64,000 nucleotides of DNA, taken from contig NC_020388.1 of assembly GCF_000591055.1 (NCBI RefSeq), positions 2,294,001 to 2,358,000 on the forward strand, in the 5' to 3' direction. The stretch comes from Natronomonas moolapensis 8.8.11. GTDB lineage: Archaea > Halobacteriota > Halobacteria > Halobacteriales > Haloarculaceae. Numbering within the stretch: the stretch's first letter is position 1; the number at the start of each line of letters is the position of its first letter. Positions 1 through 64,000 of the stretch are shown piece by piece. A program made the translations under genes and the position numbers. The notes beneath the pieces are model-generated. The model made no database searches. It was not told where the DNA came from and was given only the letters and a program-made list of their open reading frames with translations.

Positions 1-1
1 A

Positions 2-658
2 GTCCAAGAGCACAAAGAGAGCCGAAACGAGCTCAACGCGAAGGCCAACGAGCTGTTCGACGAGGTCGACGAGCTCAAGGACGACCTCGAGTTGAACGAG
101 GGCAAAAGCGTCGACAAGCTCAAAGAGGAAATCGAGGATCTGGAGTTCAAACAACAGACGGAGGTCCTCTCCAGCGAGGACGAGCGCGAACTGATCGAGA
201 AGATCGAAGAGAAACGCGAGAAGCTCTCCGACCGCAAGGAGAAACTCGACCAGGGCGGCGACTTGGAGGAGATCAAAGCCGAGGCCCAGGAAGTCCGCGC
301 CGAGGCTTCCAAACACCACCAGAAAGTGACCGAGCTGGCCGACAAGGCCCAAGAGCACCACAACAAGATGATAGAGGCCTATCGGGAGGCCGACGACATC
401 CGCGACGAGGCCGACGAGTGGCACGACAAGTTCGTCGAGGCTCAAGAGGCCGCCGACCGCCACCACGAGGACTTCGTCCGCGTCCAGAAACGGCTCCGGG
501 AACTCGACAAGGAAGAAGAAGCCGAGCGCGAGGACGCACGCTCCGAGAAGCGCGAGGCCGCAAAGGAAGAGGCCGAGGAGATCTACCAGAAATTCAAGGA
601 AGGCGAGACCCTCGACACCGAGGACCTGATGAAGCTGCAGAAAGCCGGCAAGCTGTAG
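2..658 (+). CDS. archaeal coiled-coil protein, 5' end outside window
   Basis: The open frame runs in from the left edge without a start codon, so this is the C-terminal ~218 residues. It is almost entirely charged heptad-like sequence (Glu/Lys/Arg/Asp with regularly spaced Leu/Ala), with His-rich patches around SKHHQKV and DRHHEDF, and ends in a short conserved-looking tail (DTEDLMKLQKAGKL). This matches the widespread archaeal coiled-coil family COG1340, sometimes mis-annotated as phosphoserine phosphatase. No enzymatic motif is visible. An internal TTG at 92 could be taken as a start, but the frame upstream is coding in character, so truncation by the window edge is the better reading. Function unknown. 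Confidence 0.75.
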   Translation, partial: VQEHKESRNELNAKANELFDEVDELKDDLELNEGKSVDKLKEEIEDLEFKQQTEVLSSEDERELIEKIEEKREKLSDRKEKLDQGGDLEEIKAEAQEVRAEASKHHQKVTELADKAQEHHNKMIEAYREADDIRDEADEWHDKFVEAQEAADRHHEDFVRVQKRLRELDKEEEAEREDARSEKREAAKEEAEEIYQKFKEGETLDTEDLMKLQKAGKL

Positions 659-761
659 CCGACGTACCGACCCAAGCCCGACAGCCGAGACGGATCGATT
701 TTTGCGTTCCTGACAGCGAAAACGCGAAGTTCATACCGGCGGGGCTGCAAACACGGCGTAG

Positions 762-1610
762 ATGCGCGTCGAGACGCTGGGCGACGGGGAACCGGAGGTG
801 GCTATCGTCGGCGGTATTCACGGCGACGAGCCCTGCGGCCCGGCCGCCCTCGAAGCCCTTTTGTCCGCCGATCTCGACGTGGAGCGTCCGGTAAAGCTCA
901 TCCTCGCGAACGAGCGCGCGCTCTCTCGCGGCGTCAGGTACGTCGACGAGGATCTGAACCGCGCGTTCCCGGGCGATCCCGACGCCGACACGCACGAGGG
1001 GCGGCTGGCTCACGAGTTGCTCGCCGAGATCCGTGGCTGTGAGATTCTCTCGTTACACTCGACGCAGTCGTACGCCGCCCCCTTCGCGCTCGTCTCCGAA
1101 CTCGACGGCTACGCCCGGTCGATCTGTCCGTACCTCTCCGTCGAGGCGGTCGTCGAGACGGCCGGATACAGCGGCGGTCGGCTCATCGCCTACCCGGACG
1201 TGATCGAACTCGAGTGTGGGCTTCAACGGTCGGCCGCGGCCGCACGGAACGCCGAACGGCTCTCCAGGGAGTTCCTGGTCGCCGTCGGGGCGCTCTCCGG
1301 GGCGATCGATCCCCCCAGACACCACCCACTTTCTGTCTTCCGGCTCGAAAAACAGATCCCGAAGCCGTCGGCAGACGAGTACGAGGTTCTCGTCGACAAC
1401 TTCGAGCGAGTCGCCGAGGGCGAGGCGTTCGCCGAGGCCGACGGCGAGACGCTCCACTCGGAGGCTCCTTTTTATCCGGTGTTGCTGTCGGCGTACGGCT
1501 ATCGGAACGTCTTCGGCTACGTCGGGTCGCTCGTGGGACGGCTCGACGGCGAGTCCACCGTGACCCCGACGGGCGAGGAGTCGGCGCGGGCCGAGAGCGG
1601 CCCCCGCTGA
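762..1610 (+). CDS. succinylglutamate desuccinylase/aspartoacylase family (M14-like) zinc hydrolase
   Basis: 282 residues. The zinc site of the M14/AstE-AspA family is visible: GGIHGDEPCGP (His and Glu ligands, residues ~18-28) and a second His in LSLHSTQS (~96). The NRAFPGD segment typical of the family lies between them. Members remove acyl groups from amino acids or act as carboxypeptidases; the substrate cannot be told from sequence. The gene stands alone between the coiled-coil gene and a convergent UPF0179 gene. A paralogue with the same motifs lies at 58280-59116. The extended C-terminal domain carries family-like FERVAEGEAFA and GYRNVFGYVG segments. Confidence 0.85.
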   Translation: MRVETLGDGEPEVAIVGGIHGDEPCGPAALEALLSADLDVERPVKLILANERALSRGVRYVDEDLNRAFPGDPDADTHEGRLAHELLAEIRGCEILSLHSTQSYAAPFALVSELDGYARSICPYLSVEAVVETAGYSGGRLIAYPDVIELECGLQRSAAAARNAERLSREFLVAVGALSGAIDPPRHHPLSVFRLEKQIPKPSADEYEVLVDNFERVAEGEAFAEADGETLHSEAPFYPVLLSAYGYRNVFGYVGSLVGRLDGESTVTPTGEESARAESGPR

Positions 1611-1625
1611 GGACGGGCGCTCGGG

Positions 1626-2072
1626 TCAGTCGGCGTCCGGCGCGAACTCGACGAGCGTCAGGTCCCGATCCAGCATACAGTGTTCGTGCGGTGGGTCGCC
1701 GACGACCTCCGCGATCCGGTGTTCGTCGTCGAACTCCGCCCCGGCCGGCTCGCAGAACTCGTGGCTCGGGCACTCGGTGTAGGGACACGGCCCTTCCAAG
1801 GTTACTTTGCTCCCGGCGTACGCGGCGTTCGAGGAGACGTTCGCGAGCACGGGCGCCGGTTCGACCTCGACGGCGGTCACGCCCGATGCGTGAACGGCGC
1901 ACTCGAGCGTCCCGGAGTCGCGGATTCCAGTCACCCGGTACCGGCGGCCCTCGGTCAGGTTCAGACACTGCCCCCGGTAGGGACAGCCCGCACACGCCTC
2001 GGATTCGCCCCCGTAGACGAACTCGGCGCCCGTCTCGGCGAGGCGCTCGCCGATGAGCGTGACCTTCGACAT
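1626..2072 (-). CDS. UPF0179 family Cys-rich protein
   Basis: 148 residues with many conserved cysteines: CAGCPYRGQC near residue 28, a single Cys near 58, CPYTECPSHEFC near 95-106, and HC near 131. This pattern and length fit UPF0179, an uncharacterised archaeal family whose cysteines suggest a metal or Fe-S site. The start MSKVTLIGERLAETG matches the family. It converges on the upstream hydrolase with a gap of only 15 bp. Function unknown. Confidence 0.8.
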   Translation of the reverse strand: MSKVTLIGERLAETGAEFVYGGESEACAGCPYRGQCLNLTEGRRYRVTGIRDSGTLECAVHASGVTAVEVEPAPVLANVSSNAAYAGSKVTLEGPCPYTECPSHEFCEPAGAEFDDEHRIAEVVGDPPHEHCMLDRDLTLVEFAPDAD

Positions 2073-2297
2073 AACTGTGTTTTCGTCGGCGACGTGTTAA
2101 GACCGTCGCCCGACAGAACAGCCGGATCGACCCGATCGACGGGAGACCCCCGACGGCTACGAACACCGCTCGCGAGGCCTTGTACCGCAATACCGGCCGG
2201 GGTGTGAGGGCCCCGTCCGCAGCCGGGGGGCGGCGGCTCCCGTCGGGCGAGACGGATCTGCACAAATTATTAGGACGGACATCGACGGGGAGCCTGT

Positions 2298-3911
2298 ATG
2301 CACAAGCCGCTATTGACGACGCAGTTCCTCGATCGGGCCAGACGCGATTACGGATCCCACGAAGCCGTCGTCGCGACGACAGGCGAACGGTTCACCTACG
2401 AGGAGGTCGGCGAGCGCGCCGACCGGCTCTCGGCCGCGCTCCAGGATCGGGGCATCGAGAAGGGCGATTCCGTCGCCGTACTCGACCCAAACACCCACTA
2501 CCAACTTGAGGCAGCCTACGGCATCATGCAGTTGGGCGCGATCCACACGCCGCTGAACTACCGGCTGCTGCCCGAGGACCTCGAGTACATCCTGAACGAC
2601 GCCGAGGTGCGGGCCGTGATCGCCGACTACGAACTGGCCGAGAAGGTCGAGGCCGTCCGCGACGACGTCCCGACGGAAGTGTTCATCTCGAACGACGCCG
2701 ACGCGACCGACGGCGAGTGGGAGGACTTCGAAGCCGTCATCGACGGGGTCGACCCCGTCTACGACGAACCCGAGATGGACGAGGCCGACGTCATCACCAT
2801 CAACTACACGTCGGGGACGACCGGCGACCCCAAAGGCGTCATGCGGACCCACCGGACCGAAACGATCCACGCGTACCTCATCTCGATCCACCAGGACATC
2901 ACCGACGACGACACGTACCTGTGGACGCTGCCGATGTTCCACGTCAACGGCTGGGGCCACATCTACGCCGTCACCGGCATGGGCGCGAAGCAGGTCTGTA
3001 CCCGCGGGATCGACGCCGAGTGGATCCTCGAGACGATCAACGAGGAGGACGTCTCCTACCTCTGTGCCGCTCCGACCGTCCTCAATATGTTGCTCGATTA
3101 CTACGAGAACCACGACGTCTCGACGAGCGGGGACGCCGACGTCCGCGTCGCGACCGCGGGGAGCGCCCCGCCGGAGGCGACCATCCGCACCGTCGAGGAC
3201 GAGTTCGGCTGGTATCTCAAACACGTCTACGGCGCGACCGAGACCGGCCCGCTCATCACGAGCTCCGACGCTCGCCGCTACTTCGAGGACGACTCCGAGG
3301 ACCGCTTCGCGGTCAAGAAGACCCAGGGGATCGGCTATCTCGGCACCGAGGTCCGCGTCGTCGACGAGGACGGCAACGACGTCGCCGAGGACGGCCAATC
3401 GATCGGCGAGATCGTCGTCCGCGGCAACCAGGTCATGGACCGATACCTCGGTAAGCCCGAGGCGACCGAAGAGGCGTTCAACGACCGCGTCGAGGGGTAC
3501 TACCACATGGGCGATCTCGCGACCGTCGACGAGAACGGGATGGTCCAGATCCAGGACCGCAAAAAGGACATCATCATCTCCGGGGGCGAGAACATCTCCT
3601 CGATCGAACTCGAGGACACGCTGTTCGAACACCCCGAGGTCTCCGACGTGGCGATCATCCCGGCCCCCAGCGACGAGTGGGGCGAGACGCCGAAGGCGTT
3701 CGTCGTCCCGGCCAGCGGCGACCCCGACGCCCCCGGCGTGAGCGAGGACGAGTTGACGAAGTTCACCCGCGAGAACCTGGCGAGTTACAAGATGGTCCGC
3801 CGCGTGGAGTTCGTCGCCGAGTTGCCGACGACCGCGACCGGCAAGGTGCAAAAATACGAACTCCGCGAGCGCGAGTGGGAGGACGAGGACTCGATGGTCG
3901 GGCAGGGCTGA
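2298..3911 (+). CDS. AMP-forming acyl-CoA synthetase (long-chain fatty acid-CoA ligase family)
   Basis: 537 residues, normal length for the ANL superfamily. The P-loop-like motif TSGTTGDPKGVMRTH is at about residue 171, the A5 motif YGATETGP near 310, GYYHMGD near 395, the hinge QDRKKDIIISGGENIS near 415-430, and the adenylation lysine in PTTATGKVQKYELRE near the C-terminus. The enzyme should activate a carboxylic acid as acyl-AMP and then form the CoA thioester; the chain length cannot be read from sequence. A TATA-like AAATTATTA lies about 30 nt before the ATG, consistent with a leaderless or short-leader transcript. Confidence 0.92.
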   Translation: MHKPLLTTQFLDRARRDYGSHEAVVATTGERFTYEEVGERADRLSAALQDRGIEKGDSVAVLDPNTHYQLEAAYGIMQLGAIHTPLNYRLLPEDLEYILNDAEVRAVIADYELAEKVEAVRDDVPTEVFISNDADATDGEWEDFEAVIDGVDPVYDEPEMDEADVITINYTSGTTGDPKGVMRTHRTETIHAYLISIHQDITDDDTYLWTLPMFHVNGWGHIYAVTGMGAKQVCTRGIDAEWILETINEEDVSYLCAAPTVLNMLLDYYENHDVSTSGDADVRVATAGSAPPEATIRTVEDEFGWYLKHVYGATETGPLITSSDARRYFEDDSEDRFAVKKTQGIGYLGTEVRVVDEDGNDVAEDGQSIGEIVVRGNQVMDRYLGKPEATEEAFNDRVEGYYHMGDLATVDENGMVQIQDRKKDIIISGGENISSIELEDTLFEHPEVSDVAIIPAPSDEWGETPKAFVVPASGDPDAPGVSEDELTKFTRENLASYKMVRRVEFVAELPTTATGKVQKYELREREWEDEDSMVGQG

Positions 3912-4051
3912 TACCTCCGAAACGACGAAATCGCCTCTCTGGGGGATCGCCGACCGTACCACTTATGTTCACGGATCGTCCGTTCCCGGGGACTGGGACG
4001 TGTCAGCGTATTTTTTTATTCTACGGCCGAAATTCGACTACGAGAGAGAAC

Positions 4052-4345
4052 ATGATCGGGGGATTCGGCCAGCGTGTGAGTGGAAGCATCGATCGGTCGA
4101 GGATGTGTGCGTACGTCAATATCGTGCTTTTGATTTCGTTTCTCGCCGTGGTGGCGTCGTCGGTCGTCATCTGGGTCGTGTTGCCCGCCGGGGGGCTTCA
4201 CGGCGCGACGTTTCTCGGCATCCGACGGGGTCCCTGGACCGACGTCCACCTCGTCTCCGGCGCAGTGATGGCTGCATTCGTCGTCGTTCATCTCACGCTT
4301 CACGTCGACTATTTCAGGGCGCTCCCGGCGATCGTCCATCGCTGA
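4052..4345 (+). CDS. small two-helix membrane protein, DUF4405-like
   Basis: 97 residues. Two hydrophobic helices are visible: ~residues 20-45 (VNIVLLISFLAVVASSVVIW) and ~68-88, with a His-containing segment (DVHLVSGAVMAAFVVVHLTLH) resembling cytochrome-b-like DUF4405 proteins, where His residues in adjacent helices could bind heme. The ATG at 4052 was chosen because a T-rich TATA-like stretch (TTTTTTTATT) lies about 35 nt upstream and the frame before it is not coding in character. Function unknown. Confidence 0.6.
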   Translation: MIGGFGQRVSGSIDRSRMCAYVNIVLLISFLAVVASSVVIWVVLPAGGLHGATFLGIRRGPWTDVHLVSGAVMAAFVVVHLTLHVDYFRALPAIVHR

Positions 4346-4439
4346 GGGGTGTCGCATCTCCTCTTCACGGCCACGCGCTCTCGGCGAATCCGAATTCACA
4401 GGCGGCACGAGGCGGATACCCCAACCCTTGCGCTCGGAG

Positions 4440-5180
4440 AGGGAGCCGACAACCGATGACGCAAACCGCGCTACGATCTTTACCTGTGAAACTACAGTGG
4501 GATATCGTCGTACCGCCGTCATCAAGCTCGACACTCCCGACGGAGCAGACGATTCCCTTCGAGAGACGGCCGAGCAGTTCAAACACTGCGCCAACACCGC
4601 GAGCGAATGGTGTCGGCACGGGCGTCGCCAGATTCCAGAGGAAGCCGGCTGTCAATCAGAAACGCCACGCGTTCTTGTTGACGACGACTACCACGTCACC
4701 TCGAAAGCTAAAGCCGAACGTACTCTGTACGACCAGCTCCGCGACGAAACTGATCTGACTGCGAATCTCGTCCAGAAGGGGATCCGACGCGCAGTCGAAG
4801 CCGTCAAAAGCGGCGTCGAACGCCTCAAACGTGGTGAGAACACGTCGCAACCGCATTTCTGCCGACAGCGCAGTCTATGACGAACGGAGTGCGACGTTCC
4901 ACCGCGGCTACGTTTTCTTTTCGACCGTGGGTGGGCGCGTCGAGTGCAACTACATCCTCTCCGGCGACTCGAAGACACCGCCAGGGGAAGTACGTCTCCG
5001 GCGAGGGCTTCGAGTTTCGGATGGCCCACCTCCAGTACCACGACGGTGACTGGTATCTCCACGCCTCGATGCGGATGGTCGAAGCAGACGACGGACGCGC
5101 ACCCGGAGATGTGCGCTTGAACCGCGGAACGCTGAACGCGAGTGGAGAGTACAGCCTTTCCGCCTCATCCGAGGTATGAA
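4440..5180 (+). pseudogene. degenerate IS1341-type transposase (TnpB/OrfB) remnant
   Basis: Three reading frames together recall haloarchaeal IS1341-type TnpB. The first (to ~4855) carries an N-terminal block with TAVIKLDTPDG, AEQFKHCANTASEWC, LYDQLRDETDLTANLVQKGI and RRAVEAVKSGVERLKRGENT. The next segment (GGRVECNYILSGDSKTPPG) and HLQYHDGDWYLHASM (~5023-5068) lie in other frames, so at least two frameshifts are present. The catalytic RuvC part is missing; only a short C-terminal-like RLNRGTLNASGEYS follows. A C+G hairpin at ~5183-5206 sits where the element's right end would be. Not functional as a nuclease. Confidence 0.75.
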
Positions 5181-5199
5181 ACCGGGGTCCACGCGAAAG

Positions 5200-5671
5200 C
5201 CCCGGGGTCGTGCGGAAATCGGAGAGTTCCGTGATGACGAGACGCTCGGCGCCTCAAACCACTTGACCCCGAAGCGATTTACAATTCCACAATACCGTGA
5301 ACGCTCCGGTCCGATCTGGTACATACTGAGAATCCGGGATCAATAGGTGATATTCACCACGGAGTCACAAAACGCGGCGGTCACACGAACGACCGAGATC
5401 GGAGACGAACGCCGAAACGGATTCGAACGGAGACCCTGCTTCGCTCGCTGGATTGTCTGTCTGCCTTCGACGCCGAGCGGCGACGTTTCGGCCGGGAACC
5501 GCTCGCGTACTACTCGAACGTGGAGTACGAGATCGACGTTGACCTCAAGATCTCGAGGCACCTGGCGGCGGAGACGTTCGCCGACGGGGGTCCGGGAGCC
5601 GCCGTCCGGACGGGGAGACCGGCGTTCTCGACGCACGGTTCCCTTCGCGGGGTCGTTCGGCCCGGTGGCAA
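5200..5671 (+). other. gene-poor stretch with a possible coding remnant
   Basis: No convincing complete gene. A plus-strand frame from ~5427 to ~5590 reads like a protein fragment (LLRSLDCLSAFDAERRRFG, then YYSNVEYEIDVDLKISRHL) but has no good start and runs into sequence opposite the end of the enoyl-CoA hydratase. It may be the remnant of a gene broken when the neighbouring IS1341-type element arrived. I do not recognise the family. Confidence 0.3.
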
Positions 5672-6439
5672 CTACTGGAAGTCCGGTTCGCGGTCCTCGA
5701 CGAACGCCGCCATCCCTTCGCGCTGGTCGGGCGTCCCGAACAGCGAGCCGAAGGTCCGCTTCTCGTAGTCGAGACCGCCGATGTCGCTGTAGCCCTGCGA
5801 GATAGCGTCCTTGGCCGCTTCGAGCGCGAAGGCTGGCTTGGACTCCAGTTCGGCCGCGAGTTCGGCGACGCGGTCGTCGATCTCGTCGTCGGGGACGACC
5901 TCGCCGAGCAGACCCTCTTTCTCTGCGGTTTCGGCGTCGAGACGCTGGCCGAGGTAGATCATCCGTTTTGCGGTCTCCTCGCCGACCAGCCTCGGCAGCC
6001 GCTGGGTTCCGCCCCAGCCGGGGATGATGCCGAGGTCGATCTCGGTGTTGCCGATGAGCGCCGACTCGCTTCCGACCCGGAGGTCACACGCCATCGCCAT
6101 CTCACAGCCCCCACCGAATGCGTAGCCGTCGACGACGGCGACCGTCGGCGCGGGGAAGCGCTCGATCGAGTCGGCGACATCGTGGCCCAACTCGCCCCAC
6201 GCCTGTGCCTCGGCGGTCGAGAGGTCTTTCATGTAGGCGATGTCCGCCCCGGCGATGAACGCGTCGTCGCCGGCCCCGCGGACGACGAGCACGCGGGCCT
6301 CCTCGGCTCTGGCCTCCTCGACGGCCTCGCCGAGCGCTTCGAGCGTCTCGACGTTCAACGCGTTGAGGGCGTTCGGCCGGTCGACAGTTACGGTTGCGAC
6401 GTCGCCGCTCCACTCGAGGTCGACAGTGTCCCATGCCAT
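5672..6439 (-). CDS. enoyl-CoA hydratase/isomerase (crotonase) family protein
   Basis: 255 residues from the ATG at 6439 (MAWDTVDLEW). The longer open frame upstream has no family similarity and crosses a repeat, so it was rejected. The crotonase signature is intact: oxyanion-hole FIAGADIAYMKD near residue 64-75, GGGCEMAMACDLRVG near 105-119 and EIDLGIIPGWGGTQRLPR near 129-146, with the two Glu residues expected of a hydratase (in CEMA and TEIDLG). It likely hydrates enoyl-CoA in fatty-acid or related acyl-CoA degradation, in keeping with the acyl-CoA synthetase 2 kb away. Confidence 0.88.
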   Translation of the reverse strand: MAWDTVDLEWSGDVATVTVDRPNALNALNVETLEALGEAVEEARAEEARVLVVRGAGDDAFIAGADIAYMKDLSTAEAQAWGELGHDVADSIERFPAPTVAVVDGYAFGGGCEMAMACDLRVGSESALIGNTEIDLGIIPGWGGTQRLPRLVGEETAKRMIYLGQRLDAETAEKEGLLGEVVPDDEIDDRVAELAAELESKPAFALEAAKDAISQGYSDIGGLDYEKRTFGSLFGTPDQREGMAAFVEDREPDFQ

Positions 6440-6557
6440 AGACTCGGGTTCCCCCGGAGACCGAATAAAGCTACTGACGTCGCTCGGCGAGGTGTACGTC
6501 GCTTCGGGGTCAAGCCCCGGAGCGTTCTGCTTGCATCCCCCGATATCCTCCAGTGAG

Positions 6558-6671
6558 TGATACTGATGGACGAAATCACATGACACCGACGCACGAGTGA
6601 GCCGCCGGTCGCGCCGTCGAACGGCGTGCTCCTCGTGGGTCGTGTGTCCGTTCGTTTGTCCGTCAGTATGA
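6558..6671. repeat. 114-bp palindromic element, copy A
   Basis: Outer arms of about 38 bp form an imperfect inverted repeat (left begins TGATACTGATGGACGAA; right ends TTGTCCGTCAGTATGA). A ~35-bp core lies at 6598-6631. A second copy of exactly the same length lies at 51917-52030 with the same outer arms in the same orientation but the core reversed. It is probably a MITE-like element. No clear target-site duplication is seen. The surrounding 6440-7121 interval holds no gene I can support. Confidence 0.75.
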
Positions 6672-7091
6672 GGTGGTAGGGTTCCACGGTCACGGGTCGC
6701 GCCCCACGATGGAGGGGTTCCCCACTCGTACGCGGTGGGGTGTGGGCCGCGCCAGTACGGTCCTCGACCGGGATAGCGGGCTTCATTTACCCCACCCGGA
6801 GTGCGTATTCGTACCCCGGACTCGGAATCACAACCGGTGAGTGTCGGCGATATAAACGTCTCGTTGGCTGTCGGCGCCATCCTCGCGACTAAACTGGTGG
6901 GCTTTCGCTTCGAAACTCCGTGAGATCGTCCCCGCGCTCGAGAAACGCCGACACCCTCTCGGCGAACGGGGGTTCGTCGTCGACGTGCAACGCCCGAATC
7001 GACTCCTCCGTGCAACACCCGAATCGACCACATCGGTAGAGACGCTGTGGAAATATGCTTCACGCATACGGACCGCGTCGCCCCCGCAGGC

Positions 7092-7099
7092 TTTTATAT
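7092..7099 (+). promoter_or_regulatory. TATA-like box of the LysE-family gene
   Basis: TTTTATAT lies 23-30 nt before the ATG at 7122, the normal spacing for a haloarchaeal TATA box driving a leaderless transcript. This placement is the main reason for choosing the ATG at 7122 over the longer frame. Confidence 0.55.
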
Positions 7100-7121
7100 T
7101 GTGGCGCGAAACGACGCGCCG

Positions 7122-7778
7122 ATGACGCTTTTCGAGACGGCGTTGGCCGGCGTCGCGTTCGGACTCGCGCTCGCGGCCCCGCCGGGACCGATGAACGCCG
7201 TCATCGCCGAGGAGTCCGTCCTGCGGGGATGGCGGGCCGGATTCAAGACCGGCCTCGGGGCGATGACGGCCGACGTCCTGTTCTTTTTGCTCGCACTCGC
7301 CGGCGTCGCCACGTTCATTCGGGGGACCCCGGCCGTACAGGACGCGATGTTTCTCGGCGGCGGCGCGTTGATGCTGTATTTCGCCTACGGCGCGATCCGG
7401 GGGGCGAGGGGGTCGTTCCGGACGGAGGCAACCCCCGAGAGCCGTGGGTTTCGAAAGGCGTTCGTCCTCTCCGTGAGCAACCCCTACCAGATACTGTTTT
7501 GGCTCACGGCCGGGGTCGGGCTGTTGACCCCTGGGACAGTCGACGTACTCTCGTACGCTAGCGCGTCGCTGTCGGGACTCGTCGTCGTCGAAACCGGGAG
7601 TGTCGCCCTGATCGTCGGGCTGTTCTGCGGGGTCGCCGGATGGATCGTCTGTTTCCCCGCGGCGCTATCTGCCGCGGAGTCCCGGACGGAGTCGTTCGCG
7701 CCGGTCGTCGCCTACGGTAGCGCGGTCGTCCTCGGTGGGTTCGGGATCTACTTCCTCGCGGAGGTCGTACTACCGTAG
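7122..7778 (+). CDS. LysE/RhtB-family amino-acid exporter
   Basis: 218 residues with about six hydrophobic helices. The LysE/RhtB signature AAPPGPMNAVIAEESVLRG is at residues ~19-37, followed by GFKTGLGAMTADVLFFLLA, and the second-half SVSNPYQILFWLT motif appears near residue 118. Family members export amino acids or related small molecules across the cytoplasmic membrane. The last 9 bp overlap the 3' end of the convergent HD-domain gene. Confidence 0.85.
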   Translation: MTLFETALAGVAFGLALAAPPGPMNAVIAEESVLRGWRAGFKTGLGAMTADVLFFLLALAGVATFIRGTPAVQDAMFLGGGALMLYFAYGAIRGARGSFRTEATPESRGFRKAFVLSVSNPYQILFWLTAGVGLLTPGTVDVLSYASASLSGLVVVETGSVALIVGLFCGVAGWIVCFPAALSAAESRTESFAPVVAYGSAVVLGGFGIYFLAEVVLP

Positions 7779-8471
7779 GTCGGCGTCTGGCGACTCTTCG
7801 GGCTCCATTCCGGCAACCTCACCCTCGAGCCACTCTTTGAACCACCGGACGCGTTTGATTCGCTGGTAGGCGATGCTCTCGGCGGTGTCCGATCGGACCC
7901 GCGAGACGGCGTCCTCGCCGCGTTCGAGGACGCGGCCAACCATCTCGTTGGCGTCCATGTGGGTCCGTGATTCGTAGCCCATCCGGAGGACCATGAGCGT
8001 CGTCCCATTGGCACCGACCTTATCAAGGAGGTCGGCCTCCATCAGACACCGCGTCTCGAGAGGGACGTTCGCCAGGTCGCCCTCGTAGGAGTGTTCCGCG
8101 ACCGCATCACACACCTGCGAGACGAACGACTCCGGGTAGTCGGTGCGCGAGCGGAGGTACTCGCCCGCGACTCGGGCGCCGGCCTCGGCGTGGACGTCTT
8201 GGTCGGCCTCGAGTTTGGCGATATCGTGAAACAACGCGGCGACGCGGGTGACGTCGACGTTCGCACCCTCCTTTTCGGCGATCTCGGCGGCCAGTTCGGC
8301 GACGTTGAGGATGTGGTTGTAGCGGTACTCAGCGGAGTGCCAGGGGTACCACCGCATCCGGCCGCCCTCCTCTTCGCCCTCGATGCTGGCGGCGAGATAG
8401 TCGTAGACGAACCGCTTCATCGCCTCGAACTCCTCGGCCGTGACCGGCGATTCCGTTATCTCGACACCCAT
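7770..8471 (-). CDS. HD-domain phosphohydrolase
   Basis: 233 residues. The metal-binding HD motif is visible: HILNVAELA near residue 53, AALFHDIAKLEAD near 78-90, HAEAGARVA near 95 and AVAEHSYEGD near 122. It belongs to the HD/PDEase superfamily; the substrate (nucleotide or phosphomonoester) cannot be inferred. Convergent with the LysE-family gene with a 9-bp overlap of the 3' ends. Confidence 0.82.
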   Translation of the reverse strand: MGVEITESPVTAEEFEAMKRFVYDYLAASIEGEEEGGRMRWYPWHSAEYRYNHILNVAELAAEIAEKEGANVDVTRVAALFHDIAKLEADQDVHAEAGARVAGEYLRSRTDYPESFVSQVCDAVAEHSYEGDLANVPLETRCLMEADLLDKVGANGTTLMVLRMGYESRTHMDANEMVGRVLERGEDAVSRVRSDTAESIAYQRIKRVRWFKEWLEGEVAGMEPEESPDADLR

Positions 8472-8611
8472 GTATCCACCTCCGTGGAACGGAAAACGAA
8501 CGTGTAAGCCATCTTGATACGCAAAACGGTAGTTCGACTCTTTAGGTTTACGACCGGCGGTCGGGGCCGCAACGGCGGCGTTATGCGTCTGGAGCGCGTT
8601 CGTGTGGACGT

Positions 8612-9217
8612 ATGATGCTGCCGACGCACGCGCTCGTGGGAATGGCGCTTTCGATACCCGTTGCGGTCACTGTCCCCGAACTCGCGCCGGCAGCGATTCT
8701 CGGTGGGTTCGTCGGCGGGATTCTCCCCGATCTGGACCTCTATGTCGGCCACCGACGGACGCTGCACTTCCCGACGTTGTACCCGCTTGCGGCCGTCCCG
8801 GTTTCGTTACTCACGTTCGTCCGGCCGGGGCCGGCGACCCTCGCTGCCGCCTTCGTCGTCATCGGGGCCGCCGCCCACTGTCGGATGGACATCTACGGCG
8901 GGGGTCTCGAACTCCGGCCTTGGGAGGGCACCTCCGAGCGGGCGGTGTACGACCACGTCGCCGGGGAGTGGCGGCGGCCACGCCGGGTCGTACGATACGA
9001 CGGGTCGAAGGGCGACCTGGCGATTTCGACTGCCGTCGCCCTGCCCTTGATCGCACTCGTCGAGTGGCCGCTTCTCGCGCTCGTCGCGGTCGCGTTGGCG
9101 GTCGGAGCCGCCTACGTCCTCCTCCGGCGTCGCCTCGCCTCGCTCGCGCCGACCGTGTTCGGGGCGGTTCCCGAGCCGTTCGACCGACACGTCCCGGAGC
9201 GATACTCCGAGAAGTAG
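8612..9217 (+). CDS. membrane-bound metal-dependent hydrolase, YdjM-like
   Basis: 201 residues. The N-terminus MLPTHALVGMAL and the following FVGGILPDLDLYVGHRRTLHFP carry the His/Asp pattern of the YdjM/DUF457 family of membrane-bound putative metal-dependent hydrolases. Three to four hydrophobic helices follow. Two adjacent ATG codons (8612 and 8615) are possible starts. Chemical activity of the family is poorly defined. Confidence 0.75.
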   Translation: MMLPTHALVGMALSIPVAVTVPELAPAAILGGFVGGILPDLDLYVGHRRTLHFPTLYPLAAVPVSLLTFVRPGPATLAAAFVVIGAAAHCRMDIYGGGLELRPWEGTSERAVYDHVAGEWRRPRRVVRYDGSKGDLAISTAVALPLIALVEWPLLALVAVALAVGAAYVLLRRRLASLAPTVFGAVPEPFDRHVPERYSEK

Positions 9218-9349
9218 GGCGGGCGGATCGACGGCGGGCAAACGGCCGGGACACGGACGACGGGCGATCGGTCGGTCGCTCGCCGGGGCCGAGCGTTCGT
9301 TTTTTGAAGGATCATCCGGATTTATGTTCGACGGCGCAGAACGCGGCGT

Positions 9350-10072
9350 ATGGAGATACGCGAAGCCACGACGGAGGACGGCCCTGCGGTTCGGTCGATC
9401 GCCCTGCGATCGATGGAGGCATCGTACTCGCTGAGCCCGAGCACCATCGAGAGCGCGATTATGCAGTGGTACGGCGTCGACCGCTTCGCTGACCTCCTCG
9501 GCGACGACGAAGTGCTGTTGCTCGTCGCCGAGCGGGACGGGAAACCGGTCGCTTTTTCCGAGAGCGCGCTCATTGAGGACCGAGGCGACATCCGCTGGAT
9601 ACACGTCGCCGCGATGCACCGCGGCGAAGGGATCGGACAGGCGCTCTACGAAGCGACGCGCGAACGCCTGAATGACGCGGGTGCCGAAACGATACGCGGT
9701 CTCGTACTCGCTATGAACTCCGGGGGCAACCGCTTTTGGGAGCAACGCGGCCTCGAGAAGGTGGGCGAAGGCACCGTCGAGGTCGACGGAACTGCGTTCG
9801 TCGAAAACATCTACGTCGACGAGGACAGCGTCGAACTCAAGCCGGTCGTGGTCGACGACCGAGAGCTCTACATCGATCACGGCGACATCGACCGGGGCTC
9901 GGAGGGACCGTTCTACACCGTCTACACCGACGAGAACCGCGAGAACCGATACAGCTACTACTGCGGCAACTGCGATACGCTCATCACGTCGATGGACACG
10001 ATGGGACGGCTCTCCTGTGAGGAGTGTGGCAACCAGTTGAAGCCGACACGATGGGACGCCGCGTATATGTGA
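9350..10072 (+). CDS. GNAT N-acetyltransferase with C-terminal zinc ribbon
   Basis: 240 residues. The first ~160 residues are a GNAT fold, with the acetyl-CoA loop in IHVAAMHRGEGIGQALYEA near residue 84-102 and NSGGNRFWEQRGLEKVGEG near 123. The last ~60 residues hold a separate zinc ribbon, YYCGNCDTLIT then LSCEECGNQL. The combination is a haloarchaeal architecture. The acceptor substrate is unknown; the ribbon may recognise protein or nucleic acid. A TATA-like GATTTATG lies about 25 nt upstream. Confidence 0.8.
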   Translation: MEIREATTEDGPAVRSIALRSMEASYSLSPSTIESAIMQWYGVDRFADLLGDDEVLLLVAERDGKPVAFSESALIEDRGDIRWIHVAAMHRGEGIGQALYEATRERLNDAGAETIRGLVLAMNSGGNRFWEQRGLEKVGEGTVEVDGTAFVENIYVDEDSVELKPVVVDDRELYIDHGDIDRGSEGPFYTVYTDENRENRYSYYCGNCDTLITSMDTMGRLSCEECGNQLKPTRWDAAYM

Positions 10073-10215
10073 GGCCCCCGACCACCGACGGACGCTGAGT
10101 TCTCCGCCGGGAATAGCGGGGGGCCGACGAGCGGTTATTTGCCGGTGACCGGGAGTGTCCATCAGCCGGGAACCGTGGCAATCTTTATTTTCCAGCGGAT
10201 CAAACTCTTTTGTGA

Positions 10216-10533
10216 ATGGGAGCTGTTAGCAAACCTCTCGTCGAGGAAGCACGGTCCGTCTTCCACGAACTCGGCTACGAACTCACCGCGGAGGGCGAGG
10301 AACTCCGGGCCGAGCGAAAATGGCGGACGGTCTACGTGACGACCGTGGATCCGGCGGAAGCCAACACCCACGGGCGTCTCCGGTGTTTCGTCGCCCGCGC
10401 CGAGCGCGCCCCGGAGATCCAGGACCGATTGCTCGCGATGGAGCCCGGCTACGACTGGGCGGTCATCAGCATCGACGAAGAGGGGGAGTATCGAGTGTTA
10501 CACCCGAGCGCGGACGTGTTGCCAGCACCGTAA
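10216..10533 (+). CDS. conserved haloarchaeal hypothetical protein
   Basis: 105 residues, acidic, no membrane segment. It starts [20 protein letters not shown] and has a mixed alpha/beta appearance ([34 protein letters not shown]). A TATA-like CTTTATTTT lies ~27 nt upstream of the ATG, supporting expression. I do not recognise a function. Confidence 0.65.
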
Positions 10534-10655
10534 CCGAGAGCCAAAGACGGCCCTATCGGCTCGGCCGGTGTCGATCAACGCCGCAGGGGGTACATAATCC
10601 GTTCTTGACACATCAGGATACATTTACAACACGCCGCGTCGAATTCGAACTCGAT

Positions 10656-10847
10656 ATGGTGTTCAAGAAAATCACGCTCATCGGGACGAGCGACGAGAGC
10701 TTCGACGCCGCCGCCGACGACGCCCTCGACCGGGCGGAGAACACGCTCGACAACATCTACTGGGCCGAAGTCGAGGAGTTCGGCGTCGAGTTGGCCGACG
10801 GCCGCGAGTACCAGGCCGAACTCGAGGTGGCCTTCGAACTCGAGTAG
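10656..10847 (+). CDS. dodecin (flavin-binding)
   Basis: 63 residues beginning [20 protein letters not shown], with [15 protein letters not shown] in the centre and [13 protein letters not shown] at the C-terminus. Length and the central Trp (flavin-stacking in Halobacterium dodecin) fit the dodecin family, which forms dodecamers that store riboflavin/lumichrome. The internal ATG at 10656 is the family start; the longer in-frame extension is non-coding in character. Confidence 0.92.
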
Positions 10848-10979
10848 CGCACCCGCCTCGCGTGGTCCGTTTTTTTGACAGCGCGAACACCGACAAGAGC
10901 AGAGTCTGAGATCCGATCGAGACGAGCGCTCGGACCCCCGCGGCCGGGGGTTTTAGTTGACCCCAATAGTGGTGATGAT

Positions 10980-12083
10980 ATGAACGAACGGCGTCTGGTC
11001 GTCGCCGGGTTTGGAGCCCTCGTCGCCGCCATCACGGGATACATCGCGTACCGTTTTATTGCGGCGTTCACTGTCGCGGTGTTTCTGTACTATTCGACGC
11101 GCCGGTTTTACACCTCGCTCGGACGGTTCCGGCTGCCGAAGCGGGTGCGTGCCGTGCTCACGATATCGATGCTCGCGGTTCCGCTTCTCCTTTTATTGAG
11201 CTATACGCTCGTGTTGGTGGCCGTCGAAGCCAGAGCGTTCATCGAGACGTATCCGGTCTTCGAGGCCGCGCCGGACGGCATCGCGTGGTTCGAGGGCCTT
11301 GAGGATTTGCCCGAACCGACGATCGCCGGAATCATCGAGGCGTACCAGGCCGGCCAACTCGACGCGTTCATCGATTTCGCGGTCGAACAGGCGGCTTTCG
11401 TGACGAGTATTGTGACGGGGCTGCTTTTGAACCTCCTCATCGTCTCCGTCGTGACGTACTACTTGCTCATCGACGGGGAGACGTTTCGAGGCTGGTTGCT
11501 GCGGTTCGACGACGACGACATCGTGCGCGAGTACCTCGAGGCCGCCGACGACGAACTCGAGGCGGTGCTGTTCGGCAACCTCCTGAACGTCATCGTTATC
11601 TCGCTCATCTCCATCGTCGTATTCAGCGGGTACAACGCGGTCGCCCCGCCGGTGGCGGAGGTGCCCTACCCTGCACTCGCCGGCGCGTTGACCGGCATCG
11701 CGAGCCTGATTCCCGTCGTCGGGATGAAGATCGTCTACCTGCCGCTCGCGGCGATCACCGGTGTCAGGATCGCGCTCAGAGGGGATCCCGCCTCACTGTC
11801 GTACGTCGTCGGGTTCTTGCTGTTGGCGGTCGTGATCGTCGATACGATTCCGGATCTCGTGCTTCGGCCGTACTTTAGCGGGGAACGAACCCATGTCGGG
11901 CTGTTGATGCTCGCGTACATTTTCGGCCCCATCGTGTTCGGGTTCTACGGGCTGTTCTTCGCGCCGATCGTCCTCGTGTTGGCGTTGACCTTCGCCGACA
12001 CCGCCCTGCCCCGGCTTCTCGGTGCCGACCCGGAGCCGGACGGTCCCCCCGAAAGCCAGACGAGACTCGATCGGTTCCGGTGA
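10980..12083 (+). CDS. AI-2E family (PF01594, UPF0118) membrane transporter
   Basis: 367 residues with about eight hydrophobic helices. The pattern is typical of the AI-2E exporter family: an N-terminal helix bundle, a periplasmic-type loop (residues ~95-135), then GALTGIASLIPVVGMKIVYLP near 236-256, PDLVLRPYFSGERTHVGLLM near 290-315 and FGPIVFGFYGLFFAPIVL near 318-335. In bacteria members export autoinducer-2 or act as Na+/H+ antiporters; the archaeal substrate is unknown. Start MNERRLVVAG chosen because upstream in-frame sequence is not hydrophobic or conserved. Confidence 0.85.
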   Translation: MNERRLVVAGFGALVAAITGYIAYRFIAAFTVAVFLYYSTRRFYTSLGRFRLPKRVRAVLTISMLAVPLLLLLSYTLVLVAVEARAFIETYPVFEAAPDGIAWFEGLEDLPEPTIAGIIEAYQAGQLDAFIDFAVEQAAFVTSIVTGLLLNLLIVSVVTYYLLIDGETFRGWLLRFDDDDIVREYLEAADDELEAVLFGNLLNVIVISLISIVVFSGYNAVAPPVAEVPYPALAGALTGIASLIPVVGMKIVYLPLAAITGVRIALRGDPASLSYVVGFLLLAVVIVDTIPDLVLRPYFSGERTHVGLLMLAYIFGPIVFGFYGLFFAPIVLVLALTFADTALPRLLGADPEPDGPPESQTRLDRFR

Positions 12084-12186
12084 CCCGTGGCAGCCGGACG
12101 ATCTGAGACGAGGCCCATTGCGGCGACGACGCGCCCCGCCGTCCGGAACGGGAAACTACAATGTACCCCCGGTTCTATCCCGTGAT

Positions 12187-12345
12187 ATGAGCCTCTCGCT
12201 CGAAACCGACTGCCCGGACTGTGATTCGACGGAGTTCTACAAAGCCGCGAGCACGCGGATCCACCTTGGCACGAAACAGAAGTGGCACTGCACCGACTGC
12301 GACTACGGGTTCGTCAAAATCAACGGGATCGACACGTCGGTCTGA
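12187..12345 (+). CDS. small zinc-ribbon protein
   Basis: 52 residues. Two Cys pairs, CPDCDS near residue 9 and WHCTDCDYGF near 33, make a compact zinc beta-ribbon. It ends KINGIDTSV. Small single-ribbon proteins of this type are abundant in haloarchaea and some affect growth or motility, but no function can be assigned here. Confidence 0.75.
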   Translation: MSLSLETDCPDCDSTEFYKAASTRIHLGTKQKWHCTDCDYGFVKINGIDTSV

Positions 12346-12354
12346 GCTACCTAC

Positions 12355-13128
12355 GAGTAACGTCGCGGGATTCGGCGTGGACTCCCGCTTTGGCCTCGGC
12401 TGAGCCAGGACGTTACTCCGTTTATCATCAACGTCCCGCTGTCCGCTCACGGGCGCACAGCGCCCGTTCACGTGGTCCCCAACCGTCCATCCTCTTTGCG
12501 CCCAACGGACTGGATGCTCTGGGGTGCCCACCGCGTCCCGCAGCGTTAGAGCGCCCCGCGCCGGTTCTCCTATTCACCTTGCCGGTGGTCGAACTCGTTG
12601 CCCGTCCGGAGCGTGTTCGTGCTGGCGACAAGGAGGGTGTTCACGCCGAGGTCAACCCCGAGAACCGTTCCGTTCTCAGCGGCTGCCTTGTTCGACGTGT
12701 CTGGCTCCAGCTCCATCTCGCAGTGGAGGTGAAGCACTCACTCGCCGTCGCGGAAGTGGAGTTCCGACCCCCGTCGTTTCGTACTCGTCGGAGAACAGGT
12801 ATTCCGAGTGTGGTGTGTCGCTGCCCTCGCCGGGTAGCACGTAGTCGGCTTCGATGCGCTCGGGTGTCGTGGCGAGAGAGATGTAGTCGTCCTGTAAGAT
12901 CGCGGTGCGGTGGTCGCAGACGACGTCTGAACTGGTGAACGTGGGTTTCGACGCTTTCGTTCCTTGCGTCCAGCGTGCGACGACGTTTTTGTACGCCTCG
13001 GCTGTCTTGTTCCTCGCTGTCTGGACGAGTCCGTCGTTGAACCCGTCCGTTTGCTCGCGCACGTCGTCGTAGGGCTCGTCGTCCAGTGCCGTCTTGCCGG
13101 TGGTGACACGTAGCGAGCGGGATCCCAC
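12355..13128 (-). pseudogene. degenerate IS1341-type transposase (TnpB/OrfB) with right-end remnant
   Basis: The minus-strand frame from 13128 gives YDDVREQTDGFNDGLVQTAR, NKTAEAYKNVVARWTQGTK, KASKPTFTSSDVVCDHRTAI and DTPHSEYLFSDEYETTG, all IS1341-type TnpB. Near 12750 the frame shifts; another frame then reads [17 protein letters not shown] (~12615-12665), the RuvC-I motif with its catalytic Asp. The N-terminal ~70 residues and the rest of the nuclease are absent. Sequence at 12355-12400, read on the minus strand, contains AATCCCGCGACGTTACTCG, similar to the right end of the element at 56982-57310. Not functional. Confidence 0.75.
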
Positions 13129-13155
13129 CTCCGAAGAGTGGGAGAATATAAATAG

Positions 13156-14181
13156 CTACCGTTCCGGTTCGGCTTCCGAAGCGGTTTGCTCCTCCGTGGG
13201 TTCTTCCTCGTCCGACCGGGCCGCAACCAAAGCGCCACGCGCGACGCTGTAAAGCGGTTCCTCGGCGTGCGAAACGCCGCTGACAGAGAACGGAAGCGAG
13301 GAGTCCGTTAGGTGGTCTTCGAACAGTTTCTCGAATCCGTTCGGACTCGCTGTGCCGCCCGTGACGACGACCGGCACGTCGAGTCCTTCCTCTATGTCCT
13401 CTTCGTCGACCTCGTTGACTATCCGCTTGATAACGTACTCGAGCAGGTTCTCGTAGTAGATCGAGAGCGCTCCTTCGACGCCGCCGACGTCGGTCTGGAA
13501 GTCCAACTCGAAGCCGTCTTCCTTGATCGACGTGACCTTGTCGACGGGCGTTCCCGTCGCCTGTGCGGCCTGCTCGTCGACCCAGTCGCCGCCGCGAGCG
13601 ACGGAGAATTTCATCACTGGAACCGCATAGTAGGCCAAACAGACGTTCGTCATTCCGGCCCCGAACGAGATCCCGAGCCCAGTAAAGGAGTTGTCCGCGA
13701 GTTCGGAGTAGATGACGGACATACCTTCGTTGATCGGCTCGGCGTCGTACCCGACGTCGTTGAGGAAGGATTCGATCGTCTTCTGGTGATACAGCGTCGA
13801 TAGGTCGGTATCGATCGGGTCGGCCGGCGAGGAAAAATACAGCCGCTCTCCGGGATACTGCGGTTCGCCGACGACCTGCTCGATGATGAGCTTCATCATC
13901 GGGATCGCCGACTGTTCGTCGCTCGAGAGGATACCGGCTTGCATCGGTCGCCGGGTTTCCTTGTTGAATATGTTTGCGAAGTTGAGCGCGTCGTCCCCGA
14001 CGACGTACACCTTGTCGTCCTTGCGGATGTGTAGCACGTCGCTGCGGGAGAGCATCTGCTCCGCCATATCCGAGTACTCGATCTCGACGAAGGAGTTTCG
14101 CTGTTGAACGAATACGGTCTCTGTGCCCTCCTGTCGCGCGGAGAGGATGTTCATTGTACCAACGTCTAGGCCTTTTGCCAT
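13156..14181 (-). CDS. archaeal actin homologue, salactin/volactin type
   Basis: 341 residues. The actin/Hsp70 ATPase fold is visible: phosphate-1 motif [14 protein letters not shown] at the N-terminus, phosphate-2-like [19 protein letters not shown] near residue 168, and the adenosine motif [20 protein letters not shown] near 270-289. The N-terminus [11 protein letters not shown] and acidic tail fit the haloarchaeal salactin (Halobacterium) / volactin (Haloferax) group, which form dynamic filaments and influence cell shape or division. It is the last gene of a minus-strand cluster with a membrane protein 70 bp upstream, a plausible partner. Confidence 0.8.
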
Positions 14182-14251
14182 AGTCGATACGGAAGGCCCA
14201 GCAAGATAAAATTATATGACGCGACAGCCACCGCGCGGAGCGGCGTCGAGC

Positions 14252-15148
14252 TCAAAACAGTGATCGAAGTCGCGAGAAGGCCCCGTCCTCGTCGGCGTCC
14301 TCGGAGAGATCGCCGCTCTGTTTTCGATCTTTGAGTTCCCGGAGGGCCGCGGTCTCGTCGTCGACGGTCCCGTCAGCGGTCTCGACGTCCGTCTCGCCGC
14401 CTTTGAGCTGCTTGAGGCCTTCGACCTCCGCGTCGACCCCGGTACTGACGGTTTCTTCGGCCTCGACGTCGAGGCTTCCGGACGCCTCGTCGGCGTAATC
14501 GGCGGTGAAGTCGAGCCGGCGGGTCTCGGTCTTTTCAACGCCGCCCCAACTGATCTCGACGTCCGACATGGCCGCATCGATATCCGACTCGATCTCCTCC
14601 TCGGAGATCGACTCCGTACTGCGTCCGTCCCCGCCGGAATCGGCGGTCGTCGTTCCGGCGTTTGCTTCTTCGCCCCGAGCGAGGCGATGGGCGACGAGCG
14701 CGCTCCCCGTCGTTGCGATGATGACAGCGAGTCCGGCGGCGTACGTCCCGACGACGAAAAGCGTGTTCCACGGGCCGAACTCGAACCACACTGTCGGGTA
14801 GGCCCGCAGAAACGCCCCGGCGGCGACGACTGTGAGCCCGAGCCCGGCGAACGCGACTGTGACGATCCGGCGACTCGTCGGGAGTAACACGACGACCCCG
14901 ATAAGTGCCAACGGAACCGAGAGCAGACCGAACAGATAGCCGGGTTGGGCGAGCGAAAAGTACCCCGGTTCGCGCAATCCGTACGTGCCGGCACCGATAA
15001 TAAAGAGCAAAAACCCGATAACGGCGAAGGCCACACCGGCGAAGAACAGACCGAACCCGGAATACACTTCGGTCTCCGTTTCGGGTTCGCCGACGTATTG
15101 TTCGTACAGGCTGAACAGAACGTTGTCCGGAGGGGCCGTTTCGCTCAT
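14252..15148 (-). CDS. membrane protein with long acidic cytoplasmic tail, next to the actin gene
   Basis: 298 residues from ATG 15148 (MSETAPPDNVLFSLYEQYVG). Four hydrophobic helices occupy residues ~30-150 (FGLFFAGVAFAVIGFLLFII, YLFGLLSVPLALIGVVVLL, IVTVAFAGLGLTVVAAGAFL, TLFVVGTYAAGLAVIIATTG). The rest is a disordered, Asp/Glu-rich tail with two KQL/RELK-like segments near the C-terminus (EGLKQLKGGE, AALRELKDRKQ) and ends FSRLRSLF. It lies 70 bp upstream of and co-directional with the actin homologue, so it may anchor or regulate the filament. I recall this neighbour as conserved in haloarchaea but cannot verify it. Confidence 0.7.
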   Translation of the reverse strand: MSETAPPDNVLFSLYEQYVGEPETETEVYSGFGLFFAGVAFAVIGFLLFIIGAGTYGLREPGYFSLAQPGYLFGLLSVPLALIGVVVLLPTSRRIVTVAFAGLGLTVVAAGAFLRAYPTVWFEFGPWNTLFVVGTYAAGLAVIIATTGSALVAHRLARGEEANAGTTTADSGGDGRSTESISEEEIESDIDAAMSDVEISWGGVEKTETRRLDFTADYADEASGSLDVEAEETVSTGVDAEVEGLKQLKGGETDVETADGTVDDETAALRELKDRKQSGDLSEDADEDGAFSRLRSLF

Positions 15149-15236
15149 TACACCTGAGTTCTGCACCGACGAATATAAATATTCGAGCCTCACAGAAGCG
15201 TATCGGCGTTTCCGACGCTCCCCGTTCGAACGTACC

Positions 15237-15506
15237 TCATTCGTTTCGCTCGGAGGCGTCGTCCGCGTCCCGCATCTGATTCAGCGTGTCGACGCCACTC
15301 AATGAACGTTCGGTTCGAACTTCTGTCGTCTTGTCCGGATCGAGTTGCGGGTCGGACTCGTCGGCGGAGGTGTTTTGTTTCGTCGCGTTGGCGTCCTCCG
15401 TCGCGTCGGCAGTCCTCTCTGTCGCGTTGGCGTCCTCCGTCGCGTCGGCAGTTCCCGTCCGGTCGGACCCGAACAACCACGATCGCAGCCGATCGATGAA
15501 ACTCAT
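15237..15506 (-). CDS. small acidic protein with internal tandem repeat
   Basis: 89 residues. It starts with a short amphipathic/hydrophobic segment (MSFIDRLRSWLFGSDR), which could associate with membrane, followed by a duplicated block (TADATEDANATE, TADATEDANATK) encoded by near-identical 36-bp DNA repeats. The remainder is Asp/Thr-rich and probably disordered. Its start overlaps the stop of the upstream gene by 4 bp (ATGA), so the two are translationally coupled. Function unknown. Confidence 0.6.
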   Translation of the reverse strand: MSFIDRLRSWLFGSDRTGTADATEDANATERTADATEDANATKQNTSADESDPQLDPDKTTEVRTERSLSGVDTLNQMRDADDASERNE

Positions 15507-15928
15507 CGGTAATGTTTGAACAGGGTCGCCTTGATGTCGTCTCTGGTTCGTGCGGTTTCGGTACTACCGTCGGGGAGATCGACCTCGTAGGGCACCTCAC
15601 CGTCCGATTCGCGCCACTTGTCGGCGTGTTCGTCGAGCAGATCAAACACGCCCGACGTGTCTGACGTGGAGCCTGAGACGGACTCAGTGGTGGCCGTCTC
15701 GGTCGACAGGCTCGTCGATTCCGGAGTCGATTCGGAAGGACCCGTCGGTACCGAGTCGTCGTTCGCCGACGGGGCAGCGGCGGCGTCCGTCTCGGCCGTA
15801 TCGAGGAGGTAGTCCACGACATCGGCTGGACGAACGGAGGCGTATCGTCCCGCGTACTCCGCCGCCAGTCGCTCTCGAACCGCGTTGAAACGTTCGTGCT
15901 GGGCCTCGGAAAGTTGTATCTCCGGCAT
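15503..15928 (-). CDS. acidic protein with ribbon-helix-helix-like N-terminus
   Basis: 141 residues. The N-terminal ~50 residues (PEIQLSEAQHERFNAVRERL, ASVRPADVVDYLLDTAE) look like a strand followed by helices, as in ribbon-helix-helix DNA-binding proteins, though this is only a pattern judgement. A Ser/Thr-rich linker (~50-95) leads to a conserved-looking C-terminus (HADKWRESDGEVPYEVDLPDG, then RDDIKATLFKHYR). Coupled to the downstream small acidic gene. It may be a regulator of the cluster. Confidence 0.55.
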   Translation of the reverse strand: MPEIQLSEAQHERFNAVRERLAAEYAGRYASVRPADVVDYLLDTAETDAAAAPSANDDSVPTGPSESTPESTSLSTETATTESVSGSTSDTSGVFDLLDEHADKWRESDGEVPYEVDLPDGSTETARTRDDIKATLFKHYR

Positions 15929-16053
15929 ACGTGTACCTACGTGTCATCGCATAAAATACGTGTTATCACACGGGCCCCCACCCCGTTCCATCCAGCCGAT
16001 CCGGGGTTGTTCGCTCCGGTACGTACGGACCGCGGAGCCGTGTGGTCTCCGAT

Positions 16054-16407
16054 TCACCGCTCCTCGTCCGCCGGCGCTCCGGCCTGGGTCTCAAAAGCGC
16101 CAGTGCCGCTGGAGTCGTCACCGTCGGCGGCGTCGGATACAGCTCCGTCACCGTCGGCGTCGCGCGTCGCCTCGGCTCTCTCCGCCCGTTCGGCGAGCGT
16201 ATCGCTGTTGGAGCTATCGGGCGGCGACTGTTCGGTCGTCCGGCGATGATAGAAGCGGCTGAGCGCTTCCTCCCACGACTCCAGCGGGCGAGGGGTAGCC
16301 CTGTGGTTGACCTCGACGCCGACGTATACGCACTCGTCACAGGCGTATGAGACCTTTTCGCCGAGTTGGTACCGGCTGAGTGGCCCACCACATCGCGGAC
16401 ACTCCAT
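16054..16407 (-). CDS. N-terminal zinc-ribbon protein with acidic tail
   Basis: 117 residues. The zinc ribbon is MECPRCGGPLSRY followed by YACDECVYVGVEV; then comes a basic-aromatic helix, PRPLESWEEALSRFYHRRT, and a disordered Asp/Ala-rich tail. It faces away from the gene at 16539, sharing a 131-bp intergenic region that contains TTTATT- and TATAAC-like boxes, so the two may be divergently promoted. First gene of the minus-strand cluster leading to the actin homologue. Function unknown. Confidence 0.65.
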   Translation of the reverse strand: MECPRCGGPLSRYQLGEKVSYACDECVYVGVEVNHRATPRPLESWEEALSRFYHRRTTEQSPPDSSNSDTLAERAERAEATRDADGDGAVSDAADGDDSSGTGAFETQAGAPADEER

Positions 16408-16538
16408 ACGTAGGGTATCGGAGCAAATAATAAATCGGTTCCGGGTGTCCCCGACGCCGTGCCGGGCGTATCAGCGCGTCAGACTTGCGTATGACGTGAC
16501 GTGTACGTTTATTTCCCTCGTCATATAACGCGTACCCA

Positions 16539-17414
16539 ATGGGAGTTCGATGCGCCCTTTCGGGGCATCTGTACGAGACGACGGAGTTCGAGGAACATCG
16601 CAGGGAGCGTCCGGAGGGAGTGGTTCTGGTCTGTCGGGAGTATCAGGTCTGCAGTCGTTGCGGGAGCCGCGAAGAGATGTATCGGAACGAGCAGTTGCTG
16701 ACACCACGGGAACATATGGGCGAGGAGAGCGCTCCCGAAGACGTAGACGCCCCCGAGGGCGAACAAGATGGGCATAACAGCGACAAAGACAGTCGCGAGC
16801 CGACGGAAGGCCCCTCCGAGCACGCCGACTCGACCGACCCCGACTGGACACTCGAGGAGGTGTCCCGGCCGGAGGACAACCTGGGCGGCGAGACATCCGG
16901 GTCCTCGGTCGCTACGAACGGTCACAGCAGTTCAACGACGGACGAACGAGACGACACGGACAGACTGGAGACGACGGCCGAGGGGTCGTCTGGGCTCGAT
17001 TCGCTCCCCGGTGGGGCGGTCGCTACAGAACCCGATGTGGACGATGCCGACGAGGCGGAACGGGCCAATCGGTTAGAAGCGCCGGAGAACGAGCCGACGA
17101 AAGCGACCGACCACCGGTTCGACCCGGAGTCGCGGGCGAACACAGCGGGCCGGACCGAGAATACACGTTCTCCCCCGAACGAGGACGTGACGGCGGACAC
17201 TGCGAGTGACGAACCCACGGACGATGCGGTCATCATCTCCGAGGCAGACGATACGACGCCCTCGACGGACGAACACGACGACGGGGACGGTACCGGACTC
17301 CGTTGTCAGGCCTGTGGCGGAACGTGGGACGGAGCGACGACGTCGCTTCGCGAAGGTGATCTGTGCCCGGAGTGTCGGCGGGGATACGTCGAGGCGCGGT
17401 CGGGAGTCCACTGA
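16539..17414 (+). CDS. haloarchaeal protein with terminal zinc ribbons and long acidic linker (DUF7093-like)
   Basis: 291 residues. The N-terminal ~50 residues hold MGVRCALSGHLYETTEFEEH and REYQVCSRCGSREEMY, a pattern I associate with DUF7093. The C-terminus holds a second ribbon, LRCQACGGTWDG and DLCPECRRGYVEA. Between them is a ~180-residue disordered Asp/Glu/Thr/Ser-rich segment. It may be an adaptor binding nucleic acid or protein at each end; no function is established. Divergent from the zinc-ribbon gene at 16054-16407. Confidence 0.65.
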   Translation: MGVRCALSGHLYETTEFEEHRRERPEGVVLVCREYQVCSRCGSREEMYRNEQLLTPREHMGEESAPEDVDAPEGEQDGHNSDKDSREPTEGPSEHADSTDPDWTLEEVSRPEDNLGGETSGSSVATNGHSSSTTDERDDTDRLETTAEGSSGLDSLPGGAVATEPDVDDADEAERANRLEAPENEPTKATDHRFDPESRANTAGRTENTRSPPNEDVTADTASDEPTDDAVIISEADDTTPSTDEHDDGDGTGLRCQACGGTWDGATTSLREGDLCPECRRGYVEARSGVH

Positions 17415-17548
17415 CTGGCCGATGGATTAAACTGTTAGCAGCTGACGCGACAGGCGTAGCTCCGTCCGATTCCGGCTCCAAACGGATGGCTTCGAGGGCG
17501 GTTTGAGCCAACGGGGCTACTAAACGCTTCGTCGCCGCGTTCGTCAGT

Positions 17549-17977
17549 ATGGAAGCAAATTGGTCGCTCGGACAGGAGACACCGACGTACGTGTATGCGC
17601 TTTTCGGAGGTGTGGTTGGAATGGTTGCGGTGACGGCACATAACCTGGTCGCCGGCGCGGAGTCGCAGTATAGCCTCTGGGGGGTGTTTGTCGGCAGTTG
17701 TCTCGCCGGATTTCTCGCCGCGAACGGGTCGAGGCGGGCCAAGAGGGCCGGCATAGGTGCCGGCCTCCTTGGGGTAGTGCCCGCCTTTGTGTGGTTGTCC
17801 GACTTCTTACCGGGGTGGGTCCGCACGTCGGCTTCGGAAGGTGGGCCGGTCCTCGCGGTCGTATTTTTCACCTTCCTCGTCCTCGCCGTCGCCACGATCG
17901 CGACGCTGATCGGCGTATTTGGTGGCTCCTTCGGCGGCTGGCTCGCCGAGATGACCGCTCCAGAAACCGGCGGTTGA
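17549..17977 (+). CDS. small membrane protein, DUF5518-like
   Basis: 142 residues with four hydrophobic helices: ~15-35 (YVYALFGGVVGMVAVTAHNL), ~45-60, ~66-85 (AGIGAGLLGVVPAFVWLSDF) and ~102-130 (VLAVVFFTFLVLAVATIATL). Gly-rich turns and the AGFLAANGSRRAKRAGIGAG segment recall haloarchaeal DUF5518 proteins. No catalytic motif. Function unknown. Confidence 0.6.
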   Translation: MEANWSLGQETPTYVYALFGGVVGMVAVTAHNLVAGAESQYSLWGVFVGSCLAGFLAANGSRRAKRAGIGAGLLGVVPAFVWLSDFLPGWVRTSASEGGPVLAVVFFTFLVLAVATIATLIGVFGGSFGGWLAEMTAPETGG

Positions 17978-18006
17978 TGCCCCTCCGGGTAGCGTTTCAG
18001 CGTGTT

Positions 18007-18432
18007 TCAGGGACGGTGTGACGCGATCGATTCGGTGAGGTGGTGTCGTGTCCGCAGCCCGGCCCGGTACCGGCCGACGACGTCGTCCTGATGGGCCGGA
18101 CACGCGAGTACCCCGATAGCACCAGCACCGACCGCGACGACGGGGTGTCGATGCCGGTGGGAAGCACGCCGACAGCCCGGACACTGGATTCCACCGGCCG
18201 GGCGGTGTTTTAATATCGTTGTACTCTCCTCGGTAGTCAATCCACAGACGGTGCCGAACTGCTCTATGTGATCGGGGCACCCGACGAGCGGAATCGTGAG
18301 GTGATCGATCAACAGGAACGAGACAGTGTCTCGCCCCGGCGATCGAAGCGCTGCATCACACGCCGTACAGCGAACCGACTGGGGGCCGTCCGCCGGGGCC
18401 GCTGGCGGGTCGCCGAAGTCTACAGCATCCAT
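18007..18432 (-). CDS. Cys/His-rich hypothetical protein
   Basis: 141 residues with three metal-site-like clusters: VRCTACDAAL (~21), GCPDHIEQFGTVCGL (~50) and IQCPGCRRASHRHRH (~83), plus LACPAHQDD (~109). The spacing suggests at least two zinc sites. Soluble, no membrane helix. The gene converges on 17977 with a 29-bp gap. I do not recognise a named family. Confidence 0.55.
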   Translation of the reverse strand: MDAVDFGDPPAAPADGPQSVRCTACDAALRSPGRDTVSFLLIDHLTIPLVGCPDHIEQFGTVCGLTTEESTTILKHRPAGGIQCPGCRRASHRHRHPVVAVGAGAIGVLACPAHQDDVVGRYRAGLRTRHHLTESIASHRP

Positions 18433-18604
18433 CGTAGGAGGTACCCCTGCTTCGTGCCGAAGACGGATACATCACCGGTATCCGGGGCCGTGCCGTAGCG
18501 ATGGCGGAGTGCTGTTGGCAACAGCGGGTGCGGCAGTGTCGAACAGTATAATTCGTGTTTGAGCCTGCGTCGAGGTTTTTTATCCGGACGACCAGACGTG
18601 TGCT

Positions 18605-18982
18605 ATGGCTCCGACAGGAGTGGGTCCAGTCGTATTGCAGGCCACTGACGTCGGCCTACAGATAGGTATTCAACTGCTCTTGGCCGGAAGCGTCGTCGCA
18701 GGGATGTGGGTGACGTTCGAGAAGGCCGGGGAGCCGGGATGGGCCGCGATCATTCCGATATACAACACCTATTTGCTCGTAAAGATCGGTGACAACGCGT
18801 GGTGGTGGGTGCTCTTGCTGTTCGTCCCGGTGATCAATATTCTCGCGTTAGGGAAGATCAGTATCGACGTGGCCGCCGCGTTCGAGAAAGGCGTCCTGTT
18901 CGGCCTCGGATTGGCGTTGTTGCCGTTCGTCTGCTATCCGGTTCTCGGGTTTGGCGGCTCCCAGTATCGGGCCGCTTCCTGA
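18605..18982 (+). CDS. small membrane protein, DUF5684-like
   Basis: 125 residues. The signature FEKAGEPGWAAIIPIYNTYL (~residues 40-59) and KIGDNAWWWVLLLFVPVINI (~61-80) matches DUF5684, a family of three- to four-helix membrane proteins of unknown function. Hydrophobic segments at ~18-38, ~65-85 and ~95-115. A TATA-like TTTTTTATCC lies 20-30 nt before the ATG, suggesting leaderless transcription. Confidence 0.75.
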   Translation: MAPTGVGPVVLQATDVGLQIGIQLLLAGSVVAGMWVTFEKAGEPGWAAIIPIYNTYLLVKIGDNAWWWVLLLFVPVINILALGKISIDVAAAFEKGVLFGLGLALLPFVCYPVLGFGGSQYRAAS

Positions 18983-19046
18983 ATGTATCCGGTGCTTGAG
19001 CAGGAACTACAGTCCTAATGCGATTCGCTCCGGACCCTCGTCGGAA

Positions 19047-19481
19047 ATGATGCCCACGGAAAACACGACGGATCGAGATCCGAACGGCCCTCCGACGAGC
19101 ATCAAACTACTGGCCGTCGTCCTGAACCTGTATGGGATCGTCCGTCTGTTTACCGGGGTGTTCGTGCTACTGCTCGCCGTCAATATCGGGATCGCGGACG
19201 ACGGCGGCGCGGGAACACGCGCAACGGCGTTCAGTCTCGTCCCGATCGGTACGGCGGTTGCGACGTTCGTTCTCGCCTACGGACTGTGGAGCCTAGCGGA
19301 GTGGGCGTGGTCTTTCGGCCTCGCCTTCGCCGGCGTACAGCTACTTCGGGCGGGTCTGAGCCCCCTTGGAGGCGAAGGTGCACTCTACGAGGCTGCGATG
19401 TTCGCTGCTCTCGGGGCGTTACTTTCGACCAAGCGACGGTATTATACAGTTTCGAGCACCGGAACCAGTCGTTCCGGCTGA
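19047..19481 (+). CDS. four-helix membrane protein, unknown
   Basis: 144 residues from ATG 19047 (ATG 19050 also possible). After a polar N-terminus (~20 residues) there are four hydrophobic helices: LLAVVLNLYGIVRLFTGVFV, SLVPIGTAVATFVLAYGLWS, EWAWSFGLAFAGVQLLRAGL and YEAAMFAALGALLST. No recognised domain. It ends only 17 bp before the tnpB-less transposable element at 19499. Confidence 0.5.
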   Translation: MMPTENTTDRDPNGPPTSIKLLAVVLNLYGIVRLFTGVFVLLLAVNIGIADDGGAGTRATAFSLVPIGTAVATFVLAYGLWSLAEWAWSFGLAFAGVQLLRAGLSPLGGEGALYEAAMFAALGALLSTKRRYYTVSSTGTSRSG

Positions 19482-19498
19482 GCCGACTATTTAATTAT

Positions 19499-19830
19499 AG
19501 AGATTCGAGGAGAATACTGGTGGCTTTAGCCACCAGATGAATCCGACAATTTACGTTACAAGCCATCGTGTCGTACGTCGTGCGTGGAGAACTGGCGGTT
19601 GGCTCGGTGGTCGCCACGGTTCATAGCCGGAAACAAACAGTAAGCCGACCACGCCGACAGTCGTTAAACAATCAGGTACCTCGAAGCCCTCTCCGGGGTA
19701 CGAGTAACGGCTTCGTGGCAAAGCCACTGGCTGACTGTCCAGCAAACCGTAGACTCCCAACCGTCGGGATTGACCTGCCCGGCCAACACCGGGTGGGAGG
19801 CCCGCGCCTTTACCCGCGGGAGGATGTCAC
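19499..19830 (+). mobile_element. 332-bp tnpB-less IS200/IS605-like element, copy 1
   Basis: Flanked on the left by TTAT. The left end holds the hairpin ctggtggctttagccaccag at 19519-19538; the right end holds CCCGCG(8 nt)CGCGGG followed by AGGATGTCAC at 19821-19830. Subterminal hairpins, no terminal inverted repeat and no target duplication are the marks of the IS200/IS605 family. No tnpA or tnpB is present, so it is non-autonomous (PATE/MITE-like). A second copy at 56081-56412 has the same length and differs at only five positions; a third, diverged copy is at 56982-57310. The interior could correspond to the tnpB 3'-overlapping RNA (sotRNA/omegaRNA). Confidence 0.8.
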
Positions 19831-19962
19831 ACCCTCGGCACCCCACGACGGCGACGGAGACGCTCTCGTCGCGCGCCTCGGGACCGATGATGCCGAACTC
19901 CCGACACGTCAAACCGGTGACGGAGACGCCGCTGGGAAAAATCGGAGCTTTCAGGCTGCCCG

Positions 19963-21879
19963 TCAGTCCCGTCCGCCATCGGGGCGTGCCGGCGCGGCGG
20001 ACGATGGCGTCGGAGACGCGTTCCCGGAACCGCCCGAAACGCCCGTCGCGGACCCGGTACGGTCGTCGGGATCGCGCTCGGTCGTGTCGAAGGACTCGAC
20101 ACGCTCCGTGAGATCGCTCGCCATGGTCGCGAGCTCCTGTGCGTCCTCGAGGGTCTCCTCCAGCGATTCGACCTGGCTGGCGGTTTGCTCGGCGACGTCG
20201 GTCGACTCGCGCGCGGTGGATTGACTCGTCTCGGAGACGTCGTCGACCATCGATGCGATCTCCTCGGCGGAGGCGGCCTGATCGTCGGTCGCGCTGCTGA
20301 TCTCGGCGATCCCGCCCTCGGCCTCCTCGATCGCCGCGGCGATGTCGTCGAACATCGAAATGGTCTCGTCGATCGTGTCCGCACCGGTTTCGACGCGGTC
20401 GGTCATCGCCTCGATGCTGGTGACGGCCCCGTCGGTCACCTCCCGTGCGTTCTCGATCCGTCGCTCGATGTCGTCGGTTGCGACGGAAGCCTCCTCCGCG
20501 AGCGATTTGACCTCGTTTGCGACGACCGCGAACCCGTCGCCGCTGGCATCGGCGTTAGCCGCTTCGATCGAGGCGTTCAACGCGAGGATGTTCGTCTGTT
20601 CGGTGATGCCCCTGATCACGTCGGCGATCTCGACGATCTCGTCCATCTGCTCGTTCAGCGCCGTGATCTCCTCGGCGACCGCGTCGGCCCGCGATTCGAT
20701 GGCCGCGATCTCGTCAGTGGCATCGCCTGCGTGCTCGCGGCCCTCGTTGCCGCGGTCGACGGCGGTTCCGGCCGTGGCCGCGACCTCCTCGGAGGACGAG
20801 GCGATCTCCTCGACTGTGGCCGACAGGTCGCCGATCTCGCCGGCGACGGTTTGGAGTTGCTCGTCCTGTTCTTCGGCGCGGGCCGCAACCTCGGAGACGG
20901 ACTCCTCGACGTCGATGCTCGTCCGTTTGATTTCGGTCGATCTGTCGGCGACGTCGGTGCTGGCGCTCGAGACGCGCTCCGCGAACGACTGGATGTCGAG
21001 GACCGTTCGTTCGACGTCGTCGATCATGTCGTTGAACGCCCGCGCGATAGAGGCCATCGCGTCGTTGTCGACGGAGTCGTCCAGCCGTTGCGTGAGGTCT
21101 CCGTCGGCACAGGCCCGCATCGTGGTCTGAAACTCGGTGGCCGTCGCCTCCAGCGCCTGGTTCAGCGCCGTCATCTCCTCTTTTTGTCGGGCGGCCTCCT
21201 GTTGTTTGTCCTCGGCGACCCGTTTTGCTTCCTCGACCTCGTCGAGTTTCTCCTGGATCGCCTCTCGGGCCTGTTGGCGCTGGATGGCTAACGACTGCCA
21301 GAGAAACGTGATCGCGGTGGCGAGCATCAACACGCCGACAGCGTGGATGCCGCCCCACACGACCGGGTTGGCCATGGCCGCCGGGTGGTTGTAGACCGTG
21401 AACCACTCGATGAGCCCGAAGACGCTGTGTTGGGTGGCGACGTAGCCGATCGTGATGCCGAACGGCACCCAGTCTTCGTACAGGGCAACCACCCCGACGC
21501 CGACAAAATACAGGAAGTGTGCCTCTATGAACCCGCCGGTGAAGTACGCTAACACGGCGGCGACGGTCATGAACGCGAACGCCGCCAGCGCCGACCGGAG
21601 GCGACGCGGCAACAACGGCACCGCAGCCACGAGCAACAGCGCCGCGACGAGACCGGTGCCGGCCAGCGAGTGCGCCATCGGGATCGCGGGGAGTTCGGCG
21701 CCAGTGACCGATTCTACCCCCGTCAGCCGGCTAATGGCGAACACCAACGGGAGGATCGCCGCGGTAAAAAGGAGGATGCCGCGGTGGCGATTCCGGAAGG
21801 ACTCGTCGGGTATCTCGGTTCCGTTCGGGGTGTTTTCGACGTACCGGGCGATCGCGGACCGAGGCTCACTCGCGGGCAT
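19963..21879 (-). CDS. methyl-accepting chemotaxis-type transducer (Htr-like)
   Basis: 638 residues. About six membrane helices lie in residues ~35-215 (e.g. GILLFTAAILPLVFAISRL, GGIHAVGVLMLATAITFLW). A coiled coil and a HAMP-like segment follow (~220-300, TTMRACADGDLTQRLDD), then a long helical signalling domain with the conserved hairpin tip ITEQTNILALNASIEAANA (~430-450). No extracellular ligand domain is seen, so it may sense through its membrane domain or respond to the energy state of the cell. Methyl-acceptor Gln/Glu pairs are likely but not mapped. No che genes are nearby. Confidence 0.88.
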   Translation of the reverse strand: MPASEPRSAIARYVENTPNGTEIPDESFRNRHRGILLFTAAILPLVFAISRLTGVESVTGAELPAIPMAHSLAGTGLVAALLLVAAVPLLPRRLRSALAAFAFMTVAAVLAYFTGGFIEAHFLYFVGVGVVALYEDWVPFGITIGYVATQHSVFGLIEWFTVYNHPAAMANPVVWGGIHAVGVLMLATAITFLWQSLAIQRQQAREAIQEKLDEVEEAKRVAEDKQQEAARQKEEMTALNQALEATATEFQTTMRACADGDLTQRLDDSVDNDAMASIARAFNDMIDDVERTVLDIQSFAERVSSASTDVADRSTEIKRTSIDVEESVSEVAARAEEQDEQLQTVAGEIGDLSATVEEIASSSEEVAATAGTAVDRGNEGREHAGDATDEIAAIESRADAVAEEITALNEQMDEIVEIADVIRGITEQTNILALNASIEAANADASGDGFAVVANEVKSLAEEASVATDDIERRIENAREVTDGAVTSIEAMTDRVETGADTIDETISMFDDIAAAIEEAEGGIAEISSATDDQAASAEEIASMVDDVSETSQSTARESTDVAEQTASQVESLEETLEDAQELATMASDLTERVESFDTTERDPDDRTGSATGVSGGSGNASPTPSSAAPARPDGGRD

Positions 21880-22226
21880 GTGTACGTCAGTAGCTATCGC
21901 AATCGGTTATAAACGCCCCGTCGGTTACGACGGACGTATACCCGTTTCGATTTCAACGGCAACACCGACGAAATTTAACGCGGCAGCCGTGCCCCGGGCG
22001 CATTCCGGCGTGCGGAACGCGGAACAGCCGCCTGGAGCGGTGGCGATGCCACGACGATCCCGCCGCTTTCGGCTGGAAAGACGGTGGTCTCGGTCGGCGA
22101 ACGCTTGGCGTCGGTCGCGGGCGGGGGCGACGCTCCCCAATGTCGGCGTTGTCGGCCACCCTGCTCGCAGCGTGAGGATCCCGGCCGAGCCGGGAACCAT
22201 TTTGCCTCACGCTTCGAACAGCGGGC
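21880..22226. other. 347-bp intergenic region, nothing supported
   Basis: Lies between divergent transducer and methyltransferase genes, so it should contain both promoters. A TATA-like GTTATAAAC at 21907-21915 is placed for the transducer on the minus strand. The rest is G+C-rich with no reading frame of coding character. Confidence 0.4.
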
Positions 22227-22847
22227 ATGAAGAAATCCATCGACGAGCACGCCGAACGATTTTCCGAGTACGCCGACGAGTACGACGACACCCAGGACGC
22301 CCCGGAGTACCGGGCCGCGGTCGATCTCGTCGTCGAACACGCCGCCCCCGGCCCCGACGACGTCGTCGTCGACCTCGGGACCGGAACCGGCGCGATCGCG
22401 CTCGCGCTCGCTGACGACGCCGGGCGGGTGATCGGTCGCGACATCAGCGACGGGATGCTCGAACGCGCCGCGGCGAAGGCCGACGACGCCGGAGTACCGG
22501 GCGTCGCCTTCGGTCCCGGCCGGTTTCGCGATCCGAACGTCCCCGAGGGCGTCGACGTCGACGTCGTGACGTCGAACTTCGCAATGCACCACCTGAGCGA
22601 CGCCGAGAAGCGCGAGGCGATCGAAACGCTTGCGGAACTCGGCCCGCGGCGGATCGTCCTCGGCGACGTGATGTTCTTCGGCGATCCGGACCCCGAGGAT
22701 CCCTTCTACAGCCCGGAGGTGGACGACCCCGCGACCGTCGGCGTCCTCGCCGACGCGTTCACCGATTCGGGGTACGTTCTGAGGGCCGTCGAGATGATCG
22801 GCGAGCAGGTCGGCGTCCTCGTCGCCGAGCGAACCGCGCCGGCCTGA
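22227..22847 (+). CDS. class I SAM-dependent methyltransferase
   Basis: 206 residues. The SAM-binding motif I VVVDLGTGTGAIALALA is at about residue 47-63, the acidic residue ending strand 2 is in VIGRDISDGMLERAAAKA (~70-87), and a motif-IV-like VVTSNFAMHHLSD is near 112. The MHHLS segment resembles UbiE/Cfa-type and small-molecule methyltransferases. The substrate is unknown. Single gene, preceded by a promoter region shared with the transducer. Confidence 0.85.
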   Translation: MKKSIDEHAERFSEYADEYDDTQDAPEYRAAVDLVVEHAAPGPDDVVVDLGTGTGAIALALADDAGRVIGRDISDGMLERAAAKADDAGVPGVAFGPGRFRDPNVPEGVDVDVVTSNFAMHHLSDAEKREAIETLAELGPRRIVLGDVMFFGDPDPEDPFYSPEVDDPATVGVLADAFTDSGYVLRAVEMIGEQVGVLVAERTAPA

Positions 22848-23054
22848 CGGGAACCGATCCCCCTCGGCGACACATTTACACCCCCGGACGACAGTGGCTA
22901 CCACGATGCGACGTACACGACCGAGCGCGCAGACGGGGGACGTATGGCGACGGGGGAACGCCGCCCGGCGGAGCGGGAGCCGCATCGGTGACCGCGGGGG
23001 ACGGGGGTCGCCCGCCGCCCCGGACGGTCGGGGCGCCGGGGAACGGGGGCCGCG

Positions 23055-23657
23055 ATGACGCTTCCCGACGGGTTCGTCACGCTTCAGCCCGATCAGTCGT
23101 TCTTCGAGACGCTGTACACGGCGGCCCCGCTGGTGCTCGTCGGAACCCGCGGCCCCGACGGCTCGTCGAACCTGGCCCCGAAGCACATGGCGATGCCGCT
23201 CGGGTGGTCGGGCCACTTCGGGTTCGTCTGTACGCCCGAACACGGCACCTACCGGAACGTCGAGCGGACGGGAGCGTTCACCGTCAGCTATCCGCGTCCG
23301 GAACACGTCCTCGAGACCAGCCTCGCCGCGGCCCCCCGCGACGGGGAGGGCGACAAGCCCACGCTCGCGGCGATCGAGACGGTCGAGGCCGGGGCGGTCG
23401 ACGCACCGGCCGTCTCCGGGGCCTACGGCGTGTTGGAGTGCGAACGCGACCGGACCGTCGAGGGGTTCGGCGAGGCCGGGCTCGTCGTCGGCGACGTCGT
23501 CGCCAAACACGTCCACAGCGACGCCTACCGCAGCGACGACGCCGAACCGGAGGCCCTGTTGGGGCGGGCGCCCGTTCTGGCGCATCTGTACCCCGACCGG
23601 TTCGCCGAGATCTCGGAGTCCCGACAGTTCCCGTTTCCGGAGGGGTTCGAGCGGTGA
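23055..23657 (+). CDS. flavin reductase-like FMN-binding split-barrel protein
   Basis: 200 residues. PLVLVGTRGPDGSSNLAPKH (~residues 26-45), GFVCTPEHGTYRNVERTGAF (~57-76) and AGLVVGDVVAKHVHSDAY (~141-158) follow the flavin reductase-like family (flavoredoxin/DIM6-NTAB type), which binds FMN and reduces flavin or a substrate with NAD(P)H. Its TGA stop overlaps the GTG start of the M20 peptidase by 4 bp, so they are coupled. The ~200 bp upstream (22848-23054) contains no supported gene. Confidence 0.8.
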   Translation: MTLPDGFVTLQPDQSFFETLYTAAPLVLVGTRGPDGSSNLAPKHMAMPLGWSGHFGFVCTPEHGTYRNVERTGAFTVSYPRPEHVLETSLAAAPRDGEGDKPTLAAIETVEAGAVDAPAVSGAYGVLECERDRTVEGFGEAGLVVGDVVAKHVHSDAYRSDDAEPEALLGRAPVLAHLYPDRFAEISESRQFPFPEGFER

Positions 23658-24952
23658 CGCCCGCCGACGGAACCGACGCGGACGAGACGAATCGGGACGA
23701 GACCGCCGACGGGACCGGGACCGGGACGGGCGACGGCGGCGGAACCGACGCGGACGGGGACGCGAGAACCCCGGGCGGGCCCGACGCCGCCCCGGAGCGC
23801 CGGATCCGCGAGTGGGCCGGGGACAACCGCGACCGCGTCGAGGCGTACCTACTCGAGTTGGTCGAGGCCGAGACACCCACGGAGAACCCCGAGACGTTCG
23901 ACCCACTCTTCGAGCGGCTGGCCGGGGACTTCGAAGCGGTCGGGCTCGAAACCGAACGGGTTCCCGGCAAGGAGACGGGGGGCCGACTCGAGGCGTACTC
24001 GCCGGGGAGCAAGGACGGGCCGATCCAGCTCGTGCTCGGACACGCCGACACCGTCTGGCCGCTCGGAACCGTCGCGGAGCACCCTCCGGAAGTGCGCGCG
24101 GACGTCCTCGAGGGGCCGGGCTCCCTCGATATGAAGGGCGGGCTGACCCAGGCCGTCTTCGCGCTCCGGGCCCTCGATGCCCTCTCGCTCGATCCGGGGC
24201 TACCCGTCCACGTCCTCGTCTCCAGCGACGAGGAGATCGGCAGCCCCGAGTCCAAACCGCGCATCGTCGAGCTCGCAAAGCGGGCCGCCCGGGTGTTCGT
24301 CCTCGAACCCGCAAGCGGCCCCGAGGGGAAGATCAAGACCGCCCGCAAGGCGGTCGGCCACTTCACTGTCACCATCGAGGGAAAGGCCGCCCACGCGGGC
24401 CTCGAACCGGAGGCGGGGGCCAGCGCGACCGAGGAACTCGGCACCGTCATCCACCGGCTCCACGGTCTCACCGACGTCGACTCGGGGGTCACCGTCAACG
24501 TCGGCGAGGTCGAGGCGGGGCTCCGCTCGAACGTCGTCGCGCCCGAGGCCCGCGCCGAGGTCGACGTCCGCGCGCCGACGGAGACGGCCGCCGACGCCGT
24601 CTCCGAGCAGATCCGCTCGCTCGAGGCGACGACGCCGGGCACGGAACTGCGGATCGACGGCGGGTTCGGCCGACCGCCGATGGAGCGGACGCCGGGCAAC
24701 CGGCTACTCTGGGAGCGCGTCCAAGCCATCGGCCGCCGTCTCGACCTCGACCTCGAGGGGACCCGCTCGGGCGGGGCCAGCGACGGCAACGACGCCAGCC
24801 AGCACGCCCCGACGATCGACGGGTTCGGCGCGGTCGGCGACGGCGCCCACCAGGCCTTCGAGTACGTCCGCCTGGACGCGCTGGTCGATCGAGTCGCCCT
24901 GCTCGCGGCCTGTCTGTGTACCGGGCCGCTCGAAGCGGGTGATGGCGCGTGA
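23654..24952 (+). CDS. M20-family metallopeptidase
   Basis: 432 residues from GTG 23654, coupled to the upstream gene. A ~45-residue low-complexity Thr/Asp/Gly tract precedes the enzyme. Di-zinc site motifs are present: LGHADTVWP (~132), SLDMKGG (~159, bridging Asp), SSDEEIGSPESKP (~190, catalytic and bridging Glu) and NDASQHAPTIDGFGAVGDGAH near the C-terminus. The dimerisation insert TVTIEGKAAHAGLEPEAGAS is near 236. Carboxypeptidase G2/acetylornithine deacetylase type. Probably removes a C-terminal amino acid or acyl group; substrate unknown. Confidence 0.85.
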   Translation: MTPADGTDADETNRDETADGTGTGTGDGGGTDADGDARTPGGPDAAPERRIREWAGDNRDRVEAYLLELVEAETPTENPETFDPLFERLAGDFEAVGLETERVPGKETGGRLEAYSPGSKDGPIQLVLGHADTVWPLGTVAEHPPEVRADVLEGPGSLDMKGGLTQAVFALRALDALSLDPGLPVHVLVSSDEEIGSPESKPRIVELAKRAARVFVLEPASGPEGKIKTARKAVGHFTVTIEGKAAHAGLEPEAGASATEELGTVIHRLHGLTDVDSGVTVNVGEVEAGLRSNVVAPEARAEVDVRAPTETAADAVSEQIRSLEATTPGTELRIDGGFGRPPMERTPGNRLLWERVQAIGRRLDLDLEGTRSGGASDGNDASQHAPTIDGFGAVGDGAHQAFEYVRLDALVDRVALLAACLCTGPLEAGDGA

Positions 24953-25959
24953 GCGCCGACGTCCACGCCTCGGTGACGCGTATCGCCGACCTCGCCGGGA
25001 GCGACTACGCGGTCGACCCCCGGCCGACAGACGAGTGGGCGACGGGCGAGTACGTGCTCGCCCGGGTGACCCGCCGTCCCGGCCCCGACGTCCGCGTCGA
25101 GACCCCAACCGGGCGGCGCGTCGAGTTGATGGAGGGCGAGACGCTCGTCGGCGCGCTCGGCACCCGCCGGGCGACCCGCGGGTTCGTCGGCGGGTGGCGC
25201 GACGCCGGCGAGGATGGCCGCCTCCACGTCATGACCGGGGGCGGCGTCCTCGGGCGGGTCACCTCGGCCTCGCCGTTCGGCCCGGCCCCGGTCGAGATCG
25301 AGTACGAGGGACACGTCGTCCGCGACGGCGACGCCGTCCGGATGTCGGAACACGGGCTGGCCGCCGCCGACGTCGCCCACGACACGCCCGTCGTGCTCGT
25401 CCTCGGGACGAGCATGTCGGCCGGAAAGACGATGAGCGGGCGCGTCATCACTCGCGTACTCGTCGAGAACGGCTACGACGTCGGGGCGTGTAAACTGACC
25501 GGCGCGGGGACCTACGGCGACGTGCTGTCGATGGAGGTGGCGGGGGCGGAGCCGATCTACGACTTCGTCGACGCCGGCCTCCCGACGACGGTCGTCCCCG
25601 AGCCGACGTTCCGGGAGGCCATCGGCCCCGTCCTCGACCGGATGCAGAGCGCGGACGTGATCGTCGCGGAGGTCGGTGCCAGCCCGCTCGAGCCGTACAA
25701 CGGGGCGGCCGTGGTCGATATGCTCGACTCCGAGGTCGCGTTCACCGCGCTCTGTGCCTCCGACCCCTACGCGGTCGTCGGCATCGAATCGGCGTTCGGA
25801 TGCTCGCCGGACGTCGTCGCGGGGATCGCGACGAACACGACCGCCGGCGTCGATCTGGTCGAGGAACTCGCCGATTGCTCGGCGCTGAACCTCCAGTCGG
25901 AGTCGGCCAAGGAACCGCTCGAGGCGATGCTCCTCGACGCACTCGGGCCATCGGTGTGA
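24949..25959 (+). CDS. P-loop protein, DUF1611-like
   Basis: 336 residues from GTG 24949, overlapping the peptidase stop by 4 bp. A Walker A-type loop, LGTSMSAGKTMSGRV, is near residue 150, after a ~130-residue beta-rich N-terminal domain. Later segments (ACKLTGAGTYGD, DVIVAEVGASPLEPYNGAAV) resemble the C-terminal NTPase domain of DUF1611 proteins, which often accompany dipeptide epimerases and peptidases. Coupling with an M20 peptidase fits a role in handling a peptide or N-acyl amino acid, but this is inference. Confidence 0.6.
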   Translation: MSADVHASVTRIADLAGSDYAVDPRPTDEWATGEYVLARVTRRPGPDVRVETPTGRRVELMEGETLVGALGTRRATRGFVGGWRDAGEDGRLHVMTGGGVLGRVTSASPFGPAPVEIEYEGHVVRDGDAVRMSEHGLAAADVAHDTPVVLVLGTSMSAGKTMSGRVITRVLVENGYDVGACKLTGAGTYGDVLSMEVAGAEPIYDFVDAGLPTTVVPEPTFREAIGPVLDRMQSADVIVAEVGASPLEPYNGAAVVDMLDSEVAFTALCASDPYAVVGIESAFGCSPDVVAGIATNTTAGVDLVEELADCSALNLQSESAKEPLEAMLLDALGPSV

Positions 25960-26030
25960 GAGCGCACACGCCGCGGCCGTGCGGTGATATAATTAATATC
26001 CGCCTCCACCTGAACGCGGAGGATCCTGAT

Positions 26031-26110
26031 CGACACCCTCCCACGGCTGAGGCCGGGGGATTCCTCGGTGGGTGCTTCGGGCCGGCCCTGACTCTGAGGC
26101 AAGAGTCCCC
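26031..26110 (-). repeat. solo IS605-like right end (minus strand)
   Basis: Read on the minus strand, a hairpin of the form CCCCCGGC-ctca-GCCGTGGG is followed by AGGGTGTCG, the same arrangement as the right ends of the complete elements (hairpin then AGGATGTCAC). No tnpB or left-end hairpin is recognised beside it. It occupies most of the 25960-26170 gap between genes. Confidence 0.45.
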
Positions 26111-26170
26111 CCGCAGATCCTCCGGGGTGTAAGCTCTTCTTTGGTCGAGCGATCGGAGCGTCGCCACTCC

Positions 26171-27097
26171 TCAACCCGCCACGGCGAGATACATCTGTCC
26201 GCCCCCCGCCGCGACGAGGACGCCCCCGGCGAGCCGCGTCAGCGTTCCGACGTGCTCGCCCGCCCGCCCGACGAGCGCGTCGTGGCCGACGGCGGTCGCA
26301 ATTGTCGCACCGACCATCAGAACGCCGAAGCCGCCGGCGTAGGCCCCCAATACGACCGCGGTTCCCAACGCCGGGAACGTCACGGACTGTAGCGTCACCG
26401 CCAAGAACAGCGGCAGGACACAAGCCATCGCGGCGAGGGCGTACAGCGCTCCGAACAGCGCGAACCCGAGGACGCTCGCCCGGCGTTTCGGGAGCGGGAC
26501 GTGCAGCGACCCGGTGTGGCCCGCCAGCACCGCGATCCCGAGGCCGACCAACAACGCCCCGACGGACAACTCGACGGCCGGGAGTACGTGTTCGATCAGG
26601 TCGCTGGCGACGACGGCGAGCACGGAGATGACGGCGAACGCGCCGAACACGCCGAGTGCAGCGGCCCCGCCGCGGGCGAAGACGCCGGCCAGCGTCCTCG
26701 CGATGTTGTAGACGAACGTCCAGAAGCCGGCGAGCATGAGCGCGGCGAACGGGACGAGCCACGCGACCGGAAGGAACGATAGGGCGGTGCCGAAGCCGAG
26801 CAGGCCGGCCGCGACCGAGCCGAGTCCCGCGTTGGCGAGCCGCCGCGAGTGCAGCGCGACGTTCGACCAGACCGGGACGAACTGCGTCATCGTCCCCATG
26901 ATCGTGATGCAGACCCATCCGACCAACAGGAAATGGACGTGGACGAGGCCGCCCCGACCCGGAAGGACGCCGATCCCCGCTCCAGCGCCGAGCACCGCGC
27001 CGGCGAGGAGGAACCCGAGGCCGACCGCGAAGTGCCGCAGCGGAACGGTCATCGGCGGCTGTCGGTCCGTGTCGACGCTGCCCGGAACGGCGCTCAT
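26171..27097 (-). CDS. chimeric membrane protein: CcoN-like N-terminus fused to CcdA-like C-terminus
   Basis: 308 residues. Residues ~15-145 (RHFAVGLGFLLAGAVLGAG, LVHVHFLLVGWVCITIMGTM, TQFVPVWSNVALHSRRLANA, FWTFVYNIARTLAG) resemble haloarchaeal heme-copper-oxidase-subunit-I-like proteins of the CcoN/NnrS type. From VFARGGAAALGVFGAFAVI (~residue 147) onward the sequence resembles CcdA (DsbD-like), including LYALAAMACVLPLFLAVTLQ with one conserved Cys. The N-terminal CcdA part with its own Cys is absent. The open frame is intact. Either a natural fusion by deletion between neighbours or an assembly artefact. Start overlaps the DUF2249 gene by 4 bp. Confidence 0.6.
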   Translation of the reverse strand: MSAVPGSVDTDRQPPMTVPLRHFAVGLGFLLAGAVLGAGAGIGVLPGRGGLVHVHFLLVGWVCITIMGTMTQFVPVWSNVALHSRRLANAGLGSVAAGLLGFGTALSFLPVAWLVPFAALMLAGFWTFVYNIARTLAGVFARGGAAALGVFGAFAVISVLAVVASDLIEHVLPAVELSVGALLVGLGIAVLAGHTGSLHVPLPKRRASVLGFALFGALYALAAMACVLPLFLAVTLQSVTFPALGTAVVLGAYAGGFGVLMVGATIATAVGHDALVGRAGEHVGTLTRLAGGVLVAAGGGQMYLAVAG

Positions 27098-27357
27098 TCG
27101 CTCCAGATGACCGTCACCGAGACGCCGTCGTCCTCGAACGTCTCGTATCGGTAGCCCCGCTCCTCGAGGCGCGGATAGAGGTGTTGGGGGCGCCGGTCGT
27201 TCAACTGCACGAGCGCGGTCGACTCGGGGATCGCCTCCAGCCGTTCGAGAGTGTTTTTCAGCGGCTGCGGCGGCGGCAGCTCGCGCGCGTCGAGTGTGTC
27301 GCGTGCGTGTCCGATCGGCGCGTCGGTCCGAGCGAGGTACGTGTCGGCGTCGGCCAT
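27094..27357 (-). CDS. DUF2249 domain protein
   Basis: 87 residues from ATG 27357 (MADADTYLARTDAP). The DUF2249 core is visible: LDARELPPPQPLKNTLERLE, ALVQLNDRRPQHLYPRLEER and YRYETFEDDGVSVTVIW. DUF2249 is a TusA/SirA-like fold common near denitrification and hemerythrin genes in haloarchaea. Its stop overlaps the start of the chimeric membrane protein, implying one transcript. A second DUF2249 gene is at 28250-28483. Confidence 0.8.
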   Translation of the reverse strand: MADADTYLARTDAPIGHARDTLDARELPPPQPLKNTLERLEAIPESTALVQLNDRRPQHLYPRLEERGYRYETFEDDGVSVTVIWSE

Positions 27358-27516
27358 ATCGGATCGTTTGGACGGGAACGGTGAGTCGGTTCGCCCGAAG
27401 ATGTTCCCCGGCGGCGGCGCCGGACGGCGCGTGCGTTCGTCCCGGGGGCGAGCATCCGTCCGGGGGCGAACATCTCCGGGAGCAAGCGTAGGTGGGTTCG
27501 CCGAGCAGGTCGACGT

Positions 27517-28146
27517 ATGCGAGGCTTCCCATCCCCGTTCGGAACCGACGAATCGCTGTTCGACGACTACGACGGGTTCGTCCCCGAGCACCTTCCGGAA
27601 CCGGGTCGGTTCCTCGAGGGACACGACGTCCTGACCGACGAGGCACACGCCGCGTTTCACAGAGCGACCCGCGACCTCTTCGAGGAGCGGACGGTCTACG
27701 ACATGACGTTCGATTACAACTTGGCGCGGCTGAACCTGGATACCCGCCACGCGAGCGCCGGCTATCGGTACGCGAGACAGCGCGACGACCCGTCGGTGCT
27801 GCGCGCGGAGTTCACGCCGACGACCCCCTTTTGTCCCCAGACGCACACGCTGACGATCGGGTCCTTCCGGGCCTGGAACGGCCTCTCGGAGCGACACGAG
27901 TACGACCTCGTCCGCGTCCGGGCAGCCCCGATGCACCACCGGAGCGAATCGATCAACGAGGAACTCGAGGCGATCGAGGCGGCGTATCGCGCCGGCGACG
28001 CTTCGGTCGACCCGGAAGCGGGACCCTCCGACGCCGAACGGATAGAGCGCGCGTTGGAGGGATCCGAGCCGCGCCCCGAGGGCGCCGGCGCCGGCCCGGA
28101 TCCCGACCCCGGCCCGGATCCCGACCCCCCCGACGCGCCGTTCTGA
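27517..28146 (+). CDS. conserved hypothetical protein with DUF59-like motif
   Basis: 209 residues. The centre contains RAEFTPTTPFCPQTHTLTIG (~residues 98-117); a Cys after Thr-Pro-Thr-Thr-Pro recalls the TLT..CP motif of MIP18/DUF59 proteins that act in Fe-S cluster or metallocofactor maturation. The N-terminus (FGTDESLFDDYDGFVPEHL) and the Pro/Asp-rich C-terminal tail (PDPDPGPDPDP) are unlike that family, so the link is tentative. Divergent from the DUF2249/chimera pair with a ~160-bp promoter region. Confidence 0.5.
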   Translation: MRGFPSPFGTDESLFDDYDGFVPEHLPEPGRFLEGHDVLTDEAHAAFHRATRDLFEERTVYDMTFDYNLARLNLDTRHASAGYRYARQRDDPSVLRAEFTPTTPFCPQTHTLTIGSFRAWNGLSERHEYDLVRVRAAPMHHRSESINEELEAIEAAYRAGDASVDPEAGPSDAERIERALEGSEPRPEGAGAGPDPDPGPDPDPPDAPF

Positions 28147-28249
28147 GACGCGCCAGCGGAGGACCCTCGCCCGGCGACCGCACGGTGGGATCGGCCGTCC
28201 CGAACGGTTTCGGGACAACGTATACCCGGCACCGAGCCCGCCTCTCGGT

Positions 28250-28483
28250 ATGAGCAATGATCGACCCGGGACGGACCGGGAACTGGACGTCCGGGACATC
28301 GACGGCGAACCGTTCGGCGAGATCATGGACGCCGTGGCGGATCTCCCCACGGACGAGAGCCTCCTGTTGATAAACAGCTTCGAACCGCAGCCACTCTACG
28401 GCGTTCTCGAGAAGCGGGGGTTCACCTACGAGACGACGAACCCCGAGCCGGAGCGCTGGCACGTCGAAATCCGCCACGACTGA
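28250..28483 (+). CDS. DUF2249 domain protein
   Basis: 77 residues. Core segments RELDVRDIDGEPFGEIMDAV, SLLLINSFEPQPLYGVLEKR and FTYETTNPEPERWHVEIRH fit DUF2249. It follows 27517-28146 on the same strand with a ~100-bp gap and faces the cupin gene. Together with the other DUF2249, cupin and DsrE genes it forms an accessory set usually seen around nitrite/nitric oxide reductases, none of which is in this window. Confidence 0.8.
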   Translation: MSNDRPGTDRELDVRDIDGEPFGEIMDAVADLPTDESLLLINSFEPQPLYGVLEKRGFTYETTNPEPERWHVEIRHD

Positions 28484-28535
28484 TCGGGGCGGGGGCCGCA
28501 TCGCCGCGGCCGGTTCCCCGGTGTGTCCGTCCCGG

Positions 28536-28916
28536 TCACTCGCCCCCCGGATCGACGTCGTCCGTTCGAAGCCCCCGGCGGACCGGTTCGTGTTCGGCGT
28601 CCGTGGGCGGCGGCGCGGTGACGAGAAACGCCTCTAGGCGCGAGTCGGCGTCGGCCTTGATGGCTCGGTCGACGTCCGCTTCGACGACGACCACGTCGCC
28701 CGCTTCGACGCTGTGTTCTTCGGCACCGTCGCGAACGATCCCGCGCCCGGATTGGACGTGGATCGCGACGTCGCTCGAGGGGGCGTGAACCGGGATGAAC
28801 TGCCCCGGCTCGAAGTAGCCACAGACGACCTTCATCCGATCGCTGCCGAACACGCCGACGGCCGAGAACCGGTCGTCGTCGTACGCCCGCTCCACGTCGA
28901 AATCGGTCGCGGTCAC
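28536..28916 (-). CDS. cupin-domain protein
   Basis: 126 residues. A single beta-barrel cupin is visible from YFEPGQFIPVHAPSSDVAIH (~residues 34-53, with His ligands) through GRGIVRDGAEEHSVEAGDVV (~58-77). The usual GxxxxHxHxxxxE motif is reduced to PVHAPSSDVAIHV, so metal binding may be altered. Probably a sensor or small enzyme within the denitrification-type accessory set. Divergent from the 29.0-kb region. Confidence 0.78.
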   Translation of the reverse strand: MTATDFDVERAYDDDRFSAVGVFGSDRMKVVCGYFEPGQFIPVHAPSSDVAIHVQSGRGIVRDGAEEHSVEAGDVVVVEADVDRAIKADADSRLEAFLVTAPPPTDAEHEPVRRGLRTDDVDPGGE

Positions 28917-29008
28917 GCCGACTCCTCGGTGCGGTGGTCACAGTCGATGGACCGGGACGGACGGGTCCCGGGCGGTGTTCGGTTCGCGTCGAACGCCGGG
29001 ATTTTATG

Positions 29009-29032
29009 TTCACCCATATTCATGCGGGTGAA
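29009..29032. promoter_or_regulatory. inverted repeat, possible operator
   Basis: TTCACCC and GGGTGAA are separated by 10 nt, just after a TATA-like ATTTTATG at 29001-29008. The right half overlaps a possible leaderless ATG at 29022 that opens a 58-codon frame (MRVKLWQGVKKGCLKCIRHA, ends 29198). That small frame has two Cys but no family similarity; it may be a small protein or chance. The site could be an operator for it or for the divergent cupin gene. Confidence 0.35.
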
Positions 29033-29194
29033 ACTGTGGCAAGGCGTCAAAAAAGGTTGTCTCAAATGTATTCGCCACGCAGCCGACCTCGGTAGCGGCC
29101 CCCGCGTGACCTCCGGAGCAGGCGGAACCGCCGTCGGGTGCGGACGAGATCGTACGGAACGGTCGACACACTCACATCCCGCGGCCGAACGGCG

Positions 29195-29551
29195 CTAGAA
29201 CGTGATGATCTCGTAGTCGTCGTCGACGAGCGACCGGATGCTGGGGTGGCCGTCGTACTCGCCGAGCACGGTGATGCCCGCGTCCTCGACGGTCTCGGAG
29301 ACACCGAACGCCTCCGAACAGTAGTCACAGACCGCAGCGTCGTCGCGGACCGACAGGTACAGTTCGTGGTAGTCGCTGTCCTCCGCTTCGAGTTCCGGGA
29401 TCCACTGGGTGCCCGCGCCATCGAAAATCACCTCGACCTCGTCGCCGTCGGCTTCGACGAACTCCTTTGCGGCCTCCAGCCCGTTCGCGAGGCGGCCGTA
29501 ATCAGAGTGCGATTCGTTGCCGGCGAGGATCACGATTGCTGCTTTTGTCAT
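29195..29551 (-). CDS. DsrE-family protein
   Basis: 118 residues. KAAIVILAGNESHSDYGRLA at the N-terminus and the central VEVIFDGAGTQWIPELEAED match DsrE/DsrF-like proteins. A Cys pair in AAVCDYCSEAFGVSE (~72-86) sits at the position of the sulfur-carrying cysteine of the family. Likely involved in sulfur relay or redox handling. A T/A-rich TTTTATATA-type element lies immediately upstream on the minus strand (~29557-29567). Confidence 0.8.
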   Translation of the reverse strand: MTKAAIVILAGNESHSDYGRLANGLEAAKEFVEADGDEVEVIFDGAGTQWIPELEAEDSDYHELYLSVRDDAAVCDYCSEAFGVSETVEDAGITVLGEYDGHPSIRSLVDDDYEIITF

Positions 29552-29725
29552 CGTAGCTTTTTATATATCGCGCCCATACAAAACGCGTCCGCCGATGTGT
29601 GTCACTGCTGCCGATCCGGCGGGAGTCGGGATACGGAATCGAGGCGGTACATTATCGGCAGCCGTTCACCTGATTGCGAGGTGGATGCCCCGTGTTCAAC
29701 GGGCAACGCAGCCGCGAGGCGAGTA

Positions 29726-29776
29726 GCGTTAACGAGAGCAAGCTCTCGTTCGCACATCAGAAATCGGAGATTTCTG
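29726..29776 (-). repeat. two-hairpin structured repeat, copy X
   Basis: On the minus strand it reads hairpin 1 CAGAAATC-tcc-GATTTCTG (29776-29758), then atgtgcgaa, then hairpin 2 CGAGAGC-tt-GCTCTCG (29748-29733), then ttaacgc. A second copy on the plus strand at 32859-32910 keeps both hairpins with compensatory changes in hairpin 1. It lies in the 379-bp gene-free interval before the sensor kinase; sequence to its left (29600-29725) may be part of the same element. Confidence 0.6.
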
Positions 29777-29930
29777 AGGACGCAGTCGGGCGGGGAAGAA
29801 ACCAACACAACCATGATATAATCCACGCAGAACAGCCCACCGATTCCCCAACCACACATTCAACCACCGGTTCGGACAAATATACAGGTTTTAATCCGTA
29901 GTAGCCCTGACGGCCACCAACGACTCGACC

Positions 29931-31868
29931 ATGGCCCCGTCCACGGACACGATCCACGTCCTCCACGTCGGCGATCCGTCGGTCACGGACGTCGTCGCCT
30001 CGGCCCTCGAACGCGAGGGCGATCAGTTCGCCGTCGACACCGCGAACACCCCCGAGGAGGGGCTAGAATCGATGGTCGACGGCGACGTGGACTGCGTCGT
30101 CGCCGGCCACGACCTCCCCGATGGCGATGGGCTCTCGTTTCTCGAGGCTGTCCGCGAATCCGCTCCCGATCTACCGTTTGTCCTCCACGCCGACCGTCGA
30201 TCCGAAGCGGTCGCCGAACGGGCGTTGCAGGCCGGCGCGACGGACTGTGTCTCGAACGAGGAGGTGCTCGATCGACACGCCGTGCTCTCGGCCCGAATCC
30301 AAAACGCGGTCGCTCGGGCCCGAGCCACCCGGCAGTCAGCAAAAGCCCGGCGGGTCGGCCGCGTCGTCAAGGCCCTCGACGAGGCGCTCGCCCGTGCGAC
30401 GACGCGAGCGGAGATCGACGAGCGCGTCTGTGCCATCCTCAGCGACGCGGAGCCGTACCGCTTCGCCTGGATCGGCGAGCACGACCGCGACTCGCGGACG
30501 GTCGAGCCCCGGAGTTCGGCCGGCGTCGCCGAGGCGTACCTCGACACGATCGAGATACGGACCGACGAGCGTCCGACCGGGCTCGGCCCGACCGGACGGG
30601 CCGTCCGGAGCCGCGAGGTCGCGGTGGTACAGAACGTCTGTGAGGATCCGGCCTACGAGCCTTGGCGCGAGCAGGCCCTCGACCGCGGCTACCGCTCTAG
30701 TGCGGCCGTCCCACTGGTCTACGATGGGACGCTCTACGGCGTGTTAAACGTTTACGCGGACCGCCCCGACGCCTTCGACGACCGGGAGCAGCGGCTGCTC
30801 GCGAGCACCGGCAAGACCATCGCCCACGCTTATCGCCGGATCGAACTCCAGCGACAGTACACCGACCAGTATCGGACCCTCTTCGAGGAGGCCCCTGTGA
30901 TGATCGTGTTCACCGAGGCGACCGAAGACGAGCCGATCATCGAAGACTGCAACGGGGCGTTCGCCGAGCACCTCGGGTACACCCGCGAGGAGCTGCGCGG
31001 GACGCTGCTGGCCGAGCACTACACCGACCGTTCCGCCGAACAGCTCCTCGAAGGCGGTTACGACCGCGCGTTGGCGGGCGAGTTCGTCCGCGAGCAGCGG
31101 ACGCTCGTGGCCCGCGACGGGACGGAGACGCTCACGGTGCTCCAGGCGGCTCCCAGACGCGATCGAGACGGCAACGTCGTCGGCACGCACGCGTTGTTTT
31201 TAGATATCACCGACGAAGCACAGATCCGAAAGCTCGAGCGGCAAAACGAGCGCCTCGAGGAGTTCGCCACCGTCCTCTCACACGATCTCCGGAACCCGCT
31301 GAACGTCGCCCAGGGCCGGCTGGAGCTCGTCGCCGAGACCTGCGACAGCGAGCACATAGCCCACGTTCGAAACGCCCACGATCGGATGGCGGCACTGATC
31401 GAGGACCTGCTCACGCTCGCCCGGGAGGGCGCGGCGGTGACCGATCCCGGCGTCGTCGACCTCGCGGCGCTCGCACAAGAGTGTTGGTCGAACGTCGACA
31501 CTGCCGAGGCGACTCTGGACGTCGATACCGACCGGTCGATACTGGCCGACGAGAGCCGGCTCAAGCGGGTTTTCGAGAACCTTGTTCGGAACTCGATAGA
31601 GCACGGTGGTCCCGACGTGACCGTTCGGATCGGCGACCTCCCGGGGGCGGACGGCTTCTACGTCGCCGACGACGGCCCCGGCATCCCCGAGGCCGACCGC
31701 GAGACGGTGTTCGACGCGGGCCACTCGACGAACGAGGACGGCACCGGGTTCGGTCTCAGTATCGTCCAGGGGATCGTCGAGGGCCACGGGTGGGACATCC
31801 GTGTCACCGAGAGCGACGACGGCGGGGCGCGCTTCGAGATCACCGGCGTCGAGTGCGCCTCGGAGTGA
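29931..31868 (+). CDS. sensor histidine kinase with degenerate receiver (REC*-GAF-PAS-HisKA-HATPase)
   Basis: 645 residues, soluble. Residues 1-125 follow the receiver fold but the phospho-acceptor position reads VVAGHDLPDG where the paralogue at 52301 has VSDYDMPG, so Asp is Gly; the acidic pair, conserved Thr and Lys are also replaced. A GAF domain covers ~150-305 (AAVPLVYDGTLYGVLNVYAD) and a PAS domain ~310-425 (YRTLFEEAPVMIVFTEA). The H-box VLSHDLRNPLNVAQG is near 445-459, N-box FENLVRNSIEHGG near 550, and G-boxes VADDGPGIPEADRETVF and DGTGFGLSIVQ follow. The kinase part looks intact; the receiver should not be phosphorylated. Confidence 0.9.
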   Translation: MAPSTDTIHVLHVGDPSVTDVVASALEREGDQFAVDTANTPEEGLESMVDGDVDCVVAGHDLPDGDGLSFLEAVRESAPDLPFVLHADRRSEAVAERALQAGATDCVSNEEVLDRHAVLSARIQNAVARARATRQSAKARRVGRVVKALDEALARATTRAEIDERVCAILSDAEPYRFAWIGEHDRDSRTVEPRSSAGVAEAYLDTIEIRTDERPTGLGPTGRAVRSREVAVVQNVCEDPAYEPWREQALDRGYRSSAAVPLVYDGTLYGVLNVYADRPDAFDDREQRLLASTGKTIAHAYRRIELQRQYTDQYRTLFEEAPVMIVFTEATEDEPIIEDCNGAFAEHLGYTREELRGTLLAEHYTDRSAEQLLEGGYDRALAGEFVREQRTLVARDGTETLTVLQAAPRRDRDGNVVGTHALFLDITDEAQIRKLERQNERLEEFATVLSHDLRNPLNVAQGRLELVAETCDSEHIAHVRNAHDRMAALIEDLLTLAREGAAVTDPGVVDLAALAQECWSNVDTAEATLDVDTDRSILADESRLKRVFENLVRNSIEHGGPDVTVRIGDLPGADGFYVADDGPGIPEADRETVFDAGHSTNEDGTGFGLSIVQGIVEGHGWDIRVTESDDGGARFEITGVECASE

Positions 31869-31931
31869 CATCCGCCTGTGAAACCGAGACAGTATTTTAC
31901 CCGAGAAGGCGATAACTCGGCTACGAGCGAC

Positions 31932-32501
<570 letters not shown>

Positions 32502-32512
32502 AAACGGCTCCG

Positions 32513-32600
32513 CGTGACCTCCTCCTCGCCGCAAACGGCGAGGCTTCCCACGGTACCGCACCGCTGAGGTGGGATATTTGCTGGTTTAGGGCCTGTCGGT
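32513..32600 (-). repeat. solo IS605-like right end (minus strand)
   Basis: On the minus strand, CCTCGCCG-ttt-GCGGCGAGG is followed by AGGAGGTCAC, the same hairpin-plus-AGGAKGTCAC ending as the complete elements at 19830 and 56412. Just before it is CCCACCTC..(~14 nt)..GTGGG, another stem. No tnpB is adjacent. It starts 12 bp after the pilin stop codon and could also serve as its terminator. Confidence 0.5.
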
Positions 32601-32858
32601 ATGACGGGTCGATGGCGGGACCACACCGCCGTTACTCTTATCCCGGCAAGGGATTCGGAGTTATCTTGTGATCGAGACACCACAGCGGTTCGAGATGGGT
32701 GTCTCGAACGTTCTGGATCTCGGACTCCCGATACTGTGCATTTGAGAGGGCGATGTACGCGCCTCGGAGTAGTTCATACGACGCCACGATACCACCTAAA
32801 TATCCGTGTTGCTGTCGATTACGGATGTATCCGAATTGTCGGATTCACTCCCCGTCCC

Positions 32859-32910
32859 CAGAACGGTTCGCGTTCTGGTGTGCGAACGAGAGCTTCGCTC
32901 TCGTCAACGC
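32859..32910 (+). repeat. two-hairpin structured repeat, copy Y
   Basis: Hairpin 1 CAGAACG-gttcg-CGTTCTG (32859-32877), linker gtgtgcgaa, hairpin 2 CGAGAGC-ttc-GCTCTCG (32887-32903), then tcaacgc. Linker, hairpin 2 and the following bases match copy X (29776-29726) closely, while hairpin 1 keeps pairing with different bases. The rest of the 32601-33076 interval contains no gene I can support. Confidence 0.6.
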
Positions 32911-33076
32911 CGTAAACGACGGGATCCTCTCCTCGAAAAAAGATAGTCGTGGCCGCTGTGGTGATCGGCCGCCCGAAGCGTCTTGCACACGATTCAAATA
33001 CTGGCGTCGCCCGCCGGTGAACGCCGCTTCGCCGGCCGCCGGAGATGCCCCCGACGGCACCCGATCGACGCACGTT

Positions 33077-33084
33077 TTTTATAT
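33077..33084 (+). promoter_or_regulatory. TATA-like box of the VOC-family gene
   Basis: TTTTATAT lies 22-29 nt before the ATG at 33106, the standard distance for a leaderless haloarchaeal gene, and supports that start. Confidence 0.55.
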
Positions 33085-33105
33085 TCGAGCGTCGACCTAC
33101 CGACC

Positions 33106-33891
33106 ATGACGGGGCTACTCGATCACACGATGATGCGCGTCGGCGACCTCGAGGCGTCGATCGACTGGTACGAGACGCACTTAGACTACGAACGCAAGGA
33201 CCGCCACGACGGCGATGGGTTCAGCATCGTCTACCTCGGCCCGGAGGCTATGGGCGACGACGAGGCGATGTTGGAATTGACGAGCAACGAGGGCCAAGAC
33301 GAGGTCGAAATTGGTGACGCGTGGGGCCACATCGCGGTCCGCGTCCGGGATCTCGAGGCCGCTTACGAGGGGCTGATGGACGGCGGCGTCGAGGATTACC
33401 GCGATCCCGAGTCCTGTGGCGGCCGGTACGCGTTCGTGACGGACCCGGACGGCCACGAAATCGAACTCGTCGAGCGCCCACAGGGGTCGCCGTGGAGCCT
33501 CGATCACACGATGATCAGAGTCGAGGACGCCGACGCGGCGCTCGGCTACTGGGTCCGGAAGTTCGAGTACGAGGTGGTCAGCCGCTGGGAGGCCGACACG
33601 TTCGCGAACTTCTTCGTCGAACCCGAGGACGCCCCCGAGGACGCGATGAGCCTCGAGTTGACCTACAACTACGACGGCCGGAGCTACACCCACGGTGACG
33701 GGTGGGGCCATCTCTGTGTCCGTGTCGACGACCTCCACGACGACTGGGAGCGACTGACGCGTCGGGAGGTCCCGGAAGCCCGCGACCCCGCGGACTGCGA
33801 GGACATGTACGCGTTCGCCGAGGACTTCGAGGGCCACGAGATTGAACTCTTAGAACGCGACGTGGACGCCGAGTCGCTGTTCCCCTTTTGA
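33106..33891 (+). CDS. double-domain VOC (glyoxalase I-like) metalloprotein
   Basis: 261 residues made of two VOC modules: ~1-125 (LLDHTMMRVGDLEASIDWYE, GDAWGHIAVRVRDLEAAYEG, TDPDGHEIELVER) and ~130-261 (SLDHTMIRVEDADAALGYWV, GDGWGHLCVRVDDLHDDWER, EDFEGHEIELLER). Each module contributes His and Glu metal ligands (H in DHTM, H in GWGH, E in EIEL). This fused arrangement is typical of one-chain glyoxalase I, which converts a methylglyoxal-thiol adduct; the haloarchaeal thiol would be gamma-glutamylcysteine, but activity is inferred. Preceded by a TATA-like box at leaderless distance. Confidence 0.82.
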   Translation: MTGLLDHTMMRVGDLEASIDWYETHLDYERKDRHDGDGFSIVYLGPEAMGDDEAMLELTSNEGQDEVEIGDAWGHIAVRVRDLEAAYEGLMDGGVEDYRDPESCGGRYAFVTDPDGHEIELVERPQGSPWSLDHTMIRVEDADAALGYWVRKFEYEVVSRWEADTFANFFVEPEDAPEDAMSLELTYNYDGRSYTHGDGWGHLCVRVDDLHDDWERLTRREVPEARDPADCEDMYAFAEDFEGHEIELLERDVDAESLFPF

Positions 33892-33941
33892 CTCGCCGGC
33901 CGAGCCGCGATGGAGTGCCGGCGTCGCCGCCCGGGCGGGCG

Positions 33942-35732
33942 CTACTCGAGTTGGTGGTAGTCTAGTTCGTGCCCCTCGTCGAGAGCCGCCTGTACGGCCT
34001 CGCTGGGGGCGCCGACGGGCTCCGTACGCGAGAGCATCCCGCCGATATCGGCGCCGTCGAGACAGATGCTGCACTGCAACTCGGGGTCGATGTCGGGGTG
34101 GTCCGTCCGGTAGTGTGCGCCGCGGGACTCCGTGCGTTCGAGCGCGCCCCGAAGGACGGCCTCGGCGGCTGTCAACATAAATCCGAGGTCGACGGCGAAC
34201 TCGAAGGAGCGACTCGTCACGCCCCCGACGTCTATGTCGCCCGCCCGCCGTCCGATGTCGCCGAGCCCGTCGAGTCCCGCCCGCAGCGACGCCTCGTCTC
34301 GGAGGATGCCGGCGTGTTCCCACAGCAGGTCCCGCAACTCGGCGAGGAGCGACTCGACTTCGTGGGCGCCGTCCGTGTCGGCTATCGCGGCGAGCCCGCC
34401 GAGGTGTGGTCGGACGGTCCCCTCGTGTACCTCCCCGGGAATCACTCCGGGTCCGTCGACCCGTTCGGCGACGCGTTCGCCCGCGACGACGCCGTATGCG
34501 ACTGTCTCCGCGAGCGAGTTCCCGCCGAGGCGGTTCGCCCCGTGGACACCGGCCATCGTCTCGCCGATCGCGAACAGCCCGTCGACGCCGGTCTCGCCGT
34601 GTTCGTCGACGCGGACGCCGCCCATCCCGTAGTGGGCCGTCGGAGCGACCTCGACCGGTTCCTCCGCCATGTCGACGCCGAGGTCGGCAAAGCGCCCGTA
34701 CATCCGCGGGAGCCGCGTTTCGATGAACTCGGCCTCGCGGTGGGAGAGATCGAGATAGACGCCGCCGTTCTCGGTGCCGCGCCCCTCTGCGATCTCCTGT
34801 GCGATCGCCCGGGCCACGACGTCGCGGGCGTCGAGTTCCATCTGGTCCGGCGAGTACCGCTCCATGAAGCGCTCGCCGTCGGCGTTGTAGAGCCGTCCCC
34901 CCTCGCCGCGGACGGCCTCGGTGACAAGCCGGCCGCTCCAGGGCTCCCACTCGGGGTCGTCCTCGTCGACCGCCATCCCGGTTGGATGAAACTGGACGAA
35001 CTCCATGTCCATGAGCGTCGCGCCCGCATCGTAGGCCAGCGCCGCGCCGTCGCCGTTGTTCTCGTCGTCGCGGGAGGTGTGTCGGTTGTAGATCGCCGCG
35101 TGTCCGCCCGCCGCGAGGACGACGGCTCCGGCGTTGAACACGAGGAACTCGCCGGTGTCCATGTCGAACCCGACGGCGCCGTAACACGCCTCGCCGTCGG
35201 AGAGCAGTTTCGTGATCATCACGTTCTCGCGGTACGGGATCTCGAGGGACTGGGCCTTCTCGACGAGGGTGTCCAGCATCGACTCGCCGGTGTGGTCGCC
35301 GGCGAAGGCGGTCCGGCGGAACGACTGGGCGCCGAAGAACCGCTGGTCGATCTCGCCGTCCTCGGTCCGGGAGAACGCCATACCCCACTCGTCGAGTTCC
35401 CGGAGTCGGTCGGGCATCTGTTCGGTCACGGTCTCGACCTTCTCCGGGTCGTTGAGGAAGTGCCCCTCGTTGAGCGTGTCGGCGGCGTGGATCGCCAGGC
35501 TGTCCTCGGGGTCGTGTGTCCCGAGCGCGCCGTTGATGCCGCCGCGGGCCCACGTCGTGTGAGCGTCGCCGTGGCCGCGCTTGCCGAGCACCAACACGTC
35601 GTCGACGCCCCGCTGTGTGAGTTCGATCGCCGCCCGGGCGCCGGCTGCGCCGGCCCCGACGACCAGCACCGACACGTCGACGCGTTCGTACTCCGGCGCT
35701 TGCAGATCGCTTGCGGCTTCGTCTCTGTCCAT
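33942..35732 (-). CDS. fumarate reductase/succinate dehydrogenase-type flavoprotein
   Basis: 596 residues. The FAD-binding motif SVLVVGAGAAGARAAIELTQ is at ~20-39; GDAHTTWARGGINGALG (~54-70) keeps the His that binds FAD covalently in SdhA/FrdA. Substrate-site segments FVQFHPTG (~244), EAVRGEGGRLYN (~271) and AHYGMGGVRVDEHGET (~362) and the NRLGGNSLAETVAYG segment (~402) are all present. L-aspartate oxidase (NadB) is an alternative, but the covalent-FAD His argues against it. No iron-sulfur or membrane subunit genes are adjacent, so the physiological electron partner is unclear. Confidence 0.78.
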   Translation of the reverse strand: MDRDEAASDLQAPEYERVDVSVLVVGAGAAGARAAIELTQRGVDDVLVLGKRGHGDAHTTWARGGINGALGTHDPEDSLAIHAADTLNEGHFLNDPEKVETVTEQMPDRLRELDEWGMAFSRTEDGEIDQRFFGAQSFRRTAFAGDHTGESMLDTLVEKAQSLEIPYRENVMITKLLSDGEACYGAVGFDMDTGEFLVFNAGAVVLAAGGHAAIYNRHTSRDDENNGDGAALAYDAGATLMDMEFVQFHPTGMAVDEDDPEWEPWSGRLVTEAVRGEGGRLYNADGERFMERYSPDQMELDARDVVARAIAQEIAEGRGTENGGVYLDLSHREAEFIETRLPRMYGRFADLGVDMAEEPVEVAPTAHYGMGGVRVDEHGETGVDGLFAIGETMAGVHGANRLGGNSLAETVAYGVVAGERVAERVDGPGVIPGEVHEGTVRPHLGGLAAIADTDGAHEVESLLAELRDLLWEHAGILRDEASLRAGLDGLGDIGRRAGDIDVGGVTSRSFEFAVDLGFMLTAAEAVLRGALERTESRGAHYRTDHPDIDPELQCSICLDGADIGGMLSRTEPVGAPSEAVQAALDEGHELDYHQLE

Positions 35733-35829
35733 AACTTGCGTACGGGTTCAATGCCTTTCAACCCGTCGCGCGCGTGCGCGCGGAGATCCTGTGGGCTGTA
35801 CTGCACCAAACGGCCGGCGATTTCGGCGC

Positions 35830-35881
35830 TGAGCGACGTTCCCGGAGGGCGACGTTCCCCCGACAGCGAGGAGGATGTCAC
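35830..35881 (+). repeat. degenerate IS605-like right end
   Basis: GCGACGTTCCCCCGACAGCG followed by AGGAGGATGTCAC resembles the right end of the element at 56982-57310 (CGCGACGTTACCCCCGAG) and the AGGATGTCAC terminus of the 332-bp copies. It sits in the 345-bp interval 35733-36077, otherwise without a supported gene. The upstream sequence is too diverged to call a complete element. Confidence 0.35.
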
Positions 35882-36077
35882 AGCGTGGGCTCAGGCTCAC
35901 AGGACCGAGGTTCTTATTAGCCCATCAGAACGCGTACCGCTTTGAGAACGACTAAACTCGTGAGTTTTCGCCTCGAAGTGTTGAATACCGTTTCTCGACG
36001 GCACTACCTCACGGCCGGACACCGAGTTCCGGAACCCACCATAGGGTACTTACTACTCCGGATCACAGACCCGACAT

Positions 36078-37163
36078 ATGGAGTGTACGATCATCGGCGG
36101 CGGGATCCAGGCGCTGTCGACGGGCATCCTTCTCCAGTATCTCGGACACGACACGCGGATGATCAGCGACTCGTTTTCCTACGTCGGCGGTGCCGACACG
36201 CCCACGGTTTCCACGGACTACGCGGCCGCCTCGGTATACCCTGTCGCTATCGAGGCCGAGTGCTCGGAGGACGAACTGATCGCCCGGGCGGAGTCGACGT
36301 TCGAACCGTTCTACGAGGCCGACGGCGTTCCGGTTCGGAAACATACCCACTACTACCTCTACGAGGAGCCTCACGACGAACCGATCCCGGCCCGGATGGC
36401 CGTCACGGATGTCTCCGAACACGACGGGGCGGTACCGACCCGCCCCGGCGCGGAGATCCGCGACGGCTACGTCTGCGAGGAGTACTTCGTCGAGATGCCG
36501 GAGTACGTCCCACAGCTACACGCCACCTACCGCGAGTTGGGCGGGGAGACGGAGACCCGAACCGTAACGTCCGGGGCGGTGGCCGACCTCGACGGCACCG
36601 TCTTCAATTGCTCCGGCTACGGGAGCCGCGAGTTGTTCGGCGACGACTCGATGCGGGCGATCAAGGGCCACATCCTCCAGGTGCCGTACGACGGACCTGA
36701 GCCGCTGCCGTTTTCCTACACCTACACACCCGCAGACTACGACCACTACGCCTATATGTATCCGCGAACGGAGACGGTGCTCTTCGGTGGGTCCTATCTG
36801 GAGGGCGACATCGTCGACGGCGAGTGGCGCGGCGAGCGCCCTGAAAAGCCGATCACCATCGACGGGGTCACGATCCCCGAACGACTGTACACGGTGACCG
36901 AGGCGATCATGAGCGAGCACGTCCCGATCGAACGGGACGCCGTCGACGTGAAATACGGGTATCGGCCCTACCGGGCCGACGGAATGCGGATCGAGCGGGA
37001 CGGCGACATCGTTCACAACTACGGCCACGGCGGGGGTGGCGTGTCGATGTCGTGGTGGTCGGCGGTGCGGGCGGTCGGGTTCGTCGACGAGGTCGGCGAA
37101 GCCATCCTTCCGGACGTCGCCGAGGCAATCGCGCGGGTGGACGCGCCGGCCACTGCTCGATAA
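36078..37163 (+). CDS. FAD-dependent amino-acid oxidase (DAO family)
   Basis: 361 residues. ECTIIGGGIQALSTGILLQ at the N-terminus is the dinucleotide-binding loop. The C-terminal DIVHNYGHGGGGVSMSWWSA (~313-332) matches the NYGHGG..W signature of D-amino-acid/D-aspartate oxidases, and VKYGYRPYRADGMRIERDG precedes it as in that family. YAAASVYPVAIEAE near residue 47 occupies the second FAD region. Likely oxidises a D- or imino acid with O2, giving H2O2; the haloarchaeal substrate is unknown. Confidence 0.82.
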   Translation: MECTIIGGGIQALSTGILLQYLGHDTRMISDSFSYVGGADTPTVSTDYAAASVYPVAIEAECSEDELIARAESTFEPFYEADGVPVRKHTHYYLYEEPHDEPIPARMAVTDVSEHDGAVPTRPGAEIRDGYVCEEYFVEMPEYVPQLHATYRELGGETETRTVTSGAVADLDGTVFNCSGYGSRELFGDDSMRAIKGHILQVPYDGPEPLPFSYTYTPADYDHYAYMYPRTETVLFGGSYLEGDIVDGEWRGERPEKPITIDGVTIPERLYTVTEAIMSEHVPIERDAVDVKYGYRPYRADGMRIERDGDIVHNYGHGGGGVSMSWWSAVRAVGFVDEVGEAILPDVAEAIARVDAPATAR

Positions 37164-37200
37164 CCAGCTCCCGGCTACGACCGGTCGTCGGACCGCGCTG

Positions 37201-37998
37201 TCACCCGTCGTCCGACAGCTCGATCGAGTCGGGCGGTGACACCTCGAAGCCGCCGTTGTGACCGGTGAAGACCGTCTCGATCGTCAACACCGCGCCCCCG
37301 CCGCCCTGGCTGATCTCCATGCGGAGATCGGTCCCGTAGAGCGTGTCCGTCTCGGTGTCGATGAACACGTAATAGAGGAAATCCTCGACCCGATAGGTCG
37401 CGTGCTGGTCGTCTCCGGTGCCGAGCAGCTTGTCCCGCCGGTTCGCCGTCACGTTGACGCGGAACATGGTCGTCTCGGTGCCGTCTATCGTCTCGGTTCG
37501 GATCGGTTCGAACGTCGCGCCCTCGAGGGTTTCGACCGCGTCGCCGAACGTTTCGGTGTCGGTCCACGACCCCTCCGAGCGTTCCCACTCGCCACCGTCG
37601 CCGTCGCGCGTGTACTGCGTATCGCCCGCTACGTACTGTTCGGTCTCGCTGGTTCTGACTCCGGCGCCGACGTTCGTTTCGGTCCGCATCGACAGCCTAG
37701 CGCGTCGCGATTCGGTGTCGACTGTCCCACCGATCTCGATGGTTTCGTTCACCCGCGGCGATCGGAGCGTCCGTGTCCGTTCGACGCGGTACCGTTCGAG
37801 TTCGTCGGCGTTTGCCTCAATGTCGGCCACGTCCACCTCGGGCGCCGCGGCGTCGGCCTGCCCCGACTCGCCGGGTAACGCTCCGCTGCATCCCGCGACT
37901 GCGAGACAAAGCAGTACCGCTGCGATGGTCGACGTCCGGTTCGATCGGAACACAGTAGTAGCGATTCGAATGGGCGGTCCTAAAGTTTCCCCTCGCAC
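37201..37998 (-). CDS. exported lipoprotein, unknown function
   Basis: 265 residues with a signal sequence ending in the lipobox LAVAGCSG (Cys near residue 37), so it should be lipid-anchored outside the cell. The mature part is beta-rich with conserved-looking DELERYRVERTRTL, SRRARLSMRTETNVGAGVRT, EQYVAGDTQYTRDGDGGEWE and FLYYVFIDTETDTLYGTDLR segments, reminiscent of the LolA/LolB-like haloarchaeal lipoproteins. The start is uncertain (ATG 37998 gives a long pre-region). Confidence 0.65.
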   Translation of the reverse strand: MRGETLGPPIRIATTVFRSNRTSTIAAVLLCLAVAGCSGALPGESGQADAAAPEVDVADIEANADELERYRVERTRTLRSPRVNETIEIGGTVDTESRRARLSMRTETNVGAGVRTSETEQYVAGDTQYTRDGDGGEWERSEGSWTDTETFGDAVETLEGATFEPIRTETIDGTETTMFRVNVTANRRDKLLGTGDDQHATYRVEDFLYYVFIDTETDTLYGTDLRMEISQGGGGAVLTIETVFTGHNGGFEVSPPDSIELSDDG

Positions 37999-38118
37999 TC
38001 CCGGCGGCTGATGAAAGATACTTTATATTTTGACCGCAGCGGTGTTCCGCCCACCGATCCCATCTACTGGGACTGTCTCGGGAGTTGAGATAGTGCAGGA
38101 CCCGTACGTTTATGTCAT

Positions 38119-39546
38119 ATGAATATAAACTGGCTGAATATGCGGAACAGACGCCAACGGCTGCTGGCCGTGCTGTGTGCGTGCCTCCTCCTGCTCTCCG
38201 GAGTAGGGGCGGGTGCCGCATCCGCAGCAGGAGCTCCGACGACAGCCGACGACACGGAAACGAACGCCGCCCCGCAGGTCCAACAGACGGACGAGGCGGA
38301 CAACGGGACGGACGGACTGCCGGTCGAGCCACCGACCCGGGCCCACCCGGGCTATGAGTATATCGAGCGGGAGAACGACACCGAGGCGAAGATCGAACTC
38401 GGCAAACAGTTGTACCTCGACCCGCGGATCTCCCAGACCGGGACCATCTCGTGTAACACCTGTCACAACGTGATGGATCCGGGTGGCCACGACGGCCGGC
38501 CGACCGCGATGGGCGTCCACGGCCAGACCGGCCCGGTCAACTCCCCGACGGTCTGGAACTCCGGGTTCCACCACACGCAGTTCTGGGACGGCCGCGCCGA
38601 CACGCTCGCCGAGCAGGCCCAGGGCCCGCTCGTCGCCGACGTCGAGATGGGGATGCCCGACACCGGCGCGGTGCTTGAGCGCCTCCGATCGATGGACGGC
38701 TACGTCGAAGCCTACCAGGAGGTCTACGGGGACCAGGCCGACGTCGAGAACCCCGAGGACATCATCACCCTCGAGCGGACCGTCGACGCCATCGCCGCCT
38801 ACGAGCGGACGCTCGTGACGCCGAACAGCCCCTACGATCAGTACGTCCAAGGTGACGCCGACGCGCTCTCCGAGCAGCAACTCGACGGCATGGAGACGTT
38901 CGAGGAACTCGGTTGTACGAGTTGTCACTCCGGGCCGATGTTCAGCGGCCAGTGGGACGAGCCCGAATCCGGCAACGGCGTCTACCAGCCGAATCCGACG
39001 TACCCGAACAACGAACAGTGCTCCGAGTACGTCGACGAGTACGGCCTGATGGAGAACCCCGGTCGGATGGGCGTCACCGACGACTCCGCCGACCAGTACC
39101 TTTATAAAGTGCCGACGCTGCGAAACGTCGAATACACCGCGCCGTACACCCACACGGGGAACGTCCGCACCCTCGAGGAGATGATCCGACTGATGGGCGC
39201 CTGCCAGCTCAACGAGGATCTCTCCGACGAGGAGGTCCAGGATATCAGGGCGTTCCTGACGAGTCTCTCCGGGGAGCACCCCGAACAGGAGATGCCGATG
39301 CTCCCGGGACCGAGCGGTGAATCGGTGATTCCGGCCGACTCCGGCGTCAATCCGAGCGAGACGGGCGGCCAGGCGACGGAGATGCAGGAAGCGGAATCGA
39401 CGGAGATGCAGGACACCGAGATGCAAGACGACGGCTCCGGTGGCATCATCGAGGACACCCCCGGATTCACGATGGGACTGACCGTGGTCGCGCTGGCAGT
39501 GGCGCTCGCGACCGCGCTCATCGCCCGTACGCGCCGCTTCGAGTAA
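38119..39546 (+). CDS. diheme cytochrome c peroxidase with PGF-CTERM anchor
   Basis: 475 residues. An N-terminal signal (NRRQRLLAVLCACLLLLSGV) is followed by two c-type heme sites, ISCNTCHNV (~residue 112) and GCTSCHSG (~270), in the arrangement of bacterial CcpA/MauG peroxidases, with the PTVWNSGFHHTQFWDGRADT and KVPTLRNVEYTAPYTHTGNV family segments. After a Glu/Met-rich linker the C-terminus is DTPGFTMGLTVVALAVALAT and RTRR, a PGF-CTERM signal processed by archaeosortase A. It should reduce H2O2 at the outer face of the membrane. It needs the Ccm system encoded directly downstream. ATG 38140 is an alternative start. Confidence 0.88.
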   Translation: MNINWLNMRNRRQRLLAVLCACLLLLSGVGAGAASAAGAPTTADDTETNAAPQVQQTDEADNGTDGLPVEPPTRAHPGYEYIERENDTEAKIELGKQLYLDPRISQTGTISCNTCHNVMDPGGHDGRPTAMGVHGQTGPVNSPTVWNSGFHHTQFWDGRADTLAEQAQGPLVADVEMGMPDTGAVLERLRSMDGYVEAYQEVYGDQADVENPEDIITLERTVDAIAAYERTLVTPNSPYDQYVQGDADALSEQQLDGMETFEELGCTSCHSGPMFSGQWDEPESGNGVYQPNPTYPNNEQCSEYVDEYGLMENPGRMGVTDDSADQYLYKVPTLRNVEYTAPYTHTGNVRTLEEMIRLMGACQLNEDLSDEEVQDIRAFLTSLSGEHPEQEMPMLPGPSGESVIPADSGVNPSETGGQATEMQEAESTEMQDTEMQDDGSGGIIEDTPGFTMGLTVVALAVALATALIARTRRFE

Positions 39547-39690
39547 CGCGAATCCGGCCATGCGGTCTCGCTGCCGACCGCGTCCTGTGTTTCTGTTCGA
39601 CTTCGGGAACCGACGAGGATTTGAGCGACGAACCGAAACGACGGACATCGACGCGACCGACCGACAGGCACCGATACACCAGATCGACCG

Positions 39691-40158
39691 ATGACGCCAC
39701 GAAAGCTACTGACGATCGTCGTGCTCGTTGCGGTGCTGGGGTTCGGCTACTACTCGATGAACGCCGCGCCGGTCCTCAGCAATCACGAGTACACGTATCA
39801 GGGCGGCCTCGAGTGGAACGAGGACCCCGAGGAGGCGCTTTCGGCCGCGGAGCGACAGGACAAGCCGGTCCTCGTCTATTACTGGACGACGTGGTGTACG
39901 TATTGTCAGACCTACGATGAGGAACACTATCAAGACGAGGACATCCGGGACGTCCTCGAGGAGTACGTCCTGCTCGCTATAAACCTCGACGAGCCCGGGG
40001 CGGGCGCGAACATGGCGGCCGAACACGGCGCGAACTACCCGCCACAACACGTCATCATCACCCACAACCGCGAGGACGTCTCGGAGCTGGGCGGCTACGT
40101 AGAACGCGATCGCTTCCTCGGCGAACTCCGCCGTGGGCTCGATTCGACGGCGACCTAA
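39691..40158 (+). CDS. membrane-anchored thioredoxin-fold protein (CcmG/ResA-like role)
   Basis: 155 residues. An N-terminal helix (LLTIVVLVAVLGFGYYSM) anchors a thioredoxin-like domain with the redox motif TTWCTYCQTYDEEH (~residues 70-83), like DsbD-gamma/DUF255 proteins. It is followed after 6 bp by ccmF, so they are surely cotranscribed. Position and motif suggest it keeps apocytochrome CxxCH cysteines reduced for heme attachment, replacing CcmG/CcmH. Confidence 0.82.
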   Translation: MTPRKLLTIVVLVAVLGFGYYSMNAAPVLSNHEYTYQGGLEWNEDPEEALSAAERQDKPVLVYYWTTWCTYCQTYDEEHYQDEDIRDVLEEYVLLAINLDEPGAGANMAAEHGANYPPQHVIITHNREDVSELGGYVERDRFLGELRRGLDSTAT

Positions 40159-40164
40159 GATACG

Positions 40165-42510
40165 ATGCTCTCGCTTCAAACGATACCCACCCCGGGGACT
40201 GCGCTCATAGCTCTCGCGGCGTTCGCAAGCAGTCTCGCAGCGATACTTCTGTTGTACAGCTACATCGACCGAACCGACGACCTCCACCGCGTGACCCTCG
40301 GTGCTGCGGGCGTCTCCGCCGGGGCGCTGGTCGCCGCCCACAGCTACCTCACCTACCAGTTCGTCACCGGCGACTACACGAACGCCTACGTCTGGCGGAA
40401 CACGGCCGACTACCTCCCGATTTTATACCGGTTCACCGGCGCGTACGCCAGCCACGAGGGATCGATCCTCCTGTGGGCGACGCTGGCCGCCGTGGTCGCG
40501 GCGTGGACCGTCTTCTCCGACAGCTTCGAAGGGCGCGGTTCGCGGCTCGTCCAGGGGATCTCGCTGTCGATCGTCGCCGTCTTCGCGACGATGTTGGTCG
40601 CACAGAGTCCCTTCACCCCGATCGAGACTGCCTTTCCCGACACGCCGTCGGGCTTCGTTCCCCCCGACGGCGACGGGTTGAACCCGCTGTTGGTCAATCC
40701 GTGGATGGCGATCCATCCGCCGATCACGTTCTCGGCGTACTCGCTTTTAATCGTCCCCTTCGCCCTTGGCGTGGCGCATTTCGTCTCGCTGTTCCGGGGC
40801 GAGGAGAGCGTCTTCGAGGCGTGGCTGCCGAGCACGGTGACGTGGCTTCGGGTCTCGTGGCTCCTGCTCACCGCCGCGATCGTCTTCGGCGGTATCTGGG
40901 CCTACAGCGTGCTCGGCTGGGGTGGCTTCTGGTCGTGGGACCCCGTCGAGACCGCGGTGCTCGTCCCGTGGCTCGCGCTCACGGCGTCGCTGCACGCGAT
41001 CAACCGCTATCGGACGAGCGGCGAGTACGCGGTGTTCGCCCCGGCGTCGGCGGCGCTCGCCTTCCCGATCGTCGTGTTCGCGACGACCGTCGTCCGCAGC
41101 GGCGTCTTCCGGAGCGTCCATTCCTTTGCCTCGGGCGGGATCGGGACCGGCATCCTCTTTTTGCTGGGCGTCACCGGTTCTGTCGCGCTTGCGCTTCCGC
41201 TTGCGTACTGGCTCCTTGCGGCGGATGAACCGGACCGACCGGCGGACGAGTCGTGGCTGAGCAGACGGACCGTCTACCACGTCGCCGTCCTCGCCTTCGC
41301 GGTGTTGGCGTTCATATCCATGTGGGGGCTCGCGTTCCCGGTCATCCGAAACGCGGCGACCGGCGTCGAGGTGAGCGTCAGCCAAGATCACTACAACCTC
41401 TGGAGCTACCCGGTCGTCGTCCTCACGCTGTTGGCCGGGGGACTCTACGCGCTCCTCGATACCGGACGACGCCGACTCGCACTCGGCGCGGCGGGCGGTG
41501 CGGCCCTCCTGACGGCCGTCGGGGCGTTCGTCGCGCCGACGCCGAGTTGGTATCTCAGCGACCCGAGTTCGCTCGATCCGCTGGTCTACCGGGTCGTCGG
41601 GAACGCGAGCGTCCTCTCGATCGTTCCGCCGGCAGCGTTCTTTGCGGGAGGGTGGATCACCCGGTACGTCTCCCGGGTCCGCGGCGTCCCCTCGACGTCG
41701 TTCAAACTCCGCGAGACCGGGATCGTGTCGATTCACATCGGCGCGGCGGTGCTCGTGGTCGCCGTCTCGTTCGTCTACCTGTTTTCGACCTCGGCGTCGG
41801 TCGCCGTCATCGGCGTCGACGAGGTCGGAAACGACCCCGAGCCGATCGTCGAAGACGTCCCCGACTCGGAGTACACCGTCGAGATAACCGACTACGAGGC
41901 TGTCGGCGAGCCGACGATCGAGGAAGCCGCCCGTTCGCCCTCGGAGGTGCTCCGAGTCGACGAGGACGTCTCGATCGTCAGGGGCGAGATAACCGAGACG
42001 GACGACATCGAGGGCACCGCAGTCGCGCGTCTCGACGGGTCGGACGTGTGGCTGGCGAACGCCGACGGCACCGCCACGTTCGAGGCCGGCACCGAGGTCA
42101 TCGCTCGTGGGACCGTCTTCGAGGTCGACAGCGGCGGCCCCGGCGGAACAGTCTACGTCTACACGGACGGCCCGAACATGGGACCGCTCTCGGACCCACC
42201 ACGGGAGGTCCACACGCCTCGGGTGACCTCGCACGAACTCGACGTGACGGTGTACGAGGGGGACAGACGAGTGGCCTCGGGGACCGTCGCCGAGCAGGAG
42301 TATCTCCGCGCCGAAATGAACACCAACGACCCGATCATAGAGCGCAGCATAACAGGCGATACGTACGTCGTCGGGTCGATGAACGGCCCCGGCGCGACGA
42401 TCACGGTCGACACCTATCCGCTCGCGAACCAGATCTGGCTCGGCGTCCTGTTGATGTTGTTCGGGATGGTGACACTCACCGTCGCCGACGGCTGGTTCCG
42501 AACGCGCTGA
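40165..42510 (+). CDS. ccmF: cytochrome c heme lyase CcmF
   Basis: 781 residues, at least 14 hydrophobic helices. The tryptophan-rich WWD heme-handling motif is LGWGGFWSWDPVETAVLVPW (residues ~250-270), with flanking conserved His residues such as AYASHEGSILLW (~92) and VNPWMAIHPPITF (~178). The extracytoplasmic C-terminal beta domain (~560-745) precedes a last helix (WLGVLLMLFGMVTLTVADGW). It attaches heme delivered by CcmE to apocytochromes c. It is directly downstream of the thioredoxin gene and converges on ccmB. Confidence 0.93.
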   Translation: MLSLQTIPTPGTALIALAAFASSLAAILLLYSYIDRTDDLHRVTLGAAGVSAGALVAAHSYLTYQFVTGDYTNAYVWRNTADYLPILYRFTGAYASHEGSILLWATLAAVVAAWTVFSDSFEGRGSRLVQGISLSIVAVFATMLVAQSPFTPIETAFPDTPSGFVPPDGDGLNPLLVNPWMAIHPPITFSAYSLLIVPFALGVAHFVSLFRGEESVFEAWLPSTVTWLRVSWLLLTAAIVFGGIWAYSVLGWGGFWSWDPVETAVLVPWLALTASLHAINRYRTSGEYAVFAPASAALAFPIVVFATTVVRSGVFRSVHSFASGGIGTGILFLLGVTGSVALALPLAYWLLAADEPDRPADESWLSRRTVYHVAVLAFAVLAFISMWGLAFPVIRNAATGVEVSVSQDHYNLWSYPVVVLTLLAGGLYALLDTGRRRLALGAAGGAALLTAVGAFVAPTPSWYLSDPSSLDPLVYRVVGNASVLSIVPPAAFFAGGWITRYVSRVRGVPSTSFKLRETGIVSIHIGAAVLVVAVSFVYLFSTSASVAVIGVDEVGNDPEPIVEDVPDSEYTVEITDYEAVGEPTIEEAARSPSEVLRVDEDVSIVRGEITETDDIEGTAVARLDGSDVWLANADGTATFEAGTEVIARGTVFEVDSGGPGGTVYVYTDGPNMGPLSDPPREVHTPRVTSHELDVTVYEGDRRVASGTVAEQEYLRAEMNTNDPIIERSITGDTYVVGSMNGPGATITVDTYPLANQIWLGVLLMLFGMVTLTVADGWFRTR

Positions 42511-42544
42511 GCGATCGCCAACGCCTCGTCGGTGCTCGGCGCAC

Positions 42545-43228
42545 TCATCCCTCGACGACGTACTCGAAGGTCATCCATCCCGCCAGCAACATCACCCCGT
42601 CGTATGTCACGAGGATCCGAAACCACGCCGAGGTCATCGGGGCCGACAGCGCCACCCGGGTCAGTTCGGTTCCCGAAAGCAGTATGGGGACGACGAGCGG
42701 GATCAACAGGACGGGCAACAGCGACTCTCGAAGCCCGGTATGCAACATCAACACCGATACCAACACCCCGACCGAACTGAATCCCACCGCAGCCAGGAAC
42801 ACGACGACGACGAGCGTCGAAAGGGTCCCCGGCGGGAACGCGTAATCGAGGAAGACGACGACGAACCCGGTGCTCAACACCCCCACGACGGCCACGAAGG
42901 CGGTCGAACTCACGACCTTTCCGAGGTAGACGGCGGATCGATCCACCGGGGCGAGGAGGAGCCCGTCGAGCGCCCCGTTGTGTCCCTCGCGGGCGACCGC
43001 GTGGCTCATCCCGACGACGCCACCGAAGACAACGGCGATCCAGAGGGCCCCTCTGGCGAGGATGTCGCGGCTGTCGACCTGTTCGCCGAAGACGAACGAA
43101 AACACGACGACGATGAGCAACGCGAAGACGAACGCGGCGTTGATCGTCCGCTTGCTTCGAGCTTCGACCAGCAGGTCCTTGCGGGCCACCTCGTAGACGA
43201 CCCGAACGTACCGGCCGAGGGCGCTCAT
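42545..43228 (-). CDS. ccmB: heme exporter membrane subunit CcmB
   Basis: 227 residues with six hydrophobic helices. The N-terminal VRVVYEVARKDLLVEARSKR and the later GMSHAVAREGHNGALDGLLL (~73-92) with APVDRSAVYLGKVVSS are the CcmB family pattern. With CcmA and CcmC it forms the ABC-type complex that loads heme onto CcmE. Its ATG overlaps the ccmA stop codon by 4 bp (ATGA), so the two are translationally coupled. Confidence 0.9.
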   Translation of the reverse strand: MSALGRYVRVVYEVARKDLLVEARSKRTINAAFVFALLIVVVFSFVFGEQVDSRDILARGALWIAVVFGGVVGMSHAVAREGHNGALDGLLLAPVDRSAVYLGKVVSSTAFVAVVGVLSTGFVVVFLDYAFPPGTLSTLVVVVFLAAVGFSSVGVLVSVLMLHTGLRESLLPVLLIPLVVPILLSGTELTRVALSAPMTSAWFRILVTYDGVMLLAGWMTFEYVVEG

Positions 43229-44016
43229 TCCTCGGACCCGTTCTCGTTCCGGTTCTGGTTCTGGTTCCGGCTCCGGTTCTCGTTCCCGCTCCGGTCGCTT
43301 GCTCCGCGTTCACTCCCGGCCGGCCCTCGACAGAGCTGTTCGTACCGCTCGAGGGCCGCCTCGACGGACGCGAACCGATCGGCGCTCGCATCTTCGATCA
43401 GTCGGCCGTCGTTCATGAACAACACCCGATCGGCCAGCCGGACGCCGCGTTCGAGGTCGTGGGTCGCAGCCAGTACCGTCCGGTCGTCGAGGTCCTCCAG
43501 AACCGCCTCGATGCGGTCGAGCGAGGCCCGGTCGAGACCGGTGTAAGGCTCGTCGAGAAGCAACACGTCGGGATCGTGAACCAGCGCGCGGGCGAGGGCG
43601 ACGCGCTTTCCCATTCCGTGGGAGAACCCGGCGACCCGCTCGCTGCCCCGTTCGGCGAGACCGACCGTTTCGAGTAGTTCCCCACAGACCGACTCCTCGA
43701 CGCCGTGCAGCCGTGCGTGGAGTCGGAGATTCTCCCGCGCGGTGAGGTCCTCGTACAGCATCGTCTCGTGGGTGAGCACGCCGATCCGCGAACGAACGCC
43801 GGCGCGTCCGTCGACGAGCGATTCGGATCCGATCTCGATCTCCCCGGACGTCGGGCGCGATAGCGACGCGAGCATCCTGATGAGCGTCGTCTTTCCGGCA
43901 CCGTTGGCTCCGACGACGACGGCCCGCTCCCCGTCGGCGAGCCGGAAGGAGACGTCCGAGACGCCGACGTGTGCGCCGAAGCGCTTCGAGACACCGGCAA
44001 CCGAGACGATCGACAT
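43225..44016 (-). CDS. ccmA: heme exporter ATPase CcmA (ABC type)
   Basis: 263 residues. Walker A VVGANGAGKTTLIRML (~34-49), signature FSHGMGKRVALARALVHD (~132-149, the SHGM form seen in ABC-2-type ATPases), Walker B DVLLLDEPYTGLDRAS (~151-166) and switch His in LAATHDLERG. The last ~30 residues are an odd Asn/Arg repeat (NENRSRNQNQNRNENGSEE) encoded by hexanucleotide-like DNA. Coupled to ccmB. Drives release of heme-CcmE from CcmC. Confidence 0.88.
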   Translation of the reverse strand: MSIVSVAGVSKRFGAHVGVSDVSFRLADGERAVVVGANGAGKTTLIRMLASLSRPTSGEIEIGSESLVDGRAGVRSRIGVLTHETMLYEDLTARENLRLHARLHGVEESVCGELLETVGLAERGSERVAGFSHGMGKRVALARALVHDPDVLLLDEPYTGLDRASLDRIEAVLEDLDDRTVLAATHDLERGVRLADRVLFMNDGRLIEDASADRFASVEAALERYEQLCRGPAGSERGASDRSGNENRSRNQNQNRNENGSEE

Positions 44017-44126
44017 ACCGAACGTAGCCGGACGCGCAAGTTAAGCGTTGTAATTCACCGTGCGCGAGCCCCGATGCCCGGTGCTGTCCCGGTATCGGGT
44101 ACTGGACGAAGGCTTGATGTGGTCCG

Positions 44127-44582
44127 ATGGATAATATGCGGCGTATGAACCGGAAGGCGAAGGCGATCGGCGGCGGCGTCGGAATCGTCGTCCTCCTGGC
44201 GATTCTGGCGTCGACGACGATGGGTGCGACGGCGGAGTTCGTCTCCCCGACGGACCTCGAGGAGACCGACGCCCACGAAGGCGACCTGGTGAAACTCGAG
44301 GGCCGGGTGGTCAATCTCCAGGACGGCGATCGGATCACGTTCGACGTCGCTGACGCGAACCACACGAAGGCAGTCGTCTACGACGGCCAGATGCCCGAGA
44401 CCATGTCGAAGGGGCGACTCGTGGTCGCGGAGGGCCACTTCGACGGCGAGACCGTTCACGCCGACTCGCTCACGGTCCGGGCGCACGAGGGTGAGGACGC
44501 CGCTCCCGAGGGGCACGATCACAGCTACAACGGAACGGGCAACGACTACGAGGGAACCGATGTCCCGTCGGCACCGTCGTGA
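44127..44582 (+). CDS. ccmE: heme chaperone CcmE
   Basis: 151 residues (ATG 44145 is an alternative start). A signal-anchor helix (AIGGGVGIVVLLAILAST) precedes an OB-fold: VKLEGRVVNLQDGDRITFDV and LVVAEGHFDGETVHADSL. The heme-binding region near the C-terminus reads GHDHSYNG, which fits HxxxY; archaeal CcmE proteins are often described with Cys in place of this His. Divergent from the ccmAB pair, sharing a ~110-bp promoter region. Confidence 0.83.
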   Translation: MDNMRRMNRKAKAIGGGVGIVVLLAILASTTMGATAEFVSPTDLEETDAHEGDLVKLEGRVVNLQDGDRITFDVADANHTKAVVYDGQMPETMSKGRLVVAEGHFDGETVHADSLTVRAHEGEDAAPEGHDHSYNGTGNDYEGTDVPSAPS

Positions 44583-44666
44583 TCGGCCGGTGGCTCGCTT
44601 CCGGGATACGCTGTTGATGGACGACAGTGCTCGACCCGCCGCCGACAAAACGGAGCGGAACCGACG

Positions 44667-46166
44667 ATGCGCACTCAGATCATGAACGACAAACTGTCCC
44701 TGAGGGCTGTTGCACTGTTCGCCAGCGGGGTTTCGGCCGTTGCGACCTCGTTTGCGATGTACGCTACCGGTGGATCGTTCGTCGTCTCCTCGTTCAACCG
44801 GATCGTTCTCGGGTACCTGCCTGGATGGTTCGTTTCGGGGGTACTCCAGCGGTTCGGATCGGTTGCTCTCGAGATGAGTATGCTCTTTTCGGGCGTGTTG
44901 CTTTCGGTCGTCCTCGGGGCGGCTGCCGTCGGCGGATACGCCCTCGGATCCCGTGCTCTGCCGTCTTATAACCGCCCTGTCGGCGTTTTCGTCGCCGCTG
45001 CCCTCGTCTTTTTCGGGGCGTTCGTGATCGTCGGTTCCGCCGCCGCGGTCGTCGCTCCCGCCGTCGTCGGCGGGGTCGTCGCGGCGTACTTTTTGCGTCG
45101 GACGCCCGGTTCCGGGGACGTCGATGTCGAGCGCCGATCGATCGTCCGCGCCGTCGGCGGCGTCGCGATGTTCAACGTCGTCGCACACGCCGCCGGGCTC
45201 CTCCGTCGCGATCAGACCCAGCGCGCCGAACGGGAGCTCCAACAGCGCGCCTCCCGGGTGCAGTCCGAACACATGCTCTCGGAGGCGGCGGCGGCCGGAC
45301 TCGACGCCGAGGGCATCAAGCCGCTGATCGCGGAGATCGGCGAGTTCTACAAAGTCGACATCAACCCGAGTCCGCCCTCGGTCGACGCCGACGCCTGGAG
45401 CCTTTCGATCACCGGACTCGTCGACGAGGAACTCGAACTCTCCTACGAGGACGTTCTCGGCTACGACGTCGTCCACCGGTACAAGACGATTCGCTGTCTG
45501 AGCGACGGCATCGACGGCGACACGATGGATACGGCTGTCTGGACCGGTTGTCGGGTCGAGGACATCCTCGAGGCGGCCGGCACCAACGGCGAGTACGCGA
45601 TGTTGAACGGCGCCGACGACTACTGGTACTCCCTGCCGCTATCCGACCTCGAGGACGCCGTGTTGGCCTACGGGATGAACGGCCTCGAGTTGCCGCAGGC
45701 CCACGGCTACCCGGTTCGGCTGCTCGTTCCGGACCGGTGGGGGAAGCTCCACGTCAAGTGGCTGACCGACATCGAGATCATCTCCGAAGACGAGAGCGGC
45801 TACTGGGAGGAGAAAGGCTGGCACGGGATGGGTCCGGTCAACGCGGTCACGAAGATCGACCGCATCAACCGCCCGTCCGGGCGGATACAGATCTGCGGGC
45901 ACGCCTACGCCGGCGCACGCGGCGTCGAGGCCGTCGAGGTCTCGGTCGACGGCGGCGAGACCTGGAACGAAGCGACGTTGAGCCAGCCGCTTCCGGACCC
46001 GGACACCGAACGGCAGTGGGTCTACGAGTTCGAACCGGACCGCGACAGCCACGAGGTGTACGCGCGGACGATCGACGGCGAGGGGTCGGTGCAACCCGAA
46101 GAGCGGACCGAGCCGTACCCGAACGGTGCCACCGGGTGGGTTAGCCGAACGCTGCGCGCGGAGTGA
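44667..46166 (+). CDS. sulfite oxidase-type molybdoenzyme with N-terminal membrane domain
   Basis: 499 residues (ATG 44682 also possible). Residues ~5-145 contain about four hydrophobic helices. The molybdopterin domain (~225-400) carries the Mo-ligand Cys in KTIRCLSDGIDGDTMDTAVW, and AYGMNGLELPQAHGYPVRLL, VPDRWGKLHVKWLTDIEI and the dimerisation domain GHAYAGARGVEAVEVSVDGG follow. It resembles sulfite oxidase/YedY-like enzymes tethered to the membrane. It lies 84 bp after ccmE, so a c-type cytochrome may be its electron acceptor. Physiological substrate not certain. Confidence 0.82.
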   Translation: MRTQIMNDKLSLRAVALFASGVSAVATSFAMYATGGSFVVSSFNRIVLGYLPGWFVSGVLQRFGSVALEMSMLFSGVLLSVVLGAAAVGGYALGSRALPSYNRPVGVFVAAALVFFGAFVIVGSAAAVVAPAVVGGVVAAYFLRRTPGSGDVDVERRSIVRAVGGVAMFNVVAHAAGLLRRDQTQRAERELQQRASRVQSEHMLSEAAAAGLDAEGIKPLIAEIGEFYKVDINPSPPSVDADAWSLSITGLVDEELELSYEDVLGYDVVHRYKTIRCLSDGIDGDTMDTAVWTGCRVEDILEAAGTNGEYAMLNGADDYWYSLPLSDLEDAVLAYGMNGLELPQAHGYPVRLLVPDRWGKLHVKWLTDIEIISEDESGYWEEKGWHGMGPVNAVTKIDRINRPSGRIQICGHAYAGARGVEAVEVSVDGGETWNEATLSQPLPDPDTERQWVYEFEPDRDSHEVYARTIDGEGSVQPEERTEPYPNGATGWVSRTLRAE

Positions 46167-46194
46167 CGGAGAACGCTTCTCGCCGGATCACAGG

Positions 46195-46329
46195 CTAGGA
46201 GTCGCGATCTGAGGCGGCGATATCCTCTAGGCGCCGTTCGGCCTCCGAGAGCCGGCTGCGGAGGTGCAGCACGTATACGACGAGCGCCGCGAAGATGGTT
46301 CCGTAGCCGAAGACGAGTAACGGTTCCAT
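46195..46329 (-). CDS. ccmD: CcmD-like small membrane protein
   Basis: 44 residues: one helix (LLVFGYGTIFAALVVYVLHL) followed by a charged amphipathic tail (RSRLSEAERRLEDIAASDRD). This is the exact layout of CcmD, the small adaptor that links CcmC, CcmAB and CcmE. It lies 6 bp downstream of ccmC in the same direction. Short length and low complexity make family assignment rest mainly on position and topology. Confidence 0.75.
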   Translation of the reverse strand: MEPLLVFGYGTIFAALVVYVLHLRSRLSEAERRLEDIAASDRDS

Positions 46330-46335
46330 GAGGGG

Positions 46336-47082
46336 TCAGTCGTCCCCCATCGGTTTTTGTGTTTCCGTCGTTGTCCGGTGTTTCAACGAGTCTACTCTCG
46401 CGGAGAGCTCTCTGACCCGGACCCGGCTCCCCAGCAGGTAGACGTACAGCGACAACACCGCAATCACCGAGACGAGCAGTACCGAAGCCGTGATCGTGGC
46501 CTCGGTTTCGGGGTTCCCGACTGACGGCGAGTGAAGCCTAGCGGTCCACAGCCGCGTCGAAGCGTACGAGATCGGGACCGTGATAAACCCGACGACGCCG
46601 TACACCGACGCGAGCCGCGATACCGATCCGGACCCGCCAGCGCCGGAGTAGATGATCAAGTAGCCGGCATAGATGAACCAGATGAACAGGAACGTCACGA
46701 GCCGGATATCGGACCAGTCCCACCAGGTGTTCCAGATGACGCGACCCCAGACGCTGCCCGTCACGAGCGTCAGCGTCACGAACACGAAACCGATCTCGCC
46801 CGAGGCGTGTGCGAGCTGTTCCCAAAACCGCGTCGCGGTCACGAGATAGAGGACGCACCCGAGGAACGTAACTGTGAGCGCAATCCCGCCGACGACCGCT
46901 ATCGGGACGTGCCAGTACGCGATGCGATTGATGCCGTGGGCGACGCCGTACATCGACTCCGAGGCGTACCCGAACACCGACCCGACCGACGCGAGTCCCA
47001 ACAGCAGGGTCAGATATCCGGGGATCGAACTCCTGAACACCCGACGCAGAAGCCCCACGACGGAACGCTCGTACCGGTTCAT
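46336..47082 (-). CDS. ccmC: heme delivery protein CcmC
   Basis: 248 residues from ATG 47082 (MNRYERSVVGL), chosen over a 16-codon-longer frame. Six helices. The WWD motif is TGSVWGRVIWNTWWDWSDIR (~residues 118-137), flanked by His residues in RIAYWHVPIAVVGG (~60) and later segments. CcmC binds heme through this motif and presents it to CcmE. It overlaps nothing upstream but is tightly followed by the CcmD-like gene. Confidence 0.9.
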   Translation of the reverse strand: MNRYERSVVGLLRRVFRSSIPGYLTLLLGLASVGSVFGYASESMYGVAHGINRIAYWHVPIAVVGGIALTVTFLGCVLYLVTATRFWEQLAHASGEIGFVFVTLTLVTGSVWGRVIWNTWWDWSDIRLVTFLFIWFIYAGYLIIYSGAGGSGSVSRLASVYGVVGFITVPISYASTRLWTARLHSPSVGNPETEATITASVLLVSVIAVLSLYVYLLGSRVRVRELSARVDSLKHRTTTETQKPMGDD

Positions 47083-47148
47083 ACGATGGGGTACACGTTG
47101 GCCGATAAAAAACACACGCAGTGTTCCCACCCGGGGCGCGAGCGGCAG

Positions 47149-47484
47149 TCAGGTAACGCTCGCGACGACGAGGAGGTTCCAGGCGGTGACGCCGCCGCCA
47201 ACGAGAGCGAGCGCCAACGGAACTGCGATCCGGCCCGGCGTCCGGAGCATCACCCAAACCGCATAGAACGATCCGAAGACGGTCGCTTTAACGAGAAGCA
47301 GAGCACGTGGGCCGTACACCTCGATGAGGGGCCCAGCGACCGGCCCTGCCTCCGCAACCCCGCCCACGGAGAGTCCCCAAAGCGTCGTTGCGGTGTCACC
47401 GATTCCGTACAACAGGATCGCGGCGACCCAAACCCAAATCTGAAGATCCCGACCGCCGATCACGGCGACCGTCGTATCGCTCAC
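47149..47484 (-). CDS. small membrane protein, DUF5658-like
   Basis: 111 residues with three helices. ILLYGIGDTATTLWGLSVGG (~23-42), AEAGPVAGPLIEVYGPRALL (~44-63) and the following helix match DUF5658, a family of unknown function. Located upstream of ccmC on the same strand with a 66-bp gap, so possibly in the same transcript, but no functional link to cytochrome c biogenesis is established. Confidence 0.65.
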   Translation of the reverse strand: MSDTTVAVIGGRDLQIWVWVAAILLYGIGDTATTLWGLSVGGVAEAGPVAGPLIEVYGPRALLLVKATVFGSFYAVWVMLRTPGRIAVPLALALVGGGVTAWNLLVVASVT

Positions 47485-47499
47485 GGTTGGATGCTGGGC

Positions 47500-47634
47500 T
47501 CAGAGCGTCATAACTGCAACGCCGGTGACCGAAACGAGACACGCGAGCGCCAACAGAATCACGAAGTCGACAGTGGGAGTAATGTACGCTTCCCGGGTCG
47601 GCGCCTCGGCCGCGTTCGCGTTGTCTGTAGCCAT
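47500..47634 (-). CDS. very small single-helix membrane protein
   Basis: 44 residues from ATG 47634: a polar N-terminus (MATDNANAAEAPTREAY) and one helix (FVILLALACLVSVTGVAVMT). It precedes the DUF5658-like gene by 15 bp and is likely cotranscribed with it. It could be a subunit or regulator of a membrane complex; unknown. Confidence 0.5.
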   Translation of the reverse strand: MATDNANAAEAPTREAYITPTVDFVILLALACLVSVTGVAVMTL

Positions 47635-47765
47635 GTCTGTGATACCCGACGAGCGGGCTTCAATGCCGACCCGGTTTCGAGCGGTGAGCCACACCGCCCC
47701 CGGCGAAACGCCCCCACCGCCACGAGACGGTTCGTTTCAAGTAGGTGGCCCGCGGACCCCATCGC

Positions 47766-48197
47766 ATGTACGATTCGATCCTTTTGCCGACGGACGGTAG
47801 CGAACGCGCCGCCGCCGCCCTGAAGCACGCGCTCGGTGCCGTAAACGCCTACGACGCTTCCTTGCACGTCATCTCGGTCGTCGACCAGCGGGTCGTTCTC
47901 GCCGCCGACGCCGAAGACAAATCGGACGTCCGCTCCGAACTGGCCGAGGAAGCCACCGAAGCCGTCGCGGACCTGGCCGCCCGAGCCGAGGACGACGACG
48001 TCGCCGTCACCACTGCGACGCCGGACGGCGTCCCCTATCGGGAGATCCTCTCGTACGCCGATGGGTCCGATATCGACCTCCTCACGCTCGGCACCCACGG
48101 CCGAACCGGCCGGGAGAAACGGCTCAACCTCGGGAGCACGACCGAGCGCGTCGTCAAAGCGGCCGACCGACCGGTGCTCGTCGTCGATATCAGCTGA
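47766..48197 (+). CDS. universal stress protein (UspA family)
   Basis: 143 residues. MYDSILLPTDGSERAAAALK at the N-terminus and the ATP-binding tail LGTHGRTGREKRLNLGSTTE (G-2x-G-9x-G-S/T) followed by VVKAADRPVLVVDI are diagnostic. The presence of the glycine/serine motif suggests an ATP-binding member. It converges on the FAH gene with 1 bp between the stops. Confidence 0.9.
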   Translation: MYDSILLPTDGSERAAAALKHALGAVNAYDASLHVISVVDQRVVLAADAEDKSDVRSELAEEATEAVADLAARAEDDDVAVTTATPDGVPYREILSYADGSDIDLLTLGTHGRTGREKRLNLGSTTERVVKAADRPVLVVDIS

Positions 48198-48198
48198 G

Positions 48199-48903
48199 CT
48201 ACTCGACGGTGTTTCTGAGCGTCCCGATCCCCTCGTAGTGGATCTCGATCTCGTCGCCACGCTCGAGGAGGCCGGGGTTCGCCGGGCTGCCGAAGCTGAT
48301 CACGTCGCCCGGCTCGAAGGTGAACCGTTCGGAGAGAAACGAAATCGTCTCGCGTGGCTTGTTGAACATGTTCTCGGTGTTGTCCTCCTGGCGGCGTTCG
48401 CCGTTTATATGCGTCGTCATCTCCACCCCGACCGGCTCGATGTCCGCGATGACCGGACCGAGCGGTCCCGACGAGTCGAACGCCTTGCGGGCCGTCCGCC
48501 GCTCCTGGTCGAGGCAGTCGAGGTCGTTGAGGATCGTATAGCCCCGGACGACGTCGTCGACGTCCTCCTCCGAGACGTTCTTACACTCGGTCCCGATCAC
48601 CGCTGCGAGCTCCCCTGCGTATGTCAACTCCGAGGTGAAACTCGGATACGGAATCGGCGTTTCGGGGGCGTGCAGCGAGACCGGCGGCTTGATGAAGAAG
48701 TCCGGTTTCTCCGGGACCTCGTAGTCCATCTGTTCGACCTTCTCGCCGAAGTTTCGGCCGACACAGTAGAAGGCGGACGGCTCACACGGCGCGAGTAGTT
48801 CGTACTCGGTCGGCTCGTAGGTCCCCTCGTCCGTTCGGACGGTCCCGTCGTCGTACTCCCCCTCGAGAACGCCATCTTGGGTTTCGATCCGCGCGTGCTT
48901 CAT
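48199..48903 (-). CDS. fumarylacetoacetate hydrolase family protein
   Basis: 234 residues from ATG 48903 (MKHARIETQDG). FYCVGRNFGEKVEQMDYEVP (~45-64), SLHAPETPIPYP, the metal-site segment LTYAGELAAVIGTECKNVSE (~91-110, with Glu in AGELA), GYTILNDLDCLDQER and ISFGSPANPGLLERGDEIEI match FAH-domain hydrolases/decarboxylases of aromatic or keto-acid degradation. Exact substrate unknown. Follows the MmgE/PrpD gene by 25 bp on the same strand. Confidence 0.87.
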   Translation of the reverse strand: MKHARIETQDGVLEGEYDDGTVRTDEGTYEPTEYELLAPCEPSAFYCVGRNFGEKVEQMDYEVPEKPDFFIKPPVSLHAPETPIPYPSFTSELTYAGELAAVIGTECKNVSEEDVDDVVRGYTILNDLDCLDQERRTARKAFDSSGPLGPVIADIEPVGVEMTTHINGERRQEDNTENMFNKPRETISFLSERFTFEPGDVISFGSPANPGLLERGDEIEIHYEGIGTLRNTVE

Positions 48904-48928
48904 ACGGGCCTTGGCGGTCGCCGGTTTC

Positions 48929-50530
48929 TTACGTGTTGCCATCGCCGCCGGCGCGCCGGCTCGCACTCCCCTCGAACAGCCACCCGAGGCGGACCTCGGG
49001 CGCCTCGTCGATCCGGGACAGCCGATCGGTCCGGCTCCGGGCCACCGACTCGGATACTCCGAGCGCTTCGAGGGATTCACGGCACTTCCGTCTGGCGACC
49101 GCTCTGAGCTCGGCTGGCGGTGCGCCGGCGACGCCCGACGGGCGCTCGAGGCGCCCCTCGACGGCCCGCTCATCGGCCGTCCGGACGACGACACGGGCGC
49201 CGATCCGCCGCTCGACCTTCGAGGGGTCCGGAACGTCGGCCAGCCGTCGTCCTGCTCCGAGCACTGCCGATGGGTGTCTGAGCGTCGCGCGCGCCCCGAC
49301 GATTCGGGCGGTCTTCGGAGCGACCGCTCGCCCCATCCCGTCGAACTCGATCCCCTCGGGAACCGACGATCGGAGCGCGGCGATCGTCAGCGCGGGCTCG
49401 TGGGTAAGCTCGACGCGCTCGGCGATCCGCGGTATCGCGCCCCGTCCGCCACGGGCTCCGACCCGCTGTGGCGTGTTCTCCCCGTGGACGAGCGCCTCCG
49501 CCGTCGCTCGACGGACCGAGCGAACCGCCGCAGCGATTGGGGTGCGACTGTCCTCGATGTATCGATTCGCGACCGCGTCCATCGAGCACAGCGCGTGGGG
49601 ACCGTACACTTCGACCGCTCGGACCGTCGTCCGTCCGCGGTCGAAACGCCCCCTCGCCTCGAGAGCTGCCTCCGTCGCTGCCGCCACGTAGGCGCTCCCT
49701 GGAACGAGCCCGACGCTCAGTGCGGCGGTGTGCCAACGCTCGCCGAACCCAGAGAGATACCCCCACGCCGGTCGACGACAGAGCCCGGACAGCAACCCCT
49801 CGTCGCCCTCGATCAGATCTGTCCGTCCCTCGATTCCCGACCGGGCGCTCTCGACCGCGGCGAGCCCGGTCCGGATCGGCGCCGCCGGCCGCCAGACGCC
49901 GGCGTCGGCTCCGAGCGCCGACCGCTCGATCGGTCGTGGCGGTTCGGACAGCGCTGTCGCGAGTGCGTCCGCGAGCGTGTCAGGACTGTCGTCTTCGATC
50001 ACTGCACGTCCGGTCGCCGCACCGGCGGCGTGTATCCAGGCCGCATCGGGGCCGGCGAACGATCCGGTCGTCACCGCCGCGCCGAGCCGCGCTGCGATCT
50101 CGTTCGCAGCGACCTGCGCGACGAGGAGTTCCTCGCCGTCGGCCCCCGTGGCTTCGGCGTACGCCAGCGGGACGAACACACAACTGGCGTCCGTTCGGCC
50201 GCCGAGGACCGACCCGTCGAACTCGAGTGCCGACGCGAGAACGCCGTTGTTCACGGCGGCGGTCGCCGGGGCGGTTCGCCCGCCGCCGAGAACCGTCGTC
50301 TCCGCTCCCGACGATTCCATCGACCCCCGGATCCGGTCGCCGATCGGGTGCGTTCCGGTCCGGAGCGCGGCGCCGACACCGCTCGTCAACTGCGCTCTCC
50401 CGGCGCGTCGGACTGGGTGAGGGATGTCGCTGTAGGACAGTGCTGCCGCCCAGCCTGCAGCGCGCTCGAGAAACGGCTCCGCCGGCCGACTCGGCCCGCC
50501 GACGAACGGAATCCAATCGGGGGTGTCCAT
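48929..50530 (-). CDS. MmgE/PrpD family protein (2-methylcitrate dehydratase-like)
   Basis: 533 residues. The MmgE/PrpD pattern is seen in AERAAGWAAALSYSDIPHPV-like N-terminal helices, GGGRTAPATAAVNNGVLASA followed by LEFDGS (~83-106), VAANEIAARLGAAVTTGSFA (~139-158) and ERWHTAALSVGLVPGSA (~270). The family includes 2-methylcitrate and other dehydratases. With the downstream FAH gene it may form a small catabolic operon. The C-terminal ~60 residues are unusually Arg/Ser-rich. Substrate unassigned. Confidence 0.72.
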   Translation of the reverse strand: MDTPDWIPFVGGPSRPAEPFLERAAGWAAALSYSDIPHPVRRAGRAQLTSGVGAALRTGTHPIGDRIRGSMESSGAETTVLGGGRTAPATAAVNNGVLASALEFDGSVLGGRTDASCVFVPLAYAEATGADGEELLVAQVAANEIAARLGAAVTTGSFAGPDAAWIHAAGAATGRAVIEDDSPDTLADALATALSEPPRPIERSALGADAGVWRPAAPIRTGLAAVESARSGIEGRTDLIEGDEGLLSGLCRRPAWGYLSGFGERWHTAALSVGLVPGSAYVAAATEAALEARGRFDRGRTTVRAVEVYGPHALCSMDAVANRYIEDSRTPIAAAVRSVRRATAEALVHGENTPQRVGARGGRGAIPRIAERVELTHEPALTIAALRSSVPEGIEFDGMGRAVAPKTARIVGARATLRHPSAVLGAGRRLADVPDPSKVERRIGARVVVRTADERAVEGRLERPSGVAGAPPAELRAVARRKCRESLEALGVSESVARSRTDRLSRIDEAPEVRLGWLFEGSASRRAGGDGNT

Positions 50531-50577
50531 CGGTCGCCCCGACGGCTGCCGCCGGTTTAGATCGTTCGGTCAGGGCG

Positions 50578-51264
50578 CTACTCGACGGGACGGACGAGTT
50601 CCGGGCGATCGTTCGAGGGATCGTTGACAGCCGGCGACACCGGGTAGGCGCGAAACTCGTCGGCGGGCGCGGGTTCGAACGAGACGCTCTCGCCCTCCAG
50701 CCACGCCGCCTCCGAGTCGGGGGTGAGAATCACCGCCATCCGGTGGTGAAGCGGTTCGACGACCGCGTTGGGATCGGTGGTCAACACGGTGAACGTCTCC
50801 AGCGGTTCGACGCCCTCCGGTTCGGCACCCCCGCCCGAGAACGCGCCGAGCCCCGTCTGTGTCGTCTCGGGCGTCCAGCGTTCGTAGAGTCCCGCCATCG
50901 CGAACGGTCGATCGTCCTCGAAGGCGACGCGGTACGGCCGCTTGCCGTCACCGGTGTCGGCCCACTCGTAGAAGCCGTCGGCCGGGACGAGACAGCGCCG
51001 TTTCCCGTACGCCTCGGCGAAGGCTGGCTTCTCGCTGACGGTCTCGGACCGAGCGTTGATGTAGCTCTCCGTCGCGTCGTCGGCCCACCGCGGAACGAGC
51101 CCCCACTCGAGGTGACGAACCTTGTCGGGCTCTTCGTCGGTAATCACCGGAAGCGTCTGTCCCGGCGTGGCGTTGTACCGCGGCTCGAAGCCGTCCCCGA
51201 ACGACGCGCCGAAGCGCGACTCGAGATCCGTTTGCGGGGCGAAGAGACTGTAGCGGCCACACAT
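50578..51264 (-). CDS. SOS response-associated peptidase (YedK/HMCES family)
   Basis: 228 residues. MCGRYSLFAPQTDLESRFGA places the catalytic Cys2 at the N-terminus. RYNATPGQTLPVITDEE, LEWGLVPRWADDATESYINA, RSETVSEKPAFAEAYGKRRC, LVPADGFYEWADTGDGKRPY (active-site Glu) and EPLHHRMAVIL (active-site His) complete the family. It forms a thiazolidine crosslink with abasic sites in single-stranded DNA and shields them. The longer upstream frame was rejected because Cys2 must follow the initiator Met. Confidence 0.93.
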   Translation of the reverse strand: MCGRYSLFAPQTDLESRFGASFGDGFEPRYNATPGQTLPVITDEEPDKVRHLEWGLVPRWADDATESYINARSETVSEKPAFAEAYGKRRCLVPADGFYEWADTGDGKRPYRVAFEDDRPFAMAGLYERWTPETTQTGLGAFSGGGAEPEGVEPLETFTVLTTDPNAVVEPLHHRMAVILTPDSEAAWLEGESVSFEPAPADEFRAYPVSPAVNDPSNDRPELVRPVE

Positions 51265-51495
51265 ACACGGCAGTATGGCCCCGAATTCGATATAGGTGGC
51301 GAACAGGCGGAGCGGTCGGCCCCGATGGCGTCCGACGGCGGCACTCCGCGCTCGCGCCCAAACCGGCCGTCGGCTGTCGACTACCTCACGCGATGAGTGC
51401 GCCCGTCTCAGTATATAAACGTTCGTCGCGGTGTCGATCGTGAGCGGCCACCCAAACGCCCTCGAATTTAAACGATATCGCGGCGTAGAACCGAT

Positions 51496-51876
51496 GTGTC
51501 GGACGACGACCCGACGTTCTCGATCCCGCAACGGCCGATCCGTCGCTACCGGAGACACGGCGGCGTCGAATACGAGGGCGAAACCGTATTTACGCTTCGG
51601 CCGGAGCGCGACTCCGGAGAGCGATCGCTCACCGCGCTCGCCGAGTCGGTGCTCGAACGGGGACCGTATCGGTACGGCGATTGGTTCGACCTGCCAATGC
51701 CGGTGTATCTCGCCCATGACGACGGAACCGGAGACACGTTTCGGGTCGCCATCCGCGACGGGACGATCAAGCTGTACGTCCTCCCGGACACCGATCCACC
51801 GGGGCTTCGGGCGTTCTACAATCGGCTGACCCGACGGTCCGAGTCGTCGTGGACCGTAACCTGTCGATCCGACTGA
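51496..51876 (+). CDS. conserved hypothetical protein
   Basis: 126 residues from a GTG start. Beta-rich: VEYEGETVFTLRPERDSGER, YRYGDWFDLPMPVYLAHDDG, DTFRVAIRDGTIKLYVLPDT and LRAFYNRLTRRSESSWTVTC. No membrane helix and no metal motif. A TTTAAACG-like element lies about 25 nt upstream of the GTG. Divergent from the YedK-like gene. Function unknown. Confidence 0.55.
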   Translation: MSDDDPTFSIPQRPIRRYRRHGGVEYEGETVFTLRPERDSGERSLTALAESVLERGPYRYGDWFDLPMPVYLAHDDGTGDTFRVAIRDGTIKLYVLPDTDPPGLRAFYNRLTRRSESSWTVTCRSD

Positions 51877-51916
51877 CATTGACACCTCGATACGCGCGTC
51901 GAACGACGCGAGACCG

Positions 51917-52030
51917 TGATACTGATGGACGAACTCACATGACACCGACGCACGAGGCGCACGCCGTTCGACGGCGCGACCGGCGGCTCACCCGTGCGCC
52001 GTGTGTCCGTTCGTTTGTCCGTCAGTATGA
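51917..52030. repeat. 114-bp palindromic element, copy B (core inverted relative to copy A)
   Basis: Same outer arms as 6558-6671 (TGATACTGATGGACGAA.. and ..TTTGTCCGTCAGTATGA) and the same total length, but the ~35-bp core (51956-51990) is the reverse complement of copy A's core with about two differences. Part of the 424-bp gene-free interval 51877-52300; after it come a Gly/Ala-coding-like G+C stretch and an A-rich run (GATAAAAAATGAG) without a supported gene. Confidence 0.75.
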
Positions 52031-52300
52031 GTCAGGTCGCCGTCGCGGTGGCGCGAGACTGGCGGCTCCCCGCGGTACAGGGGCTGGGTTGACAGCCGAT
52101 AAAAAATGAGTACACCGGAGCGGTGACCCCGTCTCCCGGTGGGAATCCTTCGCTTCGGACTTCGGATTCGATCTGGCGCTCCGCCTTCAGCGGCTATTCG
52201 GGACGAATACCGGCTCTGGCGGGCGCTAATCGGCCTACTATTTCGATCGAGAACTAGTCCCTCAATACTATATGACACACGGTCGCTAGCTGACGTATAT

Positions 52301-55300
52301 ATGACGAGGGCAACAGGGATTTCGGTTCTTCACGTCGATGACGACTCCTCCTTCGCGGCTCTGACGGCTGCTATGCTCTCGCGACAAGACGCCCAATTCA
52401 CCGTTGAGACGGCGACGAGCGCCAGCGAGGGGTTAGACAAACTCTCCGCTGGTGCGTTTGACTGTCTCGTCTCCGACTACGATATGCCCGGTTGCAACGG
52501 TATCGACTTTCTCGAAACCGTCCGTGCGGACGCCCCAGATATGCCGTTTATCCTTTATACTGGCAAAGGGAGCGAAGCAGTCGCGAGCGATGCGATCGCT
52601 GCCGGCGTGACAGACTACTTACAAAAAGAATCCGGCACGAGCCAGTATACCGTCCTTGCCAACAAAATTCGCAACGCTGTCGAGACGCGCCGCCAACAGG
52701 AGCGTGCTCGAGCGACTCGTGACCGGTTGCGCCAGATAATCGATATGCTTCCACAACTCGTCTCCGTCAAAGACGAAGCCGGCGAGTTCCTGCTGGCGAA
52801 CGAGGCCGCTGCCGAGGCGTACGGGACCACCGTCAGCGATCTCAAAGGAGCCACGGACGCCGACGTCATCGACTCCGAGGCAGAACTCGAGCAGTTCCGC
52901 GCCGACGATCGGGCCGTCATCGAATCCGGCGAGCCGAAACACATCCCCGAGGAGTTGCTGACGACCGCAGACGATGAAACGCGGCTTCTGGAGACGACAA
53001 AAATCCCCTACGACCCGGTCGAGACGGACGGAAACGCCGTACTCGGTGTCTCACGGGACATCACCGAGCGTAAAGAGCGCGAACATATGCTCCAGCAGTA
53101 TCAGTACGTGTACGAATCAGCCCTCAGCGGAATCGCAATCGTAGATCACGACGGCGAATTGATCGACGTGAACCCTACGTTCCTCGATATGTGGGGGTAC
53201 GATGACGAAGACGACGTGATCGGACGTTTAGCGACGGACCTGTGGAAGGATCACGAGCAGGCGAGTTCTGTGCTGGAGACCGTCGACGAACGGGGACGTT
53301 GGGAAGGCGAACTCGAAGCCGTCCGGGCGGACGGGTCAACGTTCTACGCCAGAGGGGTGAACAGCCACCTGACGGACATCGACGGTAACCCAATCGGCGT
53401 GGTCTCGTCGTTTTTTGATATTACCGAACGGAAGAGACGAGAAGCCGAACTGGAGATGCAATCCACCGCGATGGAGGCGGCGATGGACGGTATCTCGATT
53501 CTGAACGAGCGCGGCGAGTATATTTATATGAACCAGGCCCACGCCGACGTCTTCGGGTACGACGCCGACGAACTCCTCGGCAGCACCTGGCGACGACTGT
53601 ATGGTGACGACGAGAGTGTACGGATCGAACAGGAGGTGTTCTCGGAGCTCGATGATACAGGGGAGTGGCGCGGCGAGACTGTGGGCAAGTGCCGCGACGG
53701 GAGTCCCGTCTACCAGGAGATCACCCTCTCGCTGCTCGACGACGGCAAACTGATCTGTACGAATCGGGACGTCACCGAGCGCAAAGAACGCGAACAGGAG
53801 CTCAGACGGACGAATACCGTTCTCCGCACCATCGTCGAGACCCTGCCGATGGGCGTGCTCGTCGAAGACGCCGAACGCGACGTACTCGTGGCAAACGACC
53901 TGTTGGGAGAGACCCTCGGTATGCCCATCGACGGCGATGAACTCGCCGGGCGTGACTGCGCCGCGACGGCCGAAGAACTCAAAGACCTGTTCGCCGATCC
54001 CGCGGAGTTTATCGACGGGATCACAGAACGGATCGAACGGCGAGAGTCGCTTCAAAACGAGGAACTCACCCTCAAAGACGGTCGTGTGATCGAACGTGAC
54101 TACGTGCCCTACACCCTGCCCGAGGGTGACGCACACCTGTGGCTATATCGTGACGTAACAGAACGCAAGCAACAACAGCGCGAACTCGACCGGAGCCGCC
54201 AGTTCCTACAGGATGTACAACAAGTCGCACACATCGGCGGGTGGGAACTCGATATACACTCAGAGTCGCTGCGGTGGTCGGACGAAATGTATCGTATCCA
54301 CGGATCGACACTGGATGCCGACGTGACGATTGAAGACGCCTTCGGGTTCTATCATCCGGAGGATAGAGACACGATTCGGGAGGCTTTCGACCGCCTTACA
54401 GCCGAGGGTACACCGTATGACCTGGAGTTACGGATCGTCACAGCGGACGACGACGTGCGCTGGGTGAACACGATCGGAGAACCAGTGTACGAGGACGGCG
54501 AAATCGTCGCCGCTCAAGGGACGTTTCAGGACATCACCGAGCGCAAAGAACGCGAGCGGGAACTTCGGATGGTCCGCGAGCGGTTCGAGCGGTTCGCGGC
54601 TAACGTCCAGGACGCGTTTTTTTTGTTGCCGACCGACTACTCCGAAACCGAGTATGCGAACCCAGCAGTGGAAGCGGTCTACGGGATCACGCGCGAGGAG
54701 GCATACGACGACCCGATGGCGTGGCTCCGACACGTCCATCCCGACGACACGGACGAGTTACTCACACAGATCGAAACCCAACAGAAGGAAGCGACCGACT
54801 GGCCACTCGAACAGGAGTTCCGTATCGAACACCCCGACCGTGGGACGCGGTGGGTGCAGGCCCGCCTCGACGTGATCGCCGACGAAAACGGTGACCCGTC
54901 GCGGCTCACCGGAGTTACGACCGACATTACGGAACGGATACGACACGAACGGCAACTGGAAGAAAAAACCGAACAACTGGAGCAGTTGGCGACGAAGTAC
55001 GAAAGCCAGTACCGAACGCTGTTCGAGGAGGCCCCAGTGATGACGGTTCTCACTCGCTCCGAGGACGGCCGACCGATCATTGAAGACTGCAACAGTCAGT
55101 TCGTGGAGAGCCTCGGATACGATGCGGACGCGATAATCGACAGCGAACTCCCGGAGTTCTACACAGCCGAATCGGCGGAGAGGCTACAATCGCAGGGGTA
55201 CAGCCAGGCGCTCGACGGAGAGTTCACCACAGAGAAACGCGATCTAATGGCTGTTGACGGTGAAGTCACCGAGGCGATCCTGCGTGCGGTTCCGCGCCGG

Positions 55301-56044
55301 ACAGCCGACGGCGAGATCATCGGAACGGTCGCGATGTACATCGATATCACCGAACGCGAGTCGGTCAAGCGTGCGAACGAGCGGCTCGAGGAGTTCACGA
55401 GTGTCGTCTCACACGATCTCCGAAACCCGCTGAACGTCGCCCAAGCGTGGGCAACGATGCTACAAGACCAGTGTGACGACGAGGCCCAAGAGCACCTCGA
55501 GGCGATCATGACTGCCCTAGAGCGCATGGAGAGCATCACCGAGGACACGCTCGCACTCGCTCGGCAGGGCCACACTGTCGCCGAGGCGACCCCCATTCAG
55601 CTCACAGGCTTGATTGAGCAGTGCTGGGAGGGGGTCGAGACGGCCGGGGTGACGCTCGAAATCGCGGACGAGTTCACGGTCCGTGGTGACCGCGGGCGAC
55701 TTCGGCACATCTTCGAGAACCTGTTCCGCAATGCCGTCGAACACGGCGGCGCCGACGTCACAGTCCGCGTTGAACGCACGGGCGAGGACTGTTTCTGCGT
55801 CGAAGACGACGGCCCGGGGATACACGCAGATGACCGCGAGAGGGTCTTCGAAGCAGGCCACACGTCGGCAGCCGATGGAACGGGCTTCGGGCTCACGATT
55901 GTCAAGCGGATCGCGGAGGCACACGGCTGGGGGGTACGTATTATCGACGGCCGAGACGGTGGCGCTCGGTTCGAGTTCGATGCCGTCGAAATAGTCGGCG
56001 AGGACTCCGATGAATCGCTAGACAGCGCTGGTTCGGCTCACTGA
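52301..56044 (+). CDS. large multi-PAS sensor histidine kinase (REC-7xPAS-HisKA-HATPase)
   Basis: 1247 residues from ATG 52301, soluble. Receiver ~1-125 with intact residues (VLHVDDDSS, phospho-acceptor in VSDYDMPG, FILYTGKG, DYLQKESG). Seven PAS domains begin near 141, 266, 385, 502, 631, 758 and 903, most followed by a DITERKERE-type PAC helix. H-box VVSHDLRNPLNVAQAWATM near 1035, N-box FENLFRNAVEHGG near 1143, G-boxes VEDDGPGIHADDRERVF and DGTGFGLTIVKR. The last PAS plus kinase closely resembles 29931-31868. Base composition is somewhat less G+C-rich than neighbours, and mobile relics flank it, suggesting accessory origin. Ligands and output partner unknown. Confidence 0.93.
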   Translation: MTRATGISVLHVDDDSSFAALTAAMLSRQDAQFTVETATSASEGLDKLSAGAFDCLVSDYDMPGCNGIDFLETVRADAPDMPFILYTGKGSEAVASDAIAAGVTDYLQKESGTSQYTVLANKIRNAVETRRQQERARATRDRLRQIIDMLPQLVSVKDEAGEFLLANEAAAEAYGTTVSDLKGATDADVIDSEAELEQFRADDRAVIESGEPKHIPEELLTTADDETRLLETTKIPYDPVETDGNAVLGVSRDITERKEREHMLQQYQYVYESALSGIAIVDHDGELIDVNPTFLDMWGYDDEDDVIGRLATDLWKDHEQASSVLETVDERGRWEGELEAVRADGSTFYARGVNSHLTDIDGNPIGVVSSFFDITERKRREAELEMQSTAMEAAMDGISILNERGEYIYMNQAHADVFGYDADELLGSTWRRLYGDDESVRIEQEVFSELDDTGEWRGETVGKCRDGSPVYQEITLSLLDDGKLICTNRDVTERKEREQELRRTNTVLRTIVETLPMGVLVEDAERDVLVANDLLGETLGMPIDGDELAGRDCAATAEELKDLFADPAEFIDGITERIERRESLQNEELTLKDGRVIERDYVPYTLPEGDAHLWLYRDVTERKQQQRELDRSRQFLQDVQQVAHIGGWELDIHSESLRWSDEMYRIHGSTLDADVTIEDAFGFYHPEDRDTIREAFDRLTAEGTPYDLELRIVTADDDVRWVNTIGEPVYEDGEIVAAQGTFQDITERKERERELRMVRERFERFAANVQDAFFLLPTDYSETEYANPAVEAVYGITREEAYDDPMAWLRHVHPDDTDELLTQIETQQKEATDWPLEQEFRIEHPDRGTRWVQARLDVIADENGDPSRLTGVTTDITERIRHERQLEEKTEQLEQLATKYESQYRTLFEEAPVMTVLTRSEDGRPIIEDCNSQFVESLGYDADAIIDSELPEFYTAESAERLQSQGYSQALDGEFTTEKRDLMAVDGEVTEAILRAVPRRTADGEIIGTVAMYIDITERESVKRANERLEEFTSVVSHDLRNPLNVAQAWATMLQDQCDDEAQEHLEAIMTALERMESITEDTLALARQGHTVAEATPIQLTGLIEQCWEGVETAGVTLEIADEFTVRGDRGRLRHIFENLFRNAVEHGGADVTVRVERTGEDCFCVEDDGPGIHADDRERVFEAGHTSAADGTGFGLTIVKRIAEAHGWGVRIIDGRDGGARFEFDAVEIVGEDSDESLDSAGSAH

Positions 56045-56080
56045 ACTAGTTGCTGAGAAACGGATAGGTCGACGGTTTAT

Positions 56081-56412
56081 AGAGATTCGAGGAGAATACT
56101 GGTGGGTTTAGCCACCAGATGAATCCGACAATTTACGTTACAAACCATCGTGTCGTACGTCGTGCGTGGAGAACTGGCGGTTGACTCGGTGGTCGCCACG
56201 GTTCATAGCCGGAAACAAACAGTAAGCCGACCACGCCGACAGTCGTTAAACAACCAGGTACCTCGAAGCCCTCTCCGGGGTACGAGTAACGGCTTCGTGG
56301 CAAAGCCACTGGCTGACTGTCCAGCAAACCGTAGACTTCCAACCGTCGGGATTGACCTGCCCGGCCAACACCGGGTGGGAGGCCCGCGCCTTTACCCGCG
56401 GGAGGATGTCAC
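56081..56412 (+). mobile_element. 332-bp tnpB-less IS200/IS605-like element, copy 2
   Basis: Identical in length to 19499-19830 with five substitutions. Preceded by TTAT. Left hairpin CTGGTGG..CCACCAG (56101-56120, one stem base lost), right hairpin CCCGCG..CGCGGG and terminal AGGATGTCAC (56403-56412). Starts 36 bp after the stop codon of the large kinase. No transposase inside. The sequence immediately downstream (atactacgtgcgctcgcccg) differs from that of copy 1, as expected for a new target or guide. Confidence 0.8.
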
Positions 56413-56728
56413 ATACTACGTGCGCTCGCCCGTTTTATACCCGGGTAATATAGCAAATATTTATAAATACTACGTGCCGGATGCACGCGTCGATCATACG
56501 CGCAAGAGCGCTGACCCGTTCGACTCGAACACACCCGAGCGCCCTCCGGGGTTGGTACGAACGGCTACGGACGCGTCGTCGTCGGATCAGTACGCGGTTC
56601 CCGTCTGCGTTGACCGCCGGGGCGGGCACCGGGGGGTGGGCACCGAAAGACGAGCGCCAAGAGACGGTCCCGCCGCAGACGACGGCGCCGATAGATTTTA
56701 GTATTTTGCACAATATTACCACTATAGA
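56413..56728 (+). other. 316-bp gap after element copy 2
   Basis: A locally A+T-rich patch (TTTTATACCCGGGTAATATA, then AAATATTTATAAATAC) occupies 56433-56468; the 9-mer ACTACGTGC occurs on both sides of it. No supported gene follows until the DUF2892 gene, whose promoter probably lies in the A+T-rich TTTTAGTATTTTGCAC segment at 56697-56712. Confidence 0.35.
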
Positions 56729-56941
56729 ATGGGAAAAACGTGTCAGTTACAGGTGCGTCGCCTCGCCGGCGTGATAGTGTTACTCGGCCTCGTGCTCGGA
56801 GTCGTCGTCTCGCGGTGGTTCCTGTTGATCGTCGGGTTCGTCGGTCTCAATCTGATCCAGAGCAGCTTCACCGACGTCTGTCCCGCCGAGAAGTTCCTCC
56901 CGAGGTGCGGGACGGACGCTCCGCCGGCGGGAAGTGACTGA
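56729..56941 (+). CDS. DUF2892 (YgaP-type) small membrane protein
   Basis: 70 residues. A hydrophobic pair, LAGVIVLLGLVLGVVVSRW and FLLIVGFVGLNLIQSSFT, followed by DVCPAEKFLPRCG near the C-terminus is the DUF2892 pattern, often fused to or beside rhodanese-type sulfurtransferases. Here it stands alone between two transposable-element relics. Probably a membrane-anchored accessory in sulfur metabolism; the two Cys may be functional. Confidence 0.8.
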   Translation: MGKTCQLQVRRLAGVIVLLGLVLGVVVSRWFLLIVGFVGLNLIQSSFTDVCPAEKFLPRCGTDAPPAGSD

Positions 56942-56981
56942 CCACGGTTGGTTTTATTGCCTGCGTCTCGTCGCTTTTTAT

Positions 56982-57310
56982 ATCGTGACGCAGGCGCGAA
57001 CCCCACGAGTTCAGTCGTGGGATACGGGCGGTACGCTCGATCGTCCGTCTGTCCGCATCAATTTTTGTGTGCGGAGAACTGGCAGTTGGCCCGGTGTTTG
57101 CGACGGCGAGAGCCGGACTCAAAGACGCAAGCCGACCGCACCGACCGACGGAAAGCAAACTCCCGCCAGGCCGTCGACACGGCAGAGTAACGACGTCGTG
57201 GCGGAGTCAGTGTCGTCGGTCACAGCGCGCAGATTCCCAACCGTCAGGACTGATCTGCCCGGCCAACACCGAGTGGGAAACCCGCGACGTTACCCCCGAG
57301 AGCACGTCAC
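56982..57310 (+). mobile_element. 329-bp tnpB-less IS200/IS605-like element, copy 3 (diverged)
   Basis: Preceded by TTAT like the other two. The left hairpin is cccacgagttcagtcgtggg (57002-57021), unlike the others in sequence but in the same place. Interior and right end align in blocks with copies 1 and 2: CGGAGAACTGGC, AAGCCGACC, GAGTAACG.., ATTCCCAACCGTC, CTGCCCGGCCAACACCG. It ends AGCACGTCAC. A 9-bp inverted repeat GCCTGCGTC/GACGCAGGC (56959-56967, 56987-56995) spans its left boundary. Conservation of structure despite divergence suggests selection or an old family. Confidence 0.65.
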
Positions 57311-57460
57311 AATTCCTGTTCGCGAATCCACAGACATCGCTGGTTTCGAGCGACGGCCCGACCGACCGCCGGTCCAAACGCCGCCGTTCGTCCGTCGTCG
57401 GCTCAGAGCGACTCCCGCAATCGAAAGGGTTTATCAGTAGCCGCAATAAGAAGAGTTTGA

Positions 57461-57512
<52 letters not shown>

Positions 57513-57534
<22 letters not shown>

Positions 57535-58146
57535 TATTCCGTTTCGAACACCACCGAGCAGTGCCGAGCGTCAGCGAGGCCTGCTCGCCACGACGTGAGA
57601 AACGGTGCGGCCGGGGAGTTGATCCCTGGGCGTCGCGCGCAGCGAAGCGAGCACGTCTACCTCCGGTTCAACTCCCTCTCGGCCCGTATTCCGTTTCGAA
57701 CACCACCGAGCAGTGCCGAGCGTCAGCGAGGCCTGCTCGCCACGACGTGAGAAACGATGCGGCTGGGGAGTTGATCCCTGGGCGTCGCGCGCAGCGAAGC
57801 GAGCACGTCGGCCTCCGGTTCAACTCCCTCTCGGCCCGTATTCCGTTTCGAACACCACCGAGCAGTGCCGAGCGTCAGCGAGGCCTGCTCGCCACGACGT
57901 GAGAAACGATGCGGCTGGGGAGTTGATCCCTGGGCGTCGCGCGCAGCGAAGCGAGCACGTCGGCCTCCGGTTCAACTCCCTCTCGGCCCGTATTCCGTTT
58001 CGAACACCACCGAGCAGTGCCGAGCGTCAGCGAGGCCTGCTCGCCACGACGTGAGAAACGATGCGGCCGGGGAGTTTCACCCTGGAAGACGCAGCGCGAA
58101 CGGGGTGAGCGACCGTCTGCCTCCGGTTCAACTCCCTCTCGGCCCG
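57513..58146 (+). repeat. tandem array repeating the 3' end of tRNA-Lys
   Basis: The final 22 nt of tRNA-Lys (57513-57534) recur exactly at 57665-57686, 57817-57838, 57969-57990 and 58125-58146. Units are 152, 152, 152 and 156 bp. Units 2 and 3 are identical where compared; unit 1 differs at a few bases near its end; unit 4 diverges in its last ~55 bp (GAGTTTCACCCTGGAAGACG instead of GAGTTGATCCCTGGGCGTCG). No unit contains a whole tRNA. No integrase gene is near. Candidate explanations are an att-site array from repeated integration, or tandem amplification of a tRNA-derived unit. Confidence 0.9.
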
Positions 58147-58279
58147 CTTTTGTGGCCACCTCTGCCGGTGCGCCCCGACCGTCGTGGCGAACGGAGCGGG
58201 TCACCAGCGCCGATGCCGGGGCGCAACGCGCGGGCGAGCAGCCACACGGTTATTTGCGCCCCCGCCCGTAGCCCCGCGC

Positions 58280-59116
58280 ATGGAAATATCCGAGCGCGGG
58301 TCCGCGGGGCCCGCCACCGTCGCGGTCGTCGGCGGCATCCACGGCGACGAACCCGCGGGCGAACGCATCGTCGAGCGACTCGCCGAGGAACTTCCCGCCC
58401 CCGGAGCGGGTGGGGGCGAGGGGGCGATCCGGCTGATCGTGGCCAACGAACCGGCCCTCGAAGCCGGGACGCGTTACACCGACACCGACCTGAACCGGGC
58501 GTTCCCGGGCGACGCCGACAGCGACGCGTACGAGCGCGCCCTCGCCGTCCGGCTGACCGACGCTCTCGAGGGCGCCGACGCGGTGCTCGCGATCCACACC
58601 TCCCACAGCGCGCCGCCGCCATTCGCCATCTACAGCCACCTCACCGACTCGGTCCGGCGGACGGTGACCGGGATGCCCGTCGAGTACGTCCTCGACTCGA
58701 GCGGCTTGCGGGGGACGACCCTGGACTCGGTCGTCGACGACGCCGTTTCGCTGGAGGCCGGCCGCCAGGGCAGCGAGGACGCCGTCGAGTTCGGTTACGA
58801 GGCGGCGCGCGGGTTCCTGCGAGCCCACGGCGCGCTCGCTGGCCAGCCGACGTTCTCCGAGACGACCATCGTCGAGGGCGGCGAGGAGGTCCCGAAGGGC
58901 GGCGGCGAGCCGACCGTCAACTACCGCAACTTCGAGGAGATCCCGGCAGGCGAGGTGTTCGCCAGCGACGACGTCTACACCCACCGCGTCGACGAACCGG
59001 GGATCGTCCCGGTGCTCGCGAGCGAGCGCGGCTACGACGACATCTTCGGGATCTACGGCCGGATCGTGGGGACGGTCTCGCCGCCCGGAGGCGCCGAGGG
59101 GGCGTCAGAGGAGTAG
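58280..59116 (+). CDS. succinylglutamate desuccinylase/aspartoacylase family (M14-like) zinc hydrolase
   Basis: 278 residues from ATG 58280. Zinc-site motifs VVGGIHGDEPAGERIVERL (~14-32) and LAIHTSHSAPPPFAIYS (~103-119), with DLNRAFPGDADSDAYE between. It is a paralogue of 762-1610: both share GGIHGDEP, NRAFPGD and the C-terminal NFE..GE.FA and GY..(V/I)FG segments. Substrate unknown. A TATA-like GTTATTTGC lies about 30 nt upstream. It is the first ordinary gene after the tRNA array. Confidence 0.85.
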   Translation: MEISERGSAGPATVAVVGGIHGDEPAGERIVERLAEELPAPGAGGGEGAIRLIVANEPALEAGTRYTDTDLNRAFPGDADSDAYERALAVRLTDALEGADAVLAIHTSHSAPPPFAIYSHLTDSVRRTVTGMPVEYVLDSSGLRGTTLDSVVDDAVSLEAGRQGSEDAVEFGYEAARGFLRAHGALAGQPTFSETTIVEGGEEVPKGGGEPTVNYRNFEEIPAGEVFASDDVYTHRVDEPGIVPVLASERGYDDIFGIYGRIVGTVSPPGGAEGASEE

Positions 59117-59141
59117 TCGGCGTTCGGAAGTCGGGCTAATT

Positions 59142-59300
59142 TAAATAGTGTATTTAAATGGTGTTTTTCTGGCGGAGTCTGGCTTCGTGATGGGCTGGTT
59201 TAGATGGTGTATTTAAATGGTGCTTTCCGGTGAACTCCGGTTTTGTGATGTCTGGCTTCGTGACGGCTGGTTTCGGCGGTGTATTTAAATAGTGTTTTTC
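59142..59300. repeat. A+T-rich imperfect repeats with ATTTAAAT palindromes
   Basis: ATTTAAAT occurs four times, three within GTGTATTTAAATRGTG (59148, 59207 and 59279), spaced 59 and 72 bp. Between them are variants of TCTGGCTTCGTGATGGCTGG. The A+T-rich palindromes contrast with the surrounding G+C-rich DNA. They could be stacked TATA-like sites, a binding-site array, or decayed tandem repeats; no reading frame is supported. Confidence 0.6.
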
Positions 59301-59348
59301 AGTGAGGTCCGGTTCCGTCCCGACCTCGGTGAACTAGACTACCGAGTC

Positions 59349-59582
59349 ACCGCACACCGCCCCGCAACCGCACACCGCCCCGCAACCGCACACCGCCCCG
59401 CAACCGCACACCGCCCCGCAACCGCACACCGCCCCGCAACCACACACCGCCCCGCAACCGCACACCGCCCCGCAACCGCACACCGCCCCGCAACCGCACA
59501 CCGCCCCGCAACCGCACACCGCCCCGCAACCGCACACCGCCCCGCAACCGCACACCGCCCCGCAACCGCACACCGCCCCGCA
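59349..59582. repeat. 18-bp minisatellite, 13 copies
   Basis: Thirteen head-to-tail copies of ACCGCACACCGCCCCGCA, one of them (copy 6) with a G-to-A change. Open frames run through it on both strands (TAHRPA repeats on plus, AVCGCG-type repeats on minus), but neither has a credible start, promoter or flanking coding sequence, so I treat it as non-coding. A perfect hairpin GATAGAGC-ga-GCTCTATC follows at about 59621-59638. The remaining interval to 59854 has no supported gene. Confidence 0.85.
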
Positions 59583-59854
59583 GCCGATTCGTTCGGCGCT
59601 TCGCGCCTCACTCATCCGCCGATAGAGCGAGCTCTATCGAGCCGTCGCTCACTCCGTTCGCGAAGCCCTCGCACGTATGTTTCGCGCCGGCCCTCGGACG
59701 GGGCGGCTCGCTCGCGTTCGCCGCCCGCCTCGGGCACGGCGCAGCGCGCGCCACCGCACAGCAGCGATGTGAGTATATATGTGTGTGCGATCGGGTCGCG
59801 GCGGGTGGCGGCCGACCGCGACAGTTTTTATTCGTCCGACACCAACGGTCGGAT

Positions 59855-60721
59855 ATGAACTGGCAAACCGACTGGGGGCTCCGGTTTCGGATGGGGCTGA
59901 CCATGTTCTTGTTGTTCGCCCTCTATCTCGTCTTCGTCGGCGTACTGGCGGCGTACTTCGGGAACGTGCTGTTCGGTGTGGTGTTGCTCGGGGGCTTTTC
60001 GGTCGTCCAGTACTTCTTCAGCGACAAACTCGCGTTGCGCGCGATGGGGGCCAAGACGGTCAGCGAGTCGGAGTACCCGGAGCTACACGCCCGGATCGGC
60101 CGGCTCGCCCAGCAGGCGGACCTGCCGAAGCCGACGGTCGCGGTCGCCGACGACCGGACGCCGAACGCCTTCGCGACCGGGCGGTCGCCCTCCAACGCCT
60201 CGGTCTGTGTCACAACGGGAATCCTGCGGACGCTCGACGACGACGAACTGGAGGGCGTGTTGGCCCACGAACTCGCCCACGTGAAGAACCGCGACGTGGC
60301 CGTGATGACGATCGCCTCCTTTCTCTCGACGATCGCCTTCTTCATCGTGCGGTGGGGATGGCTCTTCGGCGGCCGGGACCGCAACGGCGCCCCGCTGATC
60401 GTCGCCATCGTCGTCTCCTTGCTCGTGTGGGTGGTCTCGTTTCTGCTCATCCGCGCGCTCAGCCGCTATCGCGAGTACAGCGCCGACCGCGGCGCGGCGA
60501 TGATCACGGGCAACCCCTCGGCGCTCGCGACGGCGCTCTCGAAGATCTCCGGGCGGATGGACCAGGTGCCCGAGGAGGACCTCCGCGAGCAGGCCGATAT
60601 GAACGCCTTCTTTATTATCCCGATCCGCAAGGGGTTCATCGGCCGGATCGCCTCGACGCACCCGCCGACGGAGCGCCGCATCGAGAAGCTCCGCGACCTC
60701 GAACGCGAGATGGAGCGCTAG
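59855..60721 (+). CDS. htpX: HtpX-type M48 membrane metalloprotease
   Basis: 288 residues from ATG 59855. Two N-terminal helices (MFLLFALYLVFVGVLAAYF; LFGVVLLGGFSVVQYFF), then the zinc motif LAHELAHVKNRDVAVMTI (~143-160), two further helices (~160-210) and the third ligand region YREYSADRGAAMITG (~205-220). HtpX degrades misfolded membrane proteins. The STHPPTERRIEKLRDLE ending is typical of the family. A T-rich TTTTTATTC element lies about 25 nt upstream. Confidence 0.93.
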   Translation: MNWQTDWGLRFRMGLTMFLLFALYLVFVGVLAAYFGNVLFGVVLLGGFSVVQYFFSDKLALRAMGAKTVSESEYPELHARIGRLAQQADLPKPTVAVADDRTPNAFATGRSPSNASVCVTTGILRTLDDDELEGVLAHELAHVKNRDVAVMTIASFLSTIAFFIVRWGWLFGGRDRNGAPLIVAIVVSLLVWVVSFLLIRALSRYREYSADRGAAMITGNPSALATALSKISGRMDQVPEEDLREQADMNAFFIIPIRKGFIGRIASTHPPTERRIEKLRDLEREMER

Positions 60722-60780
60722 CTCGGATCGATGCCGACCGTCTGACGGGTGTTTAAGCGGTCGAGCGCCCCAGCGCACGT

Positions 60781-61248
60781 ATGGCCACGCGCCGCACGTT
60801 GCTCGGAGCCGCCACCGCCACGATTGCCGCCGCCGCGACCGCCGGCTGCGTGGAGGCGCTCGGAGAACAGGAGGGGACGGCTCCCGGGGATTCCGGGGGC
60901 GTCAGGCTCGCGGAGCTGTCGATACAGAACACCCACGGGAGTGCCCATCGGATCCAGATAGCGGTCGAGGCGGGCGAGGAGATGCTCCATCTCGGCACCT
61001 ACGAACTCGGCGCCGACGGGGACAGCCGGACGATCGAGGGCGAGTGGACGGAGACGCCGGGCCGACACCGGATCCACGTCGCCCTCGACGACGGCGGGGT
61101 CCGGACCGCCGACGTGGTCGACAGCGTCGGATCCGGCGTCGGCTGTGCGCGCGTGTTGATCCGGATCGGCAACGACGGGACCCTCGGCGTCTGGACCGGC
61201 GCGAACTGCGGTGCAGACGCCGACGAATCCGACCTCGAGAGCGTCTAG
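60781..61248 (+). CDS. Tat-exported lipoprotein, unknown function
   Basis: 155 residues. ATRRTLLGAATATIAAAATA followed by GC is a twin-arginine signal with a lipobox Cys near residue 22, the usual haloarchaeal secretion route. The mature domain is beta-rich (LAELSIQNTHGSAHRIQIAV, HLGTYELGADGDSRTIEGEW, HRIHVALDDGGVRTADVV) with two more Cys that could form a disulfide. No recognised family. Its stop overlaps the 3' end of the convergent DUF5783 gene by 4 bp. Confidence 0.7.
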   Translation: MATRRTLLGAATATIAAAATAGCVEALGEQEGTAPGDSGGVRLAELSIQNTHGSAHRIQIAVEAGEEMLHLGTYELGADGDSRTIEGEWTETPGRHRIHVALDDGGVRTADVVDSVGSGVGCARVLIRIGNDGTLGVWTGANCGADADESDLESV

Positions 61249-61556
61249 GCGAACGTCCGATCGAGTTCGGCCTCGATCTCCGCGACGTAGTCGTCGAGTA
61301 CCGTCTCGAAGCGCTCCTCGGAGACGACGACACCCGTCCCCGAGAGCCGCTCGTAGGGCTCCTCGGGGACTTCGAGGTAGAACCCCTCCGTCTCGTCGTA
61401 GAACGGCTCGGACTCGTTGAGCACGTTCTGGTCGATGCCGTGGATCAGCGTCGAGTCGTACTCGTCGTTCATCCGGTTGAACACGTTCTTGTACGCCTGC
61501 TGGAGCTGTGGAAAGAGGTCGACGTACTTCTGCTCGTCGAAGGTCTCGGCGTCCAT
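61245..61556 (-). CDS. DUF5783 family protein
   Basis: 103 residues from ATG 61556 (MDAETFDEQKYVDLFPQLQQ). AYKNVFNRMNDEYDSTLIHG, IDQNVLNESEPFYDETEGFY and ERFETVLDDYVAEIEAELDR agree with DUF5783, a haloarchaeal family of small acidic proteins of unknown function. No metal or membrane motif. The 255-bp region upstream (61560-61814) contains no supported gene. Confidence 0.7.
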   Translation of the reverse strand: MDAETFDEQKYVDLFPQLQQAYKNVFNRMNDEYDSTLIHGIDQNVLNESEPFYDETEGFYLEVPEEPYERLSGTGVVVSEERFETVLDDYVAEIEAELDRTFA

Positions 61557-61814
61557 GGACGGCGGTTGGGCATCGACCACTAAAAGCGGGTCGGACCAAG
61601 CCGACGGACCGTCGGTGAGACACCTCGGGGGCAGGCGGTTCGAGAGACTCCGTCTCTCGTCAGCACGAGCGACACTGCCACGGGAGCCACACTTCGCTCT
61701 CGGAGGGCTTACGTCCGGTCTCGGGCGTCGTCGTGAGCATCGACTCGCGGGGATCGAGGTCGCGTCGTACCGGTAACGACAGACATTTTCTGCTTCGCTA
61801 TTTAAATAAACACT

Positions 61815-61973
61815 ATGCCTTCCGTCGAATCCTCAGACACCATCTCGATATACGACTGGTTGTGTTGTCCGGAGTGTGACTCCCGGAAGATAATCAGAGG
61901 ACCACGGACCGAACGGGGTACCGTAAAGATCGAATGCGGAAACTGCGGGACGACGGGATGGCTCGGCCTATAA
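61815..61973 (+). CDS. small zinc-ribbon protein
   Basis: 52 residues: MPSVESSDTISIYDWLCCPE, then CDSRK, a short basic linker, and IECGNCGTTGWLGL. Two Cys pairs (CCPEC and CGNC) make a single zinc ribbon. An A+T-rich TATTTAAATA at 61800-61809 is too close to the ATG for a standard leaderless start, so the true start or promoter is uncertain. Function unknown. Confidence 0.55.
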   Translation: MPSVESSDTISIYDWLCCPECDSRKIIRGPRTERGTVKIECGNCGTTGWLGL

Positions 61974-62050
61974 CAAGGACATCCGGTTTTGACATTCATC
62001 GGCTTCGACGGAGTCGGACGGGGGGTCGGCTAACGGGTCTGTAGAATTTT

Positions 62051-62064
62051 CAGAAGCGCTTCTG
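62051..62064 (-). terminator. palindrome just after tRNA-Pro
   Basis: CAGAAGCGCTTCTG is a perfect 14-bp palindrome four bases after the 3' end of tRNA-Pro on the minus strand and is followed there by AAAATTC. It may form a small hairpin that marks the 3' end of the primary transcript, but it lacks a clear T-run. Confidence 0.3.
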
Positions 62065-62068
62065 TGAA

Positions 62069-62139
62069 TGGGACCGCCGTGATTCGAACACGGGTCCAAC
62101 GCACCCCATGCGCAGAGGATACCACTACCCCACGGTCCC
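62069..62139 (-). tRNA. tRNA-Pro (anticodon GGG)
   Basis: Minus-strand cloverleaf: acceptor GGGACCG/CGGTCCC, D-loop TAGTGGTA, anticodon loop ATGGGGT giving GGG, T-arm CCGTG-TTCGAAT-CACGG, discriminator A. 71 nt, no intron. One anticodon-stem end pair is imperfect in my folding. The leader can pair with the tRNA 5' end (see findings). It is 55 bp downstream of the cbf5/truB gene on the same strand, a common haloarchaeal order. Confidence 0.85.
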
Positions 62140-62194
62140 TCGCGTTTCGAGGGACGGTTGAGGAACGTTTAACCTCTTCGTTTCGCGTCGGCGT

Positions 62195-63073
62195 TCACAC
62201 CAACACGCGCTCTAATTCGACGACCGTCCCCGACTCCGCGTCGGGGTCGCCGACCAAGTGGCCGAGACAGACCGCAGCGCCGTCGGGGGTATAACAGGCC
62301 ACGAGATCGCCCGGGTCGGCGCCGGCCAACCCGGCGTCGATGACGCCGGGGGCGTACACCGGCGCACCCTCGGCGACCTCGCGGGCGGCCGAGGGCGCGA
62401 CGGTCACCGTCGGCAGCCCCTCGAGGGCGCGTTCGGCCGGCGAGACGACCTCACAGAGCAGGTCGGCGTCGTCCGACTCCCGCCAGAAGGCGAGACCGTC
62501 GGCGAGGTCCTCCATCGTCGAAAGCGTCGCGTCGGTGAAGCCAGCAGTCTTTGTCCGCCGGAGGTCGCCCATGTGCGCGCCGGTCCCGAGCGCCAACCCG
62601 AGGTCGTGACAGAGCTTCCGGATATAGGTGCCGCTCGCACACTCGATGTCGAGCAGCGCTCGGCGCTCCTCGCGTTCGAGGGCTTCGAGGCGGTGTATCT
62701 CCCGTGTCCGGAGGCGACGGACGACCGCGGACTTCCGAGGAGGCTTCTGGTAGAGGGCGGTCTCGAACGCCGAGAGCGTCGATTCGAAGTCGGCGGGGAG
62801 CCGCCCGTGGGCCTCGAGGACGGCGACGTACCCCTTCCGGCTGTCGTCGAACACCTGCGCCGCGCGGGTGGCCGTCCCCGTCAGGATCGGCAGACAGCCG
62901 GTGACCTTCGGGTCGAGCGTTCCGGCGTGGGCGGCGCGGTCGACGCCGGCCATGTCCCGGACCCAGGCGGCGACCTGGTGGGCCGACGGTCCCGGTGGCT
63001 TGTCGAGGTTGACGACGCCGAACTCCAGAAGCGTCGCCGGGTCGCGCTCCGCGGGGGGACCACGCTCGCGCAT
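62195..63073 (-). CDS. tRNA/rRNA pseudouridine synthase (Cbf5/TruB family)
   Basis: 292 residues. FGVVNLDKPPGPSAHQVAAW (~18-37), catalytic Asp in AAHAGTLDPKVTGCLPILTG (~47-66), SRKGYVAVLEAH, LYQKPPRKSAVVRRLRTREI (~108-127), CASGTYIRKLCHDLGLALGT (~146-165) and a C-terminal PUA domain (VYAPGVIDAGLAGADPGDLV). In archaea Cbf5 acts in H/ACA RNPs and alone on tRNA U55. Next to cmk with a 2-bp gap, a conserved archaeal neighbourhood. Confidence 0.93.
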   Translation of the reverse strand: MRERGPPAERDPATLLEFGVVNLDKPPGPSAHQVAAWVRDMAGVDRAAHAGTLDPKVTGCLPILTGTATRAAQVFDDSRKGYVAVLEAHGRLPADFESTLSAFETALYQKPPRKSAVVRRLRTREIHRLEALEREERRALLDIECASGTYIRKLCHDLGLALGTGAHMGDLRRTKTAGFTDATLSTMEDLADGLAFWRESDDADLLCEVVSPAERALEGLPTVTVAPSAAREVAEGAPVYAPGVIDAGLAGADPGDLVACYTPDGAAVCLGHLVGDPDAESGTVVELERVLV

Positions 63074-63075
63074 GG

Positions 63076-63654
63076 TCAGAAGTCGTACTCGACGCCGTCG
63101 ATTGGGGTCTTGCCCTCGTCGTCGACGGTGTCGTATGCCTCGACGGCGGCGATGACGACGTCGAGGACCGCTCCGGGGGAAAACCGGGCGGTGTTGAGCG
63201 AGAGGTCGTAGATGCCGAGGTCGTCGATGTCGACGCCGTAGTACTCCCGGTAGCGCAACGCCTCGCTGTCGGCCCGTTCGACGGTCTCCTCGCGGGCCGT
63301 CTGGACGGCCTTGTCCTCGCGGTCGGCGATCCGCTCGGCGCGGATGTCGAGCGGGGCGTCGAGCCAGATCCGAAAGTCGGCGTGGGTGCCGGCCATCCAG
63401 CCCGCGAGCCGCGATTCGAGCACGAGGTCCTCGCGCTCGGCGGCGAGGTCGCGCTGCCGTCGATCGAGGTCCCGGTCTATCGAGTCGTCCTCCTCGGCGA
63501 GTTTGTTCAACTCCAGCGGCGTGAGGTCGCGCTCGGCGGCGAGGTCGCGGAAAATGTCACCACCGCTCACGTGTTCGGATCCCAGCCGTTCGGCCAGCCC
63601 GGCGGCGACCGTGCTCTTGCCGCTGCCGGCCGGGCCGGAGATGGTTATCAACAT
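63076..63654 (-). CDS. cmk: cytidylate kinase (archaeal type)
   Basis: 192 residues from ATG 63654 ([20 protein letters not shown]). P-loop [29 protein letters not shown] binds [23 protein letters not shown] and [18 protein letters not shown] follow as in archaeal CMP kinase. It phosphorylates (d)CMP to (d)CDP. Lies between cbf5/truB and the DUF106 gene in one direction, likely an operon. Confidence 0.93.
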
Positions 63655-63747
63655 ATCAGTACTGCGCCGCTGTGGGTCAAAGGCGTTACCGTTCGCGGCC
63701 GACGGACGCCGGTGAAACCGAAGCGCCACAGGCGGCCGATCGGCGGA

Positions 63748-64000
63748 TCACGTCGGCGTCGTCTGGATGTTCAGCGACTTGCGGATGACCTGTGTGAAAC
63801 ACATCGAGCAGACGAAGTACCAGCCGATCCACGCCTGGAGCGGCCCCACGAGCCCCTCGTTCCAGCCGACCTCGCCGACGATCGGCATCACCATCGGCCC
63901 GAGATCGATTCCGGGGTACAACGGCGCACCGCGGAAGCCGACGACGGCGTACATCCACAGGAAGACGGGAATGGTCAACAGCATGATCCACACCATCGGT
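63748..64000 (-). CDS. DUF106 (EMC3/TMCO1-like) membrane protein, 5' end outside window
   Basis: C-terminal ~84 residues; the frame continues past the right edge (an internal Met at 63996 is not necessarily the start). IMLLTIPVFLWMYAVVGFRG and LQAWIGWYFVCSMCFTQVIR are hydrophobic helices of the DUF106 family, archaeal relatives of the Oxa1/YidC/EMC3 insertases. Its place upstream of cmk and cbf5/truB agrees with the conserved archaeal order. Confidence 0.82.
   Translation of the reverse strand, partial: PMVWIMLLTIPVFLWMYAVVGFRGAPLYPGIDLGPMVMPIVGEVGWNEGLVGPLQAWIGWYFVCSMCFTQVIRKSLNIQTTPT

Follow-up and report, generated by a model that had tools for sequence, protein, structure and literature searches.

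The window, that is, the whole 64,000-nt stretch of Natronomonas moolapensis 8.8.11 analysed here (contig NC_020388.1), contains a tRNA-Lys(UUU) gene whose last 22 nt, GGTTCAACTCCCTCTCGGCCCG, recur without a mismatch four times downstream of the gene, as revealed by sequence comparison. We refer to the repeated units as cassettes, to the copied tRNA end as the tail and to the arm predicted to pair with it as the antitail. The features of the locus, in window coordinates, are as follows.

57428..57438, plus strand: TATA-like TTTATCA, ~25-31 bp 5' of the tRNA (read directly from the sequence)
57461..57534, plus strand: tRNA-Lys(UUU), donor of the copied tail (ARAGORN; Rfam RF00005, 70.2 bits)
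57513..57534, plus strand: original 22-nt tail, made up of two T-stem bases, the T loop, the 3' T stem, the 3' acceptor strand and the discriminator G
57535..57686, plus strand: cassette 1, 152 bp (TRF, fold)
57539..57605, plus strand: H1 hairpin of cassette 1, recurring at +152, +304 and +456 (fold)
57609..57684, plus strand: H2 hairpin of cassette 1, with the antitail arm GGCCGGGGAGTTGATCC, an inner stem-loop and the copied tail as 3' arm (fold, covariation)
57665..57686, plus strand: tail copy 1 (exact match)
57687..57838, plus strand: cassette 2, 152 bp (TRF)
57817..57838, plus strand: tail copy 2 (exact match)
57839..57990, plus strand: cassette 3, 152 bp, the same as cassette 2 (sequence comparison)
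57969..57990, plus strand: tail copy 3 (exact match)
57991..58146, plus strand: cassette 4, 156 bp, with H1 kept and a different H2 inner module (module swap)
58125..58146, plus strand: tail copy 4 (exact match), with the T-rich CTTTTGTGG directly after it

Four unchanged recurrences of the tRNA-Lys tail, starting at 57665, 57817, 57969 and 58125, had been claimed in the original prediction, and all of them were confirmed as exact matches. A chance origin of these copies is excluded, since zero 20/22-nt matches are expected in such a length. The proposed spacing also held, both from the coordinates (152/152/152/156 bp) and from TRF, which returned a period of 152, 4.1 copies, 95% matches and a score of 1120. 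Comparison of the units likewise bore out the identity of cassettes 2 and 3 and the change near the end of the fourth; cassette 1 shares 97% identity with both of the former, and cassette 4 departs from cassettes 1-3 in its last half. The identity of cassettes 2 and 3 indicates a recent tandem duplication. TTTATCA is the sole promoter candidate that we saw for the array, and CTTTTGTGG is a possible transcript end. Scanning of the window with Rfam retrieved no family except tRNA.

Other origins of such an array were considered and discarded. The N. moolapensis genome was finished by 454 sequencing, cosmid-end Sanger reads and PCR gap closure (PMC3623002), units lie at nine other tRNA loci, and independent species have arrays of their own, with as many as four units, which renders an assembly artefact unlikely. 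CRISPR or other spacer arrays were rejected because the "spacers" are homologous, structured and tRNA-linked. A simple minisatellite with all copies derived from one unit fits cassettes 2 and 3; elsewhere, at Leu and Lys loci, arrays mix unrelated cassettes. The tandem amplification of a tail-plus-spacer unit, one of the two origins put forward at first, stands as a recent duplication for cassettes 2 and 3.

Three further repeats were recorded in the window. An 18-bp tandem repeat (ACCGCACACCGCCCCGCA; 13 copies, 98% matches) occupies positions 59349-59586, just 3' of the next gene, and is adjoined by a 72-bp repeat present twice at 59177-59314, which includes TATTTAAAT. At 32340-32497, a 9-bp repeat (GACGATGAC) in ~18 copies is compatible with an aspartate-rich coding stretch. 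The prophage of strain 8.8.11 has been placed at 1501283-1545787 (PMC3623002), and the tRNA start at 1545788 is the base directly after this published end.

Cassette architecture and the match to the neighbouring tRNA

Cassette 1 folds with a predicted energy of -74.6 kcal/mol (z = -4.55 relative to shuffled sequences) into two consecutive hairpins, H1 and H2. In this predicted fold, H1 corresponds to TCCGTTTC...GAAACGG with an inner arm GAGCAG...CTGCTC, whereas in H2 the tail part GGTTCAACTCCCTCTCGGCC, as the 3' arm, pairs with the antitail arm GGCCGGGGAGTTGATCC around an inner stem-loop. Cassette 4 retains H1 and the antitail principle, and its inner module has been replaced.

A consensus built from 33 cores comprises 19 base pairs, 13 of which show changes on both sides. 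Across 220 distinct sequences, the inner stem is 84-99% Watson-Crick, with GC, CG, AT and TA all present at several positions. In H2, the tail of the cassette's own tRNA and an antitail arm thus pair with each other and enclose an inner stem that covaries. Changes in the antitail amount to 8-10% opposite a tail G or T, which preserve wobble pairing on the tRNA-sense strand, and to 2-3% opposite A or C. This excess points to pairing in the sense RNA and is partly confounded by the clustering of these positions near the helix end. For the inner stem no such excess was found (19 G-T vs 20 A-C), as expected for an inverted repeat at the DNA level, which counts against the RNA reading.

The census of tRNA loci in N. 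moolapensis uncovered tail-bearing units behind 10 of ~40 tRNAs, each unit ending in the tail of its own tRNA and carrying an antitail arm adapted to that tail. Lys-TTT is followed by four units, Leu-TAG by three and Met-CAT by two; single units follow Gly-TCC, Gly-GCC (decayed), Arg-CCT, Val-CAC, Arg-TCT, Arg-GCG and Leu-TAA. The Gly-TCC (L043) and Gly-GCC (L048) units have nearly identical H2 inner modules and different tails, a combination that suggests that modules move, or are converted, from one tRNA locus to another. Downstream of Arg-GCG, Gly-TCC and Arg-CCT (L068, L043 and L047) there are also extra hairpins made of the acceptor end only (~10-15 nt) and its complement, with no T-loop part, possibly a second, shorter kind of tail hairpin.

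We then looked at the same relationship with a covariance model. It gave 163 strong matches at 110 loci. A tRNA precedes 150 of them in the same orientation; for the remaining 13, tRNA calling returned no such gene in the retrieved stretch, some of these matches being close to the ends of their loci. The 150 tRNA-linked cassettes span 27 isoacceptor types. Their tails differ from the own tRNA by 1.5 of 20 positions on average, compared to 6.1 for other tRNAs, and 120 of them are zero or one position off. As a control for circularity, cassettes were located solely by the T-loop motif and the antitail, and the acceptor part was compared afterwards. The comparison with the own tRNA gave 0.54 mismatches of 8, permuted pairings gave 4.11 ± 0.11, and 134/168 acceptor parts were exact copies. 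The acceptor part is unpaired in most hairpins, so hairpin pairing alone is insufficient to produce the own-tail match. The original prediction had named spacers of the same kind without a link to tRNA-Lys as an observation that would speak against it; this turned out half true, since other tRNAs are also followed by related cassettes, and these almost always bear the tail of the tRNA concerned.

Distribution and turnover of the cassettes

R1, the covariance model of the haloarchaeal cassette, matched 69/72 genomes of the haloarchaeal order and 0/224 other genomes of the phylum in a phylum-wide draw. At the family level, 143/146 genomes were positive (95/96 of the good genomes), with up to at least 31 matches per genome. 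Carriers of the exact pattern include Haloarcula, Halorubrum, Haloferax, Halobacterium, Natrinema, Halosimplex, Natronorubrum and Halorientalis; the scan for this pattern also returned three bacterial records (L129, L130, L137), none of which has an R1 match. Every haloarchaeal family sampled thus has cassettes behind many tRNAs, a few genomes excepted, and these data strongly support that the cassettes constitute a structured, order-wide and tRNA-specific family. That 3/72 genomes of the order, and the majority of individual tRNAs, lack them argues against an essential role. The three order genomes without an R1 match (G228, G259 and G377) gave a much lower number of first-look candidates than the other genomes, possibly owing to a different base composition.

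Turnover was followed at tRNA-Leu(TAG) and tRNA-Lys(TTT) in ~30 species each of one haloarchaeal genus (g3). These loci hold from zero to four cassettes, in which several H1 types are joined to several H2 types in many combinations. At the Leu locus, G026 carries two cassettes and G032 one, and G028 carries one and G053 none, with downstream flanks 94-95% identical. Comparison of the Lys locus of G026 and G032 gave 99% identity upstream, 91% downstream and, by global alignment, 69% in the array, each genome having a single cassette of a different module type. The turnover events are delimited by the 3' end of the tRNA and by the point where the last tail stops. Furthermore, the T loop of tRNA-Leu reads TTCGAATCC or TTCAAATCC depending on the species, and nearly all unit tails change accordingly. 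Between genomes, whole cassettes have thus appeared, disappeared, been duplicated or replaced one another, with their H1 and H2 modules in new combinations. Recombination between tail copies, either homologous or driven by an integrase, would be the natural explanation.

The identity of cassettes 2 and 3, the free shuffling of modules and the rapid turnover would also suit palindromic repeats that are neutral or selfish, serve no host function and are spread and homogenised by short-homology recombination, slippage and gene conversion among tail, antitail and tRNA. Decayed units, the inner stem devoid of wobble excess and the deletions mediated by short repeats in Haloquadratum (PMC3119063) go in the same direction. 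We nonetheless regard this account as quite unlikely, given the covariation of the inner stem throughout the order, the persistence of cassettes in almost every genome and the exactness of 134/168 acceptor copies that are unpaired in most hairpins.

tRNA genes such as tRNA-Leu are also entered by integrated elements, which resemble the cassettes in leaving a direct repeat of the tRNA 3' end adjoining the tRNA. Their att copies flank kilobases of DNA with an integrase, whereas haloarchaeal cassettes measure 100-170 bp and have no cargo genes; in the Lys array, units of 152-156 bp leave no room for the integrase of an att-bounded element. G051 and G033 harbor elements of 7-14 kb at tRNA-Leu with a PF00589 integrase, and their far att copies share 52-54 nt with the tRNA, as compared to the 20-24 nt of cassette tails; one element, in G053, has a far copy of 24 nt. 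Integrase-bearing elements or remnants at tRNA-Leu(TAG) were noted at loci L274, L275, L277 and L278; their far att copies range from 24 to 54 nt. The far att copy of G033 is directly followed by an H1-type cassette, which indicates that the element landed between the tRNA and its cassettes. In G028 (L278), a cassette is positioned between the tRNA and an integrase remnant, which leaves two possible histories: a later arrival of the cassette, or use of its tail by the element. Nested att sites left behind by elements with lost cargo, the other origin first put forward for the Lys array, are not supported as such by these data: what lies between the tails is a two-hairpin module that is conserved, covaries and recurs behind 27 tRNA types across the order, and the true elements in two genomes share 52-54 nt.

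A role of integrases in moving the cassettes themselves is a different proposal. Here the tail would be an attachment core, and tyrosine recombinases provided by resident elements would mobilise units of 100-170 bp as mini-cassettes, cutting them out and inserting them at tRNA 3' ends in an integron-like manner, any RNA role being secondary. The precise presence or absence at the tRNA end agrees with it, as does the fact that the tail covers the T-loop/acceptor segment used by archaeal integrases; att sites of only 13 bp are known from haloarchaea (PMC8371274), the tRNA-Leu locus with cassette turnover is also a target of integrase elements, and the G028 cassette sits next to an integrase remnant. 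Yet no recombinase was found within or tied to the cassettes, the integrase elements at two such loci share 52-54 rather than 20-24 nt, and searches of IMG/VR viral contigs with the exact pattern and of a plasmid collection with one cassette as query retrieved no cassette and no match, respectively. Neither does this proposal explain why the antitail tracks the tail, nor why the same design exists in E. coli. We consider it unlikely.

Finally, spare tails could act as decoy attachment sites that divert integrating elements from the tRNA gene. The tail copies are indeed the exact segment that usually serves as attB, and in one case a cassette tail is followed immediately by an integrase remnant. 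The G033 element inserted at the tRNA despite the H1-type cassette just past its far att copy; moreover, the benefit would be weak, because integration leaves tRNAs intact, and the hairpins would go unexplained. This makes decoys a very improbable explanation.

Comparison with RtT of E. coli and possible RNA products

The closest resemblance was found in E. coli. In strain K-12, tyrV is followed by repeats of 178-bp period whose exact 19-nt tails fall at +178, +356 and +534; their antitail arm GGGGAAGGAT pairs with the tail, also in the Rfam RF00391 structure. Units behind the proK, argQ and lys tRNAs each end in an exact 17-nt copy of their own tail; the E. coli sample consisted of chosen tRNA operons, and the argQ unit was located through its tail and not with RF00391. 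Own-tail units of the RtT type (tyr, pro, arg, lys) correspond to loci L281, L285, L286, L289 and L290.

RtT (rttR, the tyrT-tyrV repeats; RF00391) and haloarchaeal cassettes are alike in their position behind a tRNA, in the own-tail copy at the unit end and in the outer stem formed by antitail and tail. They also share internal hairpins with a CGAGCGTCAGCGAG / GAGCGAAGCGAG motif, and both occur in tandem or singly at several tRNAs. On the other hand, E. coli RtT tails contain the encoded CCA whereas haloarchaeal tails end at the discriminator, and in the haloarchaeal units the antitail duplex is longer, an H1 hairpin is present on the side near the tRNA, and at least 27 tRNA types are followed by such units. 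RF00391 did not match the Lys array at E<=1, and in six haloarchaeal genomes its best hit scored 19.8 bits (E 0.28-0.61), below the gathering cut-off of 45 bits; conversely, R1 did not match E. coli RtT. The two models being mutually blind, the haloarchaeal family works like RtT without being a member of it. Our literature search for haloarchaeal tRNA tail repeats and the hairpin motif found nothing relevant, and the family seems to be undescribed and covered by no Rfam family.

In our judgement, a haloarchaeal tRNA-trailer cassette is probably repeated four times in the array; it would be an archaeal counterpart of RtT, yield tail-bearing small RNAs and turn over by tail-to-tail recombination. 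In such a scheme, transcription from the tRNA promoter would read through the array, and tRNA 3' processing at every tail would free small structured RNAs with a tRNA tail end, much as rtT RNA is freed from the tyrT transcript. As the tails are exact direct repeats, recombination between them, homologous or with the help of an integrase, would in turn insert, delete or swap cassettes and hold the tails identical to the tRNA. E. coli RtT is a strong precedent, by analogy, for tail-bearing small RNAs. A passage of PMC4986893 that cites Bosl and Kersten (1991) describes rtT RNA as released from tRNA operon transcripts and as affecting amino-acid starvation responses. By the same analogy, the predicted haloarchaeal RNAs would probably have a regulatory role or buffer tRNA processing or the response to stress. 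T-runs did not differ between tRNAs with and without cassettes, nor after the last tail, and read-through is therefore not supported by the sequence.

Heterogeneous tandem cassettes, inverted-repeat hairpins conserved more in structure than in sequence and precise gain and loss also characterise integron cassette arrays. Those depend on an integron integrase, attI and gene cassettes; none of these was seen with the haloarchaeal cassettes, which are too short for genes. More speculatively, haloarchaea as a whole might possess a tRNA-anchored, integron-like system in which structured cassettes enter, leave and reassort at tRNA tails and are rewritten to match the local tRNA, with RtT as an independent or ancient relative, so that the class would serve or parasitise tRNA 3' ends in two domains; we put this forward as a tentative idea that is rather doubtful at present.

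What was a curiosity of the E. coli tyrT repeat and RtT becomes a pattern common to two domains under one rule, namely the own tail plus the antisense of that tail. An old question is thereby made testable: what tail-bearing trailer RNAs are for, and how a non-coding copy stays identical to the tRNA. As a caution, partial tRNA copies in haloarchaea need not signal integrated viruses.

A further trailer is annotated in the E. coli record, 3'ETS-leuZ, where no tail copy was found, unlike in haloarchaeal cassettes; it resembles them as a small RNA derived from the trailer of a tRNA transcript, and acts as a sponge. The E. coli tyrT units, for their part, are annotated as encoding the protamine-like protein Tpr.
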